Shown piece by piece: positions 1 to 64,000 of a DNA stretch of 64,000 nucleotides. Numbering within the stretch: position 1 is the first letter of the stretch; every line of letters begins with the position of its first letter. A program made the translations under genes and the position numbers. This stretch comes from Agromyces sp. 3263 (GTDB taxonomy: Bacteria > Actinomycetota > Actinomycetes > Actinomycetales > Microbacteriaceae): the NCBI RefSeq assembly GCF_031456545.1, contig NZ_JAVDUV010000001.1:2790001-2854000 (forward strand), read 5' to 3'. The notes beneath the pieces were generated by a model, which searched no databases, was not told the origin of the DNA, and was given only the letters and a program-made list of their open reading frames with translations.

Positions 1-89
1 AGTCGTCGACCGAATCGCTGAACGCCGGCATCGCGGCATCCGTCACCCTCTACGAGATCTCGAAGCTGCGGGCCGAGTCGCCCGTCTGA
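1..89 (+). CDS. rlmB: 23S rRNA 2'-O-methyltransferase (TrmH/SpoU family), C-terminal fragment
   Basis: Only the last 28 codons lie in the window, read from base 3 to the TGA at 87-89. The fragment carries SLNAGIAASVTLYEI, which matches the final motif of SpoU/TrmH methyltransferases (SLNVS-A-ALYE), where the knot and the SAM pocket close. RlmB methylates a conserved 23S rRNA guanosine. The 5' part is outside the window, so the exact subfamily is an inference. Confidence 0.75.
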   Translation, partial: SSTESLNAGIAASVTLYEISKLRAESPV

Positions 90-138
90 CGCTGTCAAGG
101 CCTCGCTCGCCATCACGCCGACACGTAGCGTCAGGGAC

Positions 139-696
139 ATGACGCAGAACATCGACGAGCACCGAGACGACGACACGCGGCCGACCGACGCGCCAGGCAC
201 TGCCGAGACGCCGCCCGATCCCGCCGAGGAGCGCGAACGCATCGCGAAGCTCGTGACCGGCGCCGACACGGCGCTGCTCACCAGCCGAGGAGCCGACGGA
301 ACGCTGCACGCGCGCCCCCTCGCGGTGCTGCAGGACGACTTCGACGGCGTCATCCGGTTCCTCGTACAGGATCCGAGCGAGAAGACCCGCGAGATCATCG
401 CGGATCCCGTCGTGAACGTGTCGTTCGCCTCGAAGAACGGCTACCTGTCGGTCGCGGGCCACGCGCGCGTGGTGCGCGACGACGCCCTCATCGACGAGCT
501 GTGGAACCCGGCCGCCCAGGCGTGGTTCGAGCAGGGCCGCGAGGACCCGACGATCGCGGTGCTCGAGGTGACCGGCGACGGGGCCGAGTACTGGGCGAAG
601 ACGGAGCCGGGCGTGTTCTCGCTCGTGAAGGCGGCCGCGGCGATCTTCACGCGCAAGACGCCCGACATCGGGGAGAACCGCAGCGTCGCACTCTGA
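139..696 (+). CDS. pyridoxamine 5'-phosphate oxidase family protein (general stress FMN-binding type)
   Basis: A 185-residue protein with a hydrophilic, acidic N-terminal tail (about 1-35) followed by a split-barrel flavin-binding fold: LVTGADTALLTSRGADGTLHARPL is the usual opening strand pair and an FASKNGYLSVAGHARVV stretch follows. This matches the short PNPOx-like general stress proteins rather than true PdxH. Redox substrate and cofactor (FMN or F420) cannot be told. The ATG at 139 lies 7 bases after a TAGCGT box (126-131), which suggests a leaderless transcript. It starts 49 bases after the rRNA methyltransferase. Confidence 0.85.
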   Translation: MTQNIDEHRDDDTRPTDAPGTAETPPDPAEERERIAKLVTGADTALLTSRGADGTLHARPLAVLQDDFDGVIRFLVQDPSEKTREIIADPVVNVSFASKNGYLSVAGHARVVRDDALIDELWNPAAQAWFEQGREDPTIAVLEVTGDGAEYWAKTEPGVFSLVKAAAAIFTRKTPDIGENRSVAL

Positions 697-742
697 GCCG
701 GGCTCAGGCGCCGGCCGGGCTCCGGCGCGGGCCGGGCCGGCC

Positions 743-2056
743 TCAGACCTTGAGGCGCCAGTCGTTCTCGTCGTCGGGGTCGACCACCGCGATGGCCGAC
801 GTCTCGGGAACGACCTCGATCGTCGAGGTCGAACCCGTGGGCGGCCCCAGCACGGTCGCCTCGTCACGACGGTGGCGGAGCACCTGGTTGACGTAGGACG
901 TGACCGCCTCGGCGAGCGGGATGTCGTGCCCCGCCTGCTGCGCCATGAACCAGCGGTGCTCGAGGAGCTGGTGGAAGATCTCGGCCGGCTCGAGCTTGCC
1001 CCGCAGGTCGAGGGGGATCGCGCGCACGACGGGCTCGAACACGCGCATCAGCCACTCGTGGGCGACCATCTCCTCATCGAGGTCGGCCTTGCCGTAGGCG
1101 GCGCGATAGGAGTCGAGGTCGTTGAGCAGGCGACGTGCCTGGTTCTCGCCGGCATCGAGCCCGGTCAGGCGGAGCAGCCGACGCTGGTGGTGCCCCGCGT
1201 CGACGACCTTCGGCTGGATCCGCAGCGTCGTGCCCGTGTCGTCCGTGCGGATCGCGAGCTCCTCGATGTCGAAGCCGAGGTCGTTCAGGCGGTTCACGCG
1301 TTCGTTGATGCGCCAGCGTTCGGCGGTCGAGAACGACTCGGAGCCCGTGAGCTCCTTCCACAGGCTGCGGTACGCCTCGACGATGCCGTTGGAGATGCGC
1401 ACCGGGTCGAGCTCGTCGGCGACGCGGCCACCCGCTTCGAGGTCGAGGAGCTCGCCGGCGATGTTCACCCGGGCGATCTCGAGGTCGTTCTCGCGCTGGC
1501 CGTTCGACAGGCCGCCCTCGTAGAGCTTGCCGGTCTCGGCGTCGACGAGGTAGGCCGCGAAGGCGCCCGCATCCCGCCGGAACAGGGTGTTCGACAGCGA
1601 CACGTCGCCCCAGAAGAACCCGACGATGTGCAGTCGCACGAGCAGCACCGCGAGGGCGTCGATGAGCCGGGTCGCGGTGTCGGGCCGGAGCGTCTGGGAG
1701 AAGAGCGCGCGGTAGGGGAGGGAGAACCGGAGATGCCGGGTGACGAGCACCGGCTTCAGGGGCTCGCCCTCGGCATCCGTTCGGTTCGTGATGACCGCGA
1801 CGGGCTCGACGCAGGGGATCTCGGTACGCTGCAGCAGTCGCAGCATCTCGTACTCGCCCTTGGCCATGTCGGCCGTGGTCTCCTTGATCGCCACGACATG
1901 GCCGCCCAGGTGGGCGAACCGCACGAGGTGGCGTGAGATGCCCTTCGGCAGCGCGGCGATGGTGTCGCTCGGCCAGGACTCCAGCGGGAGGTCCCAGGGG
2001 AGGTCGAGCAGTGCCGGATCGGCCATGGCCGAGGTGATCGAAAGTGAGCCGCTCAT
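743..2056 (-). CDS. DUF4032 family protein (kinase-like fold)
   Basis: A 437-residue soluble protein of the DUF4032 family, widespread in actinobacteria and of unknown function. The N-terminal half has a protein-kinase-like look: VVAIKETTADMAKGEYEML resembles a beta-3 lysine plus C-helix Glu pair, and FFWGDVSLSNTLF resembles an HGD-type catalytic loop with a metal-binding Asn. LVDAETGKLYEGG follows where a DFG-like Asp would sit. The alternative start at Met11 (2026) is also reasonable; the upstream ATG at 2056 lies 8 bases after TACGCT (minus strand 2070-2065), compatible with a leaderless start. Confidence 0.85.
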   Translation of the reverse strand: MSGSLSITSAMADPALLDLPWDLPLESWPSDTIAALPKGISRHLVRFAHLGGHVVAIKETTADMAKGEYEMLRLLQRTEIPCVEPVAVITNRTDAEGEPLKPVLVTRHLRFSLPYRALFSQTLRPDTATRLIDALAVLLVRLHIVGFFWGDVSLSNTLFRRDAGAFAAYLVDAETGKLYEGGLSNGQRENDLEIARVNIAGELLDLEAGGRVADELDPVRISNGIVEAYRSLWKELTGSESFSTAERWRINERVNRLNDLGFDIEELAIRTDDTGTTLRIQPKVVDAGHHQRRLLRLTGLDAGENQARRLLNDLDSYRAAYGKADLDEEMVAHEWLMRVFEPVVRAIPLDLRGKLEPAEIFHQLLEHRWFMAQQAGHDIPLAEAVTSYVNQVLRHRRDEATVLGPPTGSTSTIEVVPETSAIAVVDPDDENDWRLKV

Positions 2057-2100
2057 CGTGGTTCAGCGTAGTCGTCGGTGGTGGCGGCCGCAGACGGGGT

Positions 2101-2163
2101 GACGCCGGCCGCGGCCACGGCGAGGCCGGCCGGGGACACGGCGATGCCGGCCGGGCCGAAGCC
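2101..2163. repeat. three imperfect 21-bp tandem repeats
   Basis: Units at 2101-2121, 2122-2142 and 2143-2163 all have the form GA-GCCGGCCG followed by a variable stretch. The third unit doubles as the left arm of a terminator hairpin (2143-2174). The gap 2057-2192 between the DUF4032 and ABC genes holds nothing else that I can see. Confidence 0.6.
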
Positions 2164-2174
2164 CGACCGGCATC
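2143..2174 (-). terminator. hairpin terminator downstream of the ABC ATPase gene
   Basis: A 14-bp stem (2143-2156 with 2161-2174, one G:T wobble) closes a CGAA/TTCG tetraloop, 18 bases after the stop of the ABC ATPase gene on the minus strand. No U-tract follows, as is common in GC-rich actinobacteria. Confidence 0.7.
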
Positions 2175-2192
2175 CCGGTGCTGCGTGGAACG

Positions 2193-3293
<1,101 letters not shown>

Positions 3294-3434
3294 GGTTCTT
3301 CTGTCTCCTTCACCGGCAGGTACGTGCCGGACGATCCGTAGTGAATGGAAGCGCGTCGACGTCGACGCCTCATCAGTATCGCATGCGCGCGGGGTGCGGC
3401 CGAATCGGGCCCCGACGCCTTGCGCTCGGCGCTC

Positions 3435-3490
3435 GGGTGATTCCCATGCCGGGAACGGCACGCATCCGGCATCCGCTTGGGTGATTCCCA
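3435..3490. promoter_or_regulatory. pair of identical 12-bp sites upstream of the DsbA-like gene
   Basis: GGGTGATTCCCA occurs twice in direct orientation, at 3435-3446 and 3479-3490, exactly 44 bp apart (about four helical turns). Each copy is itself partly dyad symmetric (GGG-CCC flanks). The second overlaps a TTGGGT box at 3477-3482 that stands 19 bp before TACTAT (3502-3507), a plausible promoter for the gene at 3565. A dimeric regulator binding both sites is an inference. Confidence 0.5.
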
Positions 3491-3564
3491 GACATGCTTC
3501 CTACTATCGTGGGTGCGTTCGCATGCATACGCGCGCGCACCCACAGCGACCGGAGTGACCATCG

Positions 3565-4506
3565 ATGACCTACGGCGGATCGAATCAGCCACGCCCATCC
3601 CGAAATGAACGCAGAGAGGCGGCCCGAGAGAAGGCCAGGCTTCTCCGCGAGGAGCAGAAGAAGCGGGAGCGCCGCAACAAGATCCTGATCCAGGGCGGCA
3701 TCATCGTGGCGGTCGTCGCCATCGCCGCGCTCGTCGGCACCCTCATCTTCCAGAGCGTGAAGCCCGAGGGACCCGGTCCGCAGAACATGGCGAGCGACGG
3801 CATCCTGCTGACCGCCGGTGACGACGGCGGCATCGTCGCCGTCTCGACCCCGGCGCTCGCGGCGGGCGAGACGCCCACGCCGACCGTGCCCGACGACAGC
3901 GGCGAGGTCGCCAACATCGTCATCTACGTCGACTACCTGTGCCCCTTCTGCGGCCAGTTCGAGGCCACGAACTCGGAGTCGATGCGCACCATGGTCGAGT
4001 CGGGCGCCGCCACCCTCGAGGTGCACCCGATCGCGATCCTCACGAACAAGTCGGCAGGAACGCAGTACTCGCTGCGTGCCGCCAACGCGGCGGCGTGCGT
4101 CGCCGAGTCGTCGCCCGACTCGTTCTTCGACTACAACGCGATCCTCTTCGAGAACCAGCCCGAGGAGGGCTCCACCGGCCTCACCGACGACGAGCTCAAG
4201 TCGCTCGCCGAGGAGGTCGGGGTGAGCAACCAGTCGACGATCGAGAAGTGCATCGACGACGTGCAGTTCAAGGCCTGGGTCCAGGACTCGACGAACCGCG
4301 CCCTGACCGAGCCGATCCCGAACACCAACCCCGAGCTGCCCTCCGTCACCGGCACCCCGACGGTGCTCGTGAACGGCCAGCAGTACGGCGGCTCGCTCGA
4401 CGACCCGCAGGAGTTCCAGGCGTTCGTGCTGCAGGCGACGAGCCAGACGTTCAACGACTCTGAGTCCACCCCCACGCCGACGCCCACGCCCACCCCGGCG
4501 CAGTAG
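3565..4506 (+). CDS. membrane-anchored DsbA/thioredoxin-family disulfide oxidoreductase
   Basis: A 313-residue protein with a very basic cytosolic N-terminus (about 1-40, rich in Arg/Lys/Glu), one membrane segment (about 42-63) and an extracytoplasmic thioredoxin-like domain. The active-site CPFC is at residues 126-129 and the cis-Pro loop is in VTGTPTVLVNG. The C-terminus is a TPTPTPTPTPAQ wall-spanning-like tail. This is the actinobacterial DsbA-like topology (signal-anchored thioredoxin, Thioredoxin_4), expected to oxidise or reduce exported protein disulfides. A 12-bp terminator hairpin follows. Confidence 0.9.
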   Translation: MTYGGSNQPRPSRNERREAAREKARLLREEQKKRERRNKILIQGGIIVAVVAIAALVGTLIFQSVKPEGPGPQNMASDGILLTAGDDGGIVAVSTPALAAGETPTPTVPDDSGEVANIVIYVDYLCPFCGQFEATNSESMRTMVESGAATLEVHPIAILTNKSAGTQYSLRAANAAACVAESSPDSFFDYNAILFENQPEEGSTGLTDDELKSLAEEVGVSNQSTIEKCIDDVQFKAWVQDSTNRALTEPIPNTNPELPSVTGTPTVLVNGQQYGGSLDDPQEFQAFVLQATSQTFNDSESTPTPTPTPTPAQ

Positions 4507-4524
4507 TCGTCATCCGTCCGACCG

Positions 4525-4552
4525 CGAAGGCCCGGCCCGCGCCGGGCCTTCG
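4525..4552 (+). terminator. hairpin terminator after the DsbA-like gene
   Basis: A perfect 12-bp stem, 4525-4536 with 4541-4552, around a CCGC loop begins 18 bases after the TAG stop. No long U-tract follows. Confidence 0.75.
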
Positions 4553-4588
4553 TGCCGTCGGTAGGATGTCGGGGAGGCATCGCCTCTC

Positions 4589-4661
4589 GCCGGCTTGGCG
4601 CAATTGGTAGCGCACCGCTCTTGTAAAGCGGTGGTTGCGGGTTCGAGTCCCGCAGCCGGCT
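4589..4661 (+). tRNA. tRNA-Thr(TGT)
   Basis: A 73-nt cloverleaf: acceptor GCCGGCT pairs with AGCCGGC, D-arm GCGC-GCGC, anticodon loop CTTGTAA giving anticodon TGT, T-arm with GGTTCGAGTCC. The 3' CCA is not encoded. The transporter start codon lies only one base after the discriminator base. Confidence 0.95.
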
Positions 4662-4662
4662 C

Positions 4663-5739
4663 TTGACCGAGAATCCCAGCACGGATGCCGCGGCGCCCGT
4701 CGCACCGTCCGAGCACCCGCATCGGCATGCCCACGTCGAACGGACGCGGTTGCCGATGTGGCTCGCGATCGTGTTCGCGCTCGCGTGCGGCGCGCTGACG
4801 GCGCTCCAGTCGCGCATCAACGGACAGCTCGCCCACGCGCTCGACGACCCGTTCACGGCGGCGGCGATCTCGTTCGGGAGCGGCCTCGTGATCCTCCTCG
4901 TCGTACTCGCGGCGTGGCGGCCGGGCCGTGTCGGCATCGGCCGGGTGGTCGTCGCGCTCCGCGAGCGCCGGATCGCCTGGTGGATGCTCTTCGGCGGCAT
5001 CGCCGGCGCCTGGTTCGTGACGACCCAGGGCCTCTCGGTCGCGGTCGTCGGCGTGGCCCTCTTCACCGTGGCGATCGTGGCGGGCCAGACCCTCGGCGGC
5101 ATCGTCTTCGACCTGCTCGGGCTCGGCCCCGGCGGCCGGCGTCCGCTCACCGTCACCCGAGTGGTCGGCGCCGTGCTGGCGCTCGCAGCCGTCGGCTGGG
5201 CGGTCTCGGCCCAGCTCGGCGGCGACGTGCCCGTGCTGCTGATGCTGCTGCCGTTCACCGCCGGCCTGGGGGCCGCCTGGCAGCAGGCCGTGAACGGGCG
5301 GGTGCGCAGCGCGGCCGAGAGCGCGCTGACGGCGACCGTCGGGAACTTCGCGGTCGGCACCGCGGCCCTCGTCGTCGTGATGCTCGTGCACGCGGCATCC
5401 GTCGGCTGGCCCGAGTCGATGCCCACCGAGCCGTGGCTGTACGCGGGCGGCGCGATCGGCTGCATCTTCATCGCCGGCCAGGCGGTGCTCGTGCGCATCG
5501 TGGGCGTGCTCGTGCTCGCGCTGTGCGGTGTCGCCGGGCAGCTCGCGGCGGCGCTGTCGCTCGACCTGCTCGCGCCGGCGGCCGGACGCCCGGTCGACGC
5601 CGCCACGATCGGCGGAACCCTGCTGGCGCTGGTGGCCGTGGTGATCGCGAGCGTCGGGTGGACGCGCCGGCGCCATGCGGCACCGCCCGGGCCGATGCAC
5701 GACGCGGCACCCGCCGAAGGGGCTAGTCGAGCGTCGTGA
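4663..5739 (+). CDS. DMT-superfamily transporter, YdcZ/DUF606 type
   Basis: A polytopic membrane protein of up to 358 residues with about ten predicted helices made of two DUF606-like halves, each opening with a conserved helix (ALQSRINGQLAHAL in the first, AWQQAVNGRVR in the second). Members are inner-membrane exporters or permeases of unknown substrate. The start is uncertain: TTG at 4663 sits one base after the tRNA and has no ribosome-binding site of its own, while ATG at 4756 (MWLAIVFALACG) begins exactly at the first helix. The 3' end overlaps the convergent nitroreductase gene by 17 bases. Confidence 0.8.
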   Translation: MTENPSTDAAAPVAPSEHPHRHAHVERTRLPMWLAIVFALACGALTALQSRINGQLAHALDDPFTAAAISFGSGLVILLVVLAAWRPGRVGIGRVVVALRERRIAWWMLFGGIAGAWFVTTQGLSVAVVGVALFTVAIVAGQTLGGIVFDLLGLGPGGRRPLTVTRVVGAVLALAAVGWAVSAQLGGDVPVLLMLLPFTAGLGAAWQQAVNGRVRSAAESALTATVGNFAVGTAALVVVMLVHAASVGWPESMPTEPWLYAGGAIGCIFIAGQAVLVRIVGVLVLALCGVAGQLAAALSLDLLAPAAGRPVDAATIGGTLLALVAVVIASVGWTRRRHAAPPGPMHDAAPAEGASRAS

Positions 5740-6277
5740 GTCGCGCCGCGGCGAGGGGGTCGGTGCGACCCTCGGGCCGGCGCGCCTCCGTGCGGCCGCC
5801 GACATAGAGCCAGCCGAGCAGTCGCTCGTTCGGCGCCAGGCCGTGCATCGCGGCGACGAGCGGATGCCGCGTGAACGGGCCGGTGCGCCACATCACGCCC
5901 CACCCCGCGTCGTCGAGCAGCAGGCTCAAGAGGTGCGCGACGCCGGCCGCGGAGGCCTCCTGCTCCCACTCGGGCACCTTCGGGTGGTCGGGCGTCGTCA
6001 CCGCGACCACCGCCAGGAGCAGTGGCGCGCGCAGGGGCTTTCCCGCGAGCTTCGCCGCGGCCTCGCCCTCGGCGCCGGCCGCAGCGGCAAGCGCGGCACC
6101 GAGCCGCTCACGCGCGGGTCCGCGCAACGCGATGACCCGCCACGGCCGGAGCGCGGCGTGGTCGGCGACTCGGCCCGCCGCGTCGAGCAGCGCGACGAGC
6201 GCCGCATCGTCGGGCGCGGCATCCGTCACCTTCGGCGACGACCGCCGGGCGAGGGCCGCGTCGAGCACCGACGCCAC
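5723..6277 (-). CDS. nitroreductase family protein
   Basis: A 184-residue FMN-dependent nitroreductase-like protein of the small YdjA type: it opens with LARRSSPK (FMN phosphate contact) and has HAALRPWRVIALRG, LLDDAGWGVMWRTGP and a C-terminal LYVGG motif. The starting GTG at 6277 is 3 bases after the msrB stop, so the two genes are translationally coupled. The pairing with msrB suggests a role in oxidative-damage repair or detoxification, but this is inferred from context only. Confidence 0.88.
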   Translation of the reverse strand: MASVLDAALARRSSPKVTDAAPDDAALVALLDAAGRVADHAALRPWRVIALRGPARERLGAALAAAAGAEGEAAAKLAGKPLRAPLLLAVVAVTTPDHPKVPEWEQEASAAGVAHLLSLLLDDAGWGVMWRTGPFTRHPLVAAMHGLAPNERLLGWLYVGGRTEARRPEGRTDPLAAARLTTLD

Positions 6278-6280
6278 CCT

Positions 6281-6682
6281 TCAGGACTCCGCGGTGAAGT
6301 CGAGGGCGATCGAGTTCATGCAGTAACGGTCGCCGGTCGGCGTGCCGAATCCGTCGGGGAAGACGTGACCGAGGTGCGAGCCGCAGGCGGCGCAGCGCAC
6401 CTCGGTGCGCACCATGCCGAGGGAGGTGTCCTCGATGAGCTGCACGGCCTCGGGCCGCACCGACTCGTAGAAGCTGGGCCAGCCGCAGCCGGAGTCGAAC
6501 TTGGTGCCGCTCTTGAAGAGCTCGGCTCCGCAGGCCGCGCACGCATACACGCCCGCCCGCTCCTCGTCGAGCAGCTCGCCCGTCCACGGGCGCTCCGTCG
6601 CGGCCTCGCGCAGCACGGAGTAGCGCTCCTCGCCGAGCTCCGCGCGCCATTCCTCGTCGCTCTTGTTCACGCGGTACTCCAC
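6281..6682 (-). CDS. msrB: peptide-methionine (R)-S-oxide reductase
   Basis: A 133-residue cytosolic MsrB, full length for the family. Two CxxC pairs (Cys48/51 and Cys97/100) form the zinc site, GCGWPSF is the substrate-binding motif and the catalytic Cys is Cys121 in RYCMNS. It reduces the R-sulfoxide of protein methionine using thioredoxin. The GTG start at 6682 was chosen because AAGGAG lies 7-8 bases upstream and the family N-terminus begins here; the longer reading frame to 6820 has no homology-like content. Confidence 0.95.
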   Translation of the reverse strand: MEYRVNKSDEEWRAELGEERYSVLREAATERPWTGELLDEERAGVYACAACGAELFKSGTKFDSGCGWPSFYESVRPEAVQLIEDTSLGMVRTEVRCAACGSHLGHVFPDGFGTPTGDRYCMNSIALDFTAES

Positions 6683-6879
6683 GCGTGCTCCTTCCGGTCG
6701 GGTGCCATGATGGCAGGCACCAATGCTCGCAGGTCTTCCTGCACGAGGTGCAACGCGTGACGGATGCCACGTGTTCCGGGCGCCCGGGATGCACACGCCG
6801 CGGTCGCTCGGCGTGCGCACGGCGGCGGTTCCCTAGGATGTGCTGCAACGGCGAGCGGCCGGGAGCGACGGGAGGACCC

Positions 6880-7179
6880 ATGGGCGTTGAGCACGTGCCC
6901 TCCCGCGGCGACGGCGACGCCGTGCTCGACGACCGGGCGATCCGCGTGCTGGCCTTCGAGGGCCGTGCGTGGCAGCAGCCGGGCCTCAAGGCGCAGGCCA
7001 TCCGCGACGAGTTCGGCATCTCCGCCGCCCGGTACTATCGGATCCTCGGAGAGCTCATCGATTCACCCGCTGCGCTCCGTCACGACCCGATGCTCGTCAA
7101 GCGCCTGCAACGGATGCGTGAGGCGCGCGCAGCGATGCGAGCCCGTCGCTCGCTCTCGATCGGCCGCGCGCTCGACTGA
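6880..7179 (+). CDS. DUF3263 domain protein
   Basis: A 99-residue protein matching the actinobacterial DUF3263 family: ILAFE-like opening (RVLAFEGRAWQQPGLKAQAI), then a helix-turn-helix-like segment (IRDEFGISAARYYRILGELI) and a basic C-terminus. The helix pattern suggests DNA binding, though no function is established. GGGAGG lies just before the ATG at 6880. It precedes the LytR_C gene by 31 bases, a pairing found repeatedly in actinobacteria. Confidence 0.85.
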   Translation: MGVEHVPSRGDGDAVLDDRAIRVLAFEGRAWQQPGLKAQAIRDEFGISAARYYRILGELIDSPAALRHDPMLVKRLQRMREARAAMRARRSLSIGRALD

Positions 7180-7210
7180 GCGCGGCCCCCGACCCCGACG
7201 ACTGGACCTC

Positions 7211-7756
7211 ATGGCGCAGAAGTTCCCCCGCGATCGTTTCGACTCCATTCCGCACGGCATCGAGCGGGTCGGAGCGCACCGCGCGCCCGCGCGGCGCGGC
7301 GCCGGCTGGGTGGCGTTCGGCTGGGCCGCGCTCGTCACCGTCGTGCTTGTCGCGGTCGGCATCGGCGGCGTCGTGCTCTTCAACGACCGGCTGAACTTCG
7401 GCGACACCGGCGTGGCCACGCCCACACCCACCCCCGCGGTGACCGCGCCGCCGACGGTCGCTCCCGACATCCCCGTCACGGTGCTGAACGGCACGACGAC
7501 CGCCGGCCTCGCCGCCCGGGCGGCCGAGACGTTGACGGCCGCGGGCATCCCCGTCGGCACGACCGCCAACGCGAGTGAGAACGACCTGACCGAGACGGTC
7601 GTCTACTACGCCACCCCCGATCTCGAGGGCGCCGCTCGCGGTGTCGCCGCCGCGATCCCCGAGGCCGACGTGCGCCTCTCCGAGCAGTTCGCCCAGATCG
7701 GCACCCCGCTCGTGCTCGTGGTCGGATCCGACTACGCGACGGCCACCGGCGGGTGA
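7211..7756 (+). CDS. membrane-anchored LytR_C domain protein
   Basis: A 181-residue protein with a basic cytosolic N-terminus, one membrane helix (about 32-56), a Pro/Thr linker (ATPTPTPAVTAPP) and an extracytoplasmic LytR C-terminal domain (about 85-175; VTVLNGTTTAGLAARAAETL is its signature opening). This domain lacks the LCP catalytic region, so it is a stand-alone LytR_C protein, thought to act in envelope processes. It is probably cotranscribed with the DUF3263 gene. Confidence 0.85.
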   Translation: MAQKFPRDRFDSIPHGIERVGAHRAPARRGAGWVAFGWAALVTVVLVAVGIGGVVLFNDRLNFGDTGVATPTPTPAVTAPPTVAPDIPVTVLNGTTTAGLAARAAETLTAAGIPVGTTANASENDLTETVVYYATPDLEGAARGVAAAIPEADVRLSEQFAQIGTPLVLVVGSDYATATGG

Positions 7757-7805
7757 TCCGCAGCGAATCGTTGCCATTCCGCGACATTTTCTTGCGCCGA
7801 ACCCC

Positions 7806-7833
7806 TTGTGCCGCGAAACCACGTCGTTAGTAT
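7806..7833 (+). promoter_or_regulatory. putative promoter of the cold-shock gene
   Basis: TTGTGC (7806-7811), 16-bp spacer, TAGTAT (7828-7833). Transcription from here leaves a leader of about 120 nt before the csp ATG, typical of cold-shock genes whose leader controls translation. Confidence 0.5.
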
Positions 7834-7960
7834 CTGGAATTGGTCGCTCTCTCCCGTGTCACGCCCGGCGCCGCCTCGGTGCCATGCCGGCACGTTCCGA
7901 GGGCCCCGGTACAGGCGACAGGCACGTGCTGATCGACGAACGGCAACATGGGAGCAACGC

Positions 7961-8164
7961 ATGGCGAACGGAACCGTGAAGTGGTTCAACGCTGAAAAGG
8001 GTTATGGATTCATCACCGTCGACGACGGGGGCCAGGACGTGTTCGTCCACTACTCCGCGATCGACATGTCCGGCTACAAGGTGCTCGAAGAGGGCCAGCA
8101 GGTCGTCTTCGAGGTCGGCACGGGGTCCAAGGGGCCGCAGGCCGAGGGCGTGCGTCCCGCCTAG
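7961..8164 (+). CDS. cspA: cold-shock protein, CspA family
   Basis: A 67-residue OB-fold nucleic-acid chaperone with intact RNP1 (KGYGFITV) and RNP2 (VFVHYSAI) motifs. It binds single-stranded RNA/DNA and prevents structure in mRNA. The ATG at 7961 begins the canonical [11 protein letters not shown] long leader and a 3' terminator make it a monocistronic unit. Confidence 0.96.
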
Positions 8165-8175
8165 CCCGAGAGCTC

Positions 8176-8207
8176 GAACGCGCCGCCGGCTCGCCGGCGG
8201 CGCGTTC
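8176..8207 (+). terminator. hairpin terminator of the cold-shock gene
   Basis: A 15-bp inverted repeat (8176-8190 with 8193-8207) follows the csp stop by 11 bases; pairing in practice will leave a larger loop than the two central bases. Confidence 0.75.
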
Positions 8208-8314
8208 CTCGTCGTCCTCCCGACGCGCGTGGCCTGACGGCGCGACTCGTCGCCGGACGAGATCCGGGCGCGCCGGGGCGCTCCTCGCGTGCGGCGCATC
8301 GGTAGCATGACCGC

Positions 8315-9370
8315 ATGGCGTGGCCCGCTCGCTCGGCCGCCGCGTTCCGTGGTGCAGCGCTCACCGTGGTCGCGGTCTCCGTCCTGCTCGTCACCGGATG
8401 CAGCGGCCCGCCGGTCCTCGTGCCGGTGGCGACGCCCTCGCCGACCGCTCGACCGGCCGGCGACAGCGGACCGCCGGTCACCGTCGCGTTCAGCCCGCTG
8501 CGGGGCACGCGACTCGAGGAGCCGGCGGCGCCGCATCCGTCGATCGCCGTCAAGATCGACAACCATGAGGAGGCGCGTCCGCAGATCGCCCTCAACCGGA
8601 GCGACATCGCGTTCGAGGAGCTCGTCGAGGGCGGGCTCACCCGGTACCTCGTGGTCTGGCATTCCGACGTGCCCGAGTCCGTCGGCCCGGTGCGATCGGT
8701 GCGCCCCATGGACCCCGACATCGCCTCGCCGTTCGGCGGTATCATGTCGTACTCGGGCGGGCAGGAGCAGTTCGTCGAGATGATGATGGCGACGCCCCTC
8801 GTCAACATCGTCTTCGACTTCGACGACACCGGGCTCTTCGAGCGCGCCGATGAGCGCCCGAGTCCGCACGACGTCATCCTCGCCGCCGCCGAGGCGGTCT
8901 CGCGCAACGCCTCGCTCGCGCCGCCGCCCGTGCAGTTCTCCTACGGGACGAGGGATCCCCTCGCCGCACCGGCACTCGCCGCGACGCCGACCTCGCGCAT
9001 CGACCTCGTCTTCTCGGAGGCGCGATTCCCGTCGTGGGAGTGGGACGCGACCTCCGGCGCATGGCTCCGTTCCCAGGAGGGGGCACCCGACTCCGAGGCA
9101 TCGGGCGACCGGGTGCGCGCGACCAACGTCGTCACCCTGCGGGTCGGCATCGACTGGAGCTACGGCGAGGTGCCGCGCACGGTCATGGTGGGCTCGGGCG
9201 AGGCATGGGCCTCGGTCGCCGGCAGGACGGTGCACGGGACGTGGACGAAGGATGCCGCGGCCGCGCCGATCGTCCTCACGGCCGACGACGGCAGCCGGAT
9301 CCGGCTCGCGCCGGGCAACACGTGGGTCGAGCTCGTGCCCGACGAGGGCTCGGCGACGTTCGTGCCCTGA
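8315..9370 (+). CDS. DUF3048 domain lipoprotein (YerB-like)
   Basis: A 351-residue predicted lipoprotein: basic start, hydrophobic helix and lipobox LVTGC with the modified Cys at 29, followed by a Pro/Thr linker. The DUF3048 N-terminal domain starts near 60 (SPLRGTR, SIAVKIDNHEEARPQ) with VVWHSDVPESVGPVRSVRP, and the C-terminal DUF3048_C domain covers about 220-350. Function unknown; exported and membrane-anchored. TAGCAT at 8303-8308 sits 6 bases before the ATG, consistent with leaderless transcription. Confidence 0.9.
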   Translation: MAWPARSAAAFRGAALTVVAVSVLLVTGCSGPPVLVPVATPSPTARPAGDSGPPVTVAFSPLRGTRLEEPAAPHPSIAVKIDNHEEARPQIALNRSDIAFEELVEGGLTRYLVVWHSDVPESVGPVRSVRPMDPDIASPFGGIMSYSGGQEQFVEMMMATPLVNIVFDFDDTGLFERADERPSPHDVILAAAEAVSRNASLAPPPVQFSYGTRDPLAAPALAATPTSRIDLVFSEARFPSWEWDATSGAWLRSQEGAPDSEASGDRVRATNVVTLRVGIDWSYGEVPRTVMVGSGEAWASVAGRTVHGTWTKDAAAAPIVLTADDGSRIRLAPGNTWVELVPDEGSATFVP

Positions 9371-9396
9371 GCCGCGGCGCGCGGCATCCGTGCTCG

Positions 9397-9423
9397 CTTG
9401 CACTCGTGACGGTCGAGTGCCAG
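9397..9423 (+). promoter_or_regulatory. degenerate CIRCE element (HrcA operator)
   Basis: CTTGCACTC-N9-GAGTGCCAG, with two mismatches per arm to the CIRCE consensus and the correct 9-base spacer. It covers the -35 and most of the spacer of the groEL promoter. Confidence 0.7.
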
Positions 9424-9426
9424 AAT
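9398..9426 (+). promoter_or_regulatory. groEL promoter
   Basis: TTGCAC (9398-9403), 17-bp spacer, CAGAAT (9421-9426). The expected start site near 9433 falls inside the perfect CIRCE element. Confidence 0.7.
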
Positions 9427-9430
9427 CGTC

Positions 9431-11120
<1,690 letters not shown>

Positions 11121-11156
11121 TCCGAATCGATCCACGGCCCGCGGGCCCGATCAACG

Positions 11157-11188
11157 CGAAGGGCGTCTCCTCCGGGAGACGCCCTTCG
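11157..11188 (+). terminator. bidirectional hairpin terminator between groEL and the WXG100 gene
   Basis: A perfect 14-bp stem (11157-11170 with 11175-11188) around TCCG, lying between two convergent genes; it can serve both strands. Confidence 0.8.
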
Positions 11189-11245
11189 TCGTGCGCGGGA
11201 GCCGTGCGGCGGTGCCCCCTGCGCGCGTCGCCCCGCCCGTCGCGG

Positions 11246-11536
11246 TCAGCGCAGGAACAGCCTCGCGTTGGCCTGCTCCGCGTCGGCGTACTGCGTGGCG
11301 GCCATGCCGAGCGCCTGGTTGAGGTGCGCGAGGCTCTGCTCGACCTGCAGCTGCGTGGCCCGCCAGTCGGAGACGGCGCCCTGGAACGCCGTGGCGGCCT
11401 GCCCCGACCACGACGACTGCAGCCCGGTCAGCTGGCCGAGGAGCGACGACACCTCCGCCTGGATGCGGCCGATGGTGCCCTGGACGGTCTGCGTCGCCGC
11501 GGAGACCTGTGCGGCGTCGACGTGATACGTGGTCAT
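11246..11536 (-). CDS. WXG100 (ESAT-6-like) protein
   Basis: A 96-residue helical-hairpin protein with the defining SWSG (WxG) turn in the middle and no signal peptide, the size and layout of ESX/type VII secretion substrates. A C-terminal YADAEQAN segment is close to the YxxxD/E export signal seen in this family. The ATG at 11536 follows GAGAGGA. No EccC ATPase, EssB or second WXG100 gene is in the window, so it is a solitary copy here; its secretion machinery, if any, must be elsewhere. Confidence 0.9.
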   Translation of the reverse strand: MTTYHVDAAQVSAATQTVQGTIGRIQAEVSSLLGQLTGLQSSWSGQAATAFQGAVSDWRATQLQVEQSLAHLNQALGMAATQYADAEQANARLFLR

Positions 11537-11673
11537 GGAAGTGCGTCCTCTCGGTCGGTGTGCGTACCACGGTAGGGGCCGCCCGAGCCCGGCGGACGGC
11601 GCGGGAACGGGCACGCCGAGGCATCCGATCGCCCTCGGCTGGTGAGGACGAGTCGTCGAGGAACCGCGCGGCG

Positions 11674-13554
11674 TCAGCCGGCGGTGACCGACTGCGGAGC
11701 CGCGGCCGAGCCCGCGAGCGGGAGGGAGACGCGGAACGTCGCGCCGCCGCCGGGCGTCTCCACCACGTCCACCGTGCCGTTGTGCGCGGCCACGATGGAC
11801 GAGACGATGGCGAGCCCGAGGCCCGAGCCGCCGGTCTCGCGGGTGCGCGACGTGTCGGCGCGCCAGAAGCGCTGGAAGATCTTCTCGCGGATCTGCGGCG
11901 GGATGCCCTCGCCGTGATCGATGACCTCGATCATCGCGCGTTCGGCGGGATCGTCGATCGACACGCGGATGTCGATCGGGCTGTCGTCGGACGTGAACCG
12001 GATGGCGTTCGCCATGAGGTTCGTGATGACCTGCCGGATCTTGTTCTCCTCGGCGAGCACCACCGCGCGCCGCACCGGTGCGGTCACCACGGCGCCGCCC
12101 TGGGCGGACCGACTCGTCGCCTCCGCGGGCGAGGCGGAAGCCGTCGACCGGCCCGTGCCGGACGCCATGGCGGCGGTCTCCGCGACCGTTGCGGACGCGG
12201 CATCCGTCGCCGCAGCACGAGATCGCGCCGACTGCCGGCGCGACCCGCCGGATGCCGAGCCGGTGGACTTCGGGCCACCCGGTCGTCGCGGGGCTCCGGC
12301 GTGCGTCACCTCGCCGCGTGGTCGACGGCCCCGAAGCCGCGCGAGGGTCGCGCCGGCGAAGGAGATGGCGCCGGTCGCCGGTCGCTCGGCCTCGAGCTCC
12401 ACCTCGAGCTCGGGCGCCGGAGTCGCGGCATCCGTGGTGCCGAGCTCCTCGGGCGCGATCACTGTCACCGTGCGGGCGGGGTTCGCCGCCATCGCGTCGA
12501 GCGCGGCATCGCGCGCGAGCGGCACCAGGTCGACCTCGGCGAGCTCGAGCGGCTTGGCCTCATCGAGCCGGGCCAGGGCCAGGAGGTCCTCGACCAGGCC
12601 GCCCATGCGGATGGCCTCCTTCTCGATGCGGTCCATGGCCTGCGCGACCTCTTCGGGGCTCTGCAGGGCGCCCATGCGGTAGAGCTCCGCGTAGCCGCGC
12701 ACCGAGACGAGGGGCGTGCGCAGCTCATGCGAGGCGTCGCCGACGAAGCGGCGCATCTGCTCGATGGTGCGTGCGCGGTCCCGGAACGCGCGGTCGATGC
12801 GGTTGAGCATCGTGTTGAGCGAGCGGTTGAGCCGGCCGACCTCGGTGTTGGGCGTGGCCCCGCCGAGGCGCTGGCTGAAGTCGCCGTCGGCGATCGCGGC
12901 GGCCGTGCGCTCCACCTCGCGCAGCGGCGTGAACGTCGAGGTCACGAGCATGCGGGTCAGCAGGGCGCCGATGAGGACGACGCCGAGCCCGAAGCCCAGG
13001 AAGATGGTGAGGTAGACGGCGAGCAGCTGCTCGGTCGCCTTCGACGACACGGCGATGATGATCGGCGCGTAGGTGCCGTGCTGGTCGGCCGTCATGAGCG
13101 CGGCCACGGCCCGGAAGGTCGAGTTGCCGTCGGAGTCCCGCAACGGGAACACCTGGTAGCCGCCGGCGTTCTTCTCGTTGACCATCGCGGGCGTCAGCAT
13201 GGCGGGCAGCTGCGGCAGCTCGGCGCGGTCGCGGTCGCCCCAGTTGTGCGCCCACTTGCCCGTCTGCTCGTCGTAGACGGCGACGAACACGTCTTCGGCG
13301 GGCCGGAACGCGAGGTCGTCGAGGTTGGTGCCCGGATCGGCGTCGCCGCCCTCGTCGGTGAAGTACTTCATGAGGTCGCCCGAAGCGATGGCCGCGAGCT
13401 TGCCCTTCGTCTGCTCCTCGACGTAGGAGCGGAGCATGGCGGCCGTGCCGATGCCGGAGACGAGCAGCCCGAGGGTCAGCATCAGGACCGTCACACCCGT
13501 GATCTTGGTGCGCAGGGAGATGCGGTTCCACCGCTCGTTGATCGTCTGATGCAT
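11674..13554 (-). CDS. sensor histidine kinase of a PhoP/TrcR-like two-component system
   Basis: A 626-residue membrane kinase: TM1 about 18-40, an extracytoplasmic sensor (about 41-177), TM2 178-200, HAMP about 200-255, HisKA with the phospho-accepting His276 in SHELRTPLVS, and HATPase with N-box (NKIRQVITNLMANAIRF, about 504-520), G1 DHGEGIP and G2 GGSGLGLAI. Unusual: residues about 371-496 are a low-complexity Ala/Ser/Arg/Thr insert that splits the start of the HATPase domain from its N-box, making the protein some 120 residues longer than relatives. The response regulator gene lies 31 bases upstream in the same operon. Confidence 0.93.
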   Translation of the reverse strand: MHQTINERWNRISLRTKITGVTVLMLTLGLLVSGIGTAAMLRSYVEEQTKGKLAAIASGDLMKYFTDEGGDADPGTNLDDLAFRPAEDVFVAVYDEQTGKWAHNWGDRDRAELPQLPAMLTPAMVNEKNAGGYQVFPLRDSDGNSTFRAVAALMTADQHGTYAPIIIAVSSKATEQLLAVYLTIFLGFGLGVVLIGALLTRMLVTSTFTPLREVERTAAAIADGDFSQRLGGATPNTEVGRLNRSLNTMLNRIDRAFRDRARTIEQMRRFVGDASHELRTPLVSVRGYAELYRMGALQSPEEVAQAMDRIEKEAIRMGGLVEDLLALARLDEAKPLELAEVDLVPLARDAALDAMAANPARTVTVIAPEELGTTDAATPAPELEVELEAERPATGAISFAGATLARLRGRRPRGEVTHAGAPRRPGGPKSTGSASGGSRRQSARSRAAATDAASATVAETAAMASGTGRSTASASPAEATSRSAQGGAVVTAPVRRAVVLAEENKIRQVITNLMANAIRFTSDDSPIDIRVSIDDPAERAMIEVIDHGEGIPPQIREKIFQRFWRADTSRTRETGGSGLGLAIVSSIVAAHNGTVDVVETPGGGATFRVSLPLAGSAAAPQSVTAG

Positions 13555-13585
13555 GGCTGCCCGAGTCTAGGCGGCGAAGCCTGAG

Positions 13586-14278
13586 TCAGGGCTTGGAGGA
13601 CTTCAGCATGTACCCGAATCCCCGCTTCGTCTGGATCAGCGGCTCGTTCGAGTGCTGGTCGAGCTTGCGGCGGAGGTAGGAGATGTAGCTCTCGACGATG
13701 CCGGCGTCCCCGTTGAAGTCGTACTCCCACACGTGGTCGAGGATCTGGGCCTTCGAGAGCACGCGGTTCGGGTTCAGCATGAGGTAGCGGAGCAGCTTGA
13801 ACTCGGTGGGGGAGAGTTCGACGGGCACGTCGCCGACGAGCACCTCGTGAGTGTCCTGGTCCATGGTCAACTCGCCGGTGCGGATGACCGCGTCCTCCTC
13901 GGCGTGCATGGTGCGCCGCAGGATCGCCTTGATGCGCGCCACGATCTCGTCGAGGCTGAACGGCTTGGTGACGTAGTCGTCGCCGCCGACCGTGAGGCCG
14001 GTGATCTTGTCCTCGGTGTCGTCCTTCGCGGTGAGGAACAGGATGGGGGCGGTGTAGCCCGCCGAGCGGAGTCGCTTGGTGACGCCGAACCCGTTCATGT
14101 CGGGCAGCATGACGTCGAGGATGATCAGGTCGGGCTCCTCCTCGAGCACGGCCGAGATGGTCTGCGCGCCGTTGCCGACGGCGCGCACGGCAAAGCCGGC
14201 GAACCGGAGGCTCGTGGTGAGGAGATCGCGGATATTGGGCTCGTCATCGACGATGAGAATGCGTGGTCCATCGCTCAT
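13586..14278 (-). CDS. OmpR/PhoB-family response regulator
   Basis: A 230-residue regulator with a receiver domain (DDE near the N-terminus, phospho-Asp in LIILDVMLPDMNG, Thr in FLTAKDD, Lys in VTKPFSL) and a C-terminal winged helix (about 128-225, ending GFGYML). The receiver and wing resemble actinobacterial PhoP/TrcR/TcrA regulators. It is the first gene of a two-gene operon with the kinase at 11674. Target genes and stimulus are not evident from the window. Confidence 0.95.
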   Translation of the reverse strand: MSDGPRILIVDDEPNIRDLLTTSLRFAGFAVRAVGNGAQTISAVLEEEPDLIILDVMLPDMNGFGVTKRLRSAGYTAPILFLTAKDDTEDKITGLTVGGDDYVTKPFSLDEIVARIKAILRRTMHAEEDAVIRTGELTMDQDTHEVLVGDVPVELSPTEFKLLRYLMLNPNRVLSKAQILDHVWEYDFNGDAGIVESYISYLRRKLDQHSNEPLIQTKRGFGYMLKSSKP

Positions 14279-14318
14279 GGGGTCATTCTCTTGACGTTCG
14301 CTGTGATCTGCCTGTGAG

Positions 14319-14999
14319 TCACTTGGATGCTACGGATGCCGCGGAGATCCGCAGGCAGCATCCGCCGGCGCCGGGGTCGAGGTGCACCCGACCGGCGTCA
14401 TCGCCGACCTCCTGCGCCATGGCGCAGACCAGGGCGTGGTTGAGGTCGCAGACGACCTCGGGATGCTGCGCCGCGAGCTTGTGGAAGGGGCAGGTGCCGA
14501 GCACGGTGTCCCCGCCGTCGGGCCGGGGTTCGAACCCCGATCGCTCGAGGGCGACGTCGAGCGCCGGTGCGCCGAGGGCGAGGCGACGGCCGGCACGATC
14601 GGCCGCGTCGTGCAGCGCGGCTTTCGGAGAGGCGCCCGTCATCGCCTGCTGGATGGCGTCGGCCATGACGCCGCCGGCGACGGCGTACAGGCGCCGGGGC
14701 AGGTCGAGCGCGAACTCCCGGTCGCTGCGCCGGTAGAGCTTCGACGGCCGCCCCGCCCCCGGCCCGGAGCGGCCGTTGAGGCGGCGGAACTCCACGGCGA
14801 GGAGGCCCGCTGCGGCCAGGCGTTCGAGGTGGAACGCGGCGGTGGACCGAGGCAGGTCGAGCTCGCGGGCGACGACGTCTCGACTGACGGCCTCGTCGTG
14901 CTCGACGACGGCGGCGTAGACGCGTCGCCGCAGCGGATCGGCCAGGACCGCCGCCGCCGACCAGCGGTCGTCGTCGGAGCCGCCGCCTTGGGATGCCAT
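14319..14999 (-). CDS. ArsR/SufR-like winged-helix regulator with Cys-rich C-terminus
   Basis: A 226-residue regulator of the COG2345 type. The N-terminal winged helix (about 12-75; DPLRRRVYAAVV, LDLPRSTAAFHLERLAAAGL) is followed by an effector domain with clustered Cys/His: CPFHKLA, then Cys 14 residues later in VVCDLN, another in ALVCAM and a terminal GGCCLRI. The same family includes the Fe-S regulator SufR, so a metal or Fe-S cofactor is likely but unproven. It is divergent from the folE operon and probably controls it through the shared 119-bp intergenic region. Confidence 0.85.
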   Translation of the reverse strand: MASQGGGSDDDRWSAAAVLADPLRRRVYAAVVEHDEAVSRDVVARELDLPRSTAAFHLERLAAAGLLAVEFRRLNGRSGPGAGRPSKLYRRSDREFALDLPRRLYAVAGGVMADAIQQAMTGASPKAALHDAADRAGRRLALGAPALDVALERSGFEPRPDGGDTVLGTCPFHKLAAQHPEVVCDLNHALVCAMAQEVGDDAGRVHLDPGAGGCCLRISAASVASK

Positions 15000-15027
15000 G
15001 ATCCGCAGCCTACTCTAAAAACAGGAA

Positions 15028-15059
15028 GCATTGACAGAAGAATGCCGTCGACCTAGCGT
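15028..15059 (+). promoter_or_regulatory. folE-operon promoter with overlapping inverted repeat
   Basis: TTGACA (15031-15036), exact 17-bp spacer, TAGCGT (15054-15059), about 60 bases before the folE ATG. GCATT (15028-15032) and AATGC (15041-15045) form an inverted repeat over the -35 box, a possible operator for the divergent Cys-rich regulator. On the other strand TAGAGT (15017-15012) may be the regulator's own -10. Confidence 0.65.
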
Positions 15060-15118
15060 CGGTGGAAAGCGCGGAATGGGCCGCCCGGCCCCGCCGAACG
15101 AGACGCTGGAGGTGCTGC

Positions 15119-15751
15119 ATGAGCCCCGATGGAACGCCCGCCCTCGTGCCGCTGCACGCCGTCGCCGACGACGAGGCGCCCCCGATCGACCGCGATCGCG
15201 CGCAGCGCGCGATGGCCGACCTGCTCGCCGCCCTCGGCCAGGACCTCGGGTCGCCGCACCTCGCCGACACGCCGCGGCGCGCGACCGACGCGCTCATCGA
15301 ACTGCTGTCGCCCGAGCCCTTCCGGGTCACCACGTTCCCGAACGACGAGGGATACGGCGACCTCGTGCTCCTCACCGAGATCCCGTTCCACTCGCTCTGC
15401 GAGCACCACCTGCTCCCGTTCCGCGGCGTCGCCCACGTCGGCTACCTGCCGGGGGACCGCCTGGTCGGCCTGTCGAAGCTCGCGCGGATCGTCGAGCACG
15501 TGTCGAGGGCGCTCCAGGTGCAGGAGCGGATGACGGAGCAGATCGCCGAGTGGCTCGACGTCGAGCTCGCCCCGCGCGGCGTGGGCGTCGTGCTCGAGGC
15601 CGAACACCTCTGCATGTCACTGCGCGGGCCACGTATCGTGGGCAGCGTGACCACGACGAGCAGGTTCTCCGGACTCCTCACCGAGGATCCGCGCCTCCGA
15701 CAGGCATTCGAGTCGCGGTGCGCGACCCGGGGAACGGGGCGGGCCTCATGA
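15119..15751 (+). CDS. folE: GTP cyclohydrolase I
   Basis: A 210-residue type IA enzyme converting GTP to 7,8-dihydroneopterin triphosphate, the first step of folate and other pterins. Zinc ligands are Cys94, His97 (in SLCEHHLLPF) and Cys165 (in EHLCMSLRG). GGAGG precedes the ATG at 15119. It is not in the usual ftsH-folE-folP-folB-folK order but heads a different operon; its stop overlaps the next start (ATGA). It may be a second, special-purpose folE; the rest of the genome is needed to tell. Confidence 0.95.
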   Translation: MSPDGTPALVPLHAVADDEAPPIDRDRAQRAMADLLAALGQDLGSPHLADTPRRATDALIELLSPEPFRVTTFPNDEGYGDLVLLTEIPFHSLCEHHLLPFRGVAHVGYLPGDRLVGLSKLARIVEHVSRALQVQERMTEQIAEWLDVELAPRGVGVVLEAEHLCMSLRGPRIVGSVTTTSRFSGLLTEDPRLRQAFESRCATRGTGRAS

Positions 15752-16995
15752 ACGGCGAGCGGAGCATCCTGATCATCGGCGGCGGCCTGGCAGGCGCTCG
15801 CGCGGCGGAGGGGGCGCGGGCGGCGGGCTACGACGGGCTGGTGCGCCTCGTCGCGGCGGAGGACGAGATGCCGTACATCCGTCCACCGCTCTCGAAGGAG
15901 TTCCTGAACGGCGGCGGCTCCCGCGACGACCTCGACGTGCATCCCGCGGAATGGTACCCCGAGCACCGGGTCGACGTGCTCCGCGGCATCCGTGCCACCG
16001 CGCTCGACGTCGGGGGACACCGGGTGCGGCTCGACGACGGCCGTGACCTCGGCTACGACCGCCTGCTGCTCGCGACCGGGTCGGAGCCGCGTCGGTGGCC
16101 GGGCGCGGGCGCCGACCTCGCCGGCGTCCACACCCTGCGTACGGTGGGCGACTCGGTGGCGCTCCGCGAGCTGCTCTCGCCCGGGGGTCGTCGCATCGCG
16201 CTCATCGGCAGCGGTTGGATCGGGCTCGAGGTCGCGGCGGCCGCGCGCGGCTACGGCAACGACGTCACGGTCGTCGCGCCCGACGCGGTGCCGCTCGAGG
16301 GAGCGATCGGCCGCGCAGCGGGCGAGGTGTTCGCGCGCCTGCACCGCGACCACGGGGTCGACCTCCGCATGTCGACGAAGGTCCACGGGATCGCCGGCGA
16401 TGACGGCCGCGCGACCGGCGTGGCACTCGAGGGCGGCGAGGTGGTGCCCGCAGATGCGGTGATCGTCGCCATCGGCGCCTCGCCCGCGACCGCACTCGCC
16501 GAGGCGGCCGGCATCGAGGTCGACGACGGCGTCATGACGGATGCCGCGTTCCGCACGAGCGCTGAGGACGTCTTCGCCGTGGGCGACGTCGCGAACGTGT
16601 ACCAGCCCTTCCTCGGCCGGCACCTGCGCACGGAGCATTGGGCGACCGCGGAGCACCACGGCCCCGCGGCCGGCCGCTCGATGGCCGGCGAGCACGTCGA
16701 GTTCGACGAGCCGCCCTACTTCTACACGGACCAGTACGATCTCGGCATGGAGTTCTCGGGCTACGGTCCTCTCATGGCGGGCGTCGAGCCCGTGTTCCGC
16801 GGCGACGTGCCGGGGCGCGAGTTCATCGCCTTCTGGCTGGCAGACGACCGGGTCGTCGCAGGCATGAACGTCAACGTCTGGGACGTCAACGAGCAGGTGC
16901 AGCAGCTCATCCGCTCACGGGCCCGCATCGATGGCGCCCGGATCGTCGACCCGGCCGTGCCCCTCGAGCGCCTCGTCGCCGAGGCGACGGCATGA
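15748..16995 (+). CDS. FAD-dependent ferredoxin-reductase-like oxidoreductase
   Basis: A 415-residue flavoprotein: FAD-binding IIGGGLAGARAAEG at the N-terminus, NAD(P)-binding IGSGWIGLEVAAAARG in the middle, FAD-contacting VFAVGDVANV and a C-terminal Reductase_C domain. It resembles rhodocoxin/putidaredoxin reductases that feed electrons to ferredoxins. The ATG overlaps the folE stop by 4 bases, so the two are coupled. Presence in a pterin operon hints at electron supply to a pterin-modifying step; this is inferred. Confidence 0.9.
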   Translation: MNGERSILIIGGGLAGARAAEGARAAGYDGLVRLVAAEDEMPYIRPPLSKEFLNGGGSRDDLDVHPAEWYPEHRVDVLRGIRATALDVGGHRVRLDDGRDLGYDRLLLATGSEPRRWPGAGADLAGVHTLRTVGDSVALRELLSPGGRRIALIGSGWIGLEVAAAARGYGNDVTVVAPDAVPLEGAIGRAAGEVFARLHRDHGVDLRMSTKVHGIAGDDGRATGVALEGGEVVPADAVIVAIGASPATALAEAAGIEVDDGVMTDAAFRTSAEDVFAVGDVANVYQPFLGRHLRTEHWATAEHHGPAAGRSMAGEHVEFDEPPYFYTDQYDLGMEFSGYGPLMAGVEPVFRGDVPGREFIAFWLADDRVVAGMNVNVWDVNEQVQQLIRSRARIDGARIVDPAVPLERLVAEATA

Positions 16996-17032
16996 CCTCC
17001 CCCTGCCGCGCGAGCGCCGCCCAGGTCACCGC

Positions 17033-17953
17033 GTGAGCGGCCCGCTCGGCTGGGTCGAGCCCGCGTTCGCCCATCCGGTGCGTCGCATCGCGGGTCGCGA
17101 GGTCGACTTCCGACGTTCCATCGCCGTGATGGCCGTGGTCAACCGCACCCCCGACTCGTTCTACGACCGCGGCGCGACCTTCGGCCTCGACGCCGCCGTC
17201 GACGCCGGCAAGCGCGCCATCGCGCAGGGCGCCGCGTGGATCGACATCGGCGGCGCGAAGTTCGGGCCGGGTCCCGCGATCCCCGTCGGCGAGGAGATCG
17301 ATCGCGTGGTGCCGGTCGTGGCGGCGCTCGCGGGTGCGGGGGCCGCGCTCTCCGTCGACACGTTCCACGCCGAGGTCGCCGCCGCGGCCATCGCCGCCGG
17401 CGCCGACGTCATCAACGACACCACGGGCGTGCACGATCCGGCGATCGCGGAGGTGGTCGCGGCATCCGCTGCCACGCTCGTCATCACGCACAGCCGTGCC
17501 GAACCCCGCCAGTGGTTCCCGCGGCCCGAGTACGACGACGTCGTGGGCGAGGTCGCCGCGTTCCTCGAGGAGCGCACCGCACTCGCCGTCGCGCACGGCG
17601 TGCCCGAGGAGCGGATCGTGCTCGACCCGGGGCACGACCTGAACAAGAACACACGCCACAGCCTCGAGCTGACCCGACGGTTCGGCGAGCTCACACGGCT
17701 CGGGTTCCCGCTCGTCGCCGCGGTGTCGAACAAGGACTTCATCGGCGAGACGCTCGACCGCGCGCGCGACGCTCGACTCGCCGGTTCCCTCGCGGCGGCG
17801 GTCTTCTGCGTCACCCAGGGCGCCCGCATCCTGCGCATGCACAACGTCGCCGAATCGGTCGACGCGGCGCGGATGATCGAGGCCGTCATGGGATGGCGCG
17901 AACCGACCCATCTCAGGCACAACATGGGCGACGGCCCGAACGAGGAGCCATGA
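17033..17953 (+). CDS. folP2: dihydropteroate synthase paralog (FolP2 type)
   Basis: A 306-residue pterin-binding TIM barrel. VNRTPDSFYDRG replaces the N-T-DSFSDGG motif of true FolP, and IDIGGAKFGPGPAIP stands where catalytic enzymes have the D-GGESTRPG substrate loop, so the residues that hold pABA are missing. This matches mycobacterial FolP2-like paralogs, reported to lack synthase activity. Retained pterin-pocket residues include VDTFHAEVA, VINDTTG and the terminal RMHNV. GTG at 17033 is the best start, 37 bases after the oxidoreductase; its 3' end overlaps the next ATG. Confidence 0.85.
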   Translation: MSGPLGWVEPAFAHPVRRIAGREVDFRRSIAVMAVVNRTPDSFYDRGATFGLDAAVDAGKRAIAQGAAWIDIGGAKFGPGPAIPVGEEIDRVVPVVAALAGAGAALSVDTFHAEVAAAAIAAGADVINDTTGVHDPAIAEVVAASAATLVITHSRAEPRQWFPRPEYDDVVGEVAAFLEERTALAVAHGVPEERIVLDPGHDLNKNTRHSLELTRRFGELTRLGFPLVAAVSNKDFIGETLDRARDARLAGSLAAAVFCVTQGARILRMHNVAESVDAARMIEAVMGWREPTHLRHNMGDGPNEEP

Positions 17954-18663
17954 CCGCGCCGACGAGGGAAGAGCTCCTCGAGGCCTACGCGATCGCCGAC
18001 CGCGAGATGCCCGCGGTGCGGATGAACTTCGTCACCAGCCTCGACGGGGCGGTGACCCTCGAGGGGCGAAGCGGGAGCCTCGGCGACGAGCACGACCGCC
18101 TCGCCATGCAGGTGCTGCGCACGCTCGCCGACGTGGTGCTGGTCGGCGCGGGCACGGTGCGGGTCGAGGGATACGGCGGCCTGCAGGTCGGCGAAGCGGA
18201 TGCCGCGTGGCGGCGGTCGCGCGGGCTCCCGCCGCAGCCCCGGCTGGCCGTGGTCTCGTCGCGTCTCGACCTCGGTCCCGAGCATCCGGTGTTCGCGCGC
18301 GCGGTGGAGCGGCCGATCGTCGTGACGCGCGACGCGGCGCCCGCCGACCGACGCGACGCGCTCGCCGAGGTCGCCGATGTGCTGGTGTGCGGCGACGACA
18401 CCGTCGACCTCGCGGCGATGCTCGACGCCTTCGCCCGCCTCGGCCTGCGGCAGGTGCTCTGCGAGGGCGGCCCGCACCTGTTCGGCTCGCTGGTCGAGTC
18501 GGATCTCGTCGACGAGCTCTGCCTCAGCCTGAGTCCGCTCCTGGTCGCGGGCGGCGCCGGCCGCATCGTGCGCGGGGCGCCCGAGGTCGAGCAACGGATG
18601 CGGCTCGTGCATGCGATCCCCGCCGGCGACCTGCTGCTGCTGCGGTACTCACGGGCGCGCTGA
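17950..18663 (+). CDS. RibD C-terminal-like pyrimidine/pterin reductase
   Basis: A 237-residue protein consisting of a stand-alone RibD_C (DHFR-like) domain without the deaminase half: VRMNFVTSLDGAVTLEGRSG at the front, VLVGAGTVRVEGYGG for NADPH, and VLCEGGPHLFGSLVESDLVDELCLSLSP near the end. These enzymes reduce the ribosyl chain of riboflavin intermediates or related pterins. Coupling to folP2 by ATGA overlap and to folE further upstream argues for a pterin substrate rather than riboflavin; unproven. Confidence 0.9.
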   Translation: MTAPTREELLEAYAIADREMPAVRMNFVTSLDGAVTLEGRSGSLGDEHDRLAMQVLRTLADVVLVGAGTVRVEGYGGLQVGEADAAWRRSRGLPPQPRLAVVSSRLDLGPEHPVFARAVERPIVVTRDAAPADRRDALAEVADVLVCGDDTVDLAAMLDAFARLGLRQVLCEGGPHLFGSLVESDLVDELCLSLSPLLVAGGAGRIVRGAPEVEQRMRLVHAIPAGDLLLLRYSRAR

Positions 18664-18729
18664 CTCGGTCGAACGCGCGCGCGTGACGCGGTCGAACGCT
18701 CCGCGTCGAGCGAGCCCGGCGGCCGCGGG

Positions 18730-19326
18730 TCAGCGCACCGGCCGGTACGCGAGGTGCGTGACGAGCGAGGTCCCCCGTGACGAGACCTGCTCGAACGCCG
18801 CCGGCGGCACCCCGTCGAAGAGGCGAGGGCCCGCCCCGATGATCGTGGGCGTCACGTGCACGCGGACCTCGTCGACGAGCCCGGCGGCGAGGAACTGGTT
18901 GACCGTCGCGGCGCCACCGACGATCACGACGTCGCGGTCGCCGGCGGCCGCCCTGGCCCGCTCGAGCGCCGAGTGGAGTCCCGCCGTCACGAAGTGGAAC
19001 GTGGTGCCGCCCGCCATCGCGAGGTCGGGTCGTTCCCGGTGCGCGAGGACGAACACCGGCGCGTGGTAGAGCGGCTCGTCGCCCCACCACCCGCTCCAGT
19101 CGAGGTCCCACTCGCCCCGGTCGGGGCCGAACATGTTGCGCCCCATGATGAAGGCGCCGGCGTCGAGCATGGCGTCGAACTCGTCCCGGTTCTCCGCGCC
19201 GTCCTCGATCATCCAGTCGTAGAGGCGGTTGTGCTCGATCCTCCCGAAGGGCAGGTCGCGGGTCTGGCCGGGTCCGGCCATGTAGCCGTCCATCGAGACG
19301 GCGACGTCGCAGACGACGTTGGACAT
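18730..19326 (-). CDS. dihydrofolate reductase-like (RibD_C) family protein
   Basis: A 198-residue single-domain reductase: VAVSMDGYMAGPGQ at the start, FIMGRNMFGPDRG, then DVVIVGGAATVNQFLAAGLVDEV for NADPH. This is the YwjB/YyaP-like group, distinct from FolA. The ATG at 19326 has GGGAGGAG upstream. It is convergent to the pterin operon and controlled by its own promoter with two matching operators (19347-19411). Confidence 0.88.
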   Translation of the reverse strand: MSNVVCDVAVSMDGYMAGPGQTRDLPFGRIEHNRLYDWMIEDGAENRDEFDAMLDAGAFIMGRNMFGPDRGEWDLDWSGWWGDEPLYHAPVFVLAHRERPDLAMAGGTTFHFVTAGLHSALERARAAAGDRDVVIVGGAATVNQFLAAGLVDEVRVHVTPTIIGAGPRLFDGVPPAAFEQVSSRGTSLVTHLAYRPVR

Positions 19327-19346
19327 GGGTGTCTCCTCCCTGCAAA

Positions 19347-19411
19347 ACCGATTGCGAAGTGCAATCGGTATGTCCAGAGGGTAGCCACTCCGCTTGCAGT
19401 CTGCAATCGGT
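19347..19411 (-). promoter_or_regulatory. promoter flanked by two matched inverted-repeat operators
   Basis: On the minus strand TTGCAG (19406-19401), 17-bp spacer, TACCCT (19383-19378) form a promoter for the gene ending at 18730. Site 1 (19347-19369) is a perfect ACCGATTGC-N5-GCAATCGGT just after the predicted start site; site 2 (19389-19411) is the same repeat with two mismatches in one arm and covers the -35. The centres are 42 bp apart. This is the layout of a dimeric repressor (TetR/MarR-like); no regulator gene is adjacent. Confidence 0.75.
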
Positions 19412-19456
19412 TTTTCGCCCATGCCGGAGACATGGCGGTTCGCACGGGTGCGGTGG

Positions 19457-21097
19457 TTACGCCGCGAGCCCGTGCGCGTCGAGGATCGTGTAGCTGTAGC
19501 CCTGCTCGGCCAGGAACCGCTGTCGGTTCTGCGCGAAGTCCTGGTCGACGGTGTCGCGGGCGACGAGGGTGTAGAAGTTCGCCGAGAGTCCCGACTCCTT
19601 CGGCCGCAGCAGGCGGCCGAGGCGCTGGGCCTCCTCCTGGCGCGAGCCGAACGAGCCCGACACCTGGATCGCCACGGTCGCCTCGGGGAGGTCGACCGAG
19701 AAGTTCGCGACCTTCGACACGACGAGCACCGGGGTGCGCCCGTCACGGAACTCCTGGAAGAGCCGCTCTCGCTCGTCGACCGGCGTCGCGCCCGTGAGCT
19801 GCGGGGCGCCGAGGGTCTCGGCGAGCTCGTCGATCTGGTCGAGGTACTGGCCGATCACGAGGATCCGCTCGCCGGCGTGCTTCGCCACGAGCTCCTTCAC
19901 CACGCCGAGCTTCGCGGGTGCGGTCGCCGCGAGCCGGTACCGCTCGTCGTCGGCGGATGCCGCGTACGCGAGCCGCTCCGACTGGGGCAGGTCGATGCGC
20001 ACCTCGTAGCAGGCCGCGGGGGAGATGAAGCCCTGCGCCTCGATCTCCTTCCACGGCGCGTCGAACCGCTTGGGACCGATGAGGGAGAACACGTCGCCCT
20101 CCCGCCCGTCCTCACGCACGAGCGTCGCGGTGAGGCCGAGGCGACGGCGCGCCTGCAGCTCGGCGGTGAGCTTGAAGACGGGCGCGGGCAGCAGGTGCAC
20201 CTCGTCATAGACGACGAGGCCCCAGTCGAGCGCGTCGAGCAGCGCCAGATGGGCGTACTCGCCCTTCCGCTTCGCGGTGAGGATCTGGTACGTGGCGATG
20301 GTGACGGGCTTGACCTCCTTCACCTGCCCCGAGTACTCGCCGATCTCCTCGGCGGTGAGGCTCGTGCGCTTCAGCAGTTCGTCGCGCCACTGCCTGGCCG
20401 ACACCGTGTTGGTCACGAGGATGAGCGTGGTGGTCTTCGCCGTGGCCATGGCGCCGGCGCCGACGAGGGTCTTGCCCGCGCCGCACGGCAGCACGACCAC
20501 GCCCGAGCCGCCGTCGAAGAAGTTGTCGACGGCCTTCTGCTGGTAGTCGCGCAGGTGCCAGCTCGTCTGGTCGAGGTCGATCGGATGCGGCGTGCCGGGC
20601 GTGTACCCGGCGAGGTCCTCGGCCGGCCAGCCCAGCTTCACGAGCTCCTGCTTGAGGGCGCCGCGCGCCCACGCCGCGACGAGGAAGCTCTCGTCATCGA
20701 TCCGCTCGGTGAGCAGCGGCGCGATGCGCTTGGCGTTCGCCACCTCGGTGAGCACGGCGATGTCGGTGGAGTACAGGCGCAGGGCGCCGTCGTCGGTGCG
20801 GTCGACGATGAGCCGGCCGTAGCGGCCGACGGTCTCGCGCATGTCGACGGCCACGGTCTGCGGCACGGGGAACTTGGCGTACCGCTCGAGCGTGCCGAGC
20901 ATGTCCTCGGCTCCGTGGCCGGCGGCGCGGGCGTTCCACAGCCCGAGACGGGTGATGCGATAGGTGTGCACGTGCTCGGGGGCGCGCTCGAGCTCGGCGA
21001 AGACCGCGAGGTCGTGCCGCGCGTCCTCCGCGAGCGGATGGGCGACTTCGAGGAGCACGGTGCGGTCGCTCTGCACGATGAGTGGGCCGTCTGACAT
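19457..21097 (-). CDS. DNA repair helicase XPB (bacterial type)
   Basis: A 546-residue superfamily 2 helicase. An N-terminal damage-recognition-like domain (1-175) precedes Walker A PCGAGKT (204-210), DEVH (298-301), GLTAT (motif III) with the following VRED 'RED' loop, and motifs V-VI in the C-terminal RecA domain (SGSFGSRQEEAQRLGRLLRP). Bacterial XPBs unwind DNA 3'-5' and are linked to nucleotide excision repair. The ATG at 21097 is the natural start; the gene sits 64 bases after its helicase-associated partner and is probably cotranscribed. Confidence 0.95.
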   Translation of the reverse strand: MSDGPLIVQSDRTVLLEVAHPLAEDARHDLAVFAELERAPEHVHTYRITRLGLWNARAAGHGAEDMLGTLERYAKFPVPQTVAVDMRETVGRYGRLIVDRTDDGALRLYSTDIAVLTEVANAKRIAPLLTERIDDESFLVAAWARGALKQELVKLGWPAEDLAGYTPGTPHPIDLDQTSWHLRDYQQKAVDNFFDGGSGVVVLPCGAGKTLVGAGAMATAKTTTLILVTNTVSARQWRDELLKRTSLTAEEIGEYSGQVKEVKPVTIATYQILTAKRKGEYAHLALLDALDWGLVVYDEVHLLPAPVFKLTAELQARRRLGLTATLVREDGREGDVFSLIGPKRFDAPWKEIEAQGFISPAACYEVRIDLPQSERLAYAASADDERYRLAATAPAKLGVVKELVAKHAGERILVIGQYLDQIDELAETLGAPQLTGATPVDERERLFQEFRDGRTPVLVVSKVANFSVDLPEATVAIQVSGSFGSRQEEAQRLGRLLRPKESGLSANFYTLVARDTVDQDFAQNRQRFLAEQGYSYTILDAHGLAA

Positions 21098-21161
21098 AGC
21101 GTTCGAGTCTACGCCCGCTTCGGGGGACGACGGCCGCCACGCGGCATCCGTCGCCCGCGCC

Positions 21162-23027
21162 TCAGACGTTGGTGGGCGCCGGGGAGACCGCGGCGATCGC
21201 GGAGAGGGGCAGCGTGCGCTCGATGTCGGCCTTGCGATCGCGGGCGCGGAGTCGTCCGTTCGCGACGCTCGCGGGAGCGAGCAGGTAGTCGGCGGTCTGG
21301 CCCCCTGGCATGCGCACGGTGACGGTGAGGGTCTCCTTCGCGCGGGCCGCGGCCTCGAGCTGGCGGGCGAGCCACGCCTGCTCGGTGGCGCCGGCGTCGC
21401 CGGTCGCGAGCACGCGGTCGAGCAGGGCGGCGACCGGGTCGGTCTTCGGCGGCGGCGGGGGTGCCGTGGCGAGGCGGTGCCGACGCAGCCGGATGATCTC
21501 GCCGTTCCCGTCTTCGGCGGCCACCGGATACCTCGCATCGGACAGCGCCCAGAACACGACGTCGGGCGTGAACCGGGAGAGGAGCCGGTGCGGGCCGGTC
21601 TGGCGCAGCCCGATCGACGACAGCGACTGGTCGACCGCGAGCGTGCGCACGAGCTGCTCGTCATCGGAGCGGATCGCGGCGCGCGCCGGCGCATCGGCAT
21701 CGTCGGCAGCGGCCACGCGCACCGAGCCGAACCGCGACGCCGCTTCTCCCACGAGATAGGCGAGCGGCTGCGGGATGCCGGTCAGCGACAGGCCGTGCAG
21801 GAACGCGAGGATCGACTCCGACGTCTCGCCCGCCGCGAGCCCCCGGTTCACGGATGCCGCGCTCACGCGATAGGTCGATGCGAGGTCGCGGCCCTCGACG
21901 TCGGCGAAGCCCCTCAGCCTCGCGTCGAGCGCGGGCTCGAGCGGACCGGGCGACACGATGGAGAGGTCGTGCTGCACGTAGACCTTGTCGACCTGTGCGG
22001 GGAAGTGCGCGGCGAGCAGCCGCGCGGCGCGATCGATGTCGCCGGCGAGCACGAGCCGACCGGTCTCGACGGGTTCGCCCGCGACGGCGAGGCCGAGCGA
22101 CTCGGCGTCGCCGACGAGGCGGTCGAGGCCCTCCTCGATCCAGCGGCCACCGGCCGGGTAGAACCAGTGCACATCGTCGCGAAGGTCGGTCGCCGTGAGG
22201 TGCTCGCTGCGGCGCGCGACGAGCTCGCGGAGCGGAGCGGGCACGCGGTCGCGCCAGCACTGCGCGAGCCGGCGCCACCGGGCTGCTGCGCTCTGCTGCG
22301 TCCACTCCGCACCGAGGTCGGACTCGAGCCAGAACGCGCCGTCGCGCACCACCAGGCCCGCCTCGTCGGCGCGGTGGAAGAGGCGGGGCAGCGCCTCGAG
22401 GGCGATGCCGCTGGACTCGGCGAGGCGCTTCGAGTCGGGCAGCGCGAGCCCGCCCTTCGCGAGCTCCCGCGCGGGCTGGAGCCCCAGTTCGGCGAGCAGT
22501 TCGGCGGTCGCGGCGACGGTGGCGTAGGCCGCCTCGGCGGCGTGGCGCTCGAGCAGGCTGCGGTCGACCTGGTCGACGCTCACGAGCACGGGAGGCGCCG
22601 GTGCCGCGAGGTCGGCCGCCGTCGGGATGTCCCTGGGCGTGTGCGCGGCCAGTCGTGCCGAGACCGCGGTGGGCACGTGGACGCGCTTCGGGGTCTCGAC
22701 GACCAGGAGGAGCGTGCCCAGCCGCGCCAGCAGGGCCGGCGCGGCATCCGCCAGTTCGTCGGATGCCCCGAGCTCGACGAGCTGGTCGTGCACCGACGCC
22801 GCCGTGGCGTCGCCGTGCTCGTCGGCGACGGCCGATGCGGCGGCGAGCACCGCGAGGTGGCGGCGATCGAGCCGGCTCAGCGCGTGGTCGATCGAGTCAG
22901 GGGCGAGCAGCACCTCGGCAAGGTCGAAGAGGTCGCGCACGCCCACGGGGTCGAACTCGCGCGACTGCAACGCCGACGCGAGATCTGTTCGCGACAGCTC
23001 GCGGAGACGTGCGGCGAGCTCCAGCAC
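21162..23027 (-). CDS. helicase-associated domain protein (XPB N-terminal-like)
   Basis: A 621-residue soluble protein of the family annotated as helicase-associated or Helicase_C_3: leucine-rich helical repeats, VYVQHDLSIVSPGPLEPALDARL in the middle and a WYL-like tail (ADYLLAPASVANGRLRARD). It carries no Walker motifs. It is always found next to XPB in many actinobacteria; as the upstream gene of the operon it may regulate or load the helicase. The C-terminal domain resembles the nucleic-acid ligand-sensing WYL fold. Confidence 0.88.
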   Translation of the reverse strand: MLELAARLRELSRTDLASALQSREFDPVGVRDLFDLAEVLLAPDSIDHALSRLDRRHLAVLAAASAVADEHGDATAASVHDQLVELGASDELADAAPALLARLGTLLLVVETPKRVHVPTAVSARLAAHTPRDIPTAADLAAPAPPVLVSVDQVDRSLLERHAAEAAYATVAATAELLAELGLQPARELAKGGLALPDSKRLAESSGIALEALPRLFHRADEAGLVVRDGAFWLESDLGAEWTQQSAAARWRRLAQCWRDRVPAPLRELVARRSEHLTATDLRDDVHWFYPAGGRWIEEGLDRLVGDAESLGLAVAGEPVETGRLVLAGDIDRAARLLAAHFPAQVDKVYVQHDLSIVSPGPLEPALDARLRGFADVEGRDLASTYRVSAASVNRGLAAGETSESILAFLHGLSLTGIPQPLAYLVGEAASRFGSVRVAAADDADAPARAAIRSDDEQLVRTLAVDQSLSSIGLRQTGPHRLLSRFTPDVVFWALSDARYPVAAEDGNGEIIRLRRHRLATAPPPPPKTDPVAALLDRVLATGDAGATEQAWLARQLEAAARAKETLTVTVRMPGGQTADYLLAPASVANGRLRARDRKADIERTLPLSAIAAVSPAPTNV

Positions 23028-23036
23028 GGCGGCGGG

Positions 23037-23312
23037 TCAGCTCGATCCGGTGCGACCGGCGCGCGATCGTCGCACGCCGTTCACGATGAGGAGCGCGATG
23101 AGCAGGAGGAAGGCGATCGGCAGCCCGAACAGCGGCAGCGTGAGCACCAGGGGCCAGACGCCTTGGCTGAAGCCGTCGTCGGCTCCTGCGCCGTTGGCGG
23201 TGCCGATCATGACCGCGATGAACGCGAGGATCGAGATGGCCACGATGGCGACGAACATGTAGGCGAGGATGCGCTCGGCACGGTGCTGGGTGATGGGGCC
23301 TGAGTCGCTCAC
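23037..23312 (-). CDS. small two-helix membrane protein
   Basis: A 91-residue protein with two hydrophobic helices (about 18-40 and 55-78) and a basic C-terminus (RRSRAGRTGSS). Actinobacterial homologs are often labelled multidrug ABC ATPase without support. The start GTG at 23312 lies 6 bases after TATTCT (minus strand 23324-23319), so the message may be leaderless. It is 9 bases upstream of the helicase-associated gene, suggesting one operon. Confidence 0.75.
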   Translation of the reverse strand: MSDSGPITQHRAERILAYMFVAIVAISILAFIAVMIGTANGAGADDGFSQGVWPLVLTLPLFGLPIAFLLLIALLIVNGVRRSRAGRTGSS

Positions 23313-23422
23313 CTCACCAGAATAGGGCAGCGGGCGGACGCAGGGCTCCCGGGCTTCTAGACTGGACCGAGGACGGAAGCCCGATTCGGCCCGTCCATCC
23401 CCACGCGAGCGAGGTTCACACG

Positions 23423-23803
23423 ATGCCCACCGGCAAGGTCAAGTTCTACGACGAGGAGAAGGGGTTCGGCTTCATCAGCTCCGATGACGGCCAGGAGGTC
23501 TTCCTCCACGCATCCGCTCTTCCCGCCGGCGCGACCGTGCGTGCGGGCACCCGTCTGGAGTTCGGCGTCGCTCAGGGCAAGCGCGGGGCGCAGGCGCTCT
23601 CGGTGCGGGTGCTCGAGGCGCCGGTCAGCCTCGCGAAGATCAATCGCAAGCCCGCCGACGACATGGCCATCATCGTGGAGGACGTCGTGAAGGTGCTCGA
23701 CGGCATCGGCGCAGACCTCCGGCGCGGCCGCTACCCCGACAAGTCGAAGTCGCGCACGGTCGCGGCGGTGCTGCGCAAGGTCGCAGACGATCTCGATGCC
23801 TGA
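23423..23803 (+). CDS. extended cold-shock domain protein
   Basis: A 126-residue protein with an N-terminal CSD (1-67; KGFGFISS RNP1 and VFLHASAL RNP2) and an extra C-terminal helical domain (about 70-126, ending LRKVADDLDA). The extension is typical of a second actinobacterial Csp class. TAGACT (23357-23362) may be its -10. It shares 8 bases with the DUF3027 start, so the two proteins are made from one message. Confidence 0.93.
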   Translation: MPTGKVKFYDEEKGFGFISSDDGQEVFLHASALPAGATVRAGTRLEFGVAQGKRGAQALSVRVLEAPVSLAKINRKPADDMAIIVEDVVKVLDGIGADLRRGRYPDKSKSRTVAAVLRKVADDLDA

Positions 23804-24563
23804 GCAGCAGGGGCCCGTCGACGAGGTCGACGCCACCCCGATCGACCAGCCGGCGGATGCCGCGCCCGTGTCGACCGATGAGCCGGCGGATGCCGTGGCG
23901 GTGACCCTCGACGAGCCTGCGGATGTCGCTGTGCCGGTGTTCGAGCCCGACGTGATCCTCCTCGACGCCGTCGACCTCGCCCGTCGTGCGCTCCTCGAGG
24001 TGACCCCGCCCGAGACCGTCGGATCCGTCATCGGGCACGTCGCCGAGGGCGAGCACGTGCTCACCATGCTGTTCGCTGCCGACCTCGCGGGCTACCCGGG
24101 GTGGCGGTGGAGTGTCACGATCGCCCGGGTCGACGACGGCGAGCCGACGGTGCTCGAGACCGAGCTGATGCCCGGCGACACCGCGCTCCTGGCGCCCGAG
24201 TGGATCCCGTGGTCCGAGCGGCTCGCCGACTACCGCGCGGCACAGCAGGCGGCTGCGGCCGCCGCCGCGGAGGCCGCCGGTTCGGACGACGAGCACGACG
24301 ATGAGGAGCACGACGACGGCGACGACGAGCACGACGACGACTTCGACGAGGACGACGACCTCGACGAGGACGACGACTCGGATCTCGACGAGGACGACGA
24401 CTCGGATCTCGACGATGACGACGATGCGGAACTCGACGCGGCGTTCGGGCACGACGACGGCGACGACGAGTTCGACGGCATCGACATCGACGCCCTCGAC
24501 GAATCAGGCGACGACGAGCCGACCGAGGGTGACGAGGGTCAGCTGGCCGAGCCGGTCTCCTGA
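23796..24563 (+). CDS. DUF3027 family protein with acidic tail
   Basis: A 255-residue protein. The DUF3027 core (about 48-150) includes LARRALLEVTPPETVG and GWRWSVTIARVDDGEPTVLE with a final LAPEWIPWSERLADY. The rest (150-255) is an Asp/Glu-rich tail coded by short tandem repeats. Function unknown; in actinobacteria it is consistently paired with the long Csp gene upstream, which suggests joint action in RNA metabolism. The ATG at 23796 overlaps the csp stop; the 3' end overlaps the convergent DUF2530 gene by 25 bases. Confidence 0.88.
   Translation: MPEQQGPVDEVDATPIDQPADAAPVSTDEPADAVAVTLDEPADVAVPVFEPDVILLDAVDLARRALLEVTPPETVGSVIGHVAEGEHVLTMLFAADLAGYPGWRWSVTIARVDDGEPTVLETELMPGDTALLAPEWIPWSERLADYRAAQQAAAAAAAEAAGSDDEHDDEEHDDGDDEHDDDFDEDDDLDEDDDSDLDEDDDSDLDDDDDAELDAAFGHDDGDDEFDGIDIDALDESGDDEPTEGDEGQLAEPVS
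24363..24434. repeat. three 24-bp tandem repeats coding an acidic tail
   Basis: Units at 24363-24386 and 24387-24410 are identical (coding DEDDDSDL); 24411-24434 is a diverged third copy. A shortened copy precedes them. They enlarge the acidic tail of the DUF3027 protein and could vary in number. Confidence 0.75.
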
Positions 24564-24805
24564 CGGGCGATCCGCCGACGGATCACCTGCACGACCACCA
24601 GCCCCACGAGTCCCAGCACGACGCCGGTGACGCACGCCCAGACGAGCCAGCCCAGGTCGGCCGCCTCGAGCTGGGCACGGAACACCAGGGTGACGACGAG
24701 GGCCACGAGCCATGAGACCGTGCCCGCCAGCACGGCCTTGCGTGCGTCGGCCCGCGCCGGCGCCGGATCGGGGCGCCGCTCGGAGTCGTTCAGCCAGAGT
24801 CGCAC
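24539..24805 (-). CDS. DUF2530 membrane protein
   Basis: An 88-residue protein with a charged N-terminus, a conserved DARKAVLAGTVSWLVAL opening helix and a second helix (WLVWACVTGVVLGLVGLVVV) followed by a basic tail; this matches actinobacterial DUF2530. Function unknown, membrane-bound. It begins 6 bases after the serC stop and is likely cotranscribed with it. Confidence 0.85.
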   Translation of the reverse strand: MRLWLNDSERRPDPAPARADARKAVLAGTVSWLVALVVTLVFRAQLEAADLGWLVWACVTGVVLGLVGLVVVQVIRRRIARQETGSAS

Positions 24806-24811
24806 CGGACC

Positions 24812-26717
<1,906 letters not shown>

Positions 26718-26720
26718 AAT

Positions 26721-26749
26721 GTGACATTCGACCAACCCTCGCGTATCCT
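26721..26749 (+). promoter_or_regulatory. promoter of the NlpC/P60 gene
   Basis: GTGACA (26721-26726), 17-bp spacer, TATCCT (26744-26749), followed at a fixed distance by CGAGTCCG. The upstream TGATC-N5-GTGACAT is shared with the promoter of the CHAP gene at 28631. Confidence 0.7.
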
Positions 26750-26754
26750 CGATC

Positions 26755-26899
26755 GAGTCCGCCGGCGCCAAAGCCAGCCGGTGGAACAGGATCGAGATCG
26801 CCCCCCGGCGCCCACCGCTCGATCCGGAACCCGTGACTGCGCAGCTTGCGCTCCAGGTGGGACGGCCGCACCGGTCGTGGGGCGGCGGAGGTACACGTT
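26755..26899 (+). promoter_or_regulatory. long structured 5' leader, possible riboswitch (unassigned)
   Basis: About 145 nt separate the predicted start site from the TTG start. The leader holds a GGATCGAG/CTCGATCC stem (8 bp) and a GGCCGC/GCGGC pairing that would mask the GGAGG ribosome-binding site. Actinobacterial NlpC/P60 genes are often under a ydaO c-di-AMP riboswitch of this length, but I cannot see its full consensus, so the assignment is only a suggestion. Confidence 0.4.
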
Positions 26900-27763
26900 T
26901 TGGCTCGATTCCCGCAGCGACGTCCGACCCGGAAGACGACGCGAGGGGCCGCTTCGAAGGCGATGGTCGCCACGAAGTCCCCGACCACCCCACCACCCAC
27001 TGAACTCGCAGCGAAGGTCGCCGCGGCACCGTTGCCGTCGACCCGCCGACTGCGGCGCGGCGGCCTCGCGAACGTCCTCGTGATGACGGTCGCCGCCGGC
27101 ATCGTCGGCACCCTCGCGATCCCCGCCTACGCGTTCACCCCCGGCAGCGAGGGCCCGCAGTTCGGCACCTCGGCCGAGACGGCGTTGACGAAGGCGCAGG
27201 CGCAGTCCGTCGAGGTCACCGACGACGTGATCGCGGCGCCGGTCACGACCGACGCGTATGCGGCCACGACGGCCGAGGAGATCAAGGCCGCCGCCGACGC
27301 GGCAGCTGCCGCCGCCGCCGCCGAGGCCGCGCGCCAGGCCGCGGAGTCGCAGATGACCTCGTACGCGGCGTCCTACTCGGGCCCCTCGGTCGGCGACTTC
27401 CTCGCGAACCCGCCGTACCCGAACTTCGACCTCGGGAGCGTCTACGGCGTCGCCACGCAGTACATCGGCACGCCCTACGTCTACGGCGGCGCAACGCCGG
27501 CCGGCTTCGACTGCTCGGGCTTCGTGATGTACGTCTACGCGCAGTTCGGCGTGAGCATGCCGCACTCCTCGGCCGGGCAGGGAGCCATGGGCACCCGCAT
27601 CTCCGAGGCGGACGCGCAGCCGGGCGATCTCGTGATCATGGACGGCCACGACGGCTTCTACGCCGGCAACGGCATGATCCTGCACGCACCGTATGAGGGC
27701 GCCTCGGTGCGAGTGCAGCCGATCTGGACGAGCGACTACTACATCGTGCGCATCGGCATCTGA
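26900..27763 (+). CDS. secreted NlpC/P60 peptidoglycan endopeptidase
   Basis: A 287-residue exported hydrolase. After a basic tail and a hydrophobic export helix (about 60-80, ending IPAYA), an Ala-rich helical spacer (about 120-145) leads to an NlpC/P60 domain (about 165-287). The catalytic Cys is in FDCSGFVMYVY, the His in GHDGFYAGNG, with LHAP completing the site. It cleaves stem-peptide bonds during cell separation. The TTG at 26900 is supported by GGAGG exactly 8 bases upstream. A strong terminator follows. Confidence 0.92.
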   Translation: MARFPQRRPTRKTTRGAASKAMVATKSPTTPPPTELAAKVAAAPLPSTRRLRRGGLANVLVMTVAAGIVGTLAIPAYAFTPGSEGPQFGTSAETALTKAQAQSVEVTDDVIAAPVTTDAYAATTAEEIKAAADAAAAAAAAEAARQAAESQMTSYAASYSGPSVGDFLANPPYPNFDLGSVYGVATQYIGTPYVYGGATPAGFDCSGFVMYVYAQFGVSMPHSSAGQGAMGTRISEADAQPGDLVIMDGHDGFYAGNGMILHAPYEGASVRVQPIWTSDYYIVRIGI

Positions 27764-27788
27764 TTCGTGAACATCTCGTGACACCGCA

Positions 27789-27828
27789 CACGAATGGCGC
27801 GCCAGGAAGCCCTGGCGCGCCATTCGTG
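27789..27828 (+). terminator. strong terminator of the NlpC/P60 gene
   Basis: An 18-bp perfect stem (27789-27806 with 27811-27828) around AAGC, followed by CTTTACCCTT; the strongest hairpin in the window. Confidence 0.9.
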
Positions 27829-27970
27829 CTTTACCCTTGAAGCCTGACGATCCGAGAACCGGGCAGGGGAAGCCGATGGTCGCGACGCGCAGCATCCATT
27901 CCACGGATGCGCGCGCGCAGTTCCGCCAACGGCGCAGCAGTCAGCCGAGCACGATCCGGGCGAACGCCGC

Positions 27971-28001
27971 AACGGGCACTGTCTTCATGACGGTGCCCGT
28001 T
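27971..28001 (+). terminator. second hairpin terminator before the HNH gene
   Basis: A 13-bp stem (27971-27983 with 27989-28001, one G:T pair) with loop TTCAT and a CTTCGTTCT tail. It implies a transcript between this and the previous terminator, or attenuation upstream of the HNH gene. Confidence 0.65.
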
Positions 28002-28125
28002 CTTCGTTCTCCGGGCGGATCGCGTTCCTCGGCGACGGCCCTCCCTCCGGCACGCCTTCGTGCGCTCGGCGCGTCAGTCCGTTCACGCGGCTGGAAGCCA
28101 TCCAGCACCGATCGAAAGGCACTTC

Positions 28126-28623
28126 ATGCGCACCCTCGTGCTCAACGCCGGATATGAGCCGCTCGCCGTCGTCTCGTTCAAGCGAGCGCTGCTCCTCGTC
28201 ATGAACGAGAAGGCCACCGTCATCCTCCACGACGAGGGCAATCCCGTCTGCGCCGCGAGCGGCTCCTGGGAACGTCCGAGCGTCATCCTGCTCACCCGGT
28301 ACGTGCGCACCCCACGGGTGCACGCGGTCCCGGTCAGCCGCCGGGGCGTACTGCGCCGGGACGAGCACCGGTGCGCCTACTGCGGCCGGTCGGCCGCGAC
28401 GATCGACCACGTGTTCCCGCGATCCCGCGGCGGTCGTGACACCTGGGAGAACCTCGTGGCGTGCTGCCTCCGCTGCAACAACACCAAGGGCGACCACACG
28501 CCGGCCGAGATGGGCTGGGAGCTCCGGTTCACGCCGGGCATGCCCCAGGGGCGCAGTTGGGTCGTGCGCGGATTCGAGCGCCCGCTCCCGCAGTGGGACG
28601 AGTACCTCGCCACCGCCGCCTGA
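28126..28623 (+). CDS. HNH endonuclease family protein
   Basis: A 165-residue protein of the actinobacterial HNH family: N-terminal region (VLNAGYEPLAVVSFKRAL), then a zinc-bound HNH core with CAYCG (Cys83/86), IDHVFPRSRGG (His95), an Asn in WENLVACC and CLRCNNTKG (Cys114/117). Such proteins are common chromosomal genes; the substrate is unknown. AAAGG precedes the ATG at 28126. Confidence 0.92.
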   Translation: MRTLVLNAGYEPLAVVSFKRALLLVMNEKATVILHDEGNPVCAASGSWERPSVILLTRYVRTPRVHAVPVSRRGVLRRDEHRCAYCGRSAATIDHVFPRSRGGRDTWENLVACCLRCNNTKGDHTPAEMGWELRFTPGMPQGRSWVVRGFERPLPQWDEYLATAA

Positions 28624-28630
28624 TCCCGCC

Positions 28631-28659
28631 GTGACATCCATGCGGACGTGCCCTATGGT
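28631..28659 (+). promoter_or_regulatory. promoter of the CHAP gene
   Basis: GTGACA (28631-28636), 17-bp spacer, TATGGT (28654-28659), then CGAGTCCG at the same offset as in the NlpC/P60 promoter. The TGATC part of the shared upstream element overlaps the HNH stop codon. Confidence 0.7.
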
Positions 28660-28757
28660 GGTACGAGTCCGGAGACCCCCGACCTCCGAGATCTCACGAG
28701 AAGCCAACCCACTCCGGGCCGCAGTGCGGCCTCGAGCGGGATCCGGAGGTTCCACAC

Positions 28758-29702
28758 TTGCACGGTGACGATGAGAACGACGCCCACGAGCGCACGCGCT
28801 CTGAGCGGCGAGCGGCCGATCGCGGTCGCATCCGTCGCACCGCGCCGAAGGCCCCTCGCCGCGCACGCTCGGCCCGCGAGGCCACGGTGTCCGCCGTTCC
28901 CGCGCCGACGGCCCGTCAGGCCCCCGCCGGGGATGCAGCCCGCCCCGTGATGGGCTCGTCGCGCACGGTGCGCCGCAACCGGCCGGTGCGCGTGTTCGCC
29001 ACGATGCTGGTCGTCCCCGCCATCGTCGGCACCGTCGCCCTGCCCGCCTACGCGATCATGCCCGGCATCGGCGGCTTCGCGGCATCCGGCGCCTTCAGCC
29101 TCTCCCGCGCCGAGGCGCAGGACGTCGACGTGTCGGCACTCGCGAGCGGTGCCCCGTTGTCGTCCGACACCTACGCGGTGACCACCAAGGCCGAGATCGA
29201 ACAGGCCCGCATCGATGCCGAGGAGGCGCAGCAGTCCGCATGGGCGGCCGAGCTCGCGTCACGCGGCTCCGGCAGCTACGCGATCTACACGGTCAAGGCC
29301 GAGGGCGACGACTACCCGTGGTGGGACCAGGTGCCCGACGACTACGGCGGCGGCCTGTCTCCGCTGCGCTACTACTACCGCGAGTGCGTCGACTTCGTCG
29401 CGTGGCGCCTCAACCGCGACGCAGGAGTGACCAGCGCCCCGTGGAAGTGGGACTGGGGCAACCTCGCATCGGGCAGTGCGTACGCGTGGGCCGACGCATG
29501 GGCCGCCAAGGGGTGGCCGACCTCGAGCGAGCCGGTGATCGGGGCCGTCGCCTGGTTCCCCTACAACCACGTCGCCTACGTGCAGTCGATCAACGCCGAT
29601 GGCTCGGTCAACATCGAGGAGTACAACCAGAACTCCGACCACTCCTACCACCGGCGCACCATCCCGGCCGGCTCGGCGCTGTACCTCTACCCGCCCGGCT
29701 GA
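28758..29702 (+). CDS. secreted CHAP-domain peptidoglycan amidase/endopeptidase
   Basis: A 314-residue exported protein with an Arg-rich N-terminus, an export helix (about 78-96, ending LPAYA), a spacer region and a C-terminal CHAP domain (about 190-314). The catalytic Cys is in YRECVDFVAWRLNRD, the His in NHVAYVQSI, followed by an IEEYNQNSD acidic residue. It should cleave peptidoglycan cross-links or amide bonds. The TTG at 28758 has GGAGG 8 bases upstream, matching the NlpC/P60 gene. Confidence 0.92.
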   Translation: MHGDDENDAHERTRSERRAADRGRIRRTAPKAPRRARSAREATVSAVPAPTARQAPAGDAARPVMGSSRTVRRNRPVRVFATMLVVPAIVGTVALPAYAIMPGIGGFAASGAFSLSRAEAQDVDVSALASGAPLSSDTYAVTTKAEIEQARIDAEEAQQSAWAAELASRGSGSYAIYTVKAEGDDYPWWDQVPDDYGGGLSPLRYYYRECVDFVAWRLNRDAGVTSAPWKWDWGNLASGSAYAWADAWAAKGWPTSSEPVIGAVAWFPYNHVAYVQSINADGSVNIEEYNQNSDHSYHRRTIPAGSALYLYPPG

Positions 29703-29768
29703 CCCAACGCGCCGCGCCATTGTCGACGCCATGGCGATATCCGCTCGATTTGTTGGACGCCCTGGACA

Positions 29769-29797
29769 GTGATCTCGTCGAGCGGCCTCGGTAACGT
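29769..29797 (+). promoter_or_regulatory. possible promoter of the small peptide gene
   Basis: GTGATC (29769-29774), 17-bp spacer, TAACGT (29792-29797), 28 bases before ATG 29826. Weak -35, so only tentative. Confidence 0.35.
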
Positions 29798-29825
29798 TGG
29801 GCCTCATTCCACGGTGAGGCAGGTG

Positions 29826-29930
29826 ATGGCGATGACGCAGGACTTGGATGAGGCGCGACTCGACGAGATCGCGTGGGTCGACGAGCTCGCGCCATCCACC
29901 TCGGCGATCGTGATCCTCGGCTACAACTGA
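29826..29930 (+). CDS. unannotated 34-residue acidic peptide
   Basis: A short reading frame with two in-frame ATGs (29826 and 29832), each with a plausible ribosome-binding site (GAGG or AGGTG). The peptide begins MAMTQDLDEARLDEIAW, is strongly acidic, and ends PSTSAIVILGYN with no Cys. Nearly every third codon position is G or C, as in real genes here. The layout, an acidic leader and a short hydrophobic tail, resembles a modified-peptide precursor or a regulatory peptide, but no maturase is nearby. Function unknown. Confidence 0.55.
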   Translation: MAMTQDLDEARLDEIAWVDELAPSTSAIVILGYN

Positions 29931-29952
29931 CCGCAGCCCGGGCCTGCTCGGC

Positions 29953-30993
29953 TCAGGGCAGGCGGGCCAGGCAGGCCGGGGCCGGCGTCTGCAGCGTGGC
30001 CCTTACCTCGGTCGGAACGCCCTCGTCGAGTGCGATGACAGCGATCGAGTCCGAGGCCTGGTCGGCGACGAGGGCGAACCGCTCGTCGTGCGACACGTGC
30101 AGGTCACGGGGATGCCGCCCGCCCGTCGGCACCGAGGCGAGGCGTTCGAGCGTGCGCGCGTCGCGGTCGAACCGCATCGCGACGAGGGCATCCGCGTCGC
30201 GGTCGCCGATGAGCACCGTGCCGGCCCTCGTCAGGCGGATCGCCGAGAGCCCGAGCCCGCGCGGCGCGACCCGGTCGTCGACGTCGAACCAGGCCAGCTC
30301 GCGACCGCCCTGCAGGTCGAGGACGCTCGCCGTGCGGTCGAGTTCGTTCGCGACGACGGCGAGGTCGCCGGCGATCACGAGGTGACGCGGCCCGGCACCC
30401 GCATGGATCTCGAGGTCGCGCGACTCGTCATGCCGGAGCGCCTCGGGCAGCGCGTCCAGCGCGAGCACGCGAATGCGGTCGGACCCGAGGTCGGCCACCA
30501 GCAGCCGGTCGCGTGCGGAGTCCACGACCGCCTGGTGGGCGTGGGGCGCGGTCTGGCGCTCGGGGTTCGGCCCGCTGCCCGAGAACGGAACGGCGTGCAC
30601 GGCGTCGGCCGCGGCATCCGGAGCCGACGGGTGGGCGGTGAGGCGGCCGCCCGAGTAGTTCGCCGCGAAGATCCAGTCGCCCGACTCGTCGAAGGCGAGG
30701 TGGCACGGGTCGGCGGCGCCGGTGCGGCCGGGTTCGCCGAACGCTCGAAGCTCGTCGCCCTCGACCGTCCACGTCGAGACGAGCCCGTCGGCGAGCTCGT
30801 GCACGATGCCCAGAACGCCCGTCGCCGCCGAGACCGCGAGGTACATCGGATTCGGTCCGACCTCGACGACGTCGCCGAGCGTCACGGTGCCGTCGGCGGC
30901 GATGTCGAGCGGTCGAATGCCGCGTGCCGCCGATCCGAGCGCCCCGAGCGTCGAGGCGCCCACCCAGAACCTCGTGGCCTCCGCACCGGTCAT
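29953..30993 (-). CDS. lactonase family beta-propeller protein
   Basis: A 346-residue seven-bladed propeller of the 6-phosphogluconolactonase-like (Lactonase, PF10282) family: FWVGASTLG opening, YLAVSAATGVLGIVHEL, FAANYSGGRLTAHP, HPRDLHVSHDERFALVADQASDSIAV. Bacterial relatives hydrolyse sugar lactones but many have other roles. GAGGAG precedes the ATG at 30993. The C-terminus converges on the small peptide gene. Confidence 0.88.
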   Translation of the reverse strand: MTGAEATRFWVGASTLGALGSAARGIRPLDIAADGTVTLGDVVEVGPNPMYLAVSAATGVLGIVHELADGLVSTWTVEGDELRAFGEPGRTGAADPCHLAFDESGDWIFAANYSGGRLTAHPSAPDAAADAVHAVPFSGSGPNPERQTAPHAHQAVVDSARDRLLVADLGSDRIRVLALDALPEALRHDESRDLEIHAGAGPRHLVIAGDLAVVANELDRTASVLDLQGGRELAWFDVDDRVAPRGLGLSAIRLTRAGTVLIGDRDADALVAMRFDRDARTLERLASVPTGGRHPRDLHVSHDERFALVADQASDSIAVIALDEGVPTEVRATLQTPAPACLARLP

Positions 30994-31084
30994 CACGACT
31001 CCTCGTCTCACGGCCGGGCCGCGCTCTCGGGCGCCACGGGCGCCGCAGAACACGCTATCGCGAGCCGGTAGACTCGTGCGGTCA

Positions 31085-31156
31085 GCCTCTGTAGCTCAAT
31101 GGAAGAGCAGTTCCGTCCTAAGGAAAGGGTTGGGGGTTCGAGTCCCTCCAGGGGCA
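31085..31156 (+). tRNA. tRNA-Arg(CCT)
   Basis: A 72-nt cloverleaf: acceptor GCCTCTG pairs with CAGGGGC (one G:T), D-arm GCTC-GAGC, anticodon loop GTCCTAA giving CCT, T-arm GGGGG-TTCGAGT-CCCTC, discriminator A. A G27:A43 mismatch lies at the base of the anticodon stem. TAGACT stands 9-10 bases upstream. Confidence 0.93.
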
Positions 31157-31179
31157 CTCTTGCACCACGTGCGGGGTCA

Positions 31180-31197
31180 CCCCCCCCCCCCCCCCCC
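31180..31197. repeat. 18-base poly-C tract
   Basis: Eighteen consecutive C residues lie between the tRNA-Arg 3' end and the pspA stop (31203). It is by far the longest homopolymer in the window and could be slippage-prone or a sequencing artefact. Confidence 0.9.
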
Positions 31198-31202
31198 GAT
31201 GC

Positions 31203-31979
31203 TCAGCCTCGTCCGATGCTCAACCACCCGTCGGGGGCGTCGCCGGGGGAGCGCCCGCTCGAGGCCGAACCTGCCGGCGCCGCTCCGGCGTTGCGCAGCG
31301 CCTCGAGCTGGCGATCCACGTCCGCCTTCGCCGTCACGGCGGCGAGCTGCTGCTCGATGTCCGCGTCGGGTGTGGCAGTGAGGTCCTGCAGCGCACCGCT
31401 CGCCAGCAGCTCGTCGGTCGCGGCGGCACGCGCCTGCATCTGGGCCACGCGGTCGCGAGCGCGGTCGAGGCTCGTGCCGACGTCGCTCATGGCGTTGCCG
31501 ACGCCCGCGACCGCCTCGTTCGCCCGGACCTGCGCCTCGGACGCGGTGTAGGTGGCCTTGATGGTCTCCTTCTCGATGCGGAACGCGGCGACCTGCTCGG
31601 TGAGCCGGCGCTCGCGCTCCTGGAGCTGCGCGGTCTGCGTGTCGAGGGCCATGAACTGCTGCTGCAGCTTGCCCACCTGGTTCTCGAGCAGCGCGCGGCG
31701 TTCGAGGGCGGCACGGGCGAGGTCCTCCCGACCGTGGGCGACGGCGTCGCGGGCCTGCGTGCCGAGGCGGGCGTACCTCGTGCCCAGCTCCTGCCCCTGC
31801 AGCTCGAGCCGCTTCTTCGCGGTCGCGACCTCTGCAACCGCCTGCCGGACCTGCTGCAGGAGCTTCACCTGCTGGTCGTAGCTGTCGTCGAGGGTGTCGC
31901 GGGGGTCCTCGATCTTGTCGAGGGCCTTCGTGGTCTTGCTGCGGAAGATGGTGCGCATCCGCGCGGTGTTGCTGCTCAT
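31203..31979 (-). CDS. pspA: PspA/IM30 family membrane-stress protein
   Basis: A 258-residue coiled-coil protein: opening MSSNTARMRTIFRSKTTKAL amphipathic region and then long heptad-rich helices (about 25-190). This ESCRT-III-like family coats and repairs the cytoplasmic membrane. A disordered Gly/Ser/Ala tail (about 225-258) is unusual but common in actinobacterial members. It follows the partner gene by 2 bases, one operon. Confidence 0.92.
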   Translation of the reverse strand: MSSNTARMRTIFRSKTTKALDKIEDPRDTLDDSYDQQVKLLQQVRQAVAEVATAKKRLELQGQELGTRYARLGTQARDAVAHGREDLARAALERRALLENQVGKLQQQFMALDTQTAQLQERERRLTEQVAAFRIEKETIKATYTASEAQVRANEAVAGVGNAMSDVGTSLDRARDRVAQMQARAAATDELLASGALQDLTATPDADIEQQLAAVTAKADVDRQLEALRNAGAAPAGSASSGRSPGDAPDGWLSIGRG

Positions 31980-31981
31980 GG

Positions 31982-32605
31982 TCAGATCCCTTGTGTCGAG
32001 CGGTCGGAGCGGGCGATGGTCGGCTGTCGGATCGGTTCTGGGGCCTCGTGGCCGTCGAGCCGGCGCAGTTCCTGCACGCCCGCATGCAGTGCGGCGATCT
32101 CGCGATCGACATCGCCGTCGAGCGTGGTGAGCACGTCGTCGGTGGAGCCGGCGAGCACGGCGGCGACGGTCGTGCGCATCCGGCCCACGAGGCCCGTCAC
32201 CTGTTCGACGCGGTGCCGCGCCGCAGGCAGGGACTCGCCGAGGACGGCGGAGTCCGTCTCGCTCTCCATGAGCCGCAGCTGGAGGTCGAGCGCGGCGCTC
32301 TCCTCCTGGATGCGCCGGAACAGCCGCGGCAGGTCGCCACGAGGCCCGTGGCCGCTCGCGAGCAGATCGATCGCGGACTGCCCGCTGGCGAGCGTCTCGG
32401 CGAGGCGCACGCGAAGCGCGAGGACGCTCCGCTGGGGTCCGTGGCTGAGCGCGGCGCGCGTCCGCAGGACGGTTCCGCCCACCGCGCGGCTGCGACGGAC
32501 GCGTCGGTACAGCGCCCGCAGCACGAGGACGACCGTCACGATCGAGGCGATCCCGATCGCGATCACGATCCCGAGCGCCGCCAGCACCCATTCGAGGCCG
32601 CTCAT
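31982..32605 (-). CDS. membrane-anchored PspA partner, unknown function
   Basis: A 207-residue protein with an N-terminal membrane helix (about 5-27; WVLAALGIVIAIGIASIVTVVLVL), a basic stop-transfer (RRVRRSR) and a cytosolic helical domain. ATG 32605 was chosen because GGAG lies 8 bases upstream and the helix starts there. First gene of the operon with pspA, so it probably recruits PspA to the membrane or senses stress; inferred from context only. Confidence 0.8.
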   Translation of the reverse strand: MSGLEWVLAALGIVIAIGIASIVTVVLVLRALYRRVRRSRAVGGTVLRTRAALSHGPQRSVLALRVRLAETLASGQSAIDLLASGHGPRGDLPRLFRRIQEESAALDLQLRLMESETDSAVLGESLPAARHRVEQVTGLVGRMRTTVAAVLAGSTDDVLTTLDGDVDREIAALHAGVQELRRLDGHEAPEPIRQPTIARSDRSTQGI

Positions 32606-32700
32606 GACGGCCGCTCCAGCTCTTCCATGTCCCCGCCTTCGTCCCGTCATCGCCACGGCGCGTCCCCGACGTCGGGCGATCGACCCGTGCCGGCAGGAAC

Positions 32701-32740
32701 GCGATATAGCGCGATCAAACGCGATATAACGCGAGCGTAC
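32701..32740. repeat. four 10-bp phased direct repeats upstream of the pspA operon
   Basis: GCGATATAGC, GCGATCAAAC, GCGATATAAC and GCGAGCGTAC follow each other with a strict 10-bp period, about 95 bases before the first operon gene. The AT-rich boxes (TATATC/TTATAT on the minus strand) could also be -10 elements. In-phase repeats suggest a cooperatively binding regulator. Confidence 0.6.
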
Positions 32741-32800
32741 GCCGGGAGCGGCCCGAACGTTAGTCCTCCGGTCGAATTCGCAGGGAGCGCATCCGACCGA

Positions 32801-33127
32801 TCAGCCGACGCCCTGCGCCTCGGCGGCCGCCACCGACTCCGTCTCGGGCGGCTCCGGCACCACGATCAGCCCGCCGGCCGAGTTCGCGATGAGGGCGAGG
32901 TCCTCGAGCCAGGCGCGGTTGAGCCGCGGGCGCCGGTTGCCGTGGTAGACGAACGCCACCGGGGTGTGCGGGCTCAGCCAGATGGTCATCGAGCGGCGTT
33001 CGTCGCTCCACGTGAACGGGAAGCTCTCCCGCCGCCGCAGCTTGTTCACGATGATCACCTGCAGGTGCGCGAGGGTCCGGTCATCGAACTCCGCCGCGTG
33101 GTCGGCGTCGTACAGCAGAGAGCCCAT
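32801..33127 (-). CDS. DUF7882-like protein (often mislabelled ATP-dependent DNA ligase)
   Basis: A 108-residue protein typical of Microbacteriaceae: MGSLLYDADHAAEFDDRTLA opening, LRRRESFPFTW and WLSPHTPVAFVYHGNRRPRLN in the middle, ending LVVPEPPE. It has no nucleotide-binding motif, so the common ligase label is wrong. Function unknown. GGAG precedes the ATG at 33127. A true LigC-type ligase is encoded 1.5 kb away. Confidence 0.8.
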   Translation of the reverse strand: MGSLLYDADHAAEFDDRTLAHLQVIIVNKLRRRESFPFTWSDERRSMTIWLSPHTPVAFVYHGNRRPRLNRAWLEDLALIANSAGGLIVVPEPPETESVAAAEAQGVG

Positions 33128-33264
33128 TCCACTCCGTTCCGGGCGCGCCGGCGGGGAACTGCGCGGATGCGCCGGCCGGATCGGATCGATCATTCCGGGC
33201 GCAACCGGATCGCGGGAGGGTCTTGACTTCGGGCCGTCCCTTCCGGCACGTGCCGGCGGCGTGT

Positions 33265-33996
33265 CTACGCGCTCGACCCGGTGGGGGGATCGAGATCGTC
33301 GCGACGACGGATGCCGCGTGCTGCGGCATCCTCGGCCACGATGCGGGCCACCCGCCTCGATGACCACAGGCCGACGAGCGGGTTGACCACGACGAGCAGT
33401 GCCCAGGTCCAGCGCCCGGCGTCGGCGCCGAACGCGTATGCGATGGGGATGGAGGCGAGGAAGATCGCCGGAGTGGTCATCGTGTCGATGAAGTTCACCC
33501 GGTCGGCGCGCCGGGGCAGTGGCGCGATGAGCACGCCGTCCCGGCGGGCGACGGCGAAGACCGCCGACTGCGCGAACACGGCGCAGCTGATGTTCACGGC
33601 GTAGACGGCCACCGCGAGGGGAGCATCCGCCGAGCCCTCGTCGCTGATGCCCTGCGTGGAGAACGGGATGAGCACCACGAAGGCGATGGCGACGAGGTTC
33701 GCGACGATGGTGCCCGGCGTGACGGCGCGGAACCCCGAGACGATGCGGTGGTTCACCCGCCAGAACACCGCGATCACCGCGAAGCTCACCGCGAAGCCGA
33801 ACAGCTGCCATTCCAGGCCGCTGGCGAGCAGGGCGGGAAGGCTGGTCCAGTCGACCGCACCGGGGGGATCGATGTTGACGACGAGCAGGGTCAGCGCGAA
33901 CGCATACACCGCGTCGAAGAAGGTGAAGGCGCGCGCGAACTCCACGGTGTCGCGCTCGTAGCGCGGCCGATCGACGACCGCCCGTTCACTGCCCAC
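33265..33996 (-). CDS. TMEM175-like (DUF1211) membrane channel protein
   Basis: A 243-residue six-helix protein of the TMEM175/DUF1211 family: the first helix carries RAFTFFDAVYAFALTLLVV, the variant of the family's R-x-FSDAVFAIA selectivity-filter motif, followed by five more helices. Bacterial members conduct K+ or Na+. Here FSD is FFD, so ion selectivity is uncertain. The start is GTG at 33996. Confidence 0.85.
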   Translation of the reverse strand: MGSERAVVDRPRYERDTVEFARAFTFFDAVYAFALTLLVVNIDPPGAVDWTSLPALLASGLEWQLFGFAVSFAVIAVFWRVNHRIVSGFRAVTPGTIVANLVAIAFVVLIPFSTQGISDEGSADAPLAVAVYAVNISCAVFAQSAVFAVARRDGVLIAPLPRRADRVNFIDTMTTPAIFLASIPIAYAFGADAGRWTWALLVVVNPLVGLWSSRRVARIVAEDAAARGIRRRDDLDPPTGSSA

Positions 33997-34057
33997 GTCA
34001 GGAGTGTGCCCGCCGTCGGCCCGGCCGAGGCATCCGACGCGCCGTCAGTCCCAGCGG

Positions 34058-34327
34058 TCAGTCCCAGTCGACCGCGTGCATCCAGCCGGCGATGTAGGCG
34101 CGCTCGTTCACGCCGAGGCGCACGCCGCCGCGGGGCAGGGGCTCGTGGTCGAGTTCGCAGAGGTCGAAGATGCGGCGCACGATGACGCCGCGCAGGGGGG
34201 CATCGAGGTTCTCGAGCACCTCGCGCTGCAGGGGACGTTCGAGCATCGGCCACCAGAGGCCGATGGGCGGGAGTCCGTGGCCGGTTCTCGGGCGGTCGTC
34301 GTGCGCCGGCTCGATGGTGGAGGTCAT
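34058..34327 (-). CDS. hypothetical 89-residue protein
   Basis: A small soluble protein rich in conserved-looking residues (LPPIGLWWPMLERPL, LDAPLRGVIVRRIFDLCEL, LGVNERAYIAGWMHAVDWD); I do not recognise a family. Its ATG overlaps the TGA of the 54-residue gene upstream, so the two are translated from one message. It lies between the TMEM175-like and LigC genes. Confidence 0.65.
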   Translation of the reverse strand: MTSTIEPAHDDRPRTGHGLPPIGLWWPMLERPLQREVLENLDAPLRGVIVRRIFDLCELDHEPLPRGGVRLGVNERAYIAGWMHAVDWD

Positions 34328-34488
34328 TGCGCCGGCTCCTCGCTCAGGTGACCCGTGTCCGGGTCGCGGACGACGACGTGCTCATCGGGGTCGGCGTCGT
34401 GCTCGGCCTGCTGGTGCTGTTCGACGGCCTCGACCGCCTCGTCGAGCTCCTCCGCCGCGTTCGGATCGGTGGGGGCGGGATCGGTCAT
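34324..34488 (-). CDS. hypothetical 54-residue acidic protein
   Basis: A 54-residue acidic peptide beginning MTDPAPTDPNAAEELDEAVE and ending DPDTGHLSEEPAQ, with GAGGAG 6 bases before the ATG at 34488 and a stop that overlaps the downstream ATG (ATGA). The coupled overlap and codon bias support a real gene. No family recognised; probably disordered. Confidence 0.7.
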   Translation of the reverse strand: MTDPAPTDPNAAEELDEAVEAVEQHQQAEHDADPDEHVVVRDPDTGHLSEEPAQ

Positions 34489-34656
34489 CGCTCACTCCTC
34501 GCTCACGGCTGACCGCGACTGCGAGGTCCGCCGACTTCGACGGTACGCGCGCGCGCGAGGCGGGCACAGGGGATTGACCCGCCCGTGGGGCGGTGCTACC
34601 CGACCTCCTTCGCCTTCGGGGCTGCGGTCCGTCGCCGGGCGGACCAAGATGGACGG

Positions 34657-35724
34657 ATGGACCTCCCGGTGATGCCGCCCCTCGCGCCCATGCTCGCCAA
34701 GTCGGTGAAGGAGATCCCCGACGCCGGCCATGTGGAACCGAAGTGGGACGGCTTCCGCACCATCGTCTTCAAGGACGGCGACGAGATCGAGCTGGGGAGC
34801 CGCAACGAGCGCCCCATGACGCGGTACTTCCCCGAGCTGGTGGCGGCCCTTCGCGAGAACCTGCCCGCCCGGTGCGTGATCGACGGCGAGATCATCCTCA
34901 CCGCCGACGGGCGGCTGGACTTCGACGCACTGCAGCAGCGCATCCACCCGGCCGCGAGCCGGGTCGCCATGCTGGCCGAGACCACGCCGGCCTCGTTCGT
35001 CGGGTTCGACCTCCTCGCCGTCGGCGACGAGCGCCTGATGGAGGAGCCGTTCGCCGACCGGCGCCGCGGCTTGGAGGAGGCGCTCGCCGCGGCATCCGAC
35101 CCCGTCTTCATCACCCCGGCCACCGCCGACCTCGCCGAGGCACGCGACTGGTTCACGCGGTTCGAGGGCGCCGGGCTCGACGGGGTGGTGGCCAAGCCGC
35201 TCGACGGCACGTACCAGCCCGACAAGCGCACGATGTTCAAGATCAAGCACGAGCGCACCGCCGACTGCGTGGTCGCGGGCTTCCGGTGGCACAAGACCGG
35301 CGGGATCGTCGGGTCGCTGCTCCTCGGGCTGTACGACGGAGAGGGACGGCTGCACCACGTGGGGGTCGCCGCGTCCTTCCCGATGGCTCGCCGGGCGAGC
35401 CTCGTCGCGGAGCTCGAGCCGCTCGTCGCCGACGATCTCTCGGTGCATCCGTGGGGCGAGTGGGCCGACCAGGAGGCGCACCAGTCGGCACGGCTGCCGG
35501 GGGCGGTGAGCCGGTGGAACGCGGGCAAGAACCTCTCGTTCGTGCCGCTCCGCCCCGAGCTGGTCGTCGAGGTGGCGTACGACCACATGGAGGGCGACCG
35601 GTTCCGTCACACGGCGCAGTTCCGCAGGTGGCGCCCCGATCGCACCCCCGAGAGCTGCACCTACGAGCAGCTCGAGTCGCCCGACGGGCTGGACCTCTCG
35701 GAGATCCTGCCCATCTCGCGGTAG
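34657..35724 (+). CDS. ligC: ATP-dependent DNA ligase, LigC type
   Basis: A 355-residue ligase: the adenylated Lys is in EPKWDGFR (motif I, about residue 27), followed by SRNERP (motif Ia/III region), VIDGEIIL (motif III) , GVVAKPLDG (motif IV) and FKIKHERTADCV (motif V) with a C-terminal OB domain. Same layout as mycobacterial LigC. It seals nicks using ATP and may act in base-excision repair or RNA/DNA end repair. No LigD polymerase or Ku is in the window. The start ATG at 34657 is preceded by no strong ribosome-binding site. Confidence 0.92.
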   Translation: MDLPVMPPLAPMLAKSVKEIPDAGHVEPKWDGFRTIVFKDGDEIELGSRNERPMTRYFPELVAALRENLPARCVIDGEIILTADGRLDFDALQQRIHPAASRVAMLAETTPASFVGFDLLAVGDERLMEEPFADRRRGLEEALAAASDPVFITPATADLAEARDWFTRFEGAGLDGVVAKPLDGTYQPDKRTMFKIKHERTADCVVAGFRWHKTGGIVGSLLLGLYDGEGRLHHVGVAASFPMARRASLVAELEPLVADDLSVHPWGEWADQEAHQSARLPGAVSRWNAGKNLSFVPLRPELVVEVAYDHMEGDRFRHTAQFRRWRPDRTPESCTYEQLESPDGLDLSEILPISR

Positions 35725-35727
35725 CGC

Positions 35728-36258
35728 TCAGAGCACCGCGCGCAGTCCGGCGGACAGTGCCGTGTGGTGCTCGAACACCAGGTTCGTCTCGGTGAGCGCC
35801 ACGGCCGGGTTGGCCGAGAGGTTCTTCAGCACGAACTGCCGCACGTGCTCGCTGTCGCGCACGCGCACGTGGATGAGGAAGTCCTCGGTGCCGCCGAGGA
35901 AGAAGAGCTGCGCGACCTCGGGCTCCTGCCGCAGCTCGTCGGAGATCTGCTCCATCAGGTGCCTGGCACCCGGCCGGATGCGCACGCTCACGAGCGCCTG
36001 CAGCGTGAACCCGAGCGCGAGCGGGTTGATCTCGGCGGTATAGCGCACGATGACCCCGCGCTCGCGGAGCGACCGCACGCGGGCGAGGCACGTCGAGGGT
36101 GAGACGCCGACCGCGCGGGCGAGGTCGACGTTCGGGATGCGCGCGTTCTCGTGCAGCAGGGCGATGATCTGCCGATCGACCTGGTCGAGGGCCAGTGGCC
36201 CGGATGCCGCACCGGCGACGCCGGCGCCCGGCTCGCTGATCTGCGGTGCATCGGCCAT
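35728..36258 (-). CDS. aldR: Lrp/AsnC-family regulator (AldR-like)
   Basis: A 176-residue regulator with an N-terminal HTH (about 20-75; LDQVDRQIIALLHENARIPNVDLARAVGVSPSTCLARV) and a C-terminal RAM/AsnC effector domain. Divergent from ald with a 129-bp intergenic region containing CGAAT/ATTCG repeats, which is exactly the layout of mycobacterial AldR and ald, where the regulator activates alanine dehydrogenase and responds to amino acids. Confidence 0.92.
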   Translation of the reverse strand: MADAPQISEPGAGVAGAASGPLALDQVDRQIIALLHENARIPNVDLARAVGVSPSTCLARVRSLRERGVIVRYTAEINPLALGFTLQALVSVRIRPGARHLMEQISDELRQEPEVAQLFFLGGTEDFLIHVRVRDSEHVRQFVLKNLSANPAVALTETNLVFEHHTALSAGLRAVL

Positions 36259-36287
36259 GAGCCACCTCTCACTCGAATGAATGGGAC

Positions 36288-36311
36288 GAATTCGACCATG
36301 GTACCGAATTC
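36288..36311. promoter_or_regulatory. putative AldR operator
   Basis: GAATTCG (36288-36294) and CGAATTC (36305-36311) form an inverted repeat with 10 bases between arms; further CGAAT copies lie just upstream (36274-36278). It sits midway between the divergent aldR and ald starts. Confidence 0.55.
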
Positions 36312-36387
36312 TGTGCGGCCACCCTTCCCAGACGGCGAACGAGCGGCGACCATGGAGGTACTCATCCACACAGCATTCGGAGTCCCC

Positions 36388-37488
36388 ATGCGCATCGGCG
36401 TGCCTGCAGAGATCAAGAACAACGAATTCCGCGTCGCGATGACGCCCGCGGGCGTGCACGCTCTGGCGCAGCGCGGCCACGAGGTGGCCATCCAGTCGGG
36501 CGCGGGCATCGGCGCGGGCTACCACGACGCCGAGTACCTGGCGGCAGGGGCGCTCATCGTCGAGACGGCTGCCGAGGCGTGGTCGGCCGAGCTGGTCATG
36601 AAGGTGAAGGAGCCCATCGCGGCCGAGTACGGCTTCCTCCGCGAGGACCTCACCCTCTTCACCTACCTCCACCTCGCGGCGGACCTGCCGCTCACCCGGG
36701 CCATCCTCGACTCGGGCGTCACCGCGATCGCCTATGAGACGGTGCAGCTGCCCGACCGCTCGCTGCCCCTGCTCACCCCGATGAGCGAGGTCGCCGGCCG
36801 GCTCGCCCCGCAGGTCGGCGCGGCGTCGCTGCACGCGTCGCAGGGCGGCCGTGGGGTGCTCCTCGGCGGCGTTCCGGGAACCGCGCCGGCGAAGGTCGTC
36901 GTCATCGGCGGCGGTGTCGCCGGTGAGCAGGCCGCGGCGACGGCGCTCGGCCTCGGGGCCGACGTCACCGTCTTCGACATCTCGCTGCCGAAGCTGCGCG
37001 AACTCGATGCCCGCTACGACCACCGCATCAAGACCCTGGCCTCATCGCCCTACGAGATCGCCCGGCAGTTGAAGGACGCCGACCTCGTGGTCGGCGCGGT
37101 GCTCGTGCCGGGCGCGGCGGCGCCGAAGGTCGTCACCGACGACATGGTCGCCGGCATGAAGCCGGGTGCCGTGCTCGTCGACATCGCGATCGACCAGGGC
37201 GGATGCTTCGAGGGCTCGCATCCGACCACGCACGCCGAGCCGACCTACCGGGTGCACGACGCCATCTTCTACTGCGTCGCCAACATGCCTGGCGCGGTGC
37301 CCGCGACCTCGACGCCGGCCCTCACCAACGCCACGCTGCCGTACGCGCTGAGGATCGCCGACCTCGGCTGGGAGGCCGCACTCGCCGCGGACCCCGCGCT
37401 GGCCCTCGGCCTGAACGCCACCGCCGGACGGCTCGTCAACGAGGGCGTCGCCGCCGCGCACGGGCTGGAGCTGCAGACCGCACGCTGA
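36388..37488 (+). CDS. ald: alanine dehydrogenase
   Basis: A 366-residue NAD-dependent enzyme: [20 protein letters not shown] opening, catalytic His/Lys region in [18 protein letters not shown]-binding [22 protein letters not shown] and a C-terminal substrate lobe with [28 protein letters not shown]. It interconverts alanine and pyruvate plus ammonia. CGGAG precedes the ATG. Likely controlled by the divergent Lrp-type gene. Confidence 0.96.
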
Positions 37489-37497
37489 GCTCCCGGC

Positions 37498-37806
37498 TCA
37501 GTCGCCGTCGCCGAGGGTGACCGGAAGACCGGCCCGATACCACCCGACGATCCCGCCCGTGACGTTGACCGCGTCGAAGCCCTCGGACTCGAGGTACTGC
37601 GTGGCCTGGGCGCTCCGCCCACCGACGTGGCACAGCACGTAGACCGTACGGTCGCGCGGCACCTCGGCCAGGCGCTCGACGAGCGAGCCGAGCGGGATGT
37701 GCTGAGCGCCCTCGATGCGTGCCTGGGCCACCTCGTCGGGTTCGCGCACGTCGAGGATGTGGGCGCCGTCGACGGTGTGCACCTCGGCGGGGGTGGCGGT
37801 CTGCAT
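37498..37806 (-). CDS. rhodanese-like domain protein
   Basis: A 102-residue single-domain rhodanese: HILDVREPDEVAQARI and the active-site loop CHVGGRSAQAT, where Cys carries the persulfide. It is probably a sulfur carrier in the cytosol; substrate unknown. Convergent with ald, 9 bases away. Confidence 0.92.
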   Translation of the reverse strand: MQTATPAEVHTVDGAHILDVREPDEVAQARIEGAQHIPLGSLVERLAEVPRDRTVYVLCHVGGRSAQATQYLESEGFDAVNVTGGIVGWYRAGLPVTLGDGD

Positions 37807-37946
37807 CGGGACTCCTTCGAGCGGCTGCGCCAGTGGTGATGGTTCGTCGGGGCATCCGGATACAGCAGCATACCCGCGGCCGTCGAAACGCCGCCGGAAC
37901 CGGCGATGCTCCCTCGATTCCGCGCGAAGCCACGTATGGTGTCCGT

Positions 37947-40900
37947 GTGTGGCGGCTCGATCGGAACCATGACGAGGAGGACCTCCTCGGGTCCGAGCCG
38001 GACGCCGCCGCGGAGCAACTCACCCCGGATCCCATGCGACACGACACCACGAGCCCTGACGGAGTCAGCCTCGGCGACCCCGAACTCGTCGCCGGCAATG
38101 TGGCTGAGCCCGCGTGGCACCGCTGGCGCGGCGAGCTCGCGGAGGTCGGCGGCCGGTCGCCGCTCGTGCGCTTCGTCGACACGCCGCGCACCCGCATCGA
38201 GCTGTCCACGACGCATCCCGGCGGTCTGCCGCAGTTCATCACGGGCAAGTCGACCCTGCTCTCGAGCCTCATCCGCGACGAGCTCGCGCTGCGCAACGCG
38301 CGGCTCGCGGCCGCGGAGATCACCCAGAAGGGCATCGAGCTCCGGTCGGTGCGCGGCATCGAGTCGGTGCACCTGGCGATCGGACTCGCGTCGTGGCGCA
38401 ATGCCGGCGAGGAGTACCTCGCGCCGGTGCTGCTCCGCCCCCTCGCCATCCGCCGCTACGGCCGCGACTTCGAGCTGAAGCTCAAGGGCCAGCCGTTCCT
38501 CAACCCGGCCCTCGCCCGCGAGCTGCGCGAGCAGTTCCAGATCACCCTCGATGCCGACGCCTTCGTCGCCCTCGCGATCACCAACGGGGTCTTCAAGCCC
38601 CAGCCCGTGATCGACCGCCTGCGCGGTCTCACCTCGCACCTGCCGTGGTTCCACGTCGCGCCGCGACTCGTCGTGTCGGCCTTCGCGGAGGTCGGTCCGG
38701 CCATGGCCGATGACGTGCGACGGCTCGACCACCCCGTCATCGACGCCATCGCCGGCAACGCCGCCGCGCGCGCGTCGCTCGCCGAGCAGGGGGAGCGTGC
38801 CCGGCCGGTGCCGCAGGACCAGCGTCCGCCGTCGACCGACCACCTCCTCCTCGATGCGGATCCCGAGCAGGAGCAGGTCGTCGCCGAGATCGAGTCGGGA
38901 TCGTCGCTCGTCGTCAAGACGCTGCCGGGCACCGGCGGCACCCAGACGATCGTCAACGCGATCGGGGCACTCGTCGCCAAGGACAAGCGCGTCCTCGTGG
39001 TCGGCGCCCGCCGTGCGAGCCTCGACGGCATCGCGCATCGCCTCGGCCAGGTGGGGCTCGGCGGTGCCGCCGTGTCCACGGGCAGCCTCCGCCGCGACCT
39101 CATCCAGGCGATCTCCCGAAACGAGAAGGCCGAGCAGCCGCGGGTCGCCGACGTCGACGACGCGCTCGTGCGACTCCGCAAGGTGCTGCTCGACTACCGA
39201 ACGGCCCTCACTCGCGACGACCCAGAGCTGCACGTGTCCGTGCTGGACGCACTCGGCGAGCTCGCCAAGCTGGCGCAGCTGCGGGAGGCCCCGTCCACGA
39301 CCGCCCGGCTCGACCACGCCTCGCTCGTGGCGCTCGCCACCGGCCGCGACCGTGTCGCGCACGACCTCGCCCGGGCCGCCGAGCTCGGCGAGTTCCGGTA
39401 CGGTCCCGGCGACTCGCCCTGGTACGGCGCATCGTTCACCTCCTCCGACGAGGCGACGCACGCCCATGACCTCGCGAAGCGGCTGGACGCCACGGAGCTG
39501 CCCCGCCTGCTCGAGCGCGGTCGCGCCCTGATCGCGCAGACCCGCCTGCGCCCCTTCGAGTCGGTCGCCGAGCTGGGGGTCTTCCTGCGCCTGCTCCTGG
39601 ACGTGCGCGAGACGCTCGACCGGTTCCAGCCGTCGGTGTTCGACCGTCCCCTCGGCGAGCTCATCGCCGCCACGTCGGCCCGCCGCGATTCGCCCGGGAT
39701 GTCGGGTCCCAACCGCCGGCGCCTCCGCCGCCTGGCCCTCGAGTACGTGCGCCCCGGCGTGCACGTCACCGACCTCAACGGCGCGCTCCGCGGCATCCAG
39801 CAGCAACGCACGCTGTGGCAGCGCTACTCGGAGGCGGGCGCGATCCCCAGCGTGCCGGTCGGCATCGACGACGTGCATGTCGCCTTCCGCACGGTCGCGA
39901 CCGACCTCGCCGCGCTCGATGCACCGCTCGGCGTGGTGGGCACCCCCCGGCAGCTCGCCGCGAGGCCCGTGCGCGAGCTGGTGTCCGACCTGCGCGGACT
40001 CGCCGCGGAGTCGGAGGTGCTCACGAACCTGCAGGAGCGCACGGCGGTGCTCTCGCGCCTGCGCGACCTCGGCCTCGACCCGCTGCTCCTCGACCTCGCC
40101 AAGCGCCACGTGCCCGAGCGCGCCGTCGCCGCCGAGCTCGAGCTCGCCTGGTGGCAGTCGGTGCTCGAATCGATGCTCGCCGGCGACAAGGCGCTCCTCG
40201 GCGCGAACACGACGGTGCTCGACCGCCTCGAGGGCGACTTCCGCCTCGTCGACGAGGCGCATGCGTCGGCAGCGGGTCCGCAGCTGGCCTGGCACCTCGC
40301 CGAGAACTGGAAGGTCGCGCTCGTCGATCATCCCGACGAGGCCCAGCGCCTGAAGCGGATGCTCCGGGGCGACCGGGTGCGCCCCGCCGCGCTGCACGCC
40401 GAGACGCCGCACCTGTTCCGCACGCTCGCGCCGATCTGGCTCGCGTCGCCGTACGAGGTGGCCGAGATCGACGACGCGATCCCCTTCGACACCGTGGTGC
40501 TCGTGGACGCAGGCTCGACGACCATCGCGGAGAACCTCGGCGCGATCCGGCGCGCACGGCAGGTCGTCGCGTTCGGCGACCCGGTGACGCAGACCCCGAC
40601 CGTGTTCGAGACCGGGATCGACGACTCGGAGCCCGGCTCGGCCGGCACCACCGAGCACGGCGTCGATGCGCTGCACGCGGATTCGGCGCTGGCCCGGCTC
40701 GGCGAGCTGCTGCCCACGCTCACCCTCACGAGGAGCTACCGCGCCGGCGGCGAGGACCTCGCCGAGCTGGTGAACCGCCGGTTCTACGCCGGACGCATCC
40801 AGTCCCTGCCCTGGGCGGGCAGCTTCCTCGGCCACGGCAGCCTCGGGCTGCACTACGTCCGCGGCAACGGGCTCCCCGACGCCGTCACGGGCACGGTCGA

Positions 40901-41708
40901 GAGCATCGACTCCGAGGTCGCGAAGGTCGTAGAGCTCGTGATGGACCACGCCGTGAAGCGGCCCCGCGAGTCGCTCATGGTCATCACCGCGAGCGCCCGG
41001 CATGCGGCGCGGGTGCACCAGTCGGTGCTCGCGGCGTTCGCCAAGCGCACCGACCTGTCGGACTTCATCCTCAAGGACCGCGCCGAGCCGTTCACGGTGC
41101 TCACCCTCGAGCAGGCCGTGGCGCAGAGCCGGGATCGCGTCATCTTCTCCGTCGGCTACGGCCGCACGCCGCACGGCCGGCTGCTGTCGAACTTCGGCTC
41201 GCTCGGCGAACCCGGCGGTGACCGGCTGCTCGCCGTCGCCATGACGCGGGCCCGGCGTTCGATGGACCTCGTCTCCGCGTTCCGGCCCGAGGACATCGAC
41301 GAGGAGCGCCAGTCCCACGGCGTGCTCGCGCTCGCCAACATCCTCAGCCAGACCGAGGAGCGCGCCGCGGCCGACGTCGACGGCGAGGCCGGGGCGTCGA
41401 TGCTGGCCGACCTGGCCGCACGGCTGGCGCGGCGCGGCATCCGGGTCAGCGTCGACCATCGCGGCCGGCTCCCGCTTGCGGCCGCCCACGCCGGCAAGGC
41501 GGTGGTGGTCGAGACCGACGAGGCGTTCGAGGGGCTCAGCCTGCGGGAGTCCCTGCGACTTCGGCCCGACGTGCTGCGACGGCTCGGCTGGCACTACCTG
41601 CGGGTGCACAGCTTCGAGCTCTTCGGCAACCCCGAGGCGGTCGCCACCCGTGTCGCCACGGTCCTCGGCAAGCCCGAGGCGAATCCCGCGGATGCCGCGG
41701 CGAGCTGA
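37947..41708 (+). CDS. DUF4011 / SF1-helicase-like / REase-fold protein with degenerate ATPase motifs
   Basis: A 1253-residue protein. Residues about 80-230 match DUF4011, about 300-1130 an SF1 (UvrD/RecD-like) helicase pair and about 1150-1251 a small REase/Vsr-fold domain (MTES_1575-like; LRESLRLRPDVLRRLGWHYLRVHSFELFG). Walker A reads LPGTGGTQT (residue about 326): the lysine is Gly. Walker B reads VVLVDAGST (about 850) where active helicases have VDEAS. Motif III FGDPVTQTPT is also altered, but motif VI VAMTRARRSMDL is kept. So DNA binding may remain without ATP hydrolysis. GTG 37947 follows TATGGT (37935-37940) by 6 bases, suggesting a leaderless start; ATG 38034 is the alternative. Confidence 0.85.
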   Translation: MWRLDRNHDEEDLLGSEPDAAAEQLTPDPMRHDTTSPDGVSLGDPELVAGNVAEPAWHRWRGELAEVGGRSPLVRFVDTPRTRIELSTTHPGGLPQFITGKSTLLSSLIRDELALRNARLAAAEITQKGIELRSVRGIESVHLAIGLASWRNAGEEYLAPVLLRPLAIRRYGRDFELKLKGQPFLNPALARELREQFQITLDADAFVALAITNGVFKPQPVIDRLRGLTSHLPWFHVAPRLVVSAFAEVGPAMADDVRRLDHPVIDAIAGNAAARASLAEQGERARPVPQDQRPPSTDHLLLDADPEQEQVVAEIESGSSLVVKTLPGTGGTQTIVNAIGALVAKDKRVLVVGARRASLDGIAHRLGQVGLGGAAVSTGSLRRDLIQAISRNEKAEQPRVADVDDALVRLRKVLLDYRTALTRDDPELHVSVLDALGELAKLAQLREAPSTTARLDHASLVALATGRDRVAHDLARAAELGEFRYGPGDSPWYGASFTSSDEATHAHDLAKRLDATELPRLLERGRALIAQTRLRPFESVAELGVFLRLLLDVRETLDRFQPSVFDRPLGELIAATSARRDSPGMSGPNRRRLRRLALEYVRPGVHVTDLNGALRGIQQQRTLWQRYSEAGAIPSVPVGIDDVHVAFRTVATDLAALDAPLGVVGTPRQLAARPVRELVSDLRGLAAESEVLTNLQERTAVLSRLRDLGLDPLLLDLAKRHVPERAVAAELELAWWQSVLESMLAGDKALLGANTTVLDRLEGDFRLVDEAHASAAGPQLAWHLAENWKVALVDHPDEAQRLKRMLRGDRVRPAALHAETPHLFRTLAPIWLASPYEVAEIDDAIPFDTVVLVDAGSTTIAENLGAIRRARQVVAFGDPVTQTPTVFETGIDDSEPGSAGTTEHGVDALHADSALARLGELLPTLTLTRSYRAGGEDLAELVNRRFYAGRIQSLPWAGSFLGHGSLGLHYVRGNGLPDAVTGTVESIDSEVAKVVELVMDHAVKRPRESLMVITASARHAARVHQSVLAAFAKRTDLSDFILKDRAEPFTVLTLEQAVAQSRDRVIFSVGYGRTPHGRLLSNFGSLGEPGGDRLLAVAMTRARRSMDLVSAFRPEDIDEERQSHGVLALANILSQTEERAAADVDGEAGASMLADLAARLARRGIRVSVDHRGRLPLAAAHAGKAVVVETDEAFEGLSLRESLRLRPDVLRRLGWHYLRVHSFELFGNPEAVATRVATVLGKPEANPADAAAS

Positions 41709-41917
41709 TGCCCGACGAGCCCAGGCAGCGCGTGGAGCGTGCCGGCGGGAAGTCCCGTCGCGCGCGGCTCACCCCGGCGCCCGGTTCGGATCCGTCGCCC
41801 GAGCAGCCGGCGACGACGGGGACGGAAGCCGGCGAGCCGCCCGAGCCCACGTCGCAACGCGGTCGCCCCAGCCCTGACGACGAGCGCATCACGCGGGAGC
41901 GCCCGCCGCACTGGTGA
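41708..41917 (+). CDS. hypothetical 69-residue protein coupled to the helicase-like gene
   Basis: A small, highly charged, Pro-rich protein (MPDEPRQRVERAGGKSRR... ending DDERITRERPPHW) whose ATG overlaps the TGA of the helicase-like gene by one base. No family recognised and no hydrophobic core; probably disordered. Translation coupling suggests it works with the large protein. Confidence 0.65.
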   Translation: MPDEPRQRVERAGGKSRRARLTPAPGSDPSPEQPATTGTEAGEPPEPTSQRGRPSPDDERITRERPPHW

Positions 41918-41980
41918 CGGCGACGACATGGCGCCACCACGGTGCCGCCGCGACGGCGGTGCGGAGCGGCAGGCGCGCGG

Positions 41981-42448
41981 CTACTCGGCGTGCTTGCCGG
42001 AGGTGGTCGCGGCGACCGATTCCGTGCCGTGCGCGGGCGCGACGCGCTCGGCCAGCAGGTCGCGGATCTCGGAGAGCAGCGTCACCTCGTTCTCGGGCTC
42101 GTCGGCATCGGGAACTCCGGCCTGGCGCTTGGCGGTGGTGCGATCCTTCAGGTGGTTCATCGGCATCACGAAGACGAAGTACACGACCGCCGCGACGATG
42201 ACGAAGGTCAGGATCGATCCGAGCACCGCGCCGAACTTCACGTCGGCCGTGCCGCCGTCGAGTGTCGGGATCGACCAGACCAGGGCGGTGTCGAGGCTGT
42301 CGGCGCGGAAGATCGCGCCGATCAGCGGGTTGATGAGGTTGTTCACGATCGAGTTCACCACGGCGGTGAACGCCGCGCCGATGACGACGGCGACCGCCAG
42401 CTCGATCACGTTCCCGCGAAGGATGAACTCCTTGAACCCCTTGAGCAC
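41981..42448 (-). CDS. mscL: large-conductance mechanosensitive channel
   Basis: A 155-residue pentameric channel subunit: LKGFKEFILRGNVIELAVAV at the start, VIGAAFTAVVNSIVNN in TM1 and a second TM (FVIVAAVVYFVFVMPMNHL). It opens under hypo-osmotic shock. GTG 42448 follows GAGGAGG. The cytoplasmic tail (about 108-155) is longer than in E. coli MscL. Confidence 0.95.
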   Translation of the reverse strand: MLKGFKEFILRGNVIELAVAVVIGAAFTAVVNSIVNNLINPLIGAIFRADSLDTALVWSIPTLDGGTADVKFGAVLGSILTFVIVAAVVYFVFVMPMNHLKDRTTAKRQAGVPDADEPENEVTLLSEIRDLLAERVAPAHGTESVAATTSGKHAE

Positions 42449-42483
42449 GCCGCCTCCTCGATCTGCGCCCCGCGCGGGCACGC

Positions 42484-42873
42484 CTAGGCAACGCTAGCCG
42501 ACGAGCCCGATCCGGTCGATTTCGCTCCGCCCGACGATCCCGAGGAGCCGGTCGAGCCCGACGACCCCGACGAGCCGGCCGACGATCCGCCGGATCCCGA
42601 GCCGGAGGACCCGGATCCAGACGACCCGGACCCCGACGACCCCCCGCCCGACCCTGATGCGCCCGACGGGGCATCCGCCTTGCCCTTCGCGCCATCGGCG
42701 CGGGAATCGGTGCGGTAGAAGCCCGAGCCGTTGAACGTCACGCCGATGGTGTTGAAGAGCTTGCGCAGCCGGCCGCCGCACACCTCGCACACGGTGAGCG
42801 CGTCGTCGGTGAACGCCTGGTGGATGTCGAACGCGTTGTCGCACTCGGTGCAGCGGTAGGAATACGTGGGCAT
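42484..42873 (-). CDS. FmdB-family zinc ribbon protein with Gly/Ser tail
   Basis: A 129-residue protein with an FmdB/CxxC_CXXC_SSSS domain (1-45): MPTYSYRCTECDNAFDIHQ and CEVCGGRLRKLFN, four zinc Cys. The remaining 70 residues are an almost pure Gly/Ser repeat tail. Family function unknown. It lies between mscL and the formyltetrahydrofolate cyclo-ligase gene on the same strand and may be in that operon. Confidence 0.9.
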   Translation of the reverse strand: MPTYSYRCTECDNAFDIHQAFTDDALTVCEVCGGRLRKLFNTIGVTFNGSGFYRTDSRADGAKGKADAPSGASGSGGGSSGSGSSGSGSSGSGSGGSSAGSSGSSGSTGSSGSSGGAKSTGSGSSASVA

Positions 42874-42901
42874 GTGACTCTTCCGGATCGTGGTGCGCCG
42901 G

Positions 42902-43480
42902 TCAGAACGCGATGATGCGCGTGGGCGTCACGACGCCGTTCACGGCCTGGTCGTGCACCTCGCGCGGCACCCGCTCGACGAACTCGCTGTCGAAGACGAC
43001 GGCGTACACCGGGGGACATTTTCCCATCGAACCGAGGGTCTTGTCGAAATAGCCCCGGCCCCAGCCGAGTCGCATGCCCGTGACGTCGACCGCGGCGGCC
43101 GGCACGAGGATGAGGTCGACGTCGTTGATCGCCATCGGGCCGAGCAGCTCGCCGACCGCCTCGGGCATGCCGTGCAGGCCCTGCGTCTCGACCTCCTCCT
43201 CGCCGACCGTCCAGTCGAGCAGCCCGTCCTCGCGGGTGATCGGGAACAGCACACGGATGCCGCGGGCCTCAGCCCAGTTCACGAACGGCCGCGTGTCGGG
43301 CTCGGTCGGCATCGAGAGGTAGCACGACAGGGACTCGGCGTCGGTCGACCCGACGAGCTCCTGGAGGCGCGCGGTGAAGCCCTCCGTCGCGAGCTCCCGC
43401 TCGTGAGCCGGCATGTTCTGGCGGCGCTCCCGGAGCTCGGCGCGCAGCACGCGCTTCTGGACGTCCGGATCGTCGGGCAT
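42902..43480 (-). CDS. 5-formyltetrahydrofolate cyclo-ligase
   Basis: A 192-residue enzyme: KRVLRAELRERRQNMP for phosphate/nucleotide, VPAAAVDVTGMRLGWGRGYFDKTL as the folate/ATP loop. It converts 5-formyl-THF to 5,10-methenyl-THF in folate salvage. ATG 43480 is used; ATG 43489 (MSAM...) is an equally good start. Divergent from galU. Confidence 0.93.
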   Translation of the reverse strand: MPDDPDVQKRVLRAELRERRQNMPAHERELATEGFTARLQELVGSTDAESLSCYLSMPTEPDTRPFVNWAEARGIRVLFPITREDGLLDWTVGEEEVETQGLHGMPEAVGELLGPMAINDVDLILVPAAAVDVTGMRLGWGRGYFDKTLGSMGKCPPVYAVVFDSEFVERVPREVHDQAVNGVVTPTRIIAF

Positions 43481-43554
43481 GGCAGACATCCTAGGACGAC
43501 GACGACTCGGCGTCGGCCCTGCGCCGTGTCGCGACATCCGGTTACGCTGTCGGC

Positions 43555-44454
43555 ATGACTCAACGGATCACGAAGGCCGTCATCCCGGCCGCGGGCCTCG
43601 GCACGCGATTCCTGCCGGCGACGAAGGCGATGCCCAAGGAGATGCTCCCGGTCGTCGACAAGCCCGCGATCCAGTACGTGGTCGAGGAGGCCGTCGCGGC
43701 CGGCCTCGACGACGTGCTCATGATCATCGGTCGCAACAAGAACGCGCTCGCGAACCACTTCGACCGGGTCGCCGAGCTCGAGCACACGCTGGAGGAGAAG
43801 GGCGACGGGGCCAAGCTCTCGAAGGTGCAGGAGTCGAGCGACCTCGCCGACGTGCACTTCGTGCGACAGGGCGACCCCAAGGGCCTCGGCCACGCCGTGC
43901 TGCGCGCACGCAAGCACGTCGGCGACGAGTCGTTCGCGGTGCTCCTGGGAGACGACCTCATCGACCCGCGCGACCCGCTGCTGACCCGCATGCTCGACGA
44001 GCACGACCGTCGCGGCGCGACGATCGTGGCCCTCCTCGAGGTCGACCCCGACTCCATCCACCTCTACGGCGCGGCGGCGGTCGAGCCCACCGATGACCCC
44101 GACGTAGTCCGCGTCACCGGACTCGTCGAGAAGCCCGCGAAAGACGTCGCACCGTCGAACTACGCCGTGATCGGACGCTACGTGCTGAAGCCCGGCGTGT
44201 TCGACGTGCTCGAGCACACCGAGCCGGGCAAGGGCGGCGAGATCCAGCTCACCGACGCCCTCATGGAGATGGCGGCCGATGTCGAGGGCACGGGCGGCGT
44301 CTACGGCGTGGTGTTCCGCGGGCGCCGCTACGACACCGGCGACAAGCTCGACTACATCAAGGCGGTCGTGCAGCTCGCCGCCGACCGCGACGACCTCGGT
44401 CCCGAGCTGAAGCCCTGGCTGGTCGACTACGTCGCCGGCTTCGGCCGGAGCTGA
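43555..44454 (+). CDS. galU: UTP-glucose-1-phosphate uridylyltransferase
   Basis: A 299-residue nucleotidyltransferase: VIPAAGLGTRFLPATKAMPKEMLPVVDKP is the UTP/glucose-1-P motif; VRQGDPKGLGHAVL and FAVLLGDDLID follow. It makes UDP-glucose for envelope polysaccharides and trehalose. TACGCT (43543-43548) sits 6 bases before the ATG, so the mRNA is probably leaderless. A GNAT gene follows after 3 bases. Confidence 0.96.
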   Translation: MTQRITKAVIPAAGLGTRFLPATKAMPKEMLPVVDKPAIQYVVEEAVAAGLDDVLMIIGRNKNALANHFDRVAELEHTLEEKGDGAKLSKVQESSDLADVHFVRQGDPKGLGHAVLRARKHVGDESFAVLLGDDLIDPRDPLLTRMLDEHDRRGATIVALLEVDPDSIHLYGAAAVEPTDDPDVVRVTGLVEKPAKDVAPSNYAVIGRYVLKPGVFDVLEHTEPGKGGEIQLTDALMEMAADVEGTGGVYGVVFRGRRYDTGDKLDYIKAVVQLAADRDDLGPELKPWLVDYVAGFGRS

Positions 44455-44457
44455 TCC

Positions 44458-45120
44458 ATGGCGACGGCCGCCATCCCCACGCTGCGTGACGGGGACGTCA
44501 CCCTGCGGCCGATCCGCGCACGCGATGCGAAGGTGCTCGAGCGCGTGCTGCTCGACAATCGCGGCTGGCTCCGGCAGTGGGAGGCCACGTACCCGGGCGG
44601 CGGGTCGTTCATCGACACGCGGGCCAGCATCCGGAACCTCCTGGCCCACGCCCGCACCGGCCACGCGCTGCCGTTCGTCATCGAGCTCGACGGCGAACTG
44701 GTGGGGCAGTTGAACGTGTCGTCGATCACGTTCGGGTCGCTGTCGTCGGCGACCATCGGCTACTGGGTGTCGCAGTCGGTGGCGGGCCGGGGCATCACGC
44801 CCACTGCCGTCGCGCTCGCGACCGACTACTGCTTCTCGGTGCTGCGCCTGCACCGCATGGAGATCTGCATCCGGCCCGAGAACCAGCCGTCGCTGCGCGT
44901 CGTCGAGAAGCTCGGGTTCCGCTACGAGGGGTTGCGGCGCCGGTTCATCCACATCAACGGCGAGTGGCGCGACCACTTCTCATTCGCCCTGGTGGCCGAG
45001 GAGGTGCCGCGCGGAGTCCTCCGCCGCTGGCGCGACGGACAGGTGCCGGCGGATGCCGCGCGCATCCCGGCGGAGGACCGCGCCGCCGCCGCGTACCCGC
45101 TCCACGTCGCCGATCGCTGA
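44458..45120 (+). CDS. GNAT-family N-acetyltransferase (RimJ-like)
   Basis: A 220-residue acetyltransferase with the GNAT core: LRPIRARDAKVLERVLLDN, LVGQLNVSSITFG, GYWVSQSVAGRGITPTAVALATDYCF (acetyl-CoA pyrophosphate loop) and IRPENQPSLRVVEKLGFRYEG. It resembles RimJ/RimL ribosomal-protein acetylases. Translationally linked to galU (3-base gap). Confidence 0.92.
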   Translation: MATAAIPTLRDGDVTLRPIRARDAKVLERVLLDNRGWLRQWEATYPGGGSFIDTRASIRNLLAHARTGHALPFVIELDGELVGQLNVSSITFGSLSSATIGYWVSQSVAGRGITPTAVALATDYCFSVLRLHRMEICIRPENQPSLRVVEKLGFRYEGLRRRFIHINGEWRDHFSFALVAEEVPRGVLRRWRDGQVPADAARIPAEDRAAAAYPLHVADR

Positions 45121-45172
45121 ACACGCCCGCGACGAGCGGAGCCAATCGTCCACCGTGACCTAGCGTGGTCGC

Positions 45173-46234
45173 ATGGACGTGATCGGCGGTGGGGTGCTCG
45201 TGGCGGCGGCCGCGGCGCTCTGGATCGCGTACCTGCTGCCGAGCTGGCTCCGGCGCCGTCAGTACCTCGACACCGAGCGCAACGCCGTGCGCCTGCAGCA
45301 GACGCTCCGCATCCTCGCCGAGACGAGCGAGACCCCCGAAGAGGTGCGCGTCGAGGCGACCGCCCGCGAGGTCGCCGTCCAGCAGCGCATCCTGCACGAG
45401 CACGAGGAGACCGCCCGGCTCGAGGCGGAGGCTGCCGAGCTCCTCGCGATCGCCGAACGCCTCGCGGCCGAGGACGCCGCTGCCACCGCTCGCGAGCTCG
45501 CGGCTGCGGCGCAGGCGACGGCCACCGAGCCGATCACGGTCGTGACGGCGCCCGCTGCGACCTCGTCCACCGTGACGGATCGGCCGTCGGGCGCGACGCC
45601 GGCACCGGTGACGGCGACGGATGCCGCGCGCCGGCGCCGCGCGCTTCGCCGGCGTCGCGGACTCAGCTCGCTCTTCCTCCTCGTCTCGCTGCTCACCGTC
45701 GTCCTCGGCCTCGTCGCCACGGCCTTCGGCGCCACGTTCCTCATCGCGGGCGTCGGAGCGGGAGGCGTGATCGTCGCGCTCGGCCTGCTCGCCCGCCTGG
45801 CGCGCGTCCGCGTGCCCTCCGTCGTCGCCGCTGCCCCGCTGGCGGCACCCGAGACCGTGCCGTTCGAGCCCATCGAGCTCCCCGAGCCCGAGGCGGAAGA
45901 CCACGGCTGGGTACCGCGGCCGCTGCCCAAGCCGCTGCACCTCTCACGCGGCACGATCGCGGCGATGGCGATGGCCTCGGTCGAGGCGGCCGCCGAACTC
46001 AAGCGCGCCGAGCTGGACGCCGAGGTCGCCCGCCGGGTCGAGCGACTGGAGCCGGCCGTGCCGTCGATCGCCCCCGCGGCCGTGGCATCCGCCGGGCCGG
46101 CCGAGCCCGCGGCATCCGCTCGCGAACGGCTCGAACCCGCCAGCCCCTACGCCCGCATGGGCATCATCGACGACGCGGCGCCCGGCTTCGACGACCTCGA
46201 TGCCGTACTGCGACGACGCCGCCAGGTCGGCTGA
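45173..46234 (+). CDS. conserved two-region membrane protein, unknown
   Basis: A 353-residue protein with an N-terminal helix (about 5-25) plus basic RRRQYLDTER, a coiled acidic middle (about 60-125), a second helix pair (about 160-205; FLLVSLLTVVLGLVATAFGATFLIAGVGAGGVIVALGLL) and a long C-terminal region with GWVPRPLPKP. No enzyme motif. Actinobacterial genes next to galU-GNAT carry this family. TAGCGT (45161-45166) sits 6 bases upstream of the ATG, so it is likely leaderless. Confidence 0.75.
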   Translation: MDVIGGGVLVAAAAALWIAYLLPSWLRRRQYLDTERNAVRLQQTLRILAETSETPEEVRVEATAREVAVQQRILHEHEETARLEAEAAELLAIAERLAAEDAAATARELAAAAQATATEPITVVTAPAATSSTVTDRPSGATPAPVTATDAARRRRALRRRRGLSSLFLLVSLLTVVLGLVATAFGATFLIAGVGAGGVIVALGLLARLARVRVPSVVAAAPLAAPETVPFEPIELPEPEAEDHGWVPRPLPKPLHLSRGTIAAMAMASVEAAAELKRAELDAEVARRVERLEPAVPSIAPAAVASAGPAEPAASARERLEPASPYARMGIIDDAAPGFDDLDAVLRRRRQVG

Positions 46235-46292
46235 CCGGCACCGTGGCGTGGTCCGAACCACCCTGCGAGAAATGATAGAGTCGTTCTCGCTC

Positions 46293-46365
46293 GGGCCCAT
46301 GGCGCAGTTGGTAGCGCGTCTCGTTCGCAATGAGAAGGTCGGGGGTTCGAATCCCCCTGGGTCCA
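46293..46365 (+). tRNA. tRNA-Ala(CGC)
   Basis: A 73-nt cloverleaf: GGGCCCA with TGGGTCC acceptor, D-arm GCGC-GCGC, anticodon arm TCTCG-TTCGCAA-TGAGA giving anticodon CGC, T-arm GGGGG-TTCGAAT-CCCCC, discriminator A. TAGAGT stands about 12 bases upstream. CCA not encoded. Confidence 0.95.
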
Positions 46366-46370
46366 CTTCG

Positions 46371-46400
46371 ACGGCCGGCATCCACTCGGATGCCGGCCGT
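46371..46400 (+). terminator. terminator of tRNA-Ala
   Basis: A perfect 13-bp stem (46371-46383 with 46388-46400), loop ACTC, followed by TCTCCGTT; 5 bases after the tRNA. Confidence 0.85.
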
Positions 46401-46438
46401 TCTCCGTTCGACTTGGACGCGGGCGTAGGGTGGACGAG

Positions 46439-47917
46439 ATGTCGCAGCCCACGCCCACGCAGTCGATTCCGCTGACGGACGCGAAGCGCTGGCGTGCGTA
46501 CTGGGTGTGCGTCGCCGTCGCCGGGCTGACGATCCTCGACCTCACGAAGGTCAACGTCGCGCTGCCGTCGATCGAGTCGGCGTTCGGCGCGACGTCCACC
46601 GAGCTGCAGCTCATCGTGTCGGGCTACGTGCTCGCGTTCGGGCTGACGCTCGTGCCGGCGGGCCGCATCGGCGACCAGCGCTCGCGCCGTGCGCTCTTCG
46701 TGATCGGGCTCAGCCTCTTCACGGTCACGAGCCTGGCCTGCGCCCTCGCGCCGACCGGCGAGTTCCTGCTGGTGGCGCGGCTGTTGCAGGGTGTCGCGGC
46801 CGGCATCCAGATGCCGCAGGTGCTCGGCCTGATCCAGCAGCTGTTCCAGGGCGCCGAGCGCGGGAAGGCGTTCGGCCTGTTCGGCGCGACGATCGGCATC
46901 GCGACGGCGTTCGGCCCGACGCTCGGCGGGCTCGCGATCGCGATCGGCGGCCCGGAAGACGGCTGGCGCGGCATCTTCTGGATGAACGTGCCCCTCTCGC
47001 TCGCCGCCATCGCGCTGGCGCTCTGGCTCCTCCCCGACACGAGGACCAGGTCGTCACGGCCGCTCGAGCTCGACCCCGTCGGCCTCCTGCTCTTCGCCGT
47101 CACGATCGTCTCGCTGATGTGGCCCTTCCTCTTCACCACCGGGTCGCCCGACGACAATCCCGCCCGGTGGTGGCTGCTCGTCGTCTTCGTCATCGCCGCG
47201 AGCGGCTTCGTCGCGTGGGAACGGCACTACGCGGCATCCGGACGCCACCCGCTCGTACCCCTCTCGCTGTTCGGCGTGAGCTCGTATCGCAACGGCACGG
47301 TGCTCGCCTCGACGTACTTCGCGGCGGCGCCGTCGATGTTCCTGCTGACGACGCTCTACCTCCAGCACGGGCTGGGCCTGGCACCGGTGTTCGCGGGCAT
47401 GGTGAGCATCGGGTTCGCCCTCATGAGCGCCGTATCGTCGTGGATCGGCGGCAACCTCGTGAACCGGCTCGGCCGGCCCCTGGTCGTGGTGGGCCTCGCC
47501 ACGGTGCTCGTCGGGATCGGACTGCTCGTGCTCGCCGCCCTCTTCACGTCGCCCGAGATCACCCCGTGGGCCATGGCGGGTGCGATGGTCGTCGCCGGCT
47601 TCGGCGGAGGGCTCGTGATCTCGCCGAACCAGACGCTCGCCCTCGCCGACATCCCGGTCAAGCAGGGCGGCCTGGCCGGATCGGTCGGTCAACTCGGCCA
47701 GCGCATCGGCACGGCGGTGGGTACGGCGGTCACGTTGTCGCTCTTCTACGCGACCATCTACCGCGAGACGGGCACCGCCGACTCGGGCGATCTCAGTGTC
47801 TACCACGATGCCTACGGCCTCGGCATGCTCGCCGTGGCGATGTTCATCGCCGTCGCGTTCGCGGTGGGCCTCCTCGACCTCGGCGCCCGGCGACGGCAGA
47901 AGCGCTCGCTCGCCTGA
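46439..47917 (+). CDS. MFS transporter, DHA2 (14-helix) family
   Basis: A 492-residue drug:H+ antiporter: motif D1-like LTKVNVALPSIE, motif A loop GRIGDQRSRR, motif C GPTLGGLAI and about 14 hydrophobic helices. Typical exporter of antibiotics or dyes; substrate unknown. TAGGGT (46426-46431) 7 bases upstream of the ATG suggests a leaderless message. GTG 46430 is an alternative start. Confidence 0.9.
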   Translation: MSQPTPTQSIPLTDAKRWRAYWVCVAVAGLTILDLTKVNVALPSIESAFGATSTELQLIVSGYVLAFGLTLVPAGRIGDQRSRRALFVIGLSLFTVTSLACALAPTGEFLLVARLLQGVAAGIQMPQVLGLIQQLFQGAERGKAFGLFGATIGIATAFGPTLGGLAIAIGGPEDGWRGIFWMNVPLSLAAIALALWLLPDTRTRSSRPLELDPVGLLLFAVTIVSLMWPFLFTTGSPDDNPARWWLLVVFVIAASGFVAWERHYAASGRHPLVPLSLFGVSSYRNGTVLASTYFAAAPSMFLLTTLYLQHGLGLAPVFAGMVSIGFALMSAVSSWIGGNLVNRLGRPLVVVGLATVLVGIGLLVLAALFTSPEITPWAMAGAMVVAGFGGGLVISPNQTLALADIPVKQGGLAGSVGQLGQRIGTAVGTAVTLSLFYATIYRETGTADSGDLSVYHDAYGLGMLAVAMFIAVAFAVGLLDLGARRRQKRSLA

Positions 47918-47954
47918 CCGGTTCGGCGTCGGGGCGGATGCCGCAGCCGGCCGT

Positions 47955-48650
47955 TCAGCGGATGGCGAGCAGACGCGCGCGCTCGTCCTTCTGGACGTGT
48001 TCGATCGCGGCGCGGAGCGCCACCCGCGGCATGGTCGCCGCCCTCGGCTCGATGAATGCGATGAGGCGAGCGCGGTCGTGGTCGCCGGCGGCGCGGAGGA
48101 CCCAGCCGAGCGCCTTCTGCACGAACGGCTCCGCATCCGCGGCGAGCGTCTCGGCGAGGAGGTAGGCGTCGTCGAGCTCGCCGCGCTTCAGGAACGCGAA
48201 CGTCGCCACGAGCGAGGTGCGGCGCTCGGGCCAGAATCCGGATGCCGCGAGGCGGGCCAGCGGCGAGCGGTCGCGGTCGAGCAGGTAGCCTCCGACGACG
48301 TCTCGTGCGGCGAGATCCACGAGGTCCCACTGGTCGATGCGGTCGTGCCGCCGGAGGTACAGCTCGTAGAGGTCGGTCCGTCGCCCGTCGGTGGCCTTCC
48401 TGGCCGCCGCCGACTTGCCCATGATGCTGCAGGCGAGTGCCCGCACCTCGTGGGTCGGCCGCTCGAGCAGCGCCTCGAGCTCGGGGATCGGAAGGTCGAG
48501 TGCGGTCTTGGCGAGGTCGAACACCGCCCCCATCCGCACCCCGATGAAGGGCGCGTCGGGGTCGGGCGGGAAGTACCGCGTGTACTTCTCGCGCTCGGCC
48601 ACGGTGGCGAGCCCCTCGAGCGTCGCGACCAACTCCGCGGCATCCGTCAT
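47955..48650 (-). CDS. DNA alkylation repair protein (AlkD-like HEAT)
   Basis: A 231-residue HEAT-repeat protein: KYTRYFPPDPDAPFIGVRMGAVFDLAK, IPELEALLERPTHEVRALAC, RIDQWDLVDLAARDVVGG and PFVQKALGWVLRAAG are the conserved patches of the AlkD/AlkC family. It removes alkylated bases by DNA deformation. ATG 48650 fits the family N-terminus. Confidence 0.9.
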   Translation of the reverse strand: MTDAAELVATLEGLATVAEREKYTRYFPPDPDAPFIGVRMGAVFDLAKTALDLPIPELEALLERPTHEVRALACSIMGKSAAARKATDGRRTDLYELYLRRHDRIDQWDLVDLAARDVVGGYLLDRDRSPLARLAASGFWPERRTSLVATFAFLKRGELDDAYLLAETLAADAEPFVQKALGWVLRAAGDHDRARLIAFIEPRAATMPRVALRAAIEHVQKDERARLLAIR

Positions 48651-48682
48651 CGACTGCTCCCTCGCTCGGGTGGCGCTCGGAC

Positions 48683-50131
48683 TCAGCGTACGACCGTGGC
48701 ACCCTCGACCGCTGGTGCATCCGAGAACGCCAGCTTGGGCACGAACGCGAGCAGCACGGCCGCGACGGCCGCGGTGACGCCGCAGACGAGCCAGACGGTG
48801 ACGTACCCGGCGAAGGAGCCGGCGGTGCCCGTGGCCGCCTCGCCGGCCGCACCGAGGAGCGCGATGCCGAACACGCACGACGCGATCGCGCCGCCGACCG
48901 TCTTCACCGAGTTGGTGAGTCCGGTCGCGACGCCGGTCTGGTGCGCGGGGGCGGCCGCGGCGGCCGCGGCGGGGAGCGCGGCCACGAGCGCACCCGAGCC
49001 GATCCCCGCGATCACCATGTTCGCGAGCACCTGGCCGTATCCCTCGTGGAACGGCAGGAACAGCAGGTACCCGAGCGACACGAGCGCGCTGGCGCCGATG
49101 AGCGCCACGCGAGGTGTGATCCAACGGGTCACGAGTGGGAACAGCATGGCGCCGACGACGAGGGAGAGCACGTAGGAGCCGACGAGGAGCGAGGTCTGGA
49201 AACTCGTGGCGCCGAGCCCGTAGCCGACCTCGGCGACGTCGGTGCGTGCGAACGTCGACAGCGGCGCCTGCGCCCCGAGCACGCTGACGCCGAAGAGGCC
49301 CGCGGTGAGGAAGACCGGCCAGAGTGACGGCGAACGGAACATGCGCACGTCGATGAGCGGGTCGTCGTGTCGGAGCTCGTACCGCGCGAAGGGGATCACG
49401 AGCAGTGCGCCGAGCAGCACCAGCGCCCAGCTCAGCAGGTCGGCGGGGCCGTTGAGGCGCATGAGGCTGAGCCCGCCGGTGAGCGCCAGGAGCGCGAGGG
49501 AGATCAGTACCAGGCCGCCCGTGTCGAAACGGCCGCCGGCGAGCCCGGGTGACTCCTTCACGCCGAACACGACGACCACGAGGCACAGCACGACGGCGAC
49601 GGCGGGGATGAGCAGCAGCACCTGCATCGGCAGCACGTCGGCGAGGGCGCCGGCCGCCAGCGCCCCGGCGATCGCCCCGAACTCGAGGGCGGCGACGAGC
49701 AGGCCCGCCGCCTTGCGCGTCATCGCGGCGGGGCGTTCGGCCGACCGGCTGCGCGACCAGATCAGCGCGATCTCGAGGGGGAGCCACACGACGTAGAACC
49801 CCTGCAGTGCCCATGCCGCGAGGAACACCCAGAACTGGTCGGTGAACGCGAGCGCCGTGGACGCGACGGCGGTGATGGCCGTCGACCACACCAGCATGCG
49901 CTTGTGGCCGACCATGTCGCCGAGCTTCGCGAACGCGGGCACGACGAGGGCCGAGAGCATGAGCTGGGTGCCCTCGAGCCAGTTCACGTCGGCGTCGTGG
50001 ATGCCGAGGTGGCGGGCGATGTCGGTCAGCAGTGGCGTGTAGTAGCCCTGCAGGATGCCGCTCGTGAACTCCACGAACGCGAGGAAGCCGACGATGGCGG
50101 CGACCGGTCCGAGTCTGGCAGCACGCGTCAT
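48683..50131 (-). CDS. MFS transporter (major facilitator)
   Basis: A 482-residue transporter with about 12-14 helices; KLGDMVGHKRM is motif A, and WLEGTQLMLSALVVPAFAKL is a substrate-site helix. A charged central loop and a second half starting near 220 follow. GGAG stands 7 bases before the ATG at 50131. Substrate unknown; not obviously linked to the downstream AlkD-like gene except by strand and spacing (32 bases). Confidence 0.88.
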   Translation of the reverse strand: MTRAARLGPVAAIVGFLAFVEFTSGILQGYYTPLLTDIARHLGIHDADVNWLEGTQLMLSALVVPAFAKLGDMVGHKRMLVWSTAITAVASTALAFTDQFWVFLAAWALQGFYVVWLPLEIALIWSRSRSAERPAAMTRKAAGLLVAALEFGAIAGALAAGALADVLPMQVLLLIPAVAVVLCLVVVVFGVKESPGLAGGRFDTGGLVLISLALLALTGGLSLMRLNGPADLLSWALVLLGALLVIPFARYELRHDDPLIDVRMFRSPSLWPVFLTAGLFGVSVLGAQAPLSTFARTDVAEVGYGLGATSFQTSLLVGSYVLSLVVGAMLFPLVTRWITPRVALIGASALVSLGYLLFLPFHEGYGQVLANMVIAGIGSGALVAALPAAAAAAAPAHQTGVATGLTNSVKTVGGAIASCVFGIALLGAAGEAATGTAGSFAGYVTVWLVCGVTAAVAAVLLAFVPKLAFSDAPAVEGATVVR

Positions 50132-50210
50132 CGAGGCTCCTTCGGGTGGGGGTGGATTCACCCTAGTGGGTCGAGCGTCCCGGTCGGCACGGGCTCGGGC
50201 GGTCCCGCCG

Positions 50211-50239
50211 CTGACAACTGCGGCGCCGAATGCTAGCGT
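50211..50239 (+). promoter_or_regulatory. promoter of the AraC-type gene
   Basis: CTGACA (50211-50216), 17-bp spacer, TAGCGT (50234-50239), then ATG after 7 bases: a complete promoter for a leaderless transcript. Confidence 0.65.
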
Positions 50240-50246
50240 CGGGAAC

Positions 50247-50687
50247 ATGACCCCGCAGGAGCTCGAGACCCTGGTGTACCTGCGCCGGGCGCGCGACCTC
50301 ATCGACCGCGACTACGCCAAGCCGCTCGACGTGCCGACCATGGCCGAGAAGGCGCTCATGTCGCCCGCGCACTTCTCACGGCAGTTCCGCGCGGCGTATG
50401 GCGAGACGCCCTACAGCTACCTCATGACCCGCAGGATCGAGCGCGCCATGGCGCTGCTGCGCGCCGGCGTGAGCGTCACCGACGCCTGCATGGCGGTCGG
50501 CTGTACCTCGCTCGGGTCGTTCAGCTCGCGATTCTCCGAGATCGTCGGCGAGTCGCCGTCGGCGTACCGCAGCCGGGAGCACGACGCCGTCAACGCGATG
50601 CCCTCCTGCGTCGCCAAGGCGCACACCCGTCCGGTGCGGAACGCATCGAGCAGGATCGGAGAAGCCGGTGGCGTGAGCGCGGCCTAG
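50247..50687 (+). CDS. AraC-family transcriptional regulator (single HTH domain)
   Basis: A 146-residue protein that is essentially one AraC DNA-binding domain (about 8-107): RARDLIDRDYAKPLDVPTMA, SPAHFSRQFRAAYGETPYSYLM, RIERAMALLRAGVSVTDACMAVG, FSSRFSEIVGESPSAYR, with no sensor domain but a charged tail. It probably regulates the VOC gene 10 bases downstream; this AraC-VOC pair recurs in actinobacteria. The inducer is unknown. Confidence 0.9.
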   Translation: MTPQELETLVYLRRARDLIDRDYAKPLDVPTMAEKALMSPAHFSRQFRAAYGETPYSYLMTRRIERAMALLRAGVSVTDACMAVGCTSLGSFSSRFSEIVGESPSAYRSREHDAVNAMPSCVAKAHTRPVRNASSRIGEAGGVSAA

Positions 50688-50697
50688 AGTCGCCTCC

Positions 50698-51102
50698 ATG
50701 ACCATCGCACTCCAGTACACCAACATCACCGTCAACGACGTCGACGAGGCCATCGCCTTCTACGGCGACGCGCTCGGCCTGAAGGTGGTGAACGACGTGG
50801 CCTCGGGGAAGCATCGCTGGGTCACACTCGGCAGCGATGCCCAGCCCGGCCTGGGCATCGTGCTCTCCGAGCCGCACGCGGGCCGTTCGAAGGCCGACGG
50901 CGACGCGATGCAGGAGCTGCTCGCCAAGGGCGTCCTGCCGATGCTCGTCTTCAGCTCCGACGACATCGACGCGACGTTCGAGACGGTGCGGGCCTCGGGG
51001 GCCGAGGTGCTCCAGGAGCCCATCGACCAGCCGTGGGGCCCCCGGGACTGCGCCTTCCGCGACCCGTCGGGCAACACCGTCCGCATCTCGCAGGCCGCCT
51101 GA
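50698..51102 (+). CDS. VOC-family (glyoxalase-like) protein
   Basis: A 134-residue vicinal-oxygen-chelate protein with two betaalphabetabetabeta modules; metal-ligand positions include Gln6, the His and Glu of GLGIVLSEPHAGR region and Glu near QEPIDQPWGPRDCAFRDPSGN. No named reaction. TAGAGT (50685-50690), inside the end of the AraC gene, is 7 bases before the ATG, so it may also have its own leaderless promoter. Confidence 0.9.
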   Translation: MTIALQYTNITVNDVDEAIAFYGDALGLKVVNDVASGKHRWVTLGSDAQPGLGIVLSEPHAGRSKADGDAMQELLAKGVLPMLVFSSDDIDATFETVRASGAEVLQEPIDQPWGPRDCAFRDPSGNTVRISQAA

Positions 51103-51108
51103 GGCAGG

Positions 51109-51762
51109 TCAGGCGGCGAGGTGGGCCGCCGGCGAGAGCAGGGCCGCGAGTTCCGAGGCCGACAGTTCGCGGCCGAACGCGGGATGGCCGGGCTCGAGTG
51201 CCCGCCCGTTGGCGAGCGGTCCGCCGTCGACCGCGTCGAACCCGATGTCGTCGATGAGTCGGGCGATCACGGCGCGGGCGTCGGCGTCGTCGCCGACCAC
51301 GGCGAGGGCTCGGCGCAGCGGGGATCCCGCGTCCATCGCGTCGTCCTCCATCTCGTGGTAGCCGACGTGGTTCAGCGACTTCACGACCCGGGCGAGCGGA
51401 TTGCGGGAGGCGTTGATCTCGCTCGTCGACCGCTCGTCGTCGTCGATGGCGGCGATGTGCCCGTCGACCGGCGGCCAGTAGTTCATGGCGTCGACGACGA
51501 TGCGCCCGCCGAAGTCCTCCCAGGGCACGGTGCCGGCCTTGCCGAACGGCACGGCCACGATGATGACGTCCGCGCCCTCGACGAGCGCGGAGGGGGTGAC
51601 GACTCGTGCGCCGGGCGCGACCACCGAGACGAGCAGGTCGAGCGCGGTCTGTCGCGGCGAGCCGGCGATGAGGACGTCGTACCCGGATGCCACGAGCAGC
51701 CGGGCGAGCGCAGTGCCCACCTTGCCCGCACCGAAGATGCCGATGACCGGCCGATCCGTCAC
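51109..51762 (-). CDS. NADPH-dependent F420 reductase-like protein
   Basis: A 217-residue Rossmann protein: VIGIFGAGKVGTALARLLVASG is the NADP motif and IVVAVPFGKAGTVPWEDFGGRIVVDAMNYWPP the conserved core of the F420_oxidored family. The GTG at 51762 (VTDRPVIGI) was preferred because GGAGG precedes it by 7 bases; 51840 and beyond are unsupported. In bacteria without F420 these proteins act as NADPH-dependent reductases. Convergent with the VOC gene. Confidence 0.85.
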   Translation of the reverse strand: MTDRPVIGIFGAGKVGTALARLLVASGYDVLIAGSPRQTALDLLVSVVAPGARVVTPSALVEGADVIIVAVPFGKAGTVPWEDFGGRIVVDAMNYWPPVDGHIAAIDDDERSTSEINASRNPLARVVKSLNHVGYHEMEDDAMDAGSPLRRALAVVGDDADARAVIARLIDDIGFDAVDGGPLANGRALEPGHPAFGRELSASELAALLSPAAHLAA

Positions 51763-51935
51763 GTCCACGCCTCCATTCTCGCCGACGCTCCCGATGTATG
51801 CGTCGACATCATCCGGCAACGCCGGTGCCGCCTTCGGCATTCCCGCGCGCTCGCCGGGTCCTGGGAATACGCTCGGCGTGCCGCGGGTTGGCGTGGAAGA
51901 TGCGTACGCATGCAGACGCGGAGAAGAGGCAGGAC

Positions 51936-53057
51936 ATGGCCGAGCGCTACGAATTCGGACTCGACACCTTCGGTGACGTGACGGCGGGGCCCGACGGCAC
52001 TCCACTGCCGCACGCACAGGTGCTGCGCAACGTCGTCGAGGAGGCGATGCTCGCGGATCGACTGGGCCTCGACTTCTTCGGCATCGGCGAGCATCATCGG
52101 CACGAGTTCGCCGTCTCCGCGCCCGAGGTCGTGCTCGGGACGATCGCCGGGCGCACCGAGCGGATCCACCTCGGCTCGGCCGTGACGGTGCTGAGCTCCG
52201 ACGACCCCGTGCGCGTCTTCCAGCGCTTCGCCACGCTCGACGGGCTGTCGGGCGGCCGCGCGGAGGTCATCCTCGGTCGCGGCTCGTTCATCGAGTCGTT
52301 CCCGCTGTTCGGCTTCGACCTCGAGCAGTACCAGGAGCTCTTCGAGGAGAAGCTCAACCTCTTCTCGGCACTGCTGCCGCAGGAGCCCGTCACGTGGAGC
52401 GGCGAGCTCCGGCCCCCGCTCACCGACCAGCTCGTCTACCCGCCCGTGGAGCACGGGCGCCTGAAGACCTGGGTCGGTGTCGGTGGCAGTCCCGAGTCCG
52501 TCGTGCGTGCGGCCCACTACGGCCTGCCCCTCGTGCTGGCGATCATCGGCGGCAGCCCGGCGCGCTTCGCTCCGCTCGCCGACCTCTACCGCCGCGCGCT
52601 CTCCCAGTTCGGGCATCCCGAGCAGCCGGTCGCGATCCACTCGCCCGGATTCATCGCCGACAGCGACGCCGAGGCCCTGGACGTGCTGTGGCCGCACTAC
52701 AAGGTCATCATCGACCGCATCGGCAGGGAGCGCGGCTGGGGCCCGGTCACGCGTGAGCACTTCGAGGGCGAGGCCGGACCGAACGGCGCCCTCTACGCCG
52801 GCTCGCCCGAGACCGTCGCGCAGAAGATCGCCGCGGCCATGCGCACGGTCGGTGCGGTGCGCTTCGACCTGAAGTACTCGAATGGCACCCTGCCGCACGA
52901 GGCGATGATGGGCAGCATCGAACGGTACGCCACGCTCGTCGTGCCCCGGGTCCGCGAACTCCTCGAGGCAGCGGATGCCGCGGACGCCGAGCTCGATCTC
53001 GTCGCCGCCGCCGACCGCGCGGATGCCGCGGCCGCGGCCGAGCATCCGGCCGACTGA
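51936..53057 (+). CDS. LLM-class flavin-dependent oxidoreductase
   Basis: A 373-residue luciferase-like TIM-barrel protein: FFGIGEHHRHEFAVSAPEVVLG, GSAVTVLSSDDPVRVFQRFATLD, GRGSFIESFPLFG and GVGGSPESVVRAAHYG. It uses FMN (or F420) to oxidise small substrates; related to the Atu2307/SP_0267 subgroup. The final 25 residues are an Ala/Asp-rich tail. ATG 51936 is preceded by AGAGGCAGGA. Convergent with the antiporter operon. Confidence 0.9.
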   Translation: MAERYEFGLDTFGDVTAGPDGTPLPHAQVLRNVVEEAMLADRLGLDFFGIGEHHRHEFAVSAPEVVLGTIAGRTERIHLGSAVTVLSSDDPVRVFQRFATLDGLSGGRAEVILGRGSFIESFPLFGFDLEQYQELFEEKLNLFSALLPQEPVTWSGELRPPLTDQLVYPPVEHGRLKTWVGVGGSPESVVRAAHYGLPLVLAIIGGSPARFAPLADLYRRALSQFGHPEQPVAIHSPGFIADSDAEALDVLWPHYKVIIDRIGRERGWGPVTREHFEGEAGPNGALYAGSPETVAQKIAAAMRTVGAVRFDLKYSNGTLPHEAMMGSIERYATLVVPRVRELLEAADAADAELDLVAAADRADAAAAAEHPAD

Positions 53058-53068
53058 GTCGCCCGGCG

Positions 53069-54265
53069 TCAGGCCGAGCCGGTCGCCGCGGTGGTCCGGG
53101 CAGCGCGGCGGCGCACGGCGGCCCTGAACCACGCGGCATCCGGAAGCCGGGCGAGGAACGTGCCGGCGATGATGGTGATCAGCACGTAGGCGGTGGCCAG
53201 CGGGGCGATCGCGGGCGCGACGCCGGCGGCCACGGCGATGCCCGCGATGACGATCGAGAACTCGCCGCGCGGGGCGAGTGACAGCCCGGCGCGCCATTGG
53301 CCGAGGGTGCCCACCCCGGCCTGTCGGGCCGCGTAGGCGCCCGTGACGAGCTTCGTGAAGATGGTGACGACCGCGAGCGCGGCCGCGGGAAGCAGCATCG
53401 GGATGAGTCCCGACGAGTCGCTCGTCAGCCCGAAGAACACGAAGAACGTCGCGGCGAAGAGATCGCGCAGCGGGGTGAGCACCTGGCTCGCGTTCGCGGC
53501 GACCCGTCCCGAGAGCGCGATGCCGACGAGGAACGCGCCGACGGCGGCGGAGACGCCCACCTGCGCGGCGAGCCCGGCCACGAGCATGGTGAGCCCGAGC
53601 ACGCCGAGCAGCAGGGGCTCGTACTCGTCGGCCGGGAACAGCCGCGACACGATGTGACCGTGCCGGAGCGCGACGTAGAGGATGAGCGCCACGACGCCGA
53701 CCGCGATCGCGACCGAGATCGCGCCCTGCAGGAGGCTCACCCCGATGACGATGGCCGACAGGACCGGCAGGTAGAACGCCATCGCGAGATCCTCGATCAC
53801 GAGGACGGCGAGGATCGCGGGGGTCTCACGGTTCGAGAGCCGGCCGAGGTCGCGCAGGAGCTTGGCGATGACGCCCGACGACGAGACCCACGTGACGCCG
53901 GCGAGCGCCACCGCGGCGACGGGTCCCCACCCGAGCAGGAGCGCGAGGGCCGCGCCGGGAATGGCGTTCAGGATGGCGTCGAGGATGCCGGGCACCCGCG
54001 CCGACTTCAGGCTCGTGAAGAGCTCGGTCGCCGTGTACTCGAGGCCGAGCAGGGCGAGGAGCAGGATGATGCCGATCTCGGAACCGGTCTGCAGGAACTC
54101 CGCGCTCGCGTCGAGCGGGATCACCCCGCCCTCGCCGAAGGCGAGGCCCAGCAGCAGGTAGAACGGGATCGGCGAGATGCCGATGAGGAGGGCGAGACGC
54201 CCGAGCAGGCTCATGCCGAGAAGCAGCGCGCCGACTTCGATGAGGAGCAGCGTGGTCTCGTGCAT
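53069..54265 (-). CDS. CPA2-family K+/H+ antiporter (KhtU-like)
   Basis: A 398-residue polytopic protein (about 11-12 helices) with the CPA2 signature: LLALLGLEYT near helix 4, VTWVSSSGVIAKLLRDLG and GAFLVGIALSGRVA. It lacks a C-terminal TrkA-N domain; that role is taken by the separate 164-residue protein upstream, as in the KhtU/KhtT pair. The pair exports K+ in exchange for H+ and is likely c-di-AMP or nucleotide sensitive. Confidence 0.9.
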   Translation of the reverse strand: MHETTLLLIEVGALLLGMSLLGRLALLIGISPIPFYLLLGLAFGEGGVIPLDASAEFLQTGSEIGIILLLALLGLEYTATELFTSLKSARVPGILDAILNAIPGAALALLLGWGPVAAVALAGVTWVSSSGVIAKLLRDLGRLSNRETPAILAVLVIEDLAMAFYLPVLSAIVIGVSLLQGAISVAIAVGVVALILYVALRHGHIVSRLFPADEYEPLLLGVLGLTMLVAGLAAQVGVSAAVGAFLVGIALSGRVAANASQVLTPLRDLFAATFFVFFGLTSDSSGLIPMLLPAAALAVVTIFTKLVTGAYAARQAGVGTLGQWRAGLSLAPRGEFSIVIAGIAVAAGVAPAIAPLATAYVLITIIAGTFLARLPDAAWFRAAVRRRAARTTAATGSA

Positions 54266-54275
54266 GCAGGCCGCC

Positions 54276-54770
54276 TCAGCCGGGGCCGTTGGAGAGGAGC
54301 CTGGCTACTCCGTCGAGTCCTTCACGAGTCCCGACGCCAACGATGACGTCGCCCGCGCGCAGCCGCTCTGCCGGCGTGGGGGAGGGGATGATCGCCCCGT
54401 CGCGCACGATGGCCACGATCGACGCGTGCGTGCGCGTGCGAGCCTTCGTGTCGCCGAGCGTGCGATTCAGGTAGGGCGAGTCCGTCGGAAGTGCGATCTG
54501 CTCGGTGTAGAGGCCCGCGGTCTCGTCGCTGAGGCTCTGCAGCCGGCTGAGCATGACGGATGCTCCGAGCACGTCGGCCAGGGCCGCCGCCTCGTCGTCG
54601 TTCAAGGGGATGGAGTCGCGGCAGGCGTCGGGGTCGTCGATGTCGAAGACGCCCAGGTCGCGCTCACCGTCCCGGTGCGAGACCACGCTGATCCGCCGGC
54701 CGCCCTCGGTGACGAGGTCGTGGCGAACGCCGATCCCGGGAAGGTCGACCTTCTCGATATGAATACCCAC
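54276..54770 (-). CDS. RCK/TrkA-C regulatory subunit (KhtT-like) of the antiporter
   Basis: A 164-residue cytosolic protein: an N-terminal domain (IHIEKVDLPGIGVRHDL, GRRISVVSHRDGERDLG) and a C-terminal TrkA-C/RCK_C domain (about 85-160; YLNRTLGDTKARTRTHASIVAIVRDGAIIPSPTPAERLRAGDVIVGVGTREGLDGV). GTG 54770 follows TACGAT (minus strand 54783-54778) by 7 bases, so the operon may start leaderless. It should gate the antiporter. Confidence 0.9.
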   Translation of the reverse strand: MGIHIEKVDLPGIGVRHDLVTEGGRRISVVSHRDGERDLGVFDIDDPDACRDSIPLNDDEAAALADVLGASVMLSRLQSLSDETAGLYTEQIALPTDSPYLNRTLGDTKARTRTHASIVAIVRDGAIIPSPTPAERLRAGDVIVGVGTREGLDGVARLLSNGPG

Positions 54771-54816
54771 GAGCGCTATCGTAACCCCGCCGCACGGTGT
54801 CGTCGGCACCGGCCCG

Positions 54817-55695
54817 TCAGTGTCGGAGCCGGGCCTCGTTCGTCATCTCGAGCACCGGGGTCCCGCCATCGTCGACCAGCGAGAACGAGGGCACGATCGC
54901 CGACAGCCCGGCGAGCGAGGTGAGGTGCGTGCCGCCGCACGCGATGCGCGCGGTGCCGTCGGGCAGCTCGCACACCCAGGTGCGTCGGTCGGTGAGCCCG
55001 TCGCCTGCGGCGTCCACCCGAACGGCCCCGCCGGTCGCGAGCCAGGCGTCGAGCTGCTCGGCGACCTCGCGTTGCAGCGCCTCGAGATCTCCGGTCAGCG
55101 ACGCCGCGTCGAACCCGGCGCGACGCAGCGACTTGTTGAGCCGGTAGCGGTCCACCGATCCGTTCGGCACGATGCGCGACGAGGAGATCGCCGCGGCGTC
55201 GAAGTCGGGACTGCCGAGGGCATCCTCGCGGGTCGGCTTCGACCAGCGGGAGGCGAGTGCCCGGTTCAGCGCGAGCGAGGCGACGTGGCAGGCCGTGTGG
55301 CCGGTCGACAGGGCGCGCCGCGTCGCGGCATCCGCCTCGATGGTCACCTCGTCGCCCTCCGCGATGGCCGCGTCGGCGTCGACGAGGTGCGCGACGAGGA
55401 AGACCCAGCCGTCGGCGCCGGTGCGCACGGGGATCTCGGAGCCGAGGTGCAGCGCCTCGCCGTCAGTGGCGGCGACGACGGCATCGCGCACGACCACGTC
55501 ACCCGCGGCGCCGCGGATGACGCCGGCGTCGGCGGGCTGGTCGGGCCATGCGACGTCGACCGGATGGAAGCTCGTGGACTCGGTGAAGACGGCCAGCAGG
55601 CCATCACTGGCGGGCGCGACGTGGACGACTCGGGTGATCGCCTCGAGGGCACCGCCCGGGTACGTGACGCGGGTGTCGCGACGCGGAAGGGTCAC
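54817..55695 (-). CDS. AlaX-like metal-dependent hydrolase (tRNA editing fold)
   Basis: A 292-residue protein with the alanyl-tRNA editing fold: an OB-like N-terminal region and the zinc motifs HTACH (STGHTACHVAS) and CGGTHL. It resembles AlaX-M trans-editing enzymes that deacylate Ser-tRNA(Ala). The exact substrate is not proven. The 58-residue membrane protein gene lies 3 bases upstream on the same strand. Confidence 0.88.
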   Translation of the reverse strand: MTLPRRDTRVTYPGGALEAITRVVHVAPASDGLLAVFTESTSFHPVDVAWPDQPADAGVIRGAAGDVVVRDAVVAATDGEALHLGSEIPVRTGADGWVFLVAHLVDADAAIAEGDEVTIEADAATRRALSTGHTACHVASLALNRALASRWSKPTREDALGSPDFDAAAISSSRIVPNGSVDRYRLNKSLRRAGFDAASLTGDLEALQREVAEQLDAWLATGGAVRVDAAGDGLTDRRTWVCELPDGTARIACGGTHLTSLAGLSAIVPSFSLVDDGGTPVLEMTNEARLRH

Positions 55696-55698
55696 CCG

Positions 55699-55875
55699 TC
55701 AGACGCCGTCGGCGCGACCGAGGATGTTCACCGGGATCGCCACGGCGAGGGCCACGCAGAGGATGCCGCCGAAGAACGTGACCGCCTGGAAGGCCGGCAC
55801 CTCGAACGCGAAGCCCATGAGCCACATGCCGAGGACGAAGAATCCCATCGCGATGAGGAAGGCGACGACGTTCAC
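55699..55875 (-). CDS. small 58-residue membrane protein
   Basis: Two hydrophobic helices (about 3-22 and 28-50; FLIAMGFFVLGMWLMGFAFEV, VTFFGGILCVALAVAIPVNIL) and little else. GTG 55875 has GGAGG with 5-base spacing. It is translated just before the AlaX-like gene (3-base gap), so probably cotranscribed; function unknown. Confidence 0.75.
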   Translation of the reverse strand: MNVVAFLIAMGFFVLGMWLMGFAFEVPAFQAVTFFGGILCVALAVAIPVNILGRADGV

Positions 55876-55934
55876 AGGGACCTCCAGCTGCTCGGCGCGG
55901 CATCGACACCGCGCCGCCAGTCTAGCGTCGAACG

Positions 55935-57098
55935 CTAGCCCTCGACGGGACCGAGCCAGGCGTTGGCCACCGTGCTGTGCGCCGACTCGTCGTCGGACGG
56001 GTGGAAGATCCCGGCGAGCACGTCGCGGTACAGCCGCCCGAGCTCCGAGCCCGAGAAGTACGACGAGCCGCCGGAGACGCGCACCGCCTGGTCGACGACG
56101 TGCTTCGCCGTCTCCGTCGCGCGCACCTTCACGCCGACCAGCTTGGCGAACCAGCGGGAACCGTGGTCGACGAGCCCGTCGAGGTCCCGGGCGATGGCCA
56201 GCAGCTGCGGCTCGATCGCGTCCTGGGCGATCGCCGCGTCGGCGACCCGCCAGCGGATGTCGGGGTCCTGTGCGAGCGGTGCGCCGTCGCGCTTCATGGA
56301 GGTGCGCCGGTGGGCGGCCGCCACCGCGAGGTCGAGCGCGCGGGCGCCGATCCCTGAGTACACCGCGGCGAGGAGCAGCTCGAAGCTCGCGAAGATGCCG
56401 AAGATGAGGGGGTCGGCGTTCGGGCCCGGGTCGAGGCGTCGCACGATGCGGTCGGGCGCCGCGAACGCGCCGTCGAGCACCGTCGTGCGGCTCTGCGACG
56501 CACGCATGCCGAGAGTGTCCCAGTCGTCGAGGATCCGGATGTCGGGATCCTCCCGATCGATGAACGCGTAGACGATCTTCGGTGCATCGGCCGACGACGT
56601 GTCGAGGCCCATCGTGCCGAGCCTCGTCCACGCTGGAGAGAGCGAGGTGAAGATCTTCCGCCCGCTGAAGCGGTAGCCGCCGTCCGGCTGCGGTTCGGCC
56701 GCGGTCCGCGACCCGAACAGCATGAGGTCGTTGCCGGCCTCGCTGATGCCGAACCCGAAGACCTCGCCGTCACCGGCCTCGCGCAGCAGGAAGTCGAGCG
56801 TGTCGTCGCCCCGATCGCGGAGGATCTTCGCGACGCCGGTCCACACGAGGTGCATGTTCACGGCGAGTGCAGTGGCCGGTGCCGCGCCGGCCAGGCGCCC
56901 CTGCGCGCGCACGGCGTCCTCGAACCTCCAGCCGAGCCCGCCGTACTCCTCCGGCACGAGGGCCGTGAGGTACCCGGCTGCGCGGAGGTCGGCGAGGTCC
57001 GCGTCGAAGAACGCGTTGTCGCGGTCGTATCCGGCGGCGCGCTCGCGCACCCGTTCGAGGAGTTCATCGTCGAGGACGGAGTCTGGCGTCGCGCTCAC
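55935..57098 (-). CDS. acyl-CoA dehydrogenase family protein
   Basis: A 387-residue FAD enzyme with helical N- and C-terminal domains and a central beta domain: YLTALVPEEYGGLGWRF, FGFGISEAGNDLMLFGS, GRKIFTSLSPAWTRLG, and VSGGSSYFSGSELGRLYRDV near the FAD/CoA site. The Glu used as base in true ACADs is not evident in the usual place, so it could be an acyl-CoA oxidase-like or nitroalkane-type enzyme. GTG 57098 lies 6 bases after TAGTCT (57110-57105), a leaderless start. Confidence 0.85.
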   Translation of the reverse strand: MSATPDSVLDDELLERVRERAAGYDRDNAFFDADLADLRAAGYLTALVPEEYGGLGWRFEDAVRAQGRLAGAAPATALAVNMHLVWTGVAKILRDRGDDTLDFLLREAGDGEVFGFGISEAGNDLMLFGSRTAAEPQPDGGYRFSGRKIFTSLSPAWTRLGTMGLDTSSADAPKIVYAFIDREDPDIRILDDWDTLGMRASQSRTTVLDGAFAAPDRIVRRLDPGPNADPLIFGIFASFELLLAAVYSGIGARALDLAVAAAHRRTSMKRDGAPLAQDPDIRWRVADAAIAQDAIEPQLLAIARDLDGLVDHGSRWFAKLVGVKVRATETAKHVVDQAVRVSGGSSYFSGSELGRLYRDVLAGIFHPSDDESAHSTVANAWLGPVEG

Positions 57099-57107
57099 GA
57101 CGCCAGA

Positions 57108-58034
57108 CTACGCCTCGGGCGAGTCGTGGCGCGGGGCGGCCGTCGTGTGATCGGCCGGCCGCCGCCGGCGGGTGGTCAGCACGACGATGAGGATGACGAC
57201 GGCGCCGGTGACGAGCGCGGCGAGCAGCCACGGCAGGGCCACGCCGATCGCCACCCCGAGCCACGCGGCGAAGCCGACGAGGGCGTTCCAGCCGACCACG
57301 ATGCCGCTCCAGAAATCGTCGGGCCGGGGGTCGGGCGCGGCCGCCGCGGTCACGAGCTCGAGGCCGATCGTGGCGTAGTCGACCTGGTCGACGAGCGAGT
57401 CCCGCTGCTGGGTGAGGCTGTCCAGCTCCGCCTGCCGGGTGGTCAGCTCCGACTCGATGGCGATGAGGTCGGTCACCGTCGTGGCGGTGGCGAGCAGCTG
57501 CGTGAGGCGGTCGACCGACACGGTGAGCGCCTCGATGCGGCCGTCGAGGTCCTGGCGCTGCTGCGTGACATCCGACGCGTTCATGGACACCGAGTTGACG
57601 GTGCCGAGCGTCCGAAGCTCGTCGACCACGTCGTCCACGACGTCGGACGGCACGCGCAGCGTGAGCGATGCGCTGGGCGGCTGCGCGTCGGTGCCGGGGC
57701 TCTCGGAGCGGTTGTCGACGCGGCCGCCGGCGTCCTCGGCGATCGTCGCGGCATCCTCCGCGGCGGCGATGGGGTCGTCGACGGTGACCGAGGCCCAGCC
57801 GGTGGTGATGACGCTGCGGTCGGCCGCATCGGCATCGGCGCCCGACGCGGGCGACGTTGCCGACTCCGCCGACTGGTCGGCGGCCTGGTCCTGCGCCTCG
57901 CCCGGCTGGGGTGCGACGGGACCGGCGGGGGCCTCGACCATCGGCGCGGTGGAGTCGTGCGCTCCCATCGAGCATCCGGAGAGGAGCAGTGCGGTGATCG
58001 CGGCGGCGGCCGCCGCGGGTGCGAGTCGTCTCAT
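57108..58034 (-). CDS. DUF4349 lipoprotein
   Basis: A 308-residue lipoprotein: lipobox LLSGC with Cys21, an acidic disordered stretch (30-70), the DUF4349 domain (about 70-240; VTQQRQDLDGRIEALTVSVDRLTQLLATA coiled region) and a C-terminal membrane helix (about 262-290) with an Arg-rich cytosolic tail. So it is anchored twice. Function unknown. TACAGT (58046-58041) 6 bases upstream of the ATG suggests leaderless transcription. Confidence 0.9.
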   Translation of the reverse strand: MRRLAPAAAAAAITALLLSGCSMGAHDSTAPMVEAPAGPVAPQPGEAQDQAADQSAESATSPASGADADAADRSVITTGWASVTVDDPIAAAEDAATIAEDAGGRVDNRSESPGTDAQPPSASLTLRVPSDVVDDVVDELRTLGTVNSVSMNASDVTQQRQDLDGRIEALTVSVDRLTQLLATATTVTDLIAIESELTTRQAELDSLTQQRDSLVDQVDYATIGLELVTAAAAPDPRPDDFWSGIVVGWNALVGFAAWLGVAIGVALPWLLAALVTGAVVILIVVLTTRRRRPADHTTAAPRHDSPEA

Positions 58035-58109
58035 GCGCTCACTGTATTGCCGGGCAGGAATGCGATGTCTGGGCCCGTGCTGGGAGTCGGGTCACGATCG
58101 GATTGCGGC

Positions 58110-58943
58110 TCAGTCGAGGTCGGGGTCGCGGCCGGTGCGCTCGCCGGTCTCGAGCGTGGCCAGCGCCGCGAGGTCCTCGTCGTCGAGCGCGAAGTCGAAG
58201 ACGTCGAGGTTCTCGCGCAGCCGCGCTGCCGACGACGCCTTCGGGATGACGACATTGCCGAGCTCGACGTGCCAGCGCAGCACGATCTGCGCCGGTGTGC
58301 GCCCGTGCTTGTCGGCGAGGTCGTCGAGCAGCGGCGTGCCGAGCACCCGGCCGCGTGCGAGGGGCGACCACGCCTCGGTGCGGATGCCGCGTGCCGAATC
58401 GAACTCGCGCACCGCCGCCTGGGGCAGCCACGGATGCAGCTCCACCTGGTTCACGACGGGGGCGACCCCGGTCTCGGCGACGAGGCGCTCGATGTGGTGG
58501 GGATGGAAGTTGGCCACGCCGATGGATCGCACGCGGCCCTCCTCCTGCAGCCGGATCAGCGCTCGCCACGTGTCGACATAGCGGTCGGTCGACGGCACCG
58601 GCCAGTGGATGAGGTAGAGGTCGAGCGAGTCGAGGCCGAGCCGGTCCATGCTCGCGTCGAAGGCGCGCATCGTGGTGTCGAAGCCGTTGTCGTCCTTCCA
58701 GACCTTGGTGGTGACGAAGAGCTCCTCCCGCGCCACGGGCGCCCCGCGCACGGCGCGCCCCACCTCCGCCTCGTTGGCGTAGAACGCGGCCGTGTCGAGG
58801 TGCCGGTACCCGAGCTCGATCGCGGTACGGCAGAGCGCCTCTGCGTCGCCGGCCGGCACCTTGTACAGTCCGAGGCCGAGCTGCGGGATCATGGCGCCGT
58901 CGTCGAGCGACAGCGTCGGGGCGGGTACGACGGGCTGGGACAT
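58110..58943 (-). CDS. aldo/keto reductase
   Basis: A 277-residue AKR (TIM barrel) with the catalytic tetrad Asp50, Tyr55 (in LDTAAFYANE), Lys80 (in VTTKVWK) and His113 (in YLIHWP); NADPH site in IPKASSAARLRENLDVFDF. Reduces small aldehydes or ketones. GGA precedes the ATG at 58943. It follows the MFS gene by 11 bases on the same strand. Confidence 0.95.
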   Translation of the reverse strand: MSQPVVPAPTLSLDDGAMIPQLGLGLYKVPAGDAEALCRTAIELGYRHLDTAAFYANEAEVGRAVRGAPVAREELFVTTKVWKDDNGFDTTMRAFDASMDRLGLDSLDLYLIHWPVPSTDRYVDTWRALIRLQEEGRVRSIGVANFHPHHIERLVAETGVAPVVNQVELHPWLPQAAVREFDSARGIRTEAWSPLARGRVLGTPLLDDLADKHGRTPAQIVLRWHVELGNVVIPKASSAARLRENLDVFDFALDDEDLAALATLETGERTGRDPDLD

Positions 58944-58954
58944 CCGGATTCCTC

Positions 58955-60163
58955 TCAACTGGGTTGCAGCGGCACCGGTTCGGTGTCGGGGATCGGGCTG
59001 GCATCGCGGCCACGCAGGTCCGGATGCCACGGGCGCCCGATCACGGCGGCGACGACGCCGAGGAACGCCAGCCCCGACGCGGCCCAGAACGCGCCCTGCG
59101 CCCCGGACCCGTCGATCAGGAACCCGGCGAGCGCCGAGCCGAGCGCCGCGCCGATGAGCTGGCCGGTGCCGACCCAGCCGTAGGCCTCCGCGGTGTCGCT
59201 GAACTTCACGCTCGCCGACACGATGGCGAACAGCACGGCGAGCGCGGGGGCGATGCCGATGCCCGCGATGAAGAGCGTGATCGCGAGCCACCAGAAGTCC
59301 ATGGCGAAGGCCGCGAGCGCGACGCCGACGAACACGATGAGCAGGCGGCGGGCTGTGGCCCACGGTCCGATGGGGACGTGGCCGAGGAAGAGGCCGCCGG
59401 CGAGCGAGCCGACGGAGAAGACGGCGAGCACGATGCCGGCCTCGGCCCCGTCGTGACCGAACGCGGCCACGACGCCCGCCTCGACCGCGGCGCAGGCGCC
59501 GATGAGCAGGAAGCCGACGATCGTGGCCAGCATGACCGCCGGTCGGGCCAGCACCGCACCGAAGCGACGCTTGGAACGGGGGATCCGCACGCGACCGAGC
59601 TCGGGCGACGAGATGAACCAGACGCCGCCGATGACCATCATGGCGGCGGCGAGCAGGATGGCCCAGACGGTGCCGACCTGCGTCGCCACGAACGTCGTCA
59701 CGACCGGGCCCACGACCCAGATGATCTCCTGCGCCGAGGCGTCGAGGGAGAACAGCGGCGTGAGCTGGCGCGAGTTCACCATCTTGGGGTAGATCGTGCG
59801 CACGGCGGGCTGCACAGGCGGGGTGGAGAGCCCGGCGACGAGGCCGACCGCCATGTACGCGGGCACCGACATGGGCACGACGCCGATCGTGACGATCGCG
59901 GTGACGCACACGGCCAGCGTGGTGATGAGCACCGGTCGCATGCCGAAGCGGCCCATGAGGCGGCTCGTGAGCGGCCCGGCGACGGCCTGGCCGATCGAGG
60001 TCGCGGCGAGTACGAGGCCCGCCGCGCCATAGGAGCCGGTCTGCCGTTCGACATGGAGGAGGAACGCGAGCGACAGCATTCCCGACGGGAATCGTGCGGT
60101 CAGCTGGGCGGCGATGATCCGAGCGACGCCCGGGGTTCTGAGGAGATCGGAGTAGCTGCCCAC
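58955..60163 (-). CDS. MFS transporter
   Basis: A 402-residue 12-helix transporter; LTSRLMGRFGMRPVLITT is motif A in the first half and LGHVPIGPWATARRL its counterpart in the second. GTG 60163 is the start, preceded by TAGAGT 10 bases upstream. It is operonic with the aldo/keto reductase; substrate unknown. Confidence 0.88.
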   Translation of the reverse strand: MGSYSDLLRTPGVARIIAAQLTARFPSGMLSLAFLLHVERQTGSYGAAGLVLAATSIGQAVAGPLTSRLMGRFGMRPVLITTLAVCVTAIVTIGVVPMSVPAYMAVGLVAGLSTPPVQPAVRTIYPKMVNSRQLTPLFSLDASAQEIIWVVGPVVTTFVATQVGTVWAILLAAAMMVIGGVWFISSPELGRVRIPRSKRRFGAVLARPAVMLATIVGFLLIGACAAVEAGVVAAFGHDGAEAGIVLAVFSVGSLAGGLFLGHVPIGPWATARRLLIVFVGVALAAFAMDFWWLAITLFIAGIGIAPALAVLFAIVSASVKFSDTAEAYGWVGTGQLIGAALGSALAGFLIDGSGAQGAFWAASGLAFLGVVAAVIGRPWHPDLRGRDASPIPDTEPVPLQPS

Positions 60164-60251
60164 GGTCCGTCCACTCTATCGAGGCGGATGCCGGGGCAGC
60201 AGGTGGCACGCGACGGCGGCCGGACGCGGGGCGCCGCGCCGGCGACGCATG

Positions 60252-60292
60252 CGTCGGCCCTCCCCGCGGCCGTGCCGAAGGGAGGGCCGACG
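60252..60292 (-). terminator. terminator downstream of the M28 peptidase gene
   Basis: A perfect 12-bp stem, 60252-60263 with 60281-60292 (plus one more C:G pair), with a 15-17 base loop; it starts 7 bases after the peptidase stop on the minus strand. It may also separate the MFS promoter. Confidence 0.7.
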
Positions 60293-60299
60293 TGTCCGT

Positions 60300-61946
60300 T
60301 CAGCGTCGGAAGTGCGAACCGAGACGGTCTCCGACGTGCTGCCCGGCGACGGGGGACGCCTTGGCCGTGCCGTTCACCGCACTCGTCGACATGGCGTACG
60401 TGAGGATCGCGTGCGCCGCGGCATCCGCCATCTGCTCGAGTGCCAGCGTGTTGACGTTGCTGATCACGCCCTCGTACTCGAGTGCGCCGTCGTACGCGTC
60501 GTTCAGCGCCGCGTAGAGGCCGGCGTCCGCGCCGTCACCGATCGGGTCCATGCTGTCGCAGGCCTGGTGGTAGCACGGGTCGAACGAGACCGGCTCGCCC
60601 TCGTACGTGGCGAGGCCGCCGTAGAGCGCGACCTGGTCCTCGGACTTCGCGTCCTCGGCTCCGGTGAACAGGCCTCCTGCCGGGATGCCGGCACTGATGA
60701 ACGCGTCGTAGTCCGAGCGTCCGTCGAAGGCGGTCGGTTCCGTGGCGAGGTCCTGCGAGGCGAAGTAGTCCTCGAAGACCCCCTCGATGCCGGCGCTTCC
60801 GTTCGGGCCGGAGGTGCCGAAGGCGTCGCCGTTCCCGTCGTAGATGAACCGGCCGAAGTTGGGCGAGCCGATCATGTCGAAGTTGAGGTAGAGGCTGATG
60901 TCCTTCGCCTGGCGCTTCGTGAGGGAGTCGACGTAGTACTGCGACCCGACGAGGCCGGCCTCCTCGGCGCCCCACCATGCGAAGCGCACGGTGTTGCGCG
61001 GCTCGATGCCGAGATTCGCCATCTGGAGGGCGATCTCGAGCAGCGTCGCCGAGCCGGTGCCGTTGTCCTCGATCCCGGGGCCCTCGGCGACGGAGTCGAG
61101 GTGTGCGCCGGCCATGACGACGCGGTCGTCGCGTCCGGTCGGCGTCTCGGCGATGAGGTTCGACGTGGGCACGTCGAGCTCGATGAGCGTGTCGGTCTGC
61201 AGGTGGACGACCACCTCTCCCTGCTCGAGCAGCGACGCGAGCTCGTCGCCGATCTCGAACGAGGTGCCGACGACCGGGATCGGGTCGGCGAACTCCGCCC
61301 CGAGCGTGGCGGCCAGCGTCTCGGTGCGGCCCTCCTGGCCCTCGTTGAAGATGATGACGCCCACGGCGCCCGCGTCGAATGCGTTGTCGGCCTTCACCGA
61401 GAAGTCGCACGTGCCGCGCTGCACCAGGGCGATGTTCCCGGCGACGAAGTCGGCGAAGTCCTCGGGCTCGCAGCCGCTCGTCGAGGAGCCGGCCTCCGGC
61501 CCGGGCGGGAGCACGAGGTCGACCGCCTGGAGCGGCGCGGTCACGTCGCCACTGCCCGAGTAGTCGGCCGTGATGAAGTCCACGTTCGGTGCGTACACCG
61601 TCGGGTTCGGCGACACCTGGTCGAACTCCGGCTCGGACAGCTCGCGGAACGAGTTGAAGAGGAAGTCCTGCACGGTCACCTCATAGCCCGCGTCTTCGAG
61701 CAGGCCGGCGACGTAGTCGATGGAGGCGTCGTATCCCGGCGTGCCGCTCGCCCGGGTTCCGTCGTTCGCGTCGGCGATCGCCTGCAGTTCGGCCAGGTGA
61801 TCCATGATGGCGTCGGCGGTCACGGCGGCTCGCAGCCCGCTCGTGTCGGTGGGCACGGCCGCGATCGCTGGTGCGGTGCTGGTGGCGAGCGCGATGACCG
61901 CCGTGGCAGCCACCGCCCCGACTCCGATGGTGTGCGTTCTCTTCAC
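60300..61946 (-). CDS. secreted M28-family aminopeptidase with PA domain
   Basis: A 548-residue exported peptidase: signal peptide (1-28, AIA-AV cleavage), N-terminal domain, an inserted PA domain (about 130-245; GNIALVQRGTCDFSVKADNAF) and an M28 catalytic domain (about 270-540). Zinc ligands are in MAGAHLDSV, IEDNGTGSA, AEEAGLVGS, LNFDMIGSPN and CYHQACDS. It cleaves N-terminal residues from peptides outside the cell. GTG 61946 has GGGAGA upstream. Confidence 0.94.
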   Translation of the reverse strand: MKRTHTIGVGAVAATAVIALATSTAPAIAAVPTDTSGLRAAVTADAIMDHLAELQAIADANDGTRASGTPGYDASIDYVAGLLEDAGYEVTVQDFLFNSFRELSEPEFDQVSPNPTVYAPNVDFITADYSGSGDVTAPLQAVDLVLPPGPEAGSSTSGCEPEDFADFVAGNIALVQRGTCDFSVKADNAFDAGAVGVIIFNEGQEGRTETLAATLGAEFADPIPVVGTSFEIGDELASLLEQGEVVVHLQTDTLIELDVPTSNLIAETPTGRDDRVVMAGAHLDSVAEGPGIEDNGTGSATLLEIALQMANLGIEPRNTVRFAWWGAEEAGLVGSQYYVDSLTKRQAKDISLYLNFDMIGSPNFGRFIYDGNGDAFGTSGPNGSAGIEGVFEDYFASQDLATEPTAFDGRSDYDAFISAGIPAGGLFTGAEDAKSEDQVALYGGLATYEGEPVSFDPCYHQACDSMDPIGDGADAGLYAALNDAYDGALEYEGVISNVNTLALEQMADAAAHAILTYAMSTSAVNGTAKASPVAGQHVGDRLGSHFRR

Positions 61947-62106
61947 GATGTTCTCCCTGCGTCGTTGCAGAACCGGGGGATGCGCCATTCGCGAGATTCG
62001 GATCGGGTGATTCGGGTGGATCGCGAGGGCGCCACCGGCCGCGACCACCATGCGTCGGGTGGGCGGCGAGGTCAACCCCTTGCGAACGTGGGATCCTTGC
62101 TCGTCG

Positions 62107-64000
62107 TCAGCCGGCGAGCGCCTTGGCGATGCGCTGCGGCGAGACGGTCTCGGCGGTGCGGAGCTCCTGCGCGAACAGGCCGACCCGCAGCTCCTCGAGC
62201 ATCCAGCGGACGCGCACGAGCCGGCCGGGGCCCTCGGGGTCGATGGGGATCCGCCCGCCGGCCGCCTCGAATGCGGCGATCGACGGCTCCAGCTGGTTCA
62301 TCGCCTGCCGGTCGCGTCCGGGATTCTCCTGCAGCTTCCGCACCCGCAGGAGGATCCCCTCCAGGTAGCGCGGGAGGTGCCGCAGGCGGTCGAGGCCGGT
62401 CGCCGAGACGAAGCCCGAGGGCACGAGCGCGCCGAGCTGGCTCCGCATGTCGCCGAGCGCGGCCATCAGGTGCATGCTCGAAGCGCCCGAGATCGCCCGG
62501 TCGGCTTCCCGCGCGAGGCGCAGGATGCGGGCGACGATCCCGACTGTCTCGAACATCCGGTCGACGACGCTCGCCGCGACGGCGTCGCGCACAGCCTCGA
62601 ATTCGGCGCGCGTCCAGAGCAGACCGTCGGGATGACGCGTGCGCAGCTCGGCCTCGACGCAGGCCGCGAGGCAGTCGTCGAGCAGGGCCCGTGGCCCCGT
62701 ATAGGCGCTGGCGGCGAGCGCGAGCTTCTCCTCGTTCGACAGGTGCTCCTGCACATAGGCGACCGGCGTGGGCGTGGCCAGCACCAGCAGCCGACGGATG
62801 CCGCGGCGCGAAAGCCGGTCGCGCTCCTCCGCCGTGGCGACGAGCCGCAGGGCGACCGAGGTCTTCTCGTCGACGAGCGCGGGGTAGGCGCGGATCACGT
62901 TGCCCGCCTGGCGGGTGTCGACATGGGCCGGCAGTTCGTCCCAGTCCCAGGAGGTGACTCCGGCGCGCTCGGCGACGGCGGGCCCGGGTGCCGATGGCGT
63001 CCCAGCGACGGATGCCGCACCGCGCTCGCCGCCGTCCCGGGCGCCGGCGCCCGCGCTGCCCGCGGTCCCCGCGGTCCCCGCCCGCCCGCGCCCCGCCGCG
63101 CTGCCGGGCGCCGCGGTCACCGCCTTCGCCACCGCGTCGCGGGTGCGGTCGGCGAGGCGCGCCTGCAGCTCGCCGAGGTCCTTCGAGGTTCCGGCGACCC
63201 GACCTCGCTCGTCGACGGCCCGGAACGTCACGCGCAGGTGCGGCGGCACCCGGTCGAGGTCGAAGTCCGACGGATCGACCGGAGCGAACGTCAGCCGGCG
63301 GATGGCGTGCGCGATGACGGCGGGGAAGGCGTCGCGTGCCGTCCCTGCCTCGGGACCGTCGGGCAGCTCGGCGGCGATCTTCCCGGCCCACTCGGCTGCG
63401 GGCACGACCTGCCGGCGCAGCACCTTGGGGAGGGTGCGGAGCATGGCGGTGATGAGCTCGTCGCGGAGGCCCGGCACCTGCCAGTCGAAGCCCATGGCCT
63501 CGACGCGGGGGAGCAGCACGAGCGGCACCACGACCGTCACGCCGTCGTCGTCGGCGCCGGGCTCGAAGCGGTAGGCGAGCGAGTACGTCTGGTCGTCCTG
63601 TCGCCAGCGGTCGGGGAACCCGTCGCCGCGGTCCGCGTCCGCCTCCTCGCCGAGCAGGTCGGCGCGCGTCATCGTGAGCAGGTCGGGGCGTCGCCGGTGC
63701 TCGCCGCGCCACCAGCGCTCGAAGGCGCGCGTGTCCGCGACCTCTGCCGGCACCCTCGCCTCGTAGAACGCCACGACCGCTTCGTCGCCGGCGAGGATGT
63801 CGCGCCGCCGCGTGCGCTCCTCGACCTCGCCGAGCTCGCGGCGCAGCGCACGGTTGCCCCGCACGAACGAGAACAGCCGGCGATCGAGGCGGCTCGTGTC
63901 CCAATCCTCCTCCACGAGGGCATGCCGGATGAAGAGCTCGCGAGCGAGCACGGTGTCGACACGCGAGAGCTGGATGCGCCGTTTCGCCACGATCGGCACG
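62107..64000 (-). CDS. hrpA: ATP-dependent RNA helicase HrpA, C-terminal part (truncated by window)
   Basis: At least 631 residues of the DUF3418 C-terminal region of HrpA, without the helicase motors, which lie outside the window. Recognisable segments: RLDRRLFSFVRGNRALRRELGEVEERTRRRDI, FERWWRGEHRRRPDLLTMTRADLL and RWMLEELRVGLFAQELRTAETVSPQRI at the end. An Ala/Gly-rich insert (about 63010-63130) splits the domain. The 5' part is missing, so function is inferred from the family. Confidence 0.9.
   Translation of the reverse strand, partial: VPIVAKRRIQLSRVDTVLARELFIRHALVEEDWDTSRLDRRLFSFVRGNRALRRELGEVEERTRRRDILAGDEAVVAFYEARVPAEVADTRAFERWWRGEHRRRPDLLTMTRADLLGEEADADRGDGFPDRWRQDDQTYSLAYRFEPGADDDGVTVVVPLVLLPRVEAMGFDWQVPGLRDELITAMLRTLPKVLRRQVVPAAEWAGKIAAELPDGPEAGTARDAFPAVIAHAIRRLTFAPVDPSDFDLDRVPPHLRVTFRAVDERGRVAGTSKDLGELQARLADRTRDAVAKAVTAAPGSAAGRGRAGTAGTAGSAGAGARDGGERGAASVAGTPSAPGPAVAERAGVTSWDWDELPAHVDTRQAGNVIRAYPALVDEKTSVALRLVATAEERDRLSRRGIRRLLVLATPTPVAYVQEHLSNEEKLALAASAYTGPRALLDDCLAACVEAELRTRHPDGLLWTRAEFEAVRDAVAASVVDRMFETVGIVARILRLAREADRAISGASSMHLMAALGDMRSQLGALVPSGFVSATGLDRLRHLPRYLEGILLRVRKLQENPGRDRQAMNQLEPSIAAFEAAGGRIPIDPEGPGRLVRVRWMLEELRVGLFAQELRTAETVSPQRIAKALAG

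Follow-up and report, generated by a model that had tools for sequence, protein, structure and literature searches.

The locus analysed here lies in a stretch of 64,000 nucleotides from Agromyces sp. 3263 (the window), and all positions are counted from its first letter. Its main feature is a gene for a large pseudo-helicase/pseudo-nuclease protein of 1253 aa, located at 37947..41708; this gene, its features and the small gene behind it are all on the forward strand. The open frame spans 37719 to 41708, with the stop at 41706-41708. Judging from the sequence, the GTG at 37947 is likely to be the start; it gives the 1253-aa product and agrees with NCBI homologue P0001 (1252 aa, 100% coverage). 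A DUF4011-like N-terminal region (38316..38519, residues 124-191) scored 20.3 bits with Pfam PF13195 (cut-off 22.2), and an MTES_1575/Vsr-like nuclease domain (41394..41666, residues 1150-1240) scored 22.9 bits with PF18741 (cut-off 38.2). DUF4011, AAA_11, AAA_12 and MTES_1575 were each below the Pfam threshold in the Agromyces protein, and all of these cut-offs were passed by the intact orthologues L082 and L083. L062 and L101 also passed PF13195 (23.2-38.6 bits for the four orthologues), and L101 passed PF18741, for which L082 and L083 reached 71-76 bits and L062 remained below at 32.2 bits. The large protein has no family name of its own in Pfam, NCBIfam or PADLOC, and a PDB sequence search gave no match at E <= 1.

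The original prediction held that both ATPase motifs were ruined. In the former Walker A, LPGTGGTQT (38922..38948, residues 326-334), G331 indeed sits in the Lys column, and the GK[S/T] of SF1 ATPases is absent. For Walker B, VVLVDAGST (residues 850-858), the ruin was confirmed but had been misread as Asp kept and Glu lost: since the DE of the motif aligns with V853-D854, Asp is replaced by Val and Glu by Asp (V853-D854-A855-G856, 40503..40514, against DEAS in intact orthologues). In motif III, AFGDPVTQTP (40569..40598), T881 occupies the Gln column of the alignment, yet the next residue, 882, is Gln. The motif V Glu is replaced by S1061. The arginines of motif IV (R932) and of motif VI, TRARR (R1101 and R1103; 41244..41258), are retained. 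In the nuclease domain, where the catalytic-type Asp/Glu columns were defined from intact orthologues, the first Asp is replaced by P1176, and E1189 and D1191 are kept.

A small coupled protein of 69 aa follows at 41708..41917; its start and the large gene's stop overlap in TGATG. It found no family match in Pfam, NCBIfam or PADLOC. Its C-terminal Pro-Pro-His-Trp (41903..41914) belongs to the conserved tail motif DDERITRERPPHW, and in the whole genome PPHW codons directly before a TAA or TGA stop (TAG not covered) occur only once, at this ORF. Downstream on the reverse strand lie the convergent mscL (41981..42481, Pfam MscL), whose synteny is kept in much of the order, and an FmdB-type zinc-ribbon gene (42484..42873, Pfam Zn_ribbon_8), also a conserved neighbour by synteny.

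Conservation of the gene and its tail

Of the 396 genomes sampled in the host order (Actinomycetales in the GTDB lineage of Agromyces sp. 3263), 394 matched the large gene, as did 107 of 107 genera. Three genomes of only 0.8-0.9 Mb retain it, and in genome G656 it is present in pieces. It adjoins mscL-fmdB in most loci examined, linkage here meaning presence within the flank, with order and orientation not confirmed at every locus. Some loci, as appears to be the case for L085 and L113, share one genome, and locus counts are therefore not independent. The dN/dS, measured on the large gene alone, was 0.02-0.24, showing purifying selection, which supports the earlier view of an intact 1253-codon frame and rules out a pseudogene; in one pair it rose to 0.36 in the helical insert. 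In every region the ruined clade exceeded the intact clade in column entropy, a difference that breadth or relaxed constraint may explain.

We then considered the tail. Across 138 loci of the order, PPH[W/Y/F] ended a separate ORF in 76 and was fused to the large protein in 54, and only 2 of 4904 control windows carried such a tail. This conservation far above the control rate confirms the small coupled protein as real, and excludes a chance ORF. Three truncated loci (L069, L073 and L116) were excluded from the survey. By rule the tail was absent in six order loci, of which L063 has RPPHW but a longer ending, and L074 has VPPHWS behind masked bases. It was not found in any of the eight loci (8/8) outside both the order and family f38. 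In f38 it stood close behind the large gene in 1 of 14 loci (12 had none and one met a contig end); where long flanks were available, four f38 loci showed it farther away, up to about 4 kb. The f38 counterparts of the small protein had no family match either.

Defence genes are expected to be patchily distributed. The presence in 394 of 396 genomes, beside conserved housekeeping neighbours, did not show this pattern, and the proposal of a defence gene was not upheld. The decoy that had likewise been suggested was not upheld either, and a decoy for an intact paralogue was rejected since the host's own genome holds just one detectable homologue (E <= 0.001 and 1e-10). A version of the defence reading, in which the protein is a fixed innate anti-phage guard that detects phage nucleic acid independently of ATP, signals via the tail and is retained by every genome, would explain the sequence kinship to the anti-phage proteins ProA and Hhe and to the PADLOC candidate PDC-S37. 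We regard it as unlikely: the gene is near-universal and usually placed by housekeeping genes, while the longer paralogues of ProA type are scattered (6/60 relatives), and a defence gene kept in genomes of 0.8-0.9 Mb would be unusual.

Distribution of the lesions

A homologue search scored 7994 candidates and found 2068 proteins, and motifs were checked in the 120 matches listed. In 120/120 of these the Walker Lys is Gly, the Walker B Asp is Val or Ile, the nuclease Asp is lost, and the arginines of motifs IV and VI (R1101 and R1103 for the latter) are retained. Among these matches, whose named members are Microbacteriaceae genera, intact homologues are not the norm, but they do occur elsewhere in the order: Knoellia, Phycicoccus, Flexivirga and kin have intact motifs at the same genomic place. 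The Walker Lys is K in all 13 alignment rows grouped as intact, which were selected because they are intact, the groups being hand-made; in family f18, home of most intact members, the lysine was absent in 4 of 15 further loci read. Rows L034, L069, L073, L116, L175 and L182 stood outside every group, and L204 gave no match in the search of additional loci.

The substitutes for the Walker Lys and Walker B Asp vary by family (G, Q, A, V and R). Trees suggest at least three separate events of ATPase residue loss, and the tree test rejected one shared origin for every loss of the Walker lysine in the order. Without L215-L217, however, a single clade was not rejected (p-AU 0.213), and L214, L086 and L081 may therefore share the main loss. 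We infer that the direction of change was loss rather than gain.

The nuclease region bears on whether the C-terminal domain might still cut, with the helicase part as its scaffold and without ATP. Micrococcaceae-type rows keep the Asp in 57/65 and the Glu in 64/65, and the rows of Brevibacterium and Sediminivirga have GIDLA and AVE[T/S]DG (the grouped alignment misplaces the Brevibacterium-type Asp column, showing A, and GIDLA is visible in the sequences). In contrast, the Asp is lost in the Agromyces protein and in every one of the 120 matches listed, and both Asp and Glu are lost in 5/5 cellulomonad-type rows. Such an ATP-free nuclease seems quite improbable to us. We also give little credence to a nucleotide-responsive switch, in which ATP or some other nucleotide would still be bound by an atypical mode. 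The arginines kept throughout the 120 matches would suit it. Against it, residues that differ by family stand in place of the Walker Lys and the Walker B Asp, and 5/5 cellulomonad-type rows lack the Arg of motif IV and the first Arg of motif VI (the second is kept). In a mixed group of 16 rows, none has the motif IV Arg and one has the first Arg of motif VI.

Proposed function

An AlphaFold model of residues 54-1253 (pLDDT 89.9, pTM 0.79) predicts an Upf1-like core fold, as in SF1 helicases, and the helicase core of the large protein appears intact in the model. A nuclease-domain match was absent among the listed VIA-align rows, an absence that is uninformative. In a model of the natural fusion L080 the tail had a pLDDT of 53-57 and was not confidently docked.

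Lost catalysis, together with near-universal retention alongside a PPHW partner, suggests an unrecognised, ATP-free housekeeping job. We lean towards a ProA/Hhe-like helicase-nuclease that was domesticated as an ATP-independent scaffold and would act with the tail. An ancestral DUF4011-helicase-nuclease of this kind may have become a core, vertically inherited gene before the order diversified. It would have gained clade-specific surfaces and a PPH[W/Y/F]-ending tail, either fused to it or encoded as a separate small protein coupled to it, after which most lineages would have lost ATP hydrolysis. The present protein would be a rigid, ATP-free Upf1-like clamp or scaffold that holds nucleic acid or nucleoprotein, and its tail would recruit a widely conserved partner. 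Core status, positional orthology, purifying selection, the predicted fold, linkage of the tail by fusion and separate replacements of ATPase residues in no fewer than three lineages are supported by computation; we infer that the protein binds nucleic acid, that its tail recruits a partner and that its role is housekeeping rather than anti-phage. Points counted against the scaffold reading are the undocked L080 tail, the higher entropy of the ruined clade, the dN/dS of 0.36 in the insert, the f38 tail seen close behind the large gene in 1/14 loci, and the nuclease residues kept in most Micrococcaceae-type rows, where an enzymatic role may persist. A relic that decays slowly under some remaining constraint, to which the drift of active-site residues between families and the fragmented gene of G656 might point, is highly improbable given the 394/396 genomes, the low dN/dS, retention in strongly reduced genomes and the conserved tail.

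A gene of about 3.8 kb that 394/396 sampled genomes match, even strongly reduced ones, should have an important function. More tentatively, the domesticated scaffold could be a so far unrecognised and possibly essential core factor of the whole order, a defence-type helicase-nuclease turned ATP-free, whose PPH[W/Y/F] tail, in cis or as a coupled micro-protein, would be a new recruiting peptide for a central nucleic-acid machine, much as the C-terminal peptide of SSB is. One locus offers a rare series from helicase to pseudoenzyme (intact, single-lysine loss, full loss) and may show the domestication of an anti-phage-type gene, and the short PPHW tail gives a testable way to approach the partner.

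Comparison with known systems

The likeness to Hhe-type proteins noticed at the outset was recovered, since both Hhe and ProA of NCBIfam matched, each far below its cut-off. With ProA (NF058533), the helicase half and the nuclease-like end align (best over profile positions 1086-1707, E 7e-94), and the Agromyces protein scored 315.5 bits against a cut-off of 1500; L082 scored 777, L083 800.9 and the ProA-length L091 1731.6. The ProA model has 1903 positions compared with 1253 aa here, and the Agromyces protein differs in its replaced catalytic residues and in being near-universal in the order. Hhe (NF042953), a DUF4011 anti-phage protein, aligns over three stretches (E 2e-42) with a score of 144.8 bits, where the cut-off is 2000, but the Agromyces protein has ruined motifs and a coupled PPHW partner. 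The Upf1-like SF1B helicases IGHMBP2, Upf1, Senataxin, Dna2 and Aquarius showed 11-18% identity in the listed rows; unlike them, the Agromyces protein has its Walker A Lys and Walker B Asp replaced and carries a large helical insert and a nuclease-like C-terminus. REase_MTES_1575 (PF18741) is the same C-terminal domain, which in the Agromyces protein is sub-threshold and has its first Asp replaced. Finally, PADLOC PDC-S37 matched best over residues 666-1244 (E 4e-100, 334 bits, no cut-off shown); it is a candidate defence family only, and the distribution of the Agromyces gene is unlike that of defence.

Domain relationships and motif state of the large protein

The large gene (window 37947–41708, forward strand) encodes 1253 residues in a DUF4011, SF1-helicase and MTES_1575-nuclease-like arrangement. 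Its reading frame, its ruined ATPase motifs and an overlapping small ORF (41708–41917, forward strand; 69 residues) were all found where the original prediction had placed them. NCBIfam models of two anti-phage helicase-nucleases, ProA and Hhe, matched the protein with E values of 7e-94 and 2e-42 respectively, but with scores far under their cut-offs; the PADLOC candidate defence family PDC-S37 matched it too. Its Pfam domains were sub-threshold; the same domains pass in L082 and L083, orthologues with intact motifs.

Helicase motifs are conventionally numbered, with particular residues expected at each. In the homologue search, 7994 candidates were scored and 2068 proteins found; motif counts cover the 120 matches listed, whose named proteins come from Agromyces, Cryobacterium, Leifsonia and other genera of the Microbacteriaceae. 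In all 120 matches listed, the Walker A lysine is replaced by Gly, the Walker B Glu by Asp, the motif III Gln by Thr and the motif V Glu by Ser, while the Arg of motifs IV and VI is kept; at the position of the Walker B Asp, 117 have Val and 3 have Ile. The nuclease Asp is lost from every one of them (A 96, S 10, P 6, T 6, Q 2), and the nuclease Glu is kept in 119, with a gap in the remaining one. Micrococcaceae-type rows carry Gln for the Walker lysine (64/65); their nuclease Asp is retained in 57 of 65 and is Asn in 8. Both nuclease residues are gone in 5/5 cellulomonad-type rows. Walker lysine and DE were present in nine named genomes (two Knoellia, two Phycicoccus, Pedococcus, Luteipulveratus, Leekyejoonella, Flexivirga and one Dermatophilaceae MAG). 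Thirteen rows selected for being intact kept all examined residues except for two exchanges, one in motif V and the other in motif VI.

An AlphaFold model from 65 rows (pLDDT 89.9, pTM 0.79) had Upf1-like helicases as its best fold relatives. Across residues 60–1245, the Nei-Gojobori method (codon bias ignored, no comparison gene) gave dN/dS of 0.02–0.24 for eight Agromyces pairs, with values of up to 0.36 for the helical insert. None of the ruined clade's five lowest-entropy segments (AHPxG-type, LLAGRxTxLS-type, TPHGR, RRRLRR-RPG and AELxxxWW) is a Walker motif, and the ProA-like outgroup differs at several of them. Column entropy was higher in the ruined than in the intact clade in all regions, which may reflect wider breadth or weaker constraint.

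Distribution and genomic position

Large-gene matches were found in 60/60 relatives from 20 families. A profile built from 15 members of the order matched 394 of 396 order genomes at least 90% complete, and 107/107 genera, at E <= 1e-30; the two others are assemblies in 170 and 580 contigs. Because position was examined for the fetched loci only, paralogues may account for some of these matches. Genomes of 0.8, 0.8 and 0.9 Mb have one match apiece, with ruined motifs and a PPHF tail (L179–L181). In G656 the gene matches as three pieces (L182, L185, L189), owing either to frameshifting of the copy or to faulty assembly. At 1e-20, 40 of 197 class genomes matched (16 from the order, 15 from family f38 and 9 from elsewhere), as did 11 of 100 in a phylum sample that includes the order's own members.

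Neighbouring mscL and/or fmdB, identified by Pfam, lay inside the fetched flank at 20/27 order loci, 75/80 named loci, 4/4 f38 loci and L201–L203 (genomes of 0.9, 1.1 and 2.0 Mb). Neither was found in flanks of more distant relatives (0/5) or long ProA/Hhe-like loci (0/3). Intact and ruined members share a common place and are therefore taken as positional orthologues. In the window, a single-domain rhodanese gene (37498–37806, reverse strand) separates the large gene from alanine dehydrogenase; downstream of a GNAT gene, a 353-residue ORF (45173–46234, forward strand) matched no Pfam family at E 0.001.

Probable history of Walker-lysine loss

Trees were built with FastTree and by a quick IQ-TREE search (64 rows, 1164 columns, motif columns removed), the latter carrying a long-branch warning. 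In both, 16 order rows form a clade in which most have the lysine and six lack it; its sister is a single large lysine-less clade (38 rows). Within the former, lysine-less L214, L086 and L081 group together, and L215–L217 (K to A) sit deep among intact rows; f38 (K to R) falls outside the order. L214–L217, nested among intact orthologues with their remaining motifs near-intact, are early stages of the same loss. Fifteen further loci of family f18 had the lysine in 11 and lacked it in 4.

The IQ-TREE tree requires at least 4 Walker-lysine changes. A single clade of all 44 lysine-less order rows was rejected (p-AU 1.6e-10), but not one without L215–L217 (p 0.213); for this reason at least three separate losses are claimed, in the large lysine-less clade, L215–L217 and f38. 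Loss rather than gain is assumed because the outgroup has the lysine, and on general sense.

The small protein and the proposed role of the pair

The small protein ends in PPHW; in the window's genome, the DNA pattern encoding PPHW and then TAA or TGA was found at a single site, by the large gene. We defined the tail as a C-terminus with an acidic residue or Asn, 2–10 residues, then PPH[WYF], a rule matched by 2 of 4904 random windows. Of 138 order loci, 76 have the tail on an ORF of its own behind the large gene, and in 54 the large protein itself ends with it; six are tail-less by the rule and two more lie at contig ends. All 19 further order loci have it (13 separate, 6 fused). Fused forms are found in several lineages (L062, L071, L079, L080, L083), and the two products are therefore considered functionally linked. 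The predicted structure of L080, a natural fusion, gives the tail no confident placement. In f38, the tail lies near the large-gene end in 1/14 loci; the four loci with long flanks all have it further downstream. The f38 small protein (L192, L193, L194, L200) has a second conserved stretch, LPDxTxDE..WGDD, ahead of PPHW; a similar DD..WG stretch occurs in many order members and is absent from Agromyces.

The best-supported reading sees the large protein as a core scaffold that needs no ATP, works together with the tail and descends from a ProA/Hhe-like helicase-nuclease; the scaffold would bind a target and the tail would recruit a partner. In 6 of the 60 relatives there are longer ProA-like paralogues, with open frames of 1849 residues or more; one of these, the 2167-residue frame L091 (G041, contig C12), scores 1731.6 with the ProA anti-phage model, above its curated cut-off of 1500. 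Hence the defence family and the core gene coexist, but they behave differently.
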